From positions 1-24,395 of IMG/VR virus record IMGVR_UViG_3300035698_001124: 24,395 nt of DNA. The stretch is one strand, 5' to 3'. The notes beneath the pieces are model-generated. The model did not search any database, was not told where the DNA came from, and saw nothing but the letters and a program-made list of their open reading frames with translations. Positions within the stretch are counted from its first letter, which is position 1, and each line of letters begins with the position of its first letter. This stretch comes from a virus. Positions 1-24,395 of the stretch are shown here, piece by piece. Position numbers and translations under genes: made by a program.

Positions 1-139
1 CGCAACTAATGTCTTTGCTTCCAGTACCGGAAGAAGTTGACAACTTCAACAGTGTAGCGAAGTGAGTAAGATCGGAGTCGATGTTAGTATTCGACACCGT
101 GATCTCTAACCGCTTATCCCACCCGCTCAACCACGCCAT
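1..139 (-). CDS. DUF2341-like tail/adhesin protein, N-terminal part only
   Basis: The reading frame starts at ATG 139 and runs off the left edge, giving 46 residues. AGGAG lies about 9 nt upstream of the ATG. The N-terminus begins MAWLSGWDKRLEITVSNT and continues with an IDSDLTHF segment followed by LLKLS. This is the typical opening of DUF2341-type modules ('W..GW.yR..itI....vdadLtdFPvlvkL'), which in phages sit at the start of tail-tip, spike or LamG-containing adhesins. It follows the pyruvyl transferase-like gene by 28 bp, in the position expected for host-recognition proteins after the distal tail genes. The family call rests on this short N-terminus only. Domains beyond the edge are unknown. 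Confidence 0.6.
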   Translation of the reverse strand, partial: MAWLSGWDKRLEITVSNTNIDSDLTHFATLLKLSTSSGTGSKDISC

Positions 140-167
140 ACGCTATATCTCCTGTCTGCCACAACCA

Positions 168-869
168 TTAGATGCTTCCGATTGTCTCTTTCAATCTTTC
201 GGCAATCTCTCCAATGCGTTCTTGATTTCCCAGCCTCCATACACCGGGCTCGATGGTTTCATTCAGTGCGGCTGCATAGTCGCGGAACTTGAATCCGCTA
301 CCTAGAACCTTGTCAGATGGCTCCCACTGGCTTTCAACCCCAATAGCGTCACTTAGTATGACTCCATGCAAAGAAGTCGATAGGATGCGCTCGCACTTGG
401 ACGCCTCTCTCAATACGTGTTCAATGCCGCCACGCACGTCAATCTTGTGATAACCTGGATACTCTCTATCCTGATGCACGTAGTGTGGGATGACGCCCAT
501 CTCGTATTGCTTCTTCTCATTCGGATTGAACAGAGCGAGCAATAGACCGAGATCGCCAAATAGAATCGGCGAGCCTGTTACCATGATTCTCTCTGCGGTC
601 AACGGACCTCGCAAGCCGAGTATCTGCGCACCTGCTAAATCCCGGCGTTCGTGGTTTTCGTTCATCATACCGGCTGTGAAGATGATGCCCTTGAAGTCTT
701 TGGGAATCAGTTCAACAATCGATCCACACCCAAACATCTCGGCTTCCTGGGGCCGCGCCCACTCTATTTGCACATTAGTCAACTTGTGCAGAAAGTAAGG
801 TGTCAGCCAGTCGCCAAAGTTCCGTGTTGAGTTAGCCCACTCCGTACCCCTAAACCAATGGGTCTTCAT
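168..869 (-). CDS. Polysaccharide pyruvyl transferase family protein
   Basis: A 233-aa protein with the features of the polysaccharide pyruvyl transferase family (CsaB/WcaK-like). In order: NFGD at residues 17-20, a GCGS turn at 47-50, the LRGPLT motif at 86-91, a GD pair at 105-106, IPHY at 127-130, STSLHG at 164-169 and KFRDY at 194-198. The family transfers pyruvate from phosphoenolpyruvate to sugar hydroxyls to form ketals on cell-wall or capsular glycans. It is somewhat short but holds the recognisable core from start to end. AGGGGG lies 5 nt upstream of ATG 869, and the gene overlaps the preceding small gene by 20 bp. It is two genes downstream of a glycosyltransferase. In this tail-end position I infer modification of a virion or host surface glycan. 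The substrate cannot be read from sequence. Confidence 0.8.
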   Translation of the reverse strand: MKTHWFRGTEWANSTRNFGDWLTPYFLHKLTNVQIEWARPQEAEMFGCGSIVELIPKDFKGIIFTAGMMNENHERRDLAGAQILGLRGPLTAERIMVTGSPILFGDLGLLLALFNPNEKKQYEMGVIPHYVHQDREYPGYHKIDVRGGIEHVLREASKCERILSTSLHGVILSDAIGVESQWEPSDKVLGSGFKFRDYAAALNETIEPGVWRLGNQERIGEIAERLKETIGSI

Positions 870-1206
870 CCGCGCCCCCTTGCATCTCTTTCAATTCGTC
901 GAGGATATTCCCCCGCGCCCAGTCGCCTATCTCTTCATCAGTCATCCCTTTGACTTCATCAGCCAACACAGAGCCCCTAACCTTCTCCGCAAGCTCTGTA
1001 TCTGATTTGTGGTATGTTGACATCAACTCCCACACATGAGACAAATCCGCGCCCTTGATCACCAGCGTGATAGGCTCGCCTTGAACCGGCCCCACTCCCT
1101 GAGAAGTGAAGATGTCCATATTCACCTGCGCCGTTCTCTTACGTATTGACTTCGCAGCTAGAGTAGAATTTAGGACAATGTTGCATTCGGCATATACCCT
1201 ACTCAT
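850..1206 (-). CDS. Hypothetical protein between two glycan-type enzymes
   Basis: A 118-aa protein starting at ATG 1206 (MSRVYAECN), with GGAGG 4 nt upstream and an ATGA overlap with the glycosyltransferase stop. A longer start at 1248 is possible but would lie inside the glycosyltransferase and lacks a good ribosome site. The N-terminal half looks beta-rich (residues 1-55, including QGEPITLVIKG). The C-terminal half is acidic and helical (KGMTDEEIGDWARG) with an acidic tail. No signal peptide, membrane segment or known motif is seen. I do not recognise the family. Translational coupling to the glycosyltransferase and the downstream pyruvyl transferase-like gene suggests co-expression, perhaps as an acceptor or accessory protein, but this is inference only. 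Confidence 0.7.
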   Translation of the reverse strand: MSRVYAECNIVLNSTLAAKSIRKRTAQVNMDIFTSQGVGPVQGEPITLVIKGADLSHVWELMSTYHKSDTELAEKVRGSVLADEVKGMTDEEIGDWARGNILDELKEMQGGADEDPLV

Positions 1207-2042
1207 GATCCCTCCGGGAAGACTTCTTTCTGCCTTGCTGTAAACCACAGTTGGATACCTTTAACCGCTTCTGCTGGTGTAGCACCAGCGGCAAGTTGGC
1301 TTTCTAACGCCCGCGCAGTATCACCCTGTCCAGTAAGCCTTTCAGTCACCATCAACTGCTTGACCGTTTGCAGATTGACTTGCTTGTAATGATCAAGGAC
1401 TAGCGTGCAATCGACGAAGATCTCAAATCCCGCTGCGCGTATTGCATCACAGAGAATGTAGTCCTCAGTAGCCAGCACCTCCGTTCTGTCTTCGCTCATA
1501 TTGAGTCTGAACGTGCCAACTGGGATTGTCTCCATCACATGTCGCTTGATGAGAATTCCAGAATTGCCAACACGATCACACGGACGCAAGCCCTTGAATC
1601 CAGTAGTCGGCTGCACGTATCTAGCCGGGGGCTCAGTTGCCGTGATGTCTGTTGGGTTGTCGAACTGCTTCGCCAATTCGCCAGCAACATGCTCCCCTCC
1701 CTCTCTTACACCAACACACGGCATCGGCCCAAACTTCCGATCCCATCTCAATCCAAGTGGTATAACGACATCAACGTCATGGGCTAACAATCTGTCTATA
1801 GCATCAGACGGCAAATGTTCATCGTCATTGATTGTGAAAAAGTAATCACAATCGCTTTCGAGAAACAGTTTGTGTAGTACGTTGAAAGCTATCTCCAACG
1901 GACGAATTCCTGTCGCCTCCATGACGGTGATGTCGTACTTACCCTGCAAGTGCCCATTGTGATACCAATCACGTACACGAAAGGCCAGGCCCGTTCCAAT
2001 GGTTCCGAGATTCGGGATACCGATAAAGATCTTAGGTTTCAT
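1203..2042 (-). CDS. GT-A fold (family 2-like) glycosyltransferase
   Basis: A 279-aa protein starting at ATG 2042, with AGGAGG 4 nt upstream. The N-terminus (KPKIFIGIPNLG) is the usual first beta strand of a nucleotide-sugar-binding GT-A fold. FFTINDDEHLP at residues 68-78 supplies the DXD-like metal/nucleotide site, followed by helix AIDRLL and strand VDVVIP. The C-terminal part has a TEDYILCDAIRAAGF motif (the ED..fc....aG acceptor/catalytic region) and an LDH segment that resembles the conserved late His. The expected reaction is transfer of a sugar from an activated donor to a glycan or protein. It lies directly after the tail fibre-type gene and upstream of a pyruvyl transferase-like gene, suggesting decoration of virion proteins or alteration of the host envelope. 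Donor and acceptor are unknown. Confidence 0.85.
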   Translation of the reverse strand: MKPKIFIGIPNLGTIGTGLAFRVRDWYHNGHLQGKYDITVMEATGIRPLEIAFNVLHKLFLESDCDYFFTINDDEHLPSDAIDRLLAHDVDVVIPLGLRWDRKFGPMPCVGVREGGEHVAGELAKQFDNPTDITATEPPARYVQPTTGFKGLRPCDRVGNSGILIKRHVMETIPVGTFRLNMSEDRTEVLATEDYILCDAIRAAGFEIFVDCTLVLDHYKQVNLQTVKQLMVTERLTGQGDTARALESQLAAGATPAEAVKGIQLWFTARQKEVFPEGS

Positions 2043-2060
2043 CACGCCTCCTATCTCCGC

Positions 2061-2459
2061 CTACGCCTGCGCCGCAATCGAAACAGTGACGTTGCCAATA
2101 GCAAATACTAGCTGGTCTCCGTCTTCGATCTTCTTGGACGTTGTAAGTGATCCTGAAGCCGTGAACTTTCCGTCGCCTTCCGTTGTTGTTGTAGCGATTG
2201 CCATATGCGAAACCGTGCCCCAATTCCCGCCACTAGCTGCCGGGAATTCCAGCGCAGCCGTGTTTGAAATCGAGCCTGCCACTGCATCGCTACCACAGGT
2301 AAGCGTCACCCGCGTATACGACCACGTAACTGCCATCTCCGAGGTACACTTTGCGGTATCGCCCGGATCTGAATCGCAACACGCGCCCCAAATAGCATCC
2401 GTCTTGAACTCTGCTGTGAGAATCTGATTCCTCAAAGCCGTAGTAAACCCACTAGCCAT
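2061..2459 (-). CDS. Small phage tail fibre-type protein
   Basis: A 132-aa protein. I choose ATG 2459 (MASGFTTALRNQIL), with GAGGGG 8 nt upstream. A GTG at 2468 is the alternative. The pattern is that of the short tail-fibre protein family common in siphophages: an N-terminal helix '.G.TTALRN..L', a middle strand region with SYTRVTL, then SNTAALEFPAA, NWGTVSHMAIA (family consensus 'WGTvthfaI'), a SGSLTTSKKIEDGD hairpin and a final FAIGNVTVSI strand. Its position after the distal tail gene fits a tail-tip or fibre component. The CC and CTS cysteines at about residues 26-38 are unusual for this family. Family membership is from pattern recall. The exact role in host binding is inferred. Confidence 0.7.
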   Translation of the reverse strand: MASGFTTALRNQILTAEFKTDAIWGACCDSDPGDTAKCTSEMAVTWSYTRVTLTCGSDAVAGSISNTAALEFPAASGGNWGTVSHMAIATTTTEGDGKFTASGSLTTSKKIEDGDQLVFAIGNVTVSIAAQA

Positions 2460-2472
2460 TTCAATCACCCCT

Positions 2473-3051
2473 CTACTTGATTTGTCTCGTTATCAGCGTG
2501 AACCCTGTCACACTGGCCGATCCTGCCTTCATCGTGATCGCCATCGTTGGAGGTGTTCTGTAGTCCCCAGCGTTTTCGACCGCCATCGTTTGATAGGCCG
2601 CAACTACGTTATAGGTATCTGTGTCTTCCGCTGCATAGGAGAACGGATCTTGCGCAATCAATGGCAATGAGAAGAAGCCCTTCGATCCGCCGATGATGCG
2701 CTTCAGATCCGTCTTGCCCTTTAACCTCACGGTGTAGGTGTAGAGTGGTTCCTTAGTGAACACAAGCGCCACGTCTTCAGGATGCCCGTCTTGGTCAAGG
2801 AGTATCTGCGAGAACGTCTTGGTAATGCTCTGCAATGTCTCAGGCGTTGTCGAGTCAATCACTACAAGATCTAGAGTAATCAGCCGTGCATCGAGATCCG
2901 AGGCGAATAGATGCACACCGTTTCTGCCTGGAATCTTTACAGATTGATCACGAGTCTGTGGCAATACCGGCTCTTTGAACTCAGGCATCAGCTCAACGCC
3001 TAACGCAGTATTCGCCGTGCCGCCTAATGTAAATCGCAGAATGTCACTCAC
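2473..3051 (-). CDS. Distal tail protein (Dit / Sipho_tail family), short
   Basis: A 192-aa protein read from GTG 3051, which overlaps the tape measure stop as GTGA and has GAGGGGG 6 nt upstream. The upstream ATG at 3108 would lie wholly inside the tape measure and lacks a ribosome site. The sequence has the N-terminal Dit domain: LPQTRDQSVKIPGRNGVHLF (the 'r.i.ipGrdG' beta hairpin), a strand pair RLITLDLVV, and a helix TLQSITKTFSQILL, then the paired strands YTVRLKG. Dit forms the hexameric hub at the tail tip. The protein ends soon after residue 170 (NAGDYRTPPTM...), where most family members continue into a longer galectin-like domain, so it looks C-terminally short. The next gene starts 14 bp after the stop. 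Confidence 0.8.
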   Translation of the reverse strand: MSDILRFTLGGTANTALGVELMPEFKEPVLPQTRDQSVKIPGRNGVHLFASDLDARLITLDLVVIDSTTPETLQSITKTFSQILLDQDGHPEDVALVFTKEPLYTYTVRLKGKTDLKRIIGGSKGFFSLPLIAQDPFSYAAEDTDTYNVVAAYQTMAVENAGDYRTPPTMAITMKAGSASVTGFTLITRQIK

Positions 3052-6000
3052 TGCGCACCCCCTCAGACCGTAGCCGTGATTGGAATAGGTTGTAGTTCTC
3101 GCGTGCAATTAATTCGGCGTCTTGGTCAGACCTCACGTTAAATACTGCCCCTTCGTTCATTCCGCGCATGTCAATCGTCACATTCCCGGCAGCGGCAAGA
3201 GCTGGTTGCTGTGGTGAAAGCGCGTCAACAATGCCTGCGCCAATCTTCCCGAGTACGTTTCTCGTCAGTGGCAGATATGCCTCTTCCACGCCGCGCTCTG
3301 CTATCATGTGAGGTGGGAGCATCGTCGGTTCAGTGAACACTGCGCCCTCTCCAAAGCCCGCGAAATAAGCACCTGCATCCAAGATAAGGGCTTCACCCGC
3401 CGCAGTGGCCGCAGCAGCACCATGCCCGGCGGCTAGAGGCCCAGCCCATGTGGCATTCAATGGGATCAATGCCGCCGCTCCGTAAGCCAAAGCCTTCGCA
3501 CCCTCTACGGCGGCAAGAATCCATAGCTCCTGAGCGGCTGCTTTTACTGCAAGACTAATCATCTCCCACAAGACTTCGCCAATGGTCTTCTGAGCATCCT
3601 CATACGCCTGAATCTCGTCCGCCTTGGCTTCCTCCACATCATCGCCTAGATCTGTGATAGCTCGCGTATATCCGCTCTCAATGTCCTCTCGCCGCCGCGC
3701 ATGAGTAGTTGCAGCATCTACCAGGCGCTCTTGATACCGCGCTTCGACACGCGCCCGGCCGTCATAATCGTCTGCCTCCAACGCCGCGACATCGCGCCGA
3801 TGATCTGTGTTGATGTCTTCCACTTTACGGTCGTAGGTAAGTTGGGTAGATGCCATGTCGTCTTGATAATCGCCGGAGAGGTCTTGCGATTTCTCTTCAT
3901 AGGTTTCCTGAATGTCAAGCATTGTTTCAGCATGATCTTCGGCGGCCTGTTCCTTATCGCGGTAGTAGTCGAAGACACCTTGGAGCATGGAGCCCAATGT
4001 GTCTCCAACGAGATCGGATAGCGCACTCCAAGTGCTAGAGAGCGAATCAGTAACAACTTCGGCGGCTTCCTTCGCTCGTTTGTTCATGTCATTCAGGGTT
4101 TCAACCGCAGCATCAGCCATTGTTTCTACTGTAGCAACAACCTCTGGAGTTCCGTCCGCAATACCATTGCCGAATCCTTGTGTGAAGTCGTTTCCAAGTC
4201 GATATGCCTTCTTCGATGGAGATTGCGCATCAATGCCAAAGCTCAAGCCGTCAATAGCAGCTTCTCCAAATTCTGAGCCAGCAGTGAATGCACCCTCTTT
4301 CCCGTCATCAACTCCGCTTGAGAATCCTCCAGTGAATGATTCAGCAAGCTCATTTCCGGCAATCTCCATCTCCTCAGCAGTCATCCTCGCGCCTTCTATT
4401 GCCGATTCTCCAAGTTCTTGCCCTGCATTTTGCGCAGTACCCTTTTGGGCGTCTAGCCCGTCAGCGTATGCCTTAGCTGAGTCTTCTCCAATGCCAAGCC
4501 ACGTCTTAAGGAGATCCGGCATCCACGATGTAAGCGAATTGATAAGACCATCCCACGCGCCTTTGAACCAATCTACTACAGTATCCCAAGCAGATGAGAC
4601 TCCATCTCTGATAGCATGAGCCATCCTAACACCGATGTCCCATAACCCAGTAACATCTAAGATGCGCTCGATGCCTTCCCAAATGCCAGCAATGAAGTCC
4701 TTGAAGTCTGTCCATGCCTGGGACCAATCGCCGCGCAGCAATGATGAGAATATGTCAAAGATGTCCGCTATCCCACCAATCGCAGTCGTTACAATGATAA
4801 GCAAGACATCGAAGATGCCTTTTACAACATCGCCAAACGTCACAGCAGACTCTCCGGTCATTCCAAACGCTTCTCGTATTCTAGCAGACGCATCCTGCAT
4901 CGCGGCCCACAGGTCAACTGCCGCCGCCTTCAAGCTATCCCACGCAGCAACAATCCCAGCGCCATGCTCTTCAACAGATGCCTTGATGCCTTCCCATGCT
5001 TCAACAGCTTTGTCCTTGATCCATATAAACGCAGATACGATTTTATCCTTGGTCTCATCTGAAATTGGTAGCGCATTCCATAGAGTGGTCATGGCTTCTG
5101 CTATGAACTTGCCAGCCGCCGCCACAATGCCCTTAATGTTTTCCCATGCCGCCGCCCAGTCTTTCTGGTATACGTTCTTCAGGAAGCTACCAATTCCACT
5201 GAGAATGTCCCATAGGCTTTGGATGGCGCTATTCAACAGCGGGTGCTCGTCTGCCCACTCGCGTATCTTGTCTTTGACGTGTCCTATTACCCCAGTAAGC
5301 CCGCCCATCTCGTCAATCCAGTTAGTGATCCCGTTTACCAATGGGATGACGCGATCTTGCAGGAAGCTCTGAAGTATAGGCATCATATCTGTGCCAATTG
5401 TCACCAAGAGCAATTCGAGCGACCCTTTGAGGATTGTCCACTGGCCCCTCAGAGTGTCTAACATTTCCGCTTGCTGGTCGAACGCCTTCGTTGTTCCTGT
5501 GATTTCCTCTGTATACCTAGCGAGTTCCTCAGATCCAACACCAAGCAAGTTGCTAAACTGTTTGACTGCTCCTGTGCCAAAGATGGTCGCCATTGCATTA
5601 AGCTGTTCTTCCTGTGTCAAACCAGCGAAGGCTACCTCAATCTGTGCCATCGCGCCTTCTAGTCCGACGAAGTTGCCCTCTGTATTGAACATAGAGATGC
5701 CGAGGTTGTCCATCATCTCTGCCGCTTCAGTAGTTGGCCTTGCTAGTCCTTGCAATGATGTCTGTAGCGCTCTCGTCGCAATTCCACCTGTTAGACCAGC
5801 ATCTCCGAGCTTGCCAACCGCTGCGACTGTCTCTTCAACAGACATGCCCATAGCATGAGCAATCGGGGCGAAGAACTTCATGGATTGAGCAAGGCTCTCT
5901 ACGGTTGTATTGGAACTAGACGCGGTGGCTGCCAGCAGATTCACAACCCTGTCTGCATCTGCCGCTTCTAGTCCCATCTGACGAATCGTAGTCGCTGTGA

Positions 6001-6451
6001 TTCTTGCTGCTTCTCCAAGCTCCATCGTCTGCGATTCAGCAAGGGCGACAACACCGCCCATCGCAGATATGATCTCATCTGCCTCGAACCCAGCACGTCC
6101 AAGAGCTTCCATTCCAGCAGCAATGTCTGTCATCGTCTGGGCCGTCTCAAGCCCGAGCCGTTTTGCCTCATCGGTTAGAGCATCAAACTCTTCAGCAGTA
6201 GCCCCGGTGATGGCTTTCACCTTCGCCATAGCAAACTCGAAGTCCGCAGCGGCCTTTATAGACTTGACAAAGATCGCACCTGCGGCAACAGCGATGATGG
6301 CAAAAGCGACTTTGGCAACCCGCCCAATCTTCCTGAACACATTGCCAATCTTGGTCCCAAAGGAAGCACCGGCAGCGTTAACTGCCTTCAGATCAGCGAT
6401 CGCCTTCGCTTTGTTTATCGAGATTGTGCCAAAGAGCCGGAAAATCTCAAT
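3044..6451 (-). CDS. Tail tape measure protein, probable ATT start
   Basis: The frame is open from ATT 6451 and encodes 1135 aa. The first residues after the start, EIFRLFGTISIN, match the classical tape measure opening ('MEIFRLFGTI.I'), and AGGAGG lies exactly 6 nt upstream of the ATT. Starting at the GTG (6340) would discard this conserved N-terminus. Next come a hydrophobic segment (AFAIIAVAAGAIF), the TIGR01760/PhageMin_Tail core (about residues 70-350: VKAITGATAEEFDAL, ALGRAGFEADEI, FGTGAVKQFSNLL), amphipathic helical repeats rich in W, and a long coiled coil around residues 840-960. A second hydrophobic stretch lies near 980-1040. The protein sets tail length and is ejected with the DNA. 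The gene sits after the HNH gene, with a 5-bp overlap. Confidence 0.93.
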   Translation of the reverse strand: MEIFRLFGTISINKAKAIADLKAVNAAGASFGTKIGNVFRKIGRVAKVAFAIIAVAAGAIFVKSIKAAADFEFAMAKVKAITGATAEEFDALTDEAKRLGLETAQTMTDIAAGMEALGRAGFEADEIISAMGGVVALAESQTMELGEAARITATTIRQMGLEAADADRVVNLLAATASSSNTTVESLAQSMKFFAPIAHAMGMSVEETVAAVGKLGDAGLTGGIATRALQTSLQGLARPTTEAAEMMDNLGISMFNTEGNFVGLEGAMAQIEVAFAGLTQEEQLNAMATIFGTGAVKQFSNLLGVGSEELARYTEEITGTTKAFDQQAEMLDTLRGQWTILKGSLELLLVTIGTDMMPILQSFLQDRVIPLVNGITNWIDEMGGLTGVIGHVKDKIREWADEHPLLNSAIQSLWDILSGIGSFLKNVYQKDWAAAWENIKGIVAAAGKFIAEAMTTLWNALPISDETKDKIVSAFIWIKDKAVEAWEGIKASVEEHGAGIVAAWDSLKAAAVDLWAAMQDASARIREAFGMTGESAVTFGDVVKGIFDVLLIIVTTAIGGIADIFDIFSSLLRGDWSQAWTDFKDFIAGIWEGIERILDVTGLWDIGVRMAHAIRDGVSSAWDTVVDWFKGAWDGLINSLTSWMPDLLKTWLGIGEDSAKAYADGLDAQKGTAQNAGQELGESAIEGARMTAEEMEIAGNELAESFTGGFSSGVDDGKEGAFTAGSEFGEAAIDGLSFGIDAQSPSKKAYRLGNDFTQGFGNGIADGTPEVVATVETMADAAVETLNDMNKRAKEAAEVVTDSLSSTWSALSDLVGDTLGSMLQGVFDYYRDKEQAAEDHAETMLDIQETYEEKSQDLSGDYQDDMASTQLTYDRKVEDINTDHRRDVAALEADDYDGRARVEARYQERLVDAATTHARRREDIESGYTRAITDLGDDVEEAKADEIQAYEDAQKTIGEVLWEMISLAVKAAAQELWILAAVEGAKALAYGAAALIPLNATWAGPLAAGHGAAAATAAGEALILDAGAYFAGFGEGAVFTEPTMLPPHMIAERGVEEAYLPLTRNVLGKIGAGIVDALSPQQPALAAAGNVTIDMRGMNEGAVFNVRSDQDAELIARENYNLFQSRLRSEGVRSE

Positions 6452-7109
6452 AATGAACCTCCTTTGTATGACAGATAGCCATAAACTCCTCGACAGTCTT
6501 ATCGTGCTTCTTGCTATTACAACTATGGCATGACAGCGTTATGTTCTCTATGCCGTTTGCGCCGCCGCGAGATAGAGGAATCATGTGATCTTCTGTAGCT
6601 GTTTCTACATCTAGACGGCATCCACAATAGACACATAGCCAACCAGCGTCATCGCACACAGAAAGGAACTCTGCATAAGAGTGACTGCCATCTGCATTGG
6701 CTTTCATAGCCCTGCGCTTGTTCGTGTTCTCTTTCCAGAACGCTCGTATGCGCTCTGGATGTTCTTTCTTCCACCTGTCGTGGTATTCTTTACGCTTCTC
6801 TGGATTGGCATCAAACCATCTCTTGCTGTTCTCAGCGCATCGTTCTTTGTTATTCTCATACCATCGCTTAGTCGCTGCGCTGGCCTTCTCGCGATTGTTC
6901 TCACGCCACCGCTTCCCAGCAGCTAATACAACAGCGCGCGCTTCTGGATTGTTCTTAACCCGATCAGTGGCTCTGTCAATCTGCTCTTGTCTGTATTCTG
7001 GATGGGTATGATAGTAATGTTTACCTCTACACGAGATAGAGCAATAGCGCGCTCTTGCGGTCTTTGCTTCAAACATATCTCCGCAGAACTCACACGCTTC
7101 CGCCACCAT
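6447..7109 (-). CDS. HNH homing-type endonuclease
   Basis: A 220-aa protein. An N-terminal zinc finger uses C6, C9, C23 and C27. A basic helical linker at about residues 65-125 repeats a KRW.ENN.EK unit four times. The C-terminal HNH nuclease (residues 159-202) shows CVYCGC, the catalytic DH pair at 174-175, N188 and the CHSCN zinc knuckle at 194-198, then KKHDKTVEEF. The family makes site-specific double-strand or nicking cuts, and free-standing copies spread by homing. It lies between the chaperone and tape measure genes, where most siphophages have no gene, so I infer a selfish insertion. ATG 7109 has AGGTGA about 5 nt upstream. Its last codons contain the AGGAGG that serves the tape measure. 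Confidence 0.92.
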   Translation of the reverse strand: MVAEACEFCGDMFEAKTARARYCSISCRGKHYYHTHPEYRQEQIDRATDRVKNNPEARAVVLAAGKRWRENNREKASAATKRWYENNKERCAENSKRWFDANPEKRKEYHDRWKKEHPERIRAFWKENTNKRRAMKANADGSHSYAEFLSVCDDAGWLCVYCGCRLDVETATEDHMIPLSRGGANGIENITLSCHSCNSKKHDKTVEEFMAICHTKEVHY

Positions 7110-7118
7110 TTACATCAC

Positions 7119-7532
7119 CTACCCCAGTGGATTGAACTCTTGATTGCCAGCCTTTATGAAGAACTCAAGCTCTTCGTCTGAGATCTCAGGCAGCCCCGGA
7201 TCTTCTCTCTCAACTGGCACACCTGATAGCTGCGCGAACCAGTTGTCAAATGGAATCACTTCCCTCCGTGTCTTGTCCACAACAGTTGGCACATTCGCCC
7301 GATAGCTCCACAATGCCTCACGTCTGAATTCCTCAAGCAGCGCCTCTGATATAATACGCGCTTTCTGCAATAGCTCTGTGTAGCTTAGTCCGTCTCCTCC
7401 GCTTGCGAGGTGTCGTCCGATGACGTACTCGTTGGTCCATCCGTATCGGTGTTGGAGTCGGTCGATTGTTCGCCCCAACGCTCCCGCAGGGTCTGTGCCA
7501 GTGGATGATTCGTCAGCGCCTTGCTCTGGGAG
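7119..7532 (-). CDS. Tail assembly chaperone T extension (read by -1 frameshift)
   Basis: This frame is open from the slippery site at 7532-7538 to the stop at 7119 and adds 137 residues to the first 143 residues of the upstream G protein, giving a GT fusion of about 280 aa. It lies in the -1 frame relative to G and overlaps G from 7385 to 7532 with no stop codon. The only internal start near the overlap is a TTG at 7478 with no ribosome site, so independent translation is unlikely. The C-terminal part (SYTELLQKARIISEALLEEF and later EISDEELEFFIKAG) is helical. By analogy with lambda G/GT, the fusion binds the tape measure during tail assembly. Position immediately before the tape measure (ignoring the HNH insertion) agrees. 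Confidence 0.8.
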   Translation of the reverse strand, partial: LPEQGADESSTGTDPAGALGRTIDRLQHRYGWTNEYVIGRHLASGGDGLSYTELLQKARIISEALLEEFRREALWSYRANVPTVVDKTRREVIPFDNWFAQLSGVPVEREDPGLPEISDEELEFFIKAGNQEFNPLG

Positions 7533-7960
7533 AAAAAATTCCGCACGTCCGGGTGATCTGCCAGCATTTCCAGCAAACGCACCTCAGAGCCAAGCGGGAA
7601 TACAGAAGGATCGCGGATGGTGCCTTCGTTGGGATCTTTCGCACCAGCTTTCGCAAGCTTCTTTTCTGCGTCTTCAAATGGTATCCCCGGCTTCAATCCA
7701 ATGGCACTCGCCATAAAGCGCACAATTTCGTCCATAGCATTCGGCATGAAATCAATTAGAAAGCCCACCAACGCTTGTGGCGTAAGTTGGTTCAACGATG
7801 TCATCCGCAAATTGTCAACAGAGCGTGACACTTTACGCACAATCAATGCCAGCCTTTCGATATCCATCAACCCTAGGCGACGGAGAGGATAATCTTTCCC
7901 CTCCACGCCTGTCAGGATAGGGGGCTCTCCCAAGAGAACCCCGGTTCCTTTATCACTCAT
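7385..7960 (-). CDS. Tail assembly chaperone (gpG-like)
   Basis: A 191-aa soluble protein with a start at ATG 7960, 8 bp after the tail tube stop. The N-terminus (EPPILTGVEGKDYPLRRLGLMDIERLALIV) followed by helical segments ending in a Ser/Thr/Asp-rich tail (from residue 155) is typical of gpG-like chaperones, which hold the tape measure before tube assembly. The assignment rests on position (between tube and tape measure), size and the -1 frameshift arrangement rather than on a conserved catalytic motif. The low-complexity tail (TDSNTDTDGPTSTSSDDTS) falls in the region overlapping the T frame. Normal decoding makes this protein and occasional frameshifting makes GT. Confidence 0.82.
   Translation of the reverse strand: MSDKGTGVLLGEPPILTGVEGKDYPLRRLGLMDIERLALIVRKVSRSVDNLRMTSLNQLTPQALVGFLIDFMPNAMDEIVRFMASAIGLKPGIPFEDAEKKLAKAGAKDPNEGTIRDPSVFPLGSEVRLLEMLADHPDVRNFFSQSKALTNHPLAQTLRERWGEQSTDSNTDTDGPTSTSSDDTSQAEETD
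7532..7538 (-). other. Programmed -1 ribosomal frameshift site T_TTT_TTC
   Basis: On the coding strand the heptamer is TTTTTTC, in G-frame phase as AAT TTT TTC, so it fits X_XXY_YYZ exactly. After a -1 slip, reading continues through CTC CCA GAG and stays open to 7119. No stop intervenes before the point where the T frame is otherwise recognised. Such sites in the G/GT pair are widely conserved in long-tailed phages. I did not identify a firm downstream stimulatory structure. Confidence 0.82.
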
Positions 7961-7968
7961 TGCGCCCC

Positions 7969-9102
7969 CTACTTAATTCCAATCCACGCCTCAACAGGCG
8001 CATAGGCCATCGTCAATCCGTCAGCCGGATCGAACGAGCCTTCAATCAACATAGACAGCACCGTCTCGCCAGGATACTCACCTGGAATCGTTACCGGATC
8101 AGGAGCGGGCAAGCAGTTCTTCACGATGTAGACAATGTATGGATTCGTGTAGCTTTGATTGCTCAACTCGCACACCAGCGCCACGTTATCCCAGTAGTCG
8201 GTTGATTCGATGCACCCTGGCGTAATCACCGTGTACGCATCATCGCTGTCGGTCGAGTCATAGGTGTAGCTCGCCGACACTGTATCAGTGTTCGCAATTG
8301 AGCCAGCAGAAATCTCCAAGACCACTTGGAAGTCAAGCGTAACGGTAGTCTCAGCCTCAGTGATAGTCGTAGGCGTTCCTGCCGTCGCTCGTGTGCAGTA
8401 GATTGTGCCAGCAGAGCTGGACGCATCTACATCAGCCGTTCCATAGGTAGCCGAATCAATACACGCAGCAAGGCTCGTTGCCGTTGCCGTATCCGATCCC
8501 GAACAGTCGTACTGGTTCGTTGATAGGCTTTCAGTTGTGCCTGCTGTGTAAGTTGTGCCGCCGACTACAACCTCATCACCAGTTGTAGAACTTGCCAGCG
8601 CGATTGTATCGACCATCGCATAATCCGTGTCGAGCGTGGCCTTGTCTGGAATAACCCCGCCTCCGGTTGTTGCATACCACACGCTGAGCGTCGATTCATC
8701 AACAGCCCCGCCAACCGTTCCACCACCTAAGCCAACTCCGTCAGTGATCTCTGCGCCTGTGTTAAGCAACTCACCCTGTACACCAGTTGGCGTCTGATCG
8801 TCAGAATCGCCGCCAGGTACAGACCATAGCATGTGATTCGGCGTGTGCTCGAACAGATTGATCTTCATCGTCGGTTTGCACGAATTGACCACTCGATGAT
8901 TCTTGATCAACCCGAGAGAACCATCTGGCTGAATGTCAAACGCTTCCATTCCCCAGCTAAATTCCGTCCCACCCTTTGTCGCTCCTAGCAATGTGCCAGG
9001 AGTTGTCAAGTCGGTAAAGTTCCGATACAGCTTCCCCGGTCCTCGCAGATATCTCTGATAGGACGCCGCTGTCAAGCCTGTCTGTAAATTACAACTGGCC
9101 AT
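7969..9102 (-). CDS. Major tail tube protein with an inserted beta-rich domain
   Basis: A 377-aa protein located between the tail terminator and the chaperones, the usual place of the major tail protein. N-terminal residues 1-100 (TSYQ-like start, GTEFSWGMEAFDI, CKPTMKINLFE) and the C-terminal 300-377 (ESTDYWDNVALVCEL, ETVLSMLIEGSFDPADGL) form a two-part tail-tube-like core of beta strands. The segment from about 165 to 260 is a separate Thr/Ala/Ser-rich domain with GTTYTAG and ATSLAACIDSATYG. It resembles a segment of the 265-aa capsid-adjacent protein. Inserted Ig-like or similar domains are known on tail tubes, where they face outward. The ribosome site is GGGGTG, 6 nt from ATG 9102. Tube assignment is by position and strand pattern. 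Confidence 0.78.
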   Translation of the reverse strand: MASCNLQTGLTAASYQRYLRGPGKLYRNFTDLTTPGTLLGATKGGTEFSWGMEAFDIQPDGSLGLIKNHRVVNSCKPTMKINLFEHTPNHMLWSVPGGDSDDQTPTGVQGELLNTGAEITDGVGLGGGTVGGAVDESTLSVWYATTGGGVIPDKATLDTDYAMVDTIALASSTTGDEVVVGGTTYTAGTTESLSTNQYDCSGSDTATATSLAACIDSATYGTADVDASSSAGTIYCTRATAGTPTTITEAETTVTLDFQVVLEISAGSIANTDTVSASYTYDSTDSDDAYTVITPGCIESTDYWDNVALVCELSNQSYTNPYIVYIVKNCLPAPDPVTIPGEYPGETVLSMLIEGSFDPADGLTMAYAPVEAWIGIK

Positions 9103-9107
9103 CTAAA

Positions 9108-9539
9108 TCACCCCACAATAATGTTTGTTGTATCTCTCGCCGCTCCTATGGAGACGTCCCACTGAGTCGCGTAGTGCCACACCTTGGCATTATCCGTTGG
9201 GATATAGCCGCCTGAGAACCAGTTAATCGTTCCTACCGCTTCGTCATCCGCTGTCGTGTATCTGTGTTCCTGTAGCAATATCTTCACGCGGTCGATGGCT
9301 GAGTCAGCCGTTGCCGGGCTATCTCCGTAGTAGTACAAGTCGAGATAGTATGTATGTATTCCACGGAACAGATTGCCGTTAAGCGACAGCCTGTGCCAGA
9401 AGTAAGGCATCGTCGGATCTTCCGTGGCCATCACACGCCAACATAACACAGGATCACCTAGAAGACTCTTAATCGTGGCGTCAGAGGTTATCCGTAGGTT
9501 TAGATACGTGATGATCGCTTGCCCTGTTTCGACTGCCAC
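9108..9539 (-). CDS. Tail terminator-like protein
   Basis: A 143-aa protein read from GTG 9539, which overlaps the upstream stop as TAGTG and has AGAGGTGG about 5 nt upstream. A GTG at 9548 is a weaker alternative. A helix-strand layout (AIITYLNLRI near the start, HTYYLDLYYYG in the middle, AIDRVKILLQEH, then WHYATQWDVSIGA at the end) resembles gp17/U-type tail terminators, which cap the tube and join it to the neck. The order gp10-like, this gene, tube is the standard siphophage order and is the main support. It is coupled to the preceding gene. No other function suggests itself. Confidence 0.65.
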   Translation of the reverse strand: MAVETGQAIITYLNLRITSDATIKSLLGDPVLCWRVMATEDPTMPYFWHRLSLNGNLFRGIHTYYLDLYYYGDSPATADSAIDRVKILLQEHRYTTADDEAVGTINWFSGGYIPTDNAKVWHYATQWDVSIGAARDTTNIIVG

Positions 9540-9949
9540 TAGAACCACCTCTGCGCTAACTTAGCCAACATCGCGGGCTTCGCTTGATCCAATGATCTTT
9601 TCAAGTGCGGACGTCCACCCTTAGACTCAGGCTTCTTCTCAAGCGGTAGCGCATACTCGCTATCAGAACCAACCTGAATCTCTGAAGGGCTTATCTCCTT
9701 CACTCGATAGCTGCCTCTCAAATGGCCGAATCTATCGTGCGCTGGGAACTGCCCTGGAGCAGATGCCGTGTAATAACGATTCGTCTTCGGCACCCTGTAT
9801 CTGTGCCCTGTTCTTGGCCCGCCAGCACCAGTCAGATTCTTAACTACCTGATTTCGCCCGACATCCGCAGTAGCATGTAACGCCTTTGTAGACGCCGCGT
9901 TCAGCACGATAGTCACTGCCGGTAGGTTGGAAACGAACAGCTTGCTCAT
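9539..9949 (-). CDS. HK97 gp10-like neck/tail completion protein
   Basis: A 136-aa protein of the HK97 gp10 family. The characteristic end block is visible: GQFPAHDRFGHLRGSY at about residues 67-82, then a VGSDSEYALPLE segment at about 93-104 (family 'vGs...YA..vE.G'), then a GGRPHLKRSLDQA tail. The N-terminal half forms long helices with Ala-rich stretches. The protein belongs to the neck, between head closure and tail terminator. Its ATG overlaps the stop of the upstream gene (ATGA), and GGAGAG lies a few nt upstream. The family's usual E-x-G after YA is here EKK, a small deviation. Confidence 0.85.
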   Translation of the reverse strand: MSKLFVSNLPAVTIVLNAASTKALHATADVGRNQVVKNLTGAGGPRTGHRYRVPKTNRYYTASAPGQFPAHDRFGHLRGSYRVKEISPSEIQVGSDSEYALPLEKKPESKGGRPHLKRSLDQAKPAMLAKLAQRWF

Positions 9950-10296
9950 ACCGTCTCTCCTGTGTCCTCAACCAGTAGCGTCGTCGCTATCCCTTGCCCG
10001 TCTGCATTGACCGGGCTTGACCTCGGCTTGTAGATCTTCCCTTCGTTCGGATGCCCGTCTGTTGCCCAGACAAACCTCGAAGTCCCTAGTCCAATCGTCG
10101 GCCTATCGTAGAATCGGAACTCGTAACGTATCACTGCATCCAGCTCACAGCCATATCGCGATACAGCCTGAGCGGGGCTAATCGACACCGCTTCACACCA
10201 TCGTGTCTCGGTTGCCGAAGTAGCCCACGCCACACCACCAGCCGCTTGCGGCGTGTCCTTGCCCGTGTCGATTCGTATCCTTTGGTCTGCGTTCAT
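9946..10296 (-). CDS. Head closure / head-tail adaptor protein
   Basis: A 116-aa protein with a small beta-barrel pattern. It has RIRIDTG at the start, an alternating-strand block around TETRWCEAVSISPAQAV, IRYEFRFYDRPTIGLGTSRFVW, and a final TTLLVED strand. The sequence fits Phage_H_T_join/SPP1 gp16-type head closure proteins, which seal the connector and join it to the tail. It lies between the connector and the gp10-like protein as expected, with an ATGA overlap with the connector gene. The motif match is modest, so position carries much of the weight. Confidence 0.7.
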   Translation of the reverse strand: MNADQRIRIDTGKDTPQAAGGVAWATSATETRWCEAVSISPAQAVSRYGCELDAVIRYEFRFYDRPTIGLGTSRFVWATDGHPNEGKIYKPRSSPVNADGQGIATTLLVEDTGETV

Positions 10297-10979
10297 AGCC
10301 CTGGGCAGAACCGCAGATGCCTAATCAAATCCCAGTTCTCATTCATCCCCGACTCCTCAGACTTCATCGAGACGTACATCTTTTGCCCAACGCCAGCAGG
10401 CGCGTCCATCATCAGCGCAGAGCGATTCCTGAAGTGCCGCCTGATGTATTGGTTGATCCACTGATTCACGTCTTCGGGTATCGTCATTGATACAAGCACC
10501 TGTCTCGCAAGCAGCTTGTCTTCATCCGAGCTGGTCACTGTGATGTCATCAACATAGCCATAGCGCCGTGTGAACGTCACAGTGCCGCTAGAGTTGGTTG
10601 CGAGCACACCGGCAACCCCAGTCGCACCCCAAGTGCCTCCAAGCGTCGTTGAGTTGACATAGGCCACGAAGTTATCAGCAGTTAGTATGTCGGTAGCACC
10701 CAAAGCGAAATACAACTCATCCTCATCAGCCGTTGCCTTGCATGTGTACTGCTTCCCATTGACCACGATATAGTCATCAGCGACAACACCATCGAACACG
10801 ACAGTCGGGTTAAGCTCCTCGAACGGGTTGTTTAGATATTCGTCCGCTCTTCGCTTTGCGCCGTTGAAGATCTCCTGCAACAGCGTGTCGTGATCTGATC
10901 CGTCAACGCCACAATAAGACCGCACCGAAGCCGATGAGGTTGCCCATGTGATGCCGTCGTATACGGGGCCGTCAGCCAT
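10293..10979 (-). CDS. Head-tail connector (gp6-like) with an inserted domain
   Basis: A 228-aa protein whose ends form a gp6-type helical connector: residues 17-55 (VRSYCGVDGSDHDTLLQEIF then AKRRADEYLNNPF) and residues 155-190 (LARQVLVSMTIPEDVNQWIN then IRRHFRNRSALM). Typical gp6 proteins are about 100-120 aa. The difference comes from residues 60-152, a beta-rich insert (NGKQYTCKAT, TADNFVAYVNSTTLGG, GTVTFTRRYG) of the same general type as in the tail tube and the capsid-adjacent protein. The connector sits below the portal and forms the DNA channel. ATG 10979 has AAGGAG 5 nt upstream. The core assignment is good, and domain homology of the insert is inferred from pattern. Confidence 0.78.
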   Translation of the reverse strand: MADGPVYDGITWATSSASVRSYCGVDGSDHDTLLQEIFNGAKRRADEYLNNPFEELNPTVVFDGVVADDYIVVNGKQYTCKATADEDELYFALGATDILTADNFVAYVNSTTLGGTWGATGVAGVLATNSSGTVTFTRRYGYVDDITVTSSDEDKLLARQVLVSMTIPEDVNQWINQYIRRHFRNRSALMMDAPAGVGQKMYVSMKSEESGMNENWDLIRHLRFCPGL

Positions 10980-10988
10980 CGCTACTCC

Positions 10989-11087
10989 TTACCTCTTCGG
11001 AATGCCAATTGGCCCTCTGCCTTTCCCAGTCCCGCGTCCCTTACCCTTACCGCCTGAGTTGATCTTTCCACCTGGACATTTAGCCAT
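10989..11087 (-). CDS. 32-aa basic glycine-rich protein
   Basis: A short gene with an excellent ribosome site (GAGGAG, 6 nt before ATG 11087), placed 2 bp after the upstream gene and 9 bp before the connector gene, whose own ribosome site overlaps the stop. The product begins MAKCPGGKINSGG and continues as a run of Gly, Lys and Arg ending PIGIPKR, so about 30 percent of residues are Lys or Arg and a similar share are Gly. No fold is expected without a partner. Its place in the head-connector region suggests an internal virion or nucleic-acid-binding peptide, but this is inference. Not recognised as a named family. Confidence 0.62.
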   Translation of the reverse strand: MAKCPGGKINSGGKGKGRGTGKGRGPIGIPKR

Positions 11088-11089
11088 CT

Positions 11090-11335
11090 CTACTCCTCAA
11101 TCTCTACGTAGTCTTTACCCTGCTGCACGTAATTCTTCCCGTTGGAGCCTTGGAAGATCTTCTTATGCCCTGAGTATCGAACTGGCGTCATACGATTCTC
11201 CGGCTCTTCGATGATTCGATTCGCCACACCATCCTCGATTAGTCGTTCGCCAACTTCCCTCTTCACGATCGCTATATCGCCAGCATCGTAGTCCTTGCCT
11301 TTGATGGGCATTCCCTCGGTCAGTACCACTTTCAT
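11090..11335 (-). CDS. Small hypothetical head-region protein
   Basis: An 81-aa protein with GGAGG about 6 nt before ATG 11335. The first 45 residues (MKVVLTEGMPIKGKDYDAGD, then VGERLIEDGVANRII) follow a pattern seen in many small phage head-region proteins: a strand, a Gly-rich turn, 'ya.GD.v.v', and a short helix ending 'LI..G.A..i'. The remaining residues (YSGHKKIFQGSNGKNYVQQG) look like an extra beta hairpin. It stands before the 32-aa basic protein and the connector. Function unknown; a minor capsid or connector-associated protein is a reasonable guess. Confidence 0.75.
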   Translation of the reverse strand: MKVVLTEGMPIKGKDYDAGDIAIVKREVGERLIEDGVANRIIEEPENRMTPVRYSGHKKIFQGSNGKNYVQQGKDYVEIEE

Positions 11336-11336
11336 A

Positions 11337-11417
11337 TCACACCTCCAAGCAGAACAGGGCCACCCCTCGTAAGAGGGGCAGCACCCCCAAGGAGGCGTCG
11401 ATGGGTTCCCTGTTCAT
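11337..11417 (-). CDS. Possible 26-aa leader ORF inside a structured RNA
   Basis: ATG 11417 has AGGAG 4 nt upstream, and the frame runs 26 codons (MNREPIDASLGVLPLLRGV then ALFCLEV) to a TGA at 11337, 1 nt before the next gene start at 11335. The reading frame spans almost the whole gap between the fibre-like gene and the 81-aa gene and passes through strong hairpins. It could be a leader peptide that couples translation, or the frame may be open by chance because the DNA is constrained by RNA structure. Low confidence that a protein is made. Confidence 0.3.
   Translation of the reverse strand: MNREPIDASLGVLPLLRGVALFCLEV
11352..11415 (-). promoter_or_regulatory. Structured RNA leader with nested stem-loops
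   Basis: On the minus strand an 8-bp perfect outer stem (GAACAGGG at 11415-11408 with CCCTGTTC at 11359-11352) encloses two inner hairpins. One is CCCCTC/GAGGGG with a 4-nt loop (11363-11378), extendable by G-U pairs to 9 bp. The other is a weaker CCCA/TGGG stem near 11386-11405. The loop of the weaker hairpin holds CCTCC, complementary to the GGAGG ribosome site of the gene starting at 11335. No T-run follows the stems, so it is a poor intrinsic terminator. RNA-level control of expression or mRNA processing is inferred. Confidence 0.5.
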
Positions 11418-11424
11418 ATTGCTC

Positions 11425-12462
11425 CTAGAATAAGTAGCCAAAGACATCAACCTGCAACGTCGAGTCTGCCGTTGTGCATCCGACTGTATTGTGCCAATTG
11501 AGAACCTGCGTAGTCGTCCCCATAACACCGGGAGTAACTAGCGTTAGCAGATCCCACGTTGATGTGCCAGTTAGCACCATTGAGATATCTGCACTGGTAA
11601 CAAGATCCGTCGCTGTGTCAAACCCGATATTGCTTGTCGCGTCAGTCCCTTGATCTAGGTTCTTGTTAGCAGACCTGATAACGATCCTCGTGATGATGCA
11701 CGAGCTACCAGTTGGCACGGTATAGAGCGCCGTAGTCGCAACATCGTTCACGTCTACCTCTACACTACCAAGCAGAGCGTCATAGCTCGTAGGCACCGTA
11801 GAAGACAGCGAGCCTGTCACAGCAACATCCCCAACAAGAGAAAACCCGCCAGCAGCTGTCCACGTTACAAGATCCGTCGATCCTCCGACATGTGTAATCG
11901 TTAAGTTGCCAGTCGTGTCAGCTACCGCTAGCTTGGTATAGATCGCATTGCTGAATCCGAAACGAATGTCTGGTGCTTCAGAGCTTACGAATCCAGCACT
12001 TAGCAGCCTAACAGACGTACTGCCGTCCAGTGCCGCAGTCGTTCCATTGGAATCGAAGTTGCCGACAAAGCTAAGTGAGTCAGCCGTCCACGTAACCGCC
12101 GGAGCTGAGCCTGTATGCGTAATCGCTGTAATGCCCGTTGTGATAGTGGTAGCAATCTGCATGTACTCAGTAGCGTTCAGCCCGAAACGGTTAGCTGGAG
12201 ATTCGAGGCTAGTGAACCCTGCGCTCACATTCCGCACGGATGTACTGCCATCGAAGAGCATCGTCGCCCCATCGAAGGCTGCATTGCCAGTTAGCCCAAG
12301 ATCGCCGACGATATCTATGCCGGCAAACGTCACCGTGCCAACTACCGTTACATCCCCCCCGATATAGAGATCATCGAAGTAGTTTGTCTTCGCCAGCCCG
12401 CCCATTCCCAATCCAACCACAAGGAGGAAGAGGATCGATAGTACTGCTAGTTGCTTCTTCAT
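11425..12462 (-). CDS. Signal-peptide-bearing fibre-like protein with two internal repeats
   Basis: A 345-aa protein starting at ATG 12462 with AGGAGGT 7 nt upstream. Residues 1-24 are a clear Sec signal sequence or membrane anchor: MKKQ, then LAVLSILFLLVVGLGMGGLA. The rest is beta-rich. Two diverged tandem units begin DGSTSVR at residues 71 and 147, each with an SAGF..SE/SP..RFG segment and a TW TA strand near its end, period about 76. The C-terminal 120 residues (ALYTVPTGSSCIITRIVIRS, then NLDQGTDATSNIGF) resemble head or tail accessory fibre end domains. It is encoded inside the head module, so a virion fibre is expected, yet cytoplasmic assembly would not need a signal peptide. Secreted or membrane-displayed alternatives remain open. 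Confidence 0.68.
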   Translation of the reverse strand: MKKQLAVLSILFLLVVGLGMGGLAKTNYFDDLYIGGDVTVVGTVTFAGIDIVGDLGLTGNAAFDGATMLFDGSTSVRNVSAGFTSLESPANRFGLNATEYMQIATTITTGITAITHTGSAPAVTWTADSLSFVGNFDSNGTTAALDGSTSVRLLSAGFVSSEAPDIRFGFSNAIYTKLAVADTTGNLTITHVGGSTDLVTWTAAGGFSLVGDVAVTGSLSSTVPTSYDALLGSVEVDVNDVATTALYTVPTGSSCIITRIVIRSANKNLDQGTDATSNIGFDTATDLVTSADISMVLTGTSTWDLLTLVTPGVMGTTTQVLNWHNTVGCTTADSTLQVDVFGYLF

Positions 12463-12474
12463 TCTCACCACCTC

Positions 12475-12891
12475 CTAAAGTGGGCGCTCGTAATACACAG
12501 TCACTAGCGCTTTGCCAGTGGTAGGCACTGTGCTCGTATGGGTGAAGATTGCCGAGACAACAACATCCGCAGTCGGCGTATAGTCGAGCACGTTCGTCTC
12601 GTTGATCTCTTCATTGGCAACAGTCGGACGCCCATCCTCGATAAAGTAGTCAGTGTCTGTTGGGATGCCAACGACTAGCGCATTATTCGCCCCGCCATCG
12701 AAGGCAGTCACTTTCCACAGCCTACATCTAAGAAACCGTGCGCCTGCTGGGATAGTTCCGATTGCAACCGTCCCCGTGCCGCCTACTACATCCGTGTATT
12801 CAATCAACTCAGAGAGCTTGCCGTCACCCGGTGCCCATGGACATGGATCTCCAGGGCTTGCGATGTTATGAGGTCTCAATATGTCTACCAT
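12475..12891 (-). CDS. Predicted beta-sandwich virion protein
   Basis: A 138-aa protein with GGAGG 4 nt before ATG 12891. After a polar N-terminus the sequence alternates strands: TGTVAIGTIPAGARFLRCRL, then WKVTAFDGGANNALVVGIP and DVVVSAIFTHTSTVPTTGKA, ending in a VTVYYERP strand. The phrase 'iPAGa.....v.vt.aFdg...n.l.vG...d' recurs in small structural proteins encoded next to phage capsid genes. It is likely a head accessory or decoration protein. The downstream fibre-like gene starts after a 12-bp gap. No catalytic motif is seen. The exact virion role is unproven. Confidence 0.65.
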   Translation of the reverse strand: MVDILRPHNIASPGDPCPWAPGDGKLSELIEYTDVVGGTGTVAIGTIPAGARFLRCRLWKVTAFDGGANNALVVGIPTDTDYFIEDGRPTVANEEINETNVLDYTPTADVVVSAIFTHTSTVPTTGKALVTVYYERPL

Positions 12892-12900
12892 GATTCCTCC

Positions 12901-13698
12901 CTATGCCGAAGTATCGGTGTAGGCGACAGCCTGACCAACAGGGCCATAGCCAGCCATTGAACGCTCAAGAACTGCGCACGTATAGACATCCGTTTCAATG
13001 CTTGCGAACACGCCTCCGATGTGTGTGAAGTCGTTATCTCGGTCGAGATCTTGGACGTACACCTCAAAGTCTGCCATCTGAATAAGGTCGGTAACAACGA
13101 GCGTCGCCGCGTCTGACTCAGTGATGTCAAAGGCTCCCGTTCCGTTGTCAGCACAAAGCACTTGACGATCGCCGCCACCGGGCTCGGTGCAAGTAAGCGT
13201 CACCGTTGCAGTATCAGCAGTAGCCAGCATCCCAGGCACACCATACGTTGCATCGTTGATACAAGCAGCCAACGAAGTGGCGGCTGGGTTATCGGTCGTG
13301 TTAAGGAACTCACGATCTGGCAAGCTCTGTGCCGCCGCTGCCGTATACGTCAAGGCAGTCCCCGCTGTCAGAGTACCTTCACCGTTGAAGTAATACGGCG
13401 TCAAGATCAGCGTGTCTGCCACTTGAATCGTATCGCAGACCACCTGCGCCATCGTTACCTTGATGCCCTGCGCCATCGTGATTGTCGAGCCAAGCGCCGA
13501 CGCTCCAGATCCAGCTGCGTCAGTGGCCTCATTGACTACGAACGTTAGCGATTCACCGTCATGTTGACCTCGTGCAATCGCAGTAAACTTACCCTTGGCG
13601 AACGTATCCATGCGGAAGTGTTCGCCGCTGATGCCAGTGCCACCCACTTGCGGCTTGACAGCGCAATCTACCTTTACAGCTTCTCTAATCATGTGCAT
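12901..13698 (-). CDS. Capsid-adjacent virion protein (possible decoration protein)
   Basis: A 265-aa protein; AGGAG lies 7 nt before ATG 13698. It directly follows the major capsid gene. The outer parts (residues 1-95 with IREAVKVDCAVKP, MDTFAKGKFTAIARG; and 205-265 with MADFEVYVQDLDRDNDFTH, ETDVYTCAVLER) look like a beta-barrel structural domain. Residues about 96-200 hold an inserted Thr/Ala-rich domain with ATSLAACINDATYG (140-153) and a TATVTLTCTEPG strand. This is 12/14 identical to a segment of the tail tube protein. Decoration or head-fibre function is inferred from position. The acidic character and Thr/Ala-rich strands are typical of external virion domains. Confidence 0.7.
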   Translation of the reverse strand: MHMIREAVKVDCAVKPQVGGTGISGEHFRMDTFAKGKFTAIARGQHDGESLTFVVNEATDAAGSGASALGSTITMAQGIKVTMAQVVCDTIQVADTLILTPYYFNGEGTLTAGTALTYTAAAAQSLPDREFLNTTDNPAATSLAACINDATYGVPGMLATADTATVTLTCTEPGGGDRQVLCADNGTGAFDITESDAATLVVTDLIQMADFEVYVQDLDRDNDFTHIGGVFASIETDVYTCAVLERSMAGYGPVGQAVAYTDTSA

Positions 13699-13734
13699 AT
13701 TAGTTCTCCTCTCCCGCTAGGGATTGACTTCTCT

Positions 13735-15054
13735 CTATGCTACGTCCGTAAGCTGAATGAACGGGCTCACAGTATTCGTGCCATCCCGCAGCGTAAGAAC
13801 GCTCGTGATCCACGGCTTTGCATCGTCGTAATAGCTGATCTTCAACGTCTCTTCACCCTTCTTGAAGCCAAGGATGCCCATGTCGCTCTTGAGCGTTGCT
13901 CCCATTCCAGGCTTACGCATGTAATAGTCAAGGTTGATCAGCCGCATGTCGCCTTCAGTGCCCATTGGCGGGCTGATCTCGTTGAAGAACACGGGGATGC
14001 CGCCCAACGTCGGTGCAGGGATTCCCTCGCGTGCATTAGATGCCCACATCAACTGACCAGCGCCGTTAGTCATAAACATCAGCTCAGGGAGCATCGTCAC
14101 TTTCTGGCATACCCACACAAACTTACCACCGCCATTAGCCATAGCTCTGGCTAGCATGTAGACCATATCGGCATACTGGAATCTGTCGGCTGTCTGCCGG
14201 GCAATGTCAATCATCGCAGGACTAGACGCAAAACCCTTGAACTCCCCAGCGCCAGTACCCGTCTGAATCTTATCGTCACGCTGTGAAAGGATCGCGCCAT
14301 TGATAAGCGGCTGCATCATCGAACCCATCTGTGGCGTGTTCGCCTGTGACTCTTCTGAAACCGTCCAGAATACACCTGTCTTCTCAGGCTTGAAGCCCAC
14401 CTTTATGAGAGTTGGATATTCGGTCTCGGAAAGGTTATCAAGCTCTTTAGACGAATAGACAGCAACACCACCATAGATGCCCTTTGTTCCAGACTGATCG
14501 AATGCGTTGAACGTGAATTCTGCATTCGGGGGATCTGTCTCAGGTAGGTTGCGAATCATCGAAGACAACCATTGCTGATCTGGCGGAATCTGTAGAAGCT
14601 CGTTCGAGTACTGAGGACGCATCCAGAAGCCGCCACCAATGCCCGTGAGCGTGCTAAGTCCACGCCGCTCAACTTCGCCTGCGTGCATCTTGCGTAGACG
14701 CTCAGGCACTCCCATACCACCGGCTCCACACGAACGAACTTCAGCGATCATATCGTCGAAACCACCAGGCTCGTTGCCATAGCCGTAGTCTTCCTCGCGT
14801 GTTTCAGCAGCCACAGCACCGGGCGCTCGCTGTTCCTGAATCGCAGCTGTCAAACGCTCTTCGGACTTGGTCAGCTTCTCTTCCATCTCTTCGTAGTGTG
14901 CCGTCGCATCGCCTGTGATCTCTTGGACGCGCCGCTCTACTTCTTCTTTCACCGTATCGGGAACTCCCTCAAGCACATCAGCAACACCCTTGAGCTGTAC
15001 TTCCACTCGCTCGAACATCTTCTCCTGATCCGTTCGCTCTTCGTTCTCTGCCAT
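13735..15054 (-). CDS. Major capsid protein (HK97 fold) with N-terminal delta domain
   Basis: A 439-aa protein starting at ATG 15054, immediately after the protease stop. Residues 1-90 form a charged coiled coil (QEKMFERVEVQLKGVADVLE, then KEEVERRVQEI), the delta/scaffold domain removed by the protease. From about residue 130 the HK97 core is seen: STLTGIGGGFWMRPQYSNEL, SSMIRNLPE, then KELDNLSETEYPTLIKVGF, the E-loop/P-domain region with VSEESQANTP, and the A-domain with VWVCQKVTM, MWASNAREGIPAPTLGGIPV and a final strand. The protein forms the icosahedral shell. Order protease-capsid and the presence of a delta domain agree with HK97-type assembly. Confidence 0.93.
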   Translation of the reverse strand: MAENEERTDQEKMFERVEVQLKGVADVLEGVPDTVKEEVERRVQEITGDATAHYEEMEEKLTKSEERLTAAIQEQRAPGAVAAETREEDYGYGNEPGGFDDMIAEVRSCGAGGMGVPERLRKMHAGEVERRGLSTLTGIGGGFWMRPQYSNELLQIPPDQQWLSSMIRNLPETDPPNAEFTFNAFDQSGTKGIYGGVAVYSSKELDNLSETEYPTLIKVGFKPEKTGVFWTVSEESQANTPQMGSMMQPLINGAILSQRDDKIQTGTGAGEFKGFASSPAMIDIARQTADRFQYADMVYMLARAMANGGGKFVWVCQKVTMLPELMFMTNGAGQLMWASNAREGIPAPTLGGIPVFFNEISPPMGTEGDMRLINLDYYMRKPGMGATLKSDMGILGFKKGEETLKISYYDDAKPWITSVLTLRDGTNTVSPFIQLTDVA

Positions 15055-15055
15055 T

Positions 15056-15706
15056 CTACTCACCCCTCAACCTAGATATTCTTCCTATCTGCGTCTGGAT
15101 GCCCTGCAAGTGGTTTCCCGGCTTGCCTTGCGGCTCCGTTCGAGTGCCTTCCAGCGGCTCAAGGAGTGCGTCTATTCGATCCATCTGCGTTCTCATGCCA
15201 TCAGGAATAACTATCTCCTGTGGCTCTTCAGTTCTTACGCTAGTCATATCAATCGTTGCTTCGCTCGCTGATGCAAAGTTCGCTGTCACGGGTGATACCT
15301 CGTAGGACTTCACCTCGCGGAAGTGAGGAACTTCTACACCGTCGCTCTTCTCTATCTTGATCTTGTCTGGGATCTTGCCGAATGAGTGGGACATCTCAGT
15401 GATGTATCCCTTCTTCATCCCGCTATTTATCTCAGCTCCACGCTGCACATCAAGGTCAAGCTGTCCCTTAACGTGCAACCCCCTCTCATCCTCTGTCACG
15501 ATAGCGCGGCCAATCGGCTCATCAGGCTTGTGCATCCAGACAATCGGAAGCCATCCCTTGCGCTCCTTGATCGTCTTCGTGAACGCGCCACGATCAAATA
15601 CCGTGCCATGAGAATCGACCACTCCAAACACAGAAGCATATCCCTCGAAGCTCCCCGGCTCGCCGTCTTCTACCGCTCTCACCTCAAACGATCTTTCTGG
15701 ATTCAT
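15056..15706 (-). CDS. Prohead maturation protease (HK97 family, U35)
   Basis: A 216-aa protein with the family core: EGYASVFGVVDSHGTVFDRG at residues 21-40, the catalytic His in VWMHKPDEPIGRA (H59), the nucleophilic Ser in EMSHSFG (S106, or S108), and the YEVSPVTANFASASEA motif with E136. It cuts the capsid delta domain and itself during prohead maturation. The C-terminal 55 residues (after TSVRTEEPQ) form a polar tail that probably targets it into the prohead. It is followed 1 nt later by the capsid start, and the ribosome site is GGGGG upstream of ATG 15706. The His/Ser/Glu set is complete. Confidence 0.92.
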   Translation of the reverse strand: MNPERSFEVRAVEDGEPGSFEGYASVFGVVDSHGTVFDRGAFTKTIKERKGWLPIVWMHKPDEPIGRAIVTEDERGLHVKGQLDLDVQRGAEINSGMKKGYITEMSHSFGKIPDKIKIEKSDGVEVPHFREVKSYEVSPVTANFASASEATIDMTSVRTEEPQEIVIPDGMRTQMDRIDALLEPLEGTRTEPQGKPGNHLQGIQTQIGRISRLRGE

Positions 15707-15716
15707 GGCTCACCCC

Positions 15717-16151
15717 CTAAGACTCCCACACCCACACGATGCACGAAGCGTAGTTGTTATCCGCCTTGCTCGTGACCGTGATAAGGTATGATGTTGATTG
15801 CTTCATCAGGAAGTGATTCCCCGGCTCGCCGCGTAGTTCCACCTTATTCAGAATATCCGTTCCGCCTGTGTAAGTACCTCCATACTCAGCGGCCACGGCG
15901 TACTCATCTGGATAATCGCTCTGGCGACTACGCCCGAACAACACTAGCTCGGTGCCCGCTGCACCTATTGTCACGCCAGCCGTCACTGTCACATTGCACA
16001 CAGAAGCAGATGACACATCCTCTGCCAACCAATACGAGCCCGTCGCCGGTGTCGTCACAACGATCTTCATCACGTCGGCAATGTCGAAATCGGCGTCGAA
16101 CAGGGATCCTCTGTGGCCGCTGTCTTTAATCGAATAATGCTGATGGTCCAT
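15717..16151 (-). CDS. Beta-rich hypothetical virion protein
   Basis: A 144-aa protein read from ATG 16151 (MDHQHYSIKD), with AGGTGAGG spanning the portal stop; an ATG at 16181 lies inside the portal. The sequence alternates strands and turns: MKIVVTTPATGSYWLAEDV, CNVTVTAGVTIGAAGTELVL, NKVELRGEPGNHFLMKQ and TSYLITVTSKADN, ending IVWVWES. This looks like a single jelly-roll or sandwich domain. It is encoded between portal and protease, a slot often used for a head accessory protein. No enzymatic motif. Family not recognised with certainty; a decoration or head-fibre protein is plausible. Confidence 0.65.
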   Translation of the reverse strand: MDHQHYSIKDSGHRGSLFDADFDIADVMKIVVTTPATGSYWLAEDVSSASVCNVTVTAGVTIGAAGTELVLFGRSRQSDYPDEYAVAAEYGGTYTGGTDILNKVELRGEPGNHFLMKQSTSYLITVTSKADNNYASCIVWVWES

Positions 16152-16155
16152 ATCC

Positions 16156-18279
16156 TCACCTGTCCTTATACATTTCGACACACCGACAGTTCACATCGTC
16201 GGTTCCGTCACCTGGGAACATCGCACCGTTTGAATACGCATCATCGAACGCGATCCACCCTTGCCCTGTATTCGATACGTGAGCAGGCCGCACCCTGTCA
16301 TCCCCCGCGTCAAGCCATCCCTTCTTCTTAGCTACCCCGCTCTGCCTTGCCGACTCGTGCATCCCATACCCCGCCGAGTTGTGTACCTCAGTTCTGGCAA
16401 TCGTCATCGACCTGGACGTGGAGATAGAGCCGCCTACGCCTTCCCATGTATCGAAGGACGCCTTCACGTTCCTGGCTATCGTCGTCAGGCTTTGCCCTTC
16501 ATTCGTGCCGTCTAAGACAACCTTGCGGATGCGCATCTTCGTCGTCTTCTGAATCTCCTTGACCTCGTTCGCCACTCGCGTTGTCACGTACTTCTTTACC
16601 TCTGCTGCCCACGGATCGAACTCTCGATGTTCAATCTGCAATGAGCGTTCTATGTGATCGTCGTCACTCTGAACGCCCAAAGATCTCCTTCTACTCATGG
16701 CAGACGAGTCTATGTCGTTAATACTGTGATCGCTATTAACATCTGCCATCCGTGGCGTTAACTGCTCAGATACCTCTGCCCCAAAGTCCTCGATGACGGC
16801 TCTGTATACGGCGGTAAGAGTCTTCACCCAATTGCTCCGCTGTGATTCAACAGCCCTGTCCGTATCTACATGTCCATTTTTGACAGCTTTGACCGCAGCC
16901 GAACTTTCCGCCGCAAACAGAACCTTCACCTTTTCAGCTACCCCGTTCTCCCAGCCTTGCCGCTTCCTGTCCGTTGCTCGATAGTGGAGATCCTTCACAC
17001 CGTCGATGGAGCGAATGGAGCGCTCTTTATCGACTGGCTCAACAGGCTCCTCGCGTGTTGCGTCAACAGCAAGCAGATTCACGGGCAACATGCCTTTCTC
17101 TGGACAGTCATCCTCATCAAAGCCAAGATTCAATCGCTCGTTGATTGCCTTTGTAGAGATGCCCATGTCAAAGTACAGCTTCCCTTCATCCGCATTCTCT
17201 TTGCGTGCCTCGATCATCGGGATGGTCTGCGACATGTCGTACTCGAAATAGATCCCATCGAAGTGTGGGGCAAGCTGTGTATTCAATGTGCCCTCTAGCA
17301 TGGTCTTCTCGGGGATCATCGTGTTCTCCCACGTCGCCCTAAGTGCTTGCCGCATGTTCTCATACTTCGCAGGGATTAGCCCCATAGCTTCGGCGTATAC
17401 ACCAAAGCCAACGCACAACTCCTGATTCGTTAGGTTCGATCCGCCCATGAAATCCATCTCTGCTGGTGTAGGTGTAGCAGGGACGAAGCCTTTGCCGTCT
17501 TCGATAATCATCAGCTTTCGTGCGTTCGGCGGTCCTTCTTTATGCTCCTTGAGCTGATCTTCAATCCGCTTGTACTGCTTGTCAGTGAGTTCAGCGGTAT
17601 TGAACGTCCCTGACGGCCAGATACCATTCTTCATCGAGTGATACTGAAAATCGGAAATTGCGTTGCCTGTGTCTACCAGCTTGGCATTCGCCCTCAACAC
17701 AGGCTGCCCGAATAGGTCACTAGAGGGGTTGTAGTTCTTGAAGTGGACTATCTCTTCCTCTTCAAATGGGACAGGCTCTTCACCGGGCAAGGTGTAGAGA
17801 TACAAGAGCTCGCCTTTATAGGCCTTGATACTCACACGATCTGATCGAAGAGGGTCAAGCCTAACGCTATCGCCAACTTGGTTGATGTACCAATAGGCAT
17901 CCCCGGCCATACACAGGAACAGCTCTGCCCGGAACTCCAGTTCGTCCATAGAGATTCTAGGATTAGGGTTGGCGATCATCTTAGCCGCTGGATGCGTATC
18001 AGCTACAGGGTCACCACTAGCGATGTCCTTAGCCACTAGAGGCATCGACTTGATGGCATCTCCACGGAACTTTGTAAGCCGATAGACGAGGAAGTGTGAC
18101 TCATAGCCTTCAAGCACGGCTTTCTTCGTATTCCAGTCAGTCCACTGCTCAACGCCATACTGCATAGTGGGAGTTGTTCGTACTGTCTGTGCACGTGTCT
18201 CAGGATTAAGCAAATGAGCAACGGCCACAAGTGGCCCGTCTGTAGCCCAGTCTAGAACCGCATCACGAATGCGCCCCAT
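16156..18279 (-). CDS. Portal protein fused to a C-terminal MuF domain
   Basis: A 707-aa protein. Residues 1 to about 400 are an HK97-type portal: LTKFRGDAIKSMPLVAKD, a HPAAKMIANPNPRISMDELE segment, LFLCMAGDAYWYI, VHFKNYNPSSDLFGQPVL and MRQALRATWENTMIPE. A linker (400-600) includes helical and polar stretches. Residues 625-707 are a MuF domain: MTIARTEVHNSAGYGMHES, a GWLDAGDDRVRPAH core and NCRCVEMY at the end. The portal forms the dodecameric DNA entry vertex. MuF proteins sit inside the prohead and can be fused as here. GAGGGG lies 5 nt upstream of ATG 18279. The usual separate MuF gene is therefore absent. Confidence 0.93.
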   Translation of the reverse strand: MGRIRDAVLDWATDGPLVAVAHLLNPETRAQTVRTTPTMQYGVEQWTDWNTKKAVLEGYESHFLVYRLTKFRGDAIKSMPLVAKDIASGDPVADTHPAAKMIANPNPRISMDELEFRAELFLCMAGDAYWYINQVGDSVRLDPLRSDRVSIKAYKGELLYLYTLPGEEPVPFEEEEIVHFKNYNPSSDLFGQPVLRANAKLVDTGNAISDFQYHSMKNGIWPSGTFNTAELTDKQYKRIEDQLKEHKEGPPNARKLMIIEDGKGFVPATPTPAEMDFMGGSNLTNQELCVGFGVYAEAMGLIPAKYENMRQALRATWENTMIPEKTMLEGTLNTQLAPHFDGIYFEYDMSQTIPMIEARKENADEGKLYFDMGISTKAINERLNLGFDEDDCPEKGMLPVNLLAVDATREEPVEPVDKERSIRSIDGVKDLHYRATDRKRQGWENGVAEKVKVLFAAESSAAVKAVKNGHVDTDRAVESQRSNWVKTLTAVYRAVIEDFGAEVSEQLTPRMADVNSDHSINDIDSSAMSRRRSLGVQSDDDHIERSLQIEHREFDPWAAEVKKYVTTRVANEVKEIQKTTKMRIRKVVLDGTNEGQSLTTIARNVKASFDTWEGVGGSISTSRSMTIARTEVHNSAGYGMHESARQSGVAKKKGWLDAGDDRVRPAHVSNTGQGWIAFDDAYSNGAMFPGDGTDDVNCRCVEMYKDR

Positions 18280-18290
18280 ACTCTCCCCTC

Positions 18291-18322
18291 AAAAAGATAA
18301 ACGCCTGTCAGTTCGACAGACG
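18291..18322 (-). terminator. Candidate intrinsic terminator before the portal gene
   Basis: On the minus strand an 8-bp stem with one G-U pair (CGTCTGTC/GACAGGCG, loop GAACT) is followed directly by TTTATCTTTTT. The element ends 12 nt before the portal ATG, so it would stop or attenuate transcripts entering the head operon from the terminase side. Confidence 0.6.
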
Positions 18323-18330
18323 CTAGGACG

Positions 18331-18345
18331 AGCGGACATTCCGCT
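18331..18345 (-). other. Second short hairpin upstream of the terminator-like stem
   Basis: AGCGGA and TCCGCT form a perfect 6-bp stem with a 3-nt loop, 8 nt upstream (in transcript order) of the terminator-like hairpin. Its closeness suggests a two-hairpin regulatory leader, but no alternative pairing was demonstrated. The rest of the gap, 18346-18400, holds nothing I recognise. Confidence 0.35.
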
Positions 18346-18400
18346 TCCCTCTATCTCATTCGATAAGGCATACTACCACATGATGGGGCGGTGATGCAAG

Positions 18401-18649
18401 TTACACTAGAAGAGACACTTGGAACGGAACACTCAAAGTATCGCCAACTTCTAAGCGCCCCATCCATTTCTTTGAACACACTATGTGCTCATCCACGCTT
18501 AAGCCGATTTGCCAGCCTTCATCAGTGCGTTCAATCGTTACAGCATCAATCATAGCTCCAGCGGCTGGACGCGTCTTAATGGCGGTGCGTTCCCGCGCAG
18601 GTAGCCGTGGCCCTAGTGATGGAAACTGCGGTGCTATAAATTCGTTCAT
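18401..18649 (-). CDS. Small hypothetical protein
   Basis: An 82-aa protein read from ATG 18649 (MNEFIAPQFPSLG), with GAGGTG 3-4 nt upstream. GTG 18655 is an alternative start. After a Pro/Arg-rich N-terminus (residues 1-32) there is a compact beta-rich part: MIDAVTIERTDEGWQIGLSV, then HIVCSKKWMGRLEVGDTLSV. This could be a small barrel. It lies alone between a gap rich in repeats and the terminator-like element before the portal. Function unknown. A regulatory or head-accessory role cannot be told from sequence. Confidence 0.62.
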   Translation of the reverse strand: MNEFIAPQFPSLGPRLPARERTAIKTRPAAGAMIDAVTIERTDEGWQIGLSVDEHIVCSKKWMGRLEVGDTLSVPFQVSLLV

Positions 18650-18672
18650 ACTCACCTCGTTTACACAGCGAT

Positions 18673-18738
18673 GTCGGGATGTGGTTAGTCGGAATTCTCT
18701 TCATCGGAATTCACATGTTCTCTCAGTCGGTCAGTCGG
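18673..18738. repeat. Phased GTCGG repeat array
   Basis: GTCGG occurs at 18673, 18688, 18726 and 18734, with a near copy ATCGG at 18703. The spacings are 15, 15, 23 and 8 bp, close to multiples of 7.6. Two copies extend to TCGGAATTC (18689 and 18704), and two form a tandem TCAGTCGG (18723 and 18731). The array lies just upstream of the gene starting at 18649. Operator or iteron-like protein binding is inferred. Confidence 0.5.
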
Positions 18739-18830
18739 ATGTTGTCTGTTAGCGAATCGGGTATTAAAAGTTCCCCGGTTTTGGCATTGCCGGTTGCCGA
18801 TATATCCACAATTAGCGTTTGTGTGCTCAT
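18723..18830 (-). CDS. Possible 35-aa ORF in the repeat-rich gap
   Basis: ATG 18830 opens a 35-codon frame beginning MSTQTLIVDISATGNAKTG and ending SLTDNIRLTD, a balanced composition that looks more protein-like than the overlapping Arg-rich frame. However, no Shine-Dalgarno sequence precedes it, and the frame covers part of the GTCGG array. It may be a leaderless or chance frame. Included only as a candidate. Confidence 0.25.
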   Translation of the reverse strand: MSTQTLIVDISATGNAKTGELLIPDSLTDNIRLTD

Positions 18831-18973
18831 CTAAGAGCCGATTCATTGCAACGACTTAGCTGCTAAGCCTACTGTTTAAGGCACAGTGCGAGCCTATCAT
18901 CCCACGCCCATCGCTATGTCAATGACCAATTTCTGTTGCGCACGGCGAGGTATCTCACTCGCCGCCGCATGTG

Positions 18974-19282
18974 TTATTCTACGTAAGGATCTTTGAAATC
19001 CTCGCCAAGGGAATCGTCAACATCAAGCTCGGTCGTCCAGTTCGCTTGCTGAATAATCGCGTCGATCTTGCGCAGCCGCTTCGCGTGCCAGTCAAACGCA
19101 TGAGTTACTTGCTGCATAGCAACCTTGGGAACCTTTGCCACCACATCGTCAATGCTTTCCGTCACGTTCTGCCGTTTCGCCTTTACCTCGAACAGACCAT
19201 CTACATTGATGGGCCTAAGCCGATCCACCTTCTCTTGGAGTTCCTTCCGGAGTAACAGAGCCTCAGCCAACTTGATCTTCAT
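18974..19282 (-). CDS. DIP1984-family-like protein (short)
   Basis: A 102-aa protein starting at ATG 19282 with GGGAGG 4 nt upstream; an upstream start at 19354 would overlap the previous gene and lacks a ribosome site. The opening MKIKLAEALLLRKELQEKVD and the late IIQQANWTTEL (NWTTEL at 81-86) match, from memory, the two hallmarks of the DIP1984 ('septicolysin-like') family, usually around 150 aa. The middle is shorter here. The family is mostly helical, often found in mobile DNA, and its biochemical role is not established despite the toxin-like name. It sits between the terminase and portal genes. An acidic tail (DVDDSLGEDFKD) ends the protein. Confidence 0.62.
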   Translation of the reverse strand: MKIKLAEALLLRKELQEKVDRLRPINVDGLFEVKAKRQNVTESIDDVVAKVPKVAMQQVTHAFDWHAKRLRKIDAIIQQANWTTELDVDDSLGEDFKDPYVE

Positions 19283-19292
19283 AACGCCTCCC

Positions 19293-19568
19293 TTAGTCTC
19301 TAATTGTACTACACGCGGGGGCTGCAATACAAACCTTCCTGGCGCGTTGCTCATCTCTATACTTCTTCGTCTCGCGGATGTTCTGGATCTCTCCGCTGTT
19401 GATATTGCGCACTGCGAGGGTGAGATGATCGGCGCACGTATGCTTCAACTTCATTTCCTCACTGCGCCACCGCTTGACGAACGCGGTCGTCTCTCTGCCT
19501 GGTTTCGGTTCTTCTCTGTCGAACGCATCAACCATATCCGCAATGACTAGGATGCTCTCACACTCCAT
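19293..19568 (-). CDS. Hypothetical protein downstream of terL
   Basis: A 91-aa protein with GGAGG 5 nt before ATG 19568. It starts with a hydrophobic strand/helix (CESILVIADMVDAF), followed by a highly charged helical region (REEPKPGRETTAFVKRWRSE) and a middle block KHTCADHLTLAVRNINSGEI, then a basic helix ETKKYRDEQRARK. No known motif. The single Cys/His cluster (HTCADH) is too small to call a zinc site. It lies between the 28-aa ORF and the DIP1984-like gene in the same transcription unit. Function unknown. Confidence 0.68.
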   Translation of the reverse strand: MECESILVIADMVDAFDREEPKPGRETTAFVKRWRSEEMKLKHTCADHLTLAVRNINSGEIQNIRETKKYRDEQRARKVCIAAPACSTIRD

Positions 19569-19595
19569 CGGTTACCTCCATCATTCTACAGCCTC

Positions 19596-19682
19596 CTAAG
19601 ATTCCCATTCGCGTGTTTTGCCGGATGCGCTGACCCCCGGTTGTGGAATCTTGCCTGGGACTGTGTAATCGTCTATTGGCAT
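19596..19682 (-). CDS. 28-aa small ORF after terL
   Basis: ATG 19682 has an ideal ribosome site (AGGAGGT, 7 nt upstream), and the 28-codon frame (MPIDDYTVPGKIPQPGVSAS, then GKTREWES) fills most of the gap between the terL stop at 19696 and the next gene. The product is polar and Pro/Gly-rich with no predicted helix. The strong ribosome site and fit in the operon argue for real translation. Short length prevents any functional call. Confidence 0.5.
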   Translation of the reverse strand: MPIDDYTVPGKIPQPGVSASGKTREWES

Positions 19683-19695
19683 AGCAACCACCTCC

Positions 19696-20961
19696 TCACA
19701 GATCAATGAACCCAGTATGCCCGCCCTTCTCCTCGCCTAGCATCAGCTCGGTCGCGGCCCACACCATCGCGTCAATTCTATCATCGTTATCTAGCTCATC
19801 AAGCGGCGTTGTCATCTGATCTTCTAGCTCGTGGAATGAACCGTGATGGTAGCCTCGATGCTGCTCGTATAGCGCTGCGATAGGCTCAGCCCTCAACACC
19901 TTGCCACGTGTTGCCCTCACTTCCTTGTAGCTCACAGACTCATTCACCTGTCGGATTGTGTTCTCGATCATGTCGCCGCCGTTGTTCACCTCACCGATGA
20001 TACGGTCAGCGTGCCAATGGAAGTAGGCGCTCACTGCCTTGTTCGCCCATTCCTTCGGCGAGTATTCCCCGCTTATGTCATCAAGGACGTGGAACTGATT
20101 TCCTAGCTTGCCTGCAACGATGATACCTGTCTGATCCGATTGCTCTGTGTTCGTCACCGCAGGGTCGATAGCCACAACGATCCTATCATAGTCGAACGCC
20201 TCAGTAGAGCGTAGGATGTTATCGTACTTCCACAACGCCCTATCATCGTCATCTTGCCACAGCCCAAGCAGGAACCTATCACGCTTACGCTTCGACAGCC
20301 CGTTAAGGATCTTCATAAACTTCGGGTCGATGTTGTCTAGGTTGTCTATCGGGTTCATCAGCAAAGAAGCGTAGCTATCGGGATCTGACAGTGGCGTCCT
20401 CTCTACCGGATCCACCTTCTCGATGAACAGCCGGTGAGACCAGTGCTGCTTGTGTGGCGTGTTCTCGTCATAGTAGCAACGGTTGATGACGCCCGACTTC
20501 TCAGCCAGCCTAGAGAGCGCGGTCTCTACAGAACCGTATGAAAGCTGGGAACATTCATTAAAAAAAATACTTGAGTATTCCGTCCCAAGGATCTTCTCAG
20601 AGCGTTCCTTTTCGTCCAGCCCGCCTATCCATATCTCAGAGCCATTGTCGAATCTCACATAGAAGTCTGAGTCGTTCTTGTAGAATGGCATCGGATCGCC
20701 TGCGTCATCCCTGAACGCCAGGTTGAACACGTCCGGCAGCGTGTCAAGCCAGATGGATGTCTTAACGTGGTTGAAGTGTCGACGCAGGATGAGGTGACGT
20801 GACGTTGCAGCACATGCCCGGTCGATGAGGTTCATGAGGATGATGAATGTCTTAGCGGATCTCGCACCACCATAGAGGAGAACGTGTGTTGCCTCGCTCT
20901 TCATGAGATCAAGGGCTTCGTACTGCTTGTCGGTGATGGTGAAGGGCTTAGGTTGTTCCAT
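19696..20961 (-). CDS. terL: Terminase large subunit
   Basis: A 421-aa packaging motor. The ATPase half carries a Walker A-like GGARSAKT at residues 31-38, a Walker B strand SSIFFNE with catalytic E136 (preceded by N rather than the common D), and a coupling motif YYDENTP at 163-169. The nuclease half shows an RNase H-like set: D266 in VAIDPA, E324 in GEVNNGGD, and D394/D397 in DRIDAMVWA. It translocates DNA into the prohead through the portal and cuts the concatemer. GGAGG lies 3 nt before ATG 20961. The start overlaps the zinc-ribbon gene by 14 bp, and a second copy of the start region lies 415 bp upstream. Length is near the usual 420-450 aa. Confidence 0.95.
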   Translation of the reverse strand: MEQPKPFTITDKQYEALDLMKSEATHVLLYGGARSAKTFIILMNLIDRACAATSRHLILRRHFNHVKTSIWLDTLPDVFNLAFRDDAGDPMPFYKNDSDFYVRFDNGSEIWIGGLDEKERSEKILGTEYSSIFFNECSQLSYGSVETALSRLAEKSGVINRCYYDENTPHKQHWSHRLFIEKVDPVERTPLSDPDSYASLLMNPIDNLDNIDPKFMKILNGLSKRKRDRFLLGLWQDDDDRALWKYDNILRSTEAFDYDRIVVAIDPAVTNTEQSDQTGIIVAGKLGNQFHVLDDISGEYSPKEWANKAVSAYFHWHADRIIGEVNNGGDMIENTIRQVNESVSYKEVRATRGKVLRAEPIAALYEQHRGYHHGSFHELEDQMTTPLDELDNDDRIDAMVWAATELMLGEEKGGHTGFIDL

Positions 20962-20968
20962 CGGCCTC
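20935..20968. repeat. Direct repeat copy A, over the terL start
   Basis: A 34-bp block that matches 21350-21383 at 31 of 34 positions: 21 identical, 3 different, 10 identical. It covers the terL ribosome site, ATG and the first nine codons (MEQPKPFTI). Confidence 0.85.
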
Positions 20969-21244
20969 CTGTATTTGGATCTCTGATTCCAGGTTAGCTA
21001 TGCGTATACCGACTCCATCCTTCATAGCGCATACTGGGCAACCATCCCACTCACGGCGGTCATAGTTATGGCCGCATTCGCCTTGTTTAGTAGCGGCTAT
21101 CTCTGCTTCCATATCCGCGAGTTCTACTTTTGCTCTCTCTATCACCGCTTTGTCTTCAAGCCCATCATCGCTCAGAACTCCGCTTATCGTATTCTCCAAC
21201 ATCTCGCATGCTCGGATCAGTGACTTAATCGCCTCAGTCTTCAT
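20948..21244 (-). CDS. Zinc-ribbon-containing hypothetical protein
   Basis: A 98-aa protein read from ATG 21244 (MKTEAIKSLIRACEMLE), with AGGAGG 6 nt upstream; TTG 21250 is less likely. The first half is a helical coiled segment (residues 1-52). The second half has a CGH and CPVC pair separated by nine residues (about 58-74), typical of a small zinc ribbon. A short amphipathic helix follows (IANLESEIQIQEAD). Its last codons overlap the terL start. Similar helix-plus-zinc-ribbon proteins occur among phage accessory genes, but I cannot name the function. It lies between the two copies of the terL-start repeat, so it may have entered with the duplication. Confidence 0.72.
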   Translation of the reverse strand: MKTEAIKSLIRACEMLENTISGVLSDDGLEDKAVIERAKVELADMEAEIAATKQGECGHNYDRREWDGCPVCAMKDGVGIRIANLESEIQIQEADGTT

Positions 21245-21362
21245 CCTCAACCTCCTCGCTCATCCATATCCGCTGCCACTTGCCCATCTCAGTCACCGGG
21301 AACATCTTCATCTCGAAGCTCAGTCCGTCCGGTACTTCATACGGACCACGATGGTGAAGGGC
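21234..21362 (-). pseudogene. Start-less gene fragment between the repeats
   Basis: A 42-codon open stretch directly follows the stop of the Cys-rich ORF in the same frame and ends in TGA at 21234, overlapping the zinc-ribbon gene start by 11 bp. Its residues look coding (RGPYEVPDGLSFEMKMFPV, then GKWQRIWMSEEVEDED), but there is no start with a ribosome site; an internal ATG at FEMKM has none. The junction is exactly the repeat copy. I read this as the C-terminal remnant of a gene whose 5' part was replaced or interrupted by the duplicated terL-start block. Confidence 0.5.
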
Positions 21363-21376
21363 TTAGGTTGGGTCAT
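21320..21376 (-). pseudogene. Stub of a duplicated terL start
   Basis: ATG 21376 opens an 18-codon frame whose first nine residues, MTQPKPFTI, differ from the real TerL start by one residue, then diverges (VVRMKYRTD) and stops. A GAGAGAGG ribosome site is retained. It is a duplicated or relic 5' end rather than a functional gene. Confidence 0.6.
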
Positions 21377-21383
21377 CGGCCTC
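21350..21383. repeat. Direct repeat copy B, upstream of terL
   Basis: Second copy of the terL-start block, same orientation, 415 bp from copy A. It overlaps the stop of the Cys-rich ORF (ending EADDPT), just as copy A overlaps the stop of the zinc-ribbon gene (ending EADGTT). Confidence 0.85.
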
Positions 21384-21521
21384 TCTCGCCGCGCCCCCTC
21401 TAACGATCTTCTGTATGATCTCGCAGTCAGGATCACCCGGGCATCTCTTAGGGGACATGCCGCTGCATCCAATCGTCAAACAGATTGACACTAAATCTGC
21501 CTTACTGAGCGTCGTCTCCAT
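21363..21521 (-). CDS. 52-aa cysteine-rich protein
   Basis: ATG 21521 has GGAGG 4 nt upstream. The 52-aa product begins METTLSKADLVSICLTIGC and has four Cys at 14, 19, 27 and 33 (spacing CX4CX7CX5C), then a short amphipathic helix (EIIQKIVRGGAARE) and ends EADDPT. The Cys set could bind a metal or form disulphides; Pro/Gly between them suggests a small knuckle. Its stop lies within the terL-start repeat, and the same frame stays open beyond it, so the present C-terminus may be the product of the recombination. Function unknown. Confidence 0.6.
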   Translation of the reverse strand: METTLSKADLVSICLTIGCSGMSPKRCPGDPDCEIIQKIVRGGAAREADDPT

Positions 21522-21592
21522 CGCGCCTCCACGCTTTCAAATCAAGACACACAACCATATTTAATCGCATGGATACGGCTGTCTGGAAAAGG

Positions 21593-21769
21593 CTATTTGT
21601 CAACGAGACACCCAAACAACACCACTCCGATCCCCGCCATGATACACCAACCAGACATGAGCCGCGCGTTATACCCGGCATGATAAGTCCAGATGATGCT
21701 CAACAATCCGCAGCCTGTCACAACTAATCCCGCTGCATATGCCATAACTGCTGTAGCGTCCCTACTCAC
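21593..21769 (-). CDS. 58-aa two-helix membrane protein
   Basis: The start is GTG 21769, overlapping the TerS stop as GTGA, with AGGAGG 10 nt upstream. The product has two hydrophobic segments, residues 8-28 (VMAYAAGLVVTGCGLLSIIW) and about 39-56 (SGWCIMAGIGVVLFGCLV), joined by a short turn containing YNAR. Such small two-helix proteins in phages are often holins or accessory membrane proteins, but the packaging-gene context and absence of a lysin nearby leave the role open. The 70-bp gap after it (21522-21592) shows no clear signal. Confidence 0.65.
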   Translation of the reverse strand: MSRDATAVMAYAAGLVVTGCGLLSIIWTYHAGYNARLMSGWCIMAGIGVVLFGCLVDK

Positions 21770-22221
21770 GAATCATCATCCTCCTGCTCCTCAGGCGCTC
21801 TCGCCTTGTCAAAGCTAAACGTCATGCTCGTCTTCTGCGTTACGTCGTGCGTGTCTCGCCAGTCGAAGTTGTTCTTCAATCCGAACTCATGACCGCGTGC
21901 AGATCCGACGCCATCGTACATCCGTTCTTCGAGATTATGCTCTACCCTAGCGCGTGCGTGCGTTATCGTCGGACGAAACTCTACGCCATATTCATCTTCC
22001 CTAGCAGTGTAATCGATCAACCGTCTACGCGATATACCTATTGCCTCAGCAAGCCCAGACATAGTGTACGGGCATGGTTTCGGCACATCTACGACGCCAA
22101 TCTTCGTTACCTCTGCAACAATGCGCTCATCGCACTCAACGAAGTATGCGTCAATCGCTACTGACATCTCCTCAACGGATTGAAACTTCCTCGGTCTACC
22201 TCCTGCGTGCTTCTCAGTCAT
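21766..22221 (-). CDS. terS: Terminase small subunit
   Basis: A 151-aa protein that begins with GGRPRKFQSVEEMSVAIDAY, the N-terminal signature of P22 gp3-like small terminases. A helix-turn-helix-like segment follows (YTMSGLAEAIGISRRRLIDY, about 53-72), and a middle helical block (ITHARARVEHNLEERMYDG) supports oligomerisation. The C-terminus is acidic (residues 140-151). The protein recognises packaging DNA and activates TerL. It overlaps the upstream gene by 8 bp (ATGACTGA). Unlike in many phages, terL is separated from it by about 800 bp of small genes and the duplication. Confidence 0.85.
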   Translation of the reverse strand: MTEKHAGGRPRKFQSVEEMSVAIDAYFVECDERIVAEVTKIGVVDVPKPCPYTMSGLAEAIGISRRRLIDYTAREDEYGVEFRPTITHARARVEHNLEERMYDGVGSARGHEFGLKNNFDWRDTHDVTQKTSMTFSFDKARAPEEQEDDDS

Positions 22222-22471
22222 CAGCTACCTCCACGGAGAACATCTTCAACATGTCGTCTGTTTCCTTTTCAAGCATACTCACATCGTCCATGTCGTATCC
22301 CCACCGAGGTTCGATCATAAGCGGAACGATTCTCTCTCGCTCCTCATTGTAGAACTTCATTCGTATGTCCCATGCAGAACGACCATCATGCGTGATAACA
22401 TACGTCTCCACGGATATTCCGTTCTCTTTGAATTCGCCGTATAGGACAGCGCCCTTTGGTAGCTCAGTCAT
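22214..22471 (-). CDS. Hypothetical protein upstream of terS
   Basis: An 85-aa protein. I choose ATG 22471 (MTELPKGAVLYGEFKENGIS), which overlaps the preceding stop as ATGACTGA. Starts at 22477, 22480 and 22501 are possible. Beta-rich first half (VETYVITHDGRSAWDIRMKF), then a charged region and an acidic amphipathic helix (VSMLEKETDDMLKMF). No known motif. It is coupled to terS by an 8-bp overlap. Not recognised. Confidence 0.62.
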   Translation of the reverse strand: MTELPKGAVLYGEFKENGISVETYVITHDGRSAWDIRMKFYNEERERIVPLMIEPRWGYDMDDVSMLEKETDDMLKMFSVEVADD

Positions 22472-22697
22472 CTCCATCATCTCCAAGCAGGGAAAAGGCA
22501 CGCAACATACTCGTATCTTTCGATCTGTCGCGGATCTTGAACCACCTCAGAAGCAAGCATCCAAACCAGTTGCGCCACAATGGGGTGTAAATTGGTCCGT
22601 CCATCATCTCTCTGGGAATGAGATAGCCTCCGTCGCTAGTATGCAGCACGTGGTTCTTTATCGTATCCACGACGGAATAGTCTTTCTCCTCAGTCAT
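22464..22697 (-). CDS. Hypothetical Trp-rich small protein
   Basis: A 77-aa protein with GAGGTG 4 nt before ATG 22697. It contains a DGGYLIPREMMDGPIY segment and a hydrophobic Trp/Leu cluster (WRNWFGCLLLRWFKI, residues 41-55), flanked by basic residues, ending acidic (LLGDDGDD). The cluster might be a membrane-surface helix. It is too short for a confident transmembrane span. Unknown function; part of the tightly packed small-gene run before terS. Confidence 0.6.
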   Translation of the reverse strand: MTEEKDYSVVDTIKNHVLHTSDGGYLIPREMMDGPIYTPLWRNWFGCLLLRWFKIRDRSKDTSMLRAFSLLGDDGDD

Positions 22698-22700
22698 CAG

Positions 22701-22931
22701 TCACCTCGCGCACCACTCGCACCATTCTTGATGAATCTCAGATGGCACATACGGCACGTCTAGCTCTAGCATTCCGAATCCATCTAGCAGGAAATGATTC
22801 GTCTCGAACATGATGAGTCCCTTCCCGGCTAACGCGGCTAGCGTCCGCGGGTTGTGTTTCGCCAATCGTCCTGTTGCTATCTGCTCAAAGCACTCACGCT
22901 GCTTGCCTCTAAGCCCTCTGAAGCGCTTCAT
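22701..22931 (-). CDS. Small winged-helix-like protein
   Basis: A 76-aa protein overlapping the previous gene as ATGA. The first 40 residues are basic (MKRFRGLRGKQRECFEQIA, then RLAKHNPRTLAALAGKGLI), a spacing that resembles a helix-turn-helix or winged-helix unit ('..q...L..ia......p.tl..L..kGli'). The following strands (MFETNHFLLDGFGMLEL) could be the wing. A DNA-binding regulator is plausible but not proven. A WCEWC motif ends the protein. Confidence 0.6.
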   Translation of the reverse strand: MKRFRGLRGKQRECFEQIATGRLAKHNPRTLAALAGKGLIMFETNHFLLDGFGMLELDVPYVPSEIHQEWCEWCAR

Positions 22932-23119
22932 CGTCCCCCCTTCATCACAATCTCATCTAGCGCCCGCCCTGTTAGGCGATAGTGCGTCCCGGTAATCTTC
23001 CCGGCAAGCAGGTTGATCTCAACCTTCCCGCTCAGGGACAATAGCATCATAGCACAAAGCCGAAATAATTCCTTCCGACATGTCTCCCCGCTGGCGATCG
23101 CATCAAGCACCATCTCCAA
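22928..23119 (-). CDS. Small hypothetical protein
   Basis: A 63-aa protein starting at ATG 23119 with AGGTGAG 6 nt upstream. The sequence (MEMVLDAIASGETCRKELFR, then a helix LCAMMLLSLSG) ends in a strand-turn-helix NLLAGKITGTHYRLTGRALD that, like its neighbour, might be a winged-helix unit. The same frame is open 25-30 codons further upstream and looks coding (QAVDVIAREYGIDAGELE), but has no standard start. An unrecognised longer start or a decayed N-terminus is therefore possible. Function unknown. Confidence 0.6.
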   Translation of the reverse strand: MEMVLDAIASGETCRKELFRLCAMMLLSLSGKVEINLLAGKITGTHYRLTGRALDEIVMKGGR

Positions 23120-23180
23120 CTCACCTGCGTCGATGCCATATTCTCTGGCGATTACATCTACTGCCTGCGCTGTATCGATT

Positions 23181-23627
23181 TCAACTCCCCAATTGAATCC
23201 TAAACGTCAAGAAGTGATACCATCGCGGCCACGATCCCGGCAGCCACATAAACTCATCATTCTCTGCCGGATTGCTCCAGTCAGACGTTGTAGCATGGCC
23301 CTCAAGCGGCAACACGCCGAACCAATACGCTGGCCACATTGTCCATCCCAACGCTTGACACTGCCTCACATGGTTCATCTCGTGGCGCATCAGATACGCT
23401 TCCCTGTCAGTCCCACGCCATCGCTCTTCCATGATGATCGTATTCCCAAGAGCAAAGGCAGAGCCGGGGATAGAATTGGTCTCGTCCCATGCGAAGAATA
23501 CAGGATCAACGGACACTGTGATCGAATAGGGCGTCACGTCGAATGCGAATACACACTCTACAATCTCTATGGGTGCGAACCATAGAGCGATGAGCAATGA
23601 TGTGAGTGCAACCGCTGCGTTAATCAT
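23181..23627 (-). CDS. Putative membrane-anchored zinc metalloprotease (HExxH)
   Basis: A 148-aa protein. I use ATG 23627 because AGGAGG lies 6 nt upstream; longer starts up to 23675 have weak sites. A hydrophobic N-terminal segment (AAVALTSLLIALWFAPI) is a likely signal anchor. HEMNH at residues 82-86, in the setting LMRHEMNHVRQCQALG, fits the zinc-binding helix HExxH with the HVxQ context of DUF4157-like and related small metallopeptidases. NPAENDE (119-125) is a candidate third ligand (E122). Trp-rich segments (WTMWPAYWFG) follow the motif. Activity and substrate are unknown. A role at the envelope, perhaps in entry or host protein processing, is inference. Confidence 0.62.
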   Translation of the reverse strand: MINAAVALTSLLIALWFAPIEIVECVFAFDVTPYSITVSVDPVFFAWDETNSIPGSAFALGNTIIMEERWRGTDREAYLMRHEMNHVRQCQALGWTMWPAYWFGVLPLEGHATTSDWSNPAENDEFMWLPGSWPRWYHFLTFRIQLGS

Positions 23628-23742
23628 CGTGGGCCTCCTCATCGCAACACCTAAAATTCTCATCAATGTCGCCATGAAGACATCTAAGAGCCTTCCACCA
23701 CAACGAATCGTCCGTCATCCCCATCACTTCATCTCGCGTCAT
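23620..23742 (-). CDS. 40-aa small ORF coupled to the metalloprotease gene
   Basis: ATG 23742 has GGGAGG 4 nt upstream and the 40-codon frame (MTRDEVMGMTDDSLWWKALR, then CLHGDIDENFRCC and an acidic end) stops at 23620, overlapping the metalloprotease start as ATGATTAA. It follows a consensus-like promoter, so it would be the first gene of that transcript. The product is acidic with four Cys/His-type residues in the second half. Real translation is plausible. No family recognised. Confidence 0.48.
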   Translation of the reverse strand: MTRDEVMGMTDDSLWWKALRCLHGDIDENFRCCDEEAHDD

Positions 23743-23762
23743 GCCGCCTCCCTACCCTCTCC

Positions 23763-23791
23763 ATTATACACGATCCTGCGTCTAGGATGAA
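23763..23791 (-). promoter_or_regulatory. Sigma70-like promoter
   Basis: On the minus strand a perfect TATAAT (23768-23763) is preceded at 17 bp by TTCATC (3 of 6 to TTGACA, 23791-23786) and by TG just upstream of the -10. It lies in the gap between the 37-aa gene and the 40-aa gene, about 20 bp before the ATG at 23742. The -10 is ideal, the -35 weak. Confidence 0.45.
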
Positions 23792-23794
23792 GGT

Positions 23795-23908
23795 TCAGAA
23801 TACTATCCACCTCACGAATGCAATCATGCCCCACACGGCCAACACTACCACACCAGCGCAGAGCGTCATGCCTGCCATGCCAACGAGGAACTTAGTCGGT
23901 TGCGTCAT
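23795..23908 (-). CDS. 37-aa single-span membrane protein
   Basis: ATG 23908 has AGGAGG 7 nt upstream; the longer frame to 24070 lies wholly inside the acyltransferase gene and has no site. The product (MTQPTKFLVGMAGMTLCAGV, then VVLAVWGMIAFVRWIVF) is one hydrophobic helix with a short basic start. It overlaps the acyltransferase end by 17 bp. Small one-span proteins in phages include holin-like, spanin-like and host-membrane modulators; the sequence does not decide. Confidence 0.58.
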   Translation of the reverse strand: MTQPTKFLVGMAGMTLCAGVVVLAVWGMIAFVRWIVF

Positions 23909-24320
23909 TTGCCATCCTCCTGATGCCGCCTTCCCTCGCCTTGATGTACCGCTCCAACTCGTCAGGATCACGAGTTCGCAGCACACGGGCGGGATTCCCA
24001 ACAACGATGCTACGGGGTGGCACATCCTTCGTAACGACAGCACCAGCCCCAACGATTGACCCTTCACCAACAGTCACACCGGGCAACACGATCGCGCCAT
24101 ATCCGATGTAGCAATTGTCCTCAACAGTCACTCGCCGCCCACCATCTGCTGAGATTAGAGGGCCGTGCGAAAGTATCGCCGAATTCGAGCCGATGATGCA
24201 GTTGCGCCCGATCACAACTTCTTGCGGGAATATCTGATCAACGTAGCCCCACACCTGGGAGTTCTCGCCTACCGTGCTCCCGCGCCGGCGGGCTTCTTCC
24301 GTCTGTTCGCCGGTGATCAT
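23892..24320 (-). CDS. Hexapeptide-repeat (left-handed beta-helix) acyltransferase
   Basis: A 142-aa protein built of [LIV]G-x4 hexapeptides: VVIGRNCIIGSNSAIL (36-50), VTVEDNCYIGYGAIVLPGVT (64-83) and VGEGSIVGAGAVVTKDVP (84-101), with the typical end NPARVLR (109-115). H52 in ILSHGPL is the candidate catalytic His, with an external loop at 53-63. The family (maltose/galactoside/chloramphenicol-type acetyltransferases and sugar O-acetyltransferases) transfers acetyl groups from acetyl-CoA, often to sugars, and acts as a trimer. With the glycosyltransferase and pyruvyl transferase-like genes it forms a set of three glycan-type enzymes around the virion genes. The short tail (ERYIKAREGGIRRM) is helical. 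Substrate unknown. Confidence 0.85.
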   Translation of the reverse strand: MITGEQTEEARRRGSTVGENSQVWGYVDQIFPQEVVIGRNCIIGSNSAILSHGPLISADGGRRVTVEDNCYIGYGAIVLPGVTVGEGSIVGAGAVVTKDVPPRSIVVGNPARVLRTRDPDELERYIKAREGGIRRMANDATD

Positions 24321-24329
24321 CTCTTCCCC

Positions 24330-24395
24330 CTACTTGGTCGCGTCATCAGAATCCGGGCACAGAACTATAGGCTGCGGCTGTAGGACTACCTTTAC
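24330..24395 (-). CDS. C-terminal end of an unidentified gene (partial)
   Basis: The minus-strand frame entering from the right edge is open for 21 codons (ending CPDSDDATK) and stops at 24330, 9 nt before the acyltransferase ATG. The spacing and the GGGGGAAGAG ribosome site that follows fit a gene end, but the piece is too short to identify or to be sure it is coding. Confidence 0.4.
   Translation of the reverse strand, partial: VKVVLQPQPIVLCPDSDDATK

Follow-up and report, generated by a model that had tools for sequence, protein, structure and literature searches.

The locus raises a simple question: where does the tape measure protein (TMP) gene of this virus begin, when its reading frame offers no standard start codon at the conserved N-terminus? 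The window, that is, the whole stretch of DNA analysed, is one virus record of 24,395 bases. Its minus strand carries, in order, a major tail protein gene (7969-9102), two overlapping open reading frames (7385-7960 and 7119-7478, together 7119-7960), an HNH endonuclease gene of 220 amino acids (6447-7109), the TMP gene, and a Dit-like Sipho_tail gene (2473-3108). The two overlapping ORFs are placed at the tail assembly chaperone G/T position by location and by homology to the two ORFs that precede the TMP gene in relatives, and the HNH gene is inserted between the last of them and the TMP gene. The TMP gene spans 3044-6451 on the minus strand (1135 codons plus stop, counted from an ATT codon); it has a tape measure domain (Pfam PhageMin_Tail, 9.8e-41; PHROG tape measure families, best 2.2e-86) and lies between the tail chaperones and Dit. 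A search of the window and ten relatives against Rfam found no RNA family.

Our analysis indicates with high confidence, on comparative sequence evidence, that the TMP start is the AUU at 6451 (6449-6451). The TMP frame extends without interruption from 6538 to its stop at 3044 and contains no ATG, GTG, or TTG upstream of this codon. It reads AAAGGAGG TTCATT ATT GAG ATT TTC CGG CTC TTT GGC, and the conserved TMP N-terminus, EIFRLFGTISIN, follows directly after ATT, which the alignment identifies as the homologous first codon. A Shine-Dalgarno (SD) sequence, AGGAGG (6458-6463), precedes it with a 6-nt spacer, TTCATT; its energy of -16.2 kcal/mol is the second strongest among the window genes examined. 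These results confirm the observation, made from the sequence alone, that the gene appears to start at this ATT with AGGAGG at 6 nt, and that the ribosome site is supplied by the HNH gene, since AGGAGG lies within the last HNH codons (K-E-V; 6463-6458). A second in-frame ATT stands in tandem at 6452-6454, 3 nt from the SD; it is not conserved in the relatives L004 or L036 and is an unlikely start. Among the 2320 AUH codons (AUU/AUC/AUA) in all frames of both strands, ATT 6451 is the sole one with an SD of -15 kcal/mol or stronger at 5-9 nt. Such a site is by itself not improbable, as 1.5 per strand are expected under a first-order Markov model of the minus-strand sequence; it is telling because it coincides with the codon that homology makes the first of a conserved N-terminus.

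The first in-frame standard start is GTG 6340 (6338-6340), 111 nt or 37 codons downstream of ATT 6451, and it is the one that gene callers would pick. Translation from this GTG, with the first 37 codons untranslated or a relic, would require the ribosome to use an SD of only -3.5 kcal/mol, so that the earlier description of this codon as the nearest standard start, costing 37 conserved residues and having a poor ribosome site, is borne out. In comparisons with eight relatives, pN/pS was 0.15-0.34 for TMP codons 2-37 and 0.03-0.16 for codons 2-21. This purifying selection indicates that these codons are translated, and therefore that GTG 6340 is not the start. In addition, the next standard start in L005, L009, L036, L037, and L041 falls at +27, +222, or +285 and is not conserved. 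We consider initiation at GTG 6340 very unlikely.

Close relatives from IMG/VR were aligned from TMP codon 1, as the sequence-only reading had suggested for relatives with and without the HNH gene. Codon 1 is GTG in L002, L003, and L008, ATC in L005-L007 and L037/L038, and ATA in L009, which has an in-frame GTG at -9; all of these lack the HNH gene. ATA is also found in the more distant L041/L042, and ATT in the HNH-bearing L004/L010 and L036. The HNH-less lineages of the same supported clade thus comprise three with GTG, two with ATC, and one or two with ATA, each with a suitably spaced SD-like element, and no ATG was found at TMP codon 1 among the close-clade relatives. In L005, L036, L037, and L041, the frame from the preceding stop to codon 1 is free of ATG, GTG, and TTG, and an SD is present; the same holds for L165 (ATA) and L071 (ACG). 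The N-terminus is therefore placed at an AUH codon by homology, with a strong, well-spaced SD and no competing standard start, and across relatives weak starts (AUH or GTG) are kept while the codon itself varies. In L004, an ATG without an SD stands in frame 21 nt upstream of codon 1. A profile search of genome contigs with the TMP alignment found no relatives; searches for close TMP relatives gave only weak matches in named phages (best E 0.03) and none in plasmids.

These relatives also bear on whether the true start is ATG, the T at 6449 having been introduced by faulty sequencing or assembly. The window is a single record, which leaves room for such an error; however, the same ATTGAG occurs at the same place in L004/L010 and L036, and identical AUH starts recur across independent metagenome assemblies (ATT in L004/L010; ATC in L005/L006/L007 and in L037/L038; ATA in L041/L042), which speaks against base errors. 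Moreover, an ATG would cost the HNH frame its stop (TAT GGA), and the whole close clade is without ATG at this codon. An error at 6449 is thus highly improbable.

The HNH gene (Pfam HNH, 2.6e-12; HNH_5, 4e-12) is present before the TMP gene in the window, L004/L010, and L036, and absent from L002, L003, L005, L008, L009, and L037; relatives thus differ in whether they carry it at this conserved site, which conserved genes flank. The HNH proteins of L004/L010 and L036 are homologous to that of the window (59 and 35% identity). By these features, it is a free-standing homing-type gene with putative endonuclease activity; a structure prediction for the HNH protein gave a pLDDT of 40 and was unusable. 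At all three loci, the HNH gene is located precisely where the TMP gene starts, and both the SD and the AUU of the TMP gene lie within the final HNH codons. The stop is the TGA formed by ATTGAG in each, so that in this clade the T of ATT doubles as the first base of the HNH stop. The 5-nt overlap noted from the sequence is that of the HNH and TMP ORFs; the TGA itself (6447-6449) shares a single base with the ATT.

Comparison of an empty with a filled site shows how the insertion is arranged. The empty site of L002 reads AAGGAGAAGTAAGTGGAAGTATTT, and the filled site of L004 reads AAGGAGAAGTAGTGGAAGTC-HNH-ATTGAGGTATTC; set side by side, AAGGAGAAGTAA-GTGGAAGTATTT in L002 corresponds to AAGGAGAAGTA-GTGGAAGTC in L004, followed by the HNH gene and ATTGAGGTATTC. 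The first codon of the HNH gene thus occupies the very position of the earlier TMP start, and the HNH gene has taken over the TMP ribosome site and start. In the window, the ribosome site and ATG of the HNH gene (GGGTAGGTGATGTAA-ATG; 7107-7124) resemble the TMP start region of the HNH-less L009 (GGGTAGGTGAGTGAA-ATA).

The sequence-only reading had considered that HNH insertion changed an ATG to ATT. This does not agree with the HNH-less members of the same clade, whose codon 1 is GTG, ATC, or ATA and never ATG, and because of them we regard the weak start as predating the HNH gene or as having arisen independently of it. An effect of the insertion on the identity of the codon fared better. A different HNH-like gene, which has no Pfam match and is apparently interrupted by a frameshift, precedes an ATT-started TMP gene in L046/L047, and counting unique loci, ATT is found in four of four HNH-preceded TMP loci versus 1 of about 109 without HNH (L280). 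The HNH gene is linked to ATT specifically; the associated p value of 8e-7 is overstated, because HNH presence was scored by a simple motif search and the four loci represent only about two independent events. This link raises the alternative that the end of the HNH cassette (SD plus ATT/TGA) replaced the prior start and created the ATT, without selection for weak initiation. The similar HNH tails of L004 and L036 (GGTGGT..CT.ATTGA) fit that alternative, as does the large terminase subunit gene of L205, which apparently has ATT after an HNH gene where YonF of SPbeta has ATG. Conversely, the HNH-less sisters already have weak starts, and L280 has ATT without HNH. We consider creation of the ATT by the cassette alone less likely than not.

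Several further observations concern HNH genes at these and other loci. The junction of the HNH and SPbeta-type terminase genes in L205 (3050-3090) appears to hold a second HNH-linked AUU start: the terminase ATT lies 9 nt after AAGGAGG, inside the HNH end and exactly at the ATG position of YonF, and the terminase would begin I-PSYKNF, compared with M-TSHKNF in YonF. In L046 (1990-2960), the HNH-like element lies between gpT and TMP and has a possible promoter of its own, a structured leader, and a possible start, ATTACGGAA, with GGAGGTG; an A7 run is followed by a break in its frame, which may reflect slippage, error, or decay, and a hairpin with a T-run (GCATCCTAAAAAGGGTGCTTTTATT) stands ahead of the TMP start. 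In L005 (2970-3003), GGTGGTTCAAA before the ATC resembles the SD region at the window HNH end (GGAGGTTCATT); it is extra relative to L002 and is possibly the scar of a lost HNH gene.

Another route to TMP synthesis would be an HNH-TMP fusion, in which ribosomes shift to the +1 frame at TAT TGA, where HNH ends, as in prfB, with no initiation at all. The TMP frame is +1 relative to HNH, and an SD-like AGGAGG stands shortly upstream of the UGA. Nevertheless, re-pairing of the Tyr tRNA on AUU would involve two mismatches, and on this tRNA pairing the fusion was rejected; the distance from SD to P site is 5 nt, compared with about 3 nt in prfB, and the HNH-less relatives keep the SD and AUH and need no fusion. 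There is scarcely any likelihood of such a fusion.

A predicted RNA hairpin (6424-6499, minus strand; -23.6 kcal/mol, z -2.9) pairs the SD with TMP codons 4-5 and is a possible coupling element. Predicted accessibility of the start region showed no clear difference between AUH and ATG loci, and the hairpin is not general to AUH loci.

The wider TMP family was sampled by scanning twice with DNA patterns from which codon 1 was left out, which gave 98 unique loci, 67 of them with a possible start directly before Glu2. Codon 1 in this blind set is ATG in 34, TTG in 11, ATA in 9, GTG in 5, ACG in 4, ATC in 3, and ATT in 1; AUH or ACG thus accounts for 17 of the 67 directly started TMP genes. L083 was removed from the AUH set, as it has a TTG at -6 with a better SD, and L278 was rejected as a chance match. 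A start caller was run alike on every gene of these loci, requiring an SD of -11 kcal/mol or stronger and no standard alternative: 9 of 40 TMP genes had such non-standard starts, versus 2 of 224 other genes of the same loci. This stricter count was used because a looser count of the control genes (11-17% non-standard starts) was inflated by AUH codons beside ATG. Mapped on a tree built from 101 TMP N-terminal regions, AUH as a character required 16 changes, at least 14 of which are forced by supported branches. AUH at codon 1 also occurs in TMP genes of prophages, with ATA in Sedimentibacter (GTG at -9 absent), Streptococcus bovimastitidis, and Litchfieldia, and ATC in Cytobacillus. ATG is found in several Streptococcus phages and Listeria phage P35, and GTG in Listeria P40 and Streptococcus IPP26.

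Many of these loci contain an in-frame GTG nine bases upstream, within the SD: 13 of the 17 near-cognate loci in the blind set, versus 9 of 50 others (6 of the 34 ATG loci). The start of the wider family might accordingly be this GTG, in which case the recurrent AUH codons would be illusory outside a few loci. Bacillus phage vB_BhaS-171 is annotated in that way: the homologous first codon is ATC (KU160496.1:10910-10921), and the annotated start is the GTG nine bases earlier, inside the SD. However, this GTG lies directly beside the SD or makes it up, and the SD pairing available to the GTG itself amounts to 0.9-5.6 kcal/mol; roughly 80% of control genes reach 7 or more. The same GTG also stands before plain ATG starts (L066, L081, and L111), and an extended SD, GGAGGTG, is a feature of known AUH starts (PMC13009471). 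Furthermore, no such GTG exists in the window, L005, L036, L037, L041, L071, or L165; the firm AUH/ACG cases without it are the window, L005, L036, L037, L041, L165, L175, and probably L071. We favor the interpretation of the -9 GTG as part of an extended SD that aids a weak codon, because this GTG has little SD of its own, and we regard its general use as the start as less likely than not. That AUH starts recur in the TMP family is, in contrast, likely.

Other features were seen around these genes. In L076, L046, L105, L093, and L146, a hairpin with a T-run or a TTTTTATGCCATTGAAAG motif lies about 20-30 nt before the TMP ribosome site; this could be an attenuator, further lowering TMP expression. 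A Dit-like-looking gene in L087 (3028, minus strand; VYEIIYTNADGVQVSFSAR) with the SD AGGAGGTG has a likely ATA start, and another gene in L089 (4073) with the SD GGAGGTG has a likely ACG start. Near-cognate starts may thus extend to other tail genes.

AUH starts are known in a few bacterial genes, e.g., infC (AUU in Escherichia coli and AUA in Staphylococcus aureus) and E. coli pcnB (AUU)(PMC13009471). The TMP gene resembles infC and pcnB in its AUH start and strong SD, which in those genes go with low translation and discrimination by IF3 against the codon (PMC13009471). It differs in that those are single cellular genes, infC being autoregulated, whereas here a phage structural gene overlaps an HNH stop and several near-cognate codons occur within one family. 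The S. aureus genes cvfC1 (AUU) and ccpN (AUA) likewise have conserved non-canonical starts; these genes and S. aureus infC combine an extended SD with a weak start codon, and in reporters the efficiency of cvfC1 and ccpN was below that of AUG (PMC13009471). Each of these genes conserves the same codon, whereas the codon of the TMP family changes repeatedly. In the morphogenesis region of Streptococcus thermophilus phage TP-J34, orf28 has an AUU start that was resequenced to exclude error (PMC3952083); this is a different gene, amplified with terS primers, and the TMP gene of TP-J34 starts with ATG. The free-standing endonuclease genes mobE and segG of T4 also lie between conserved genes and contain expression signals of the downstream gene, which favor retention of the endonuclease (PMC2988022). 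The embedded signals there are promoters, in contrast to the ribosome site and weak start codon here. Text searches of the literature, with partial coverage, turned up no account of tape measure genes that start at AUH; AUH starts themselves are known, and their recurrence in one phage gene family seems to be undescribed.

Taken together, we propose the following explanation, to which as a whole (the AUU start, the HNH takeover, inefficient initiation, and the weak-start family) we assign a probability of roughly 0.7. The TMP would be initiated at AUU 6451 by the AGGAGG in the last HNH codons, a step that is well supported. A homing-type HNH gene would have been inserted at the TMP start and taken the original ribosome site and start for itself, as supported by L002 and L004 and by extension in the window, while its end would give the TMP a new SD and an AUU overlapping the HNH UGA. 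Ribosomes may reach the AUU directly or by termination and reinitiation after HNH, which would open the local hairpin; the TMP start is probably coupled to HNH termination. The initiator tRNA would read AUU as Met, inefficiently and under IF3 discrimination, so that little TMP would be made. A TMP is needed in a few copies per virion, compared with hundreds of major tail subunits, and low output may therefore be tolerated or favored. The same family appears to have been weak-started repeatedly without HNH, with GUG, UUG, AUA, AUC, AUU, and perhaps ACG. The suggestion that inefficient initiation tunes the TMP level fits this comparative pattern of recurrent weak starts, the purpose being our interpretation.

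That AUH starts were selected for dosage has, in our view, somewhat short of an even chance. A broader proposal can be put forward tentatively: TMP genes of the EIF(K/R)LFG family may have undergone recurrent selection for poor starts (AUA, AUC, AUU, ACG, UUG, and GUG) with strong SDs as dosage control of the tail ruler, perhaps sensitive to IF3, and an HNH gene at the start may keep initiation weak through the SD and AUU in its own stop region. From the comparison of these genes, a weak start appears to be a long-standing trait of TMP genes and not damage by a mobile HNH gene.

The finding points to a systematic annotation fault, in which gene callers either choose a GTG that belongs to the SD or lose at least the first 37 residues; misannotation of the vB_BhaS-171 type (GTG inside the SD) is probably widespread. 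The few bacterial genes known to have AUH starts have each been handled as a special case. If our explanation is true, a family with many independent switches to AUH would offer a natural series for testing the purpose of weak starts, and for learning how the quantity of the tail ruler is controlled in phages.
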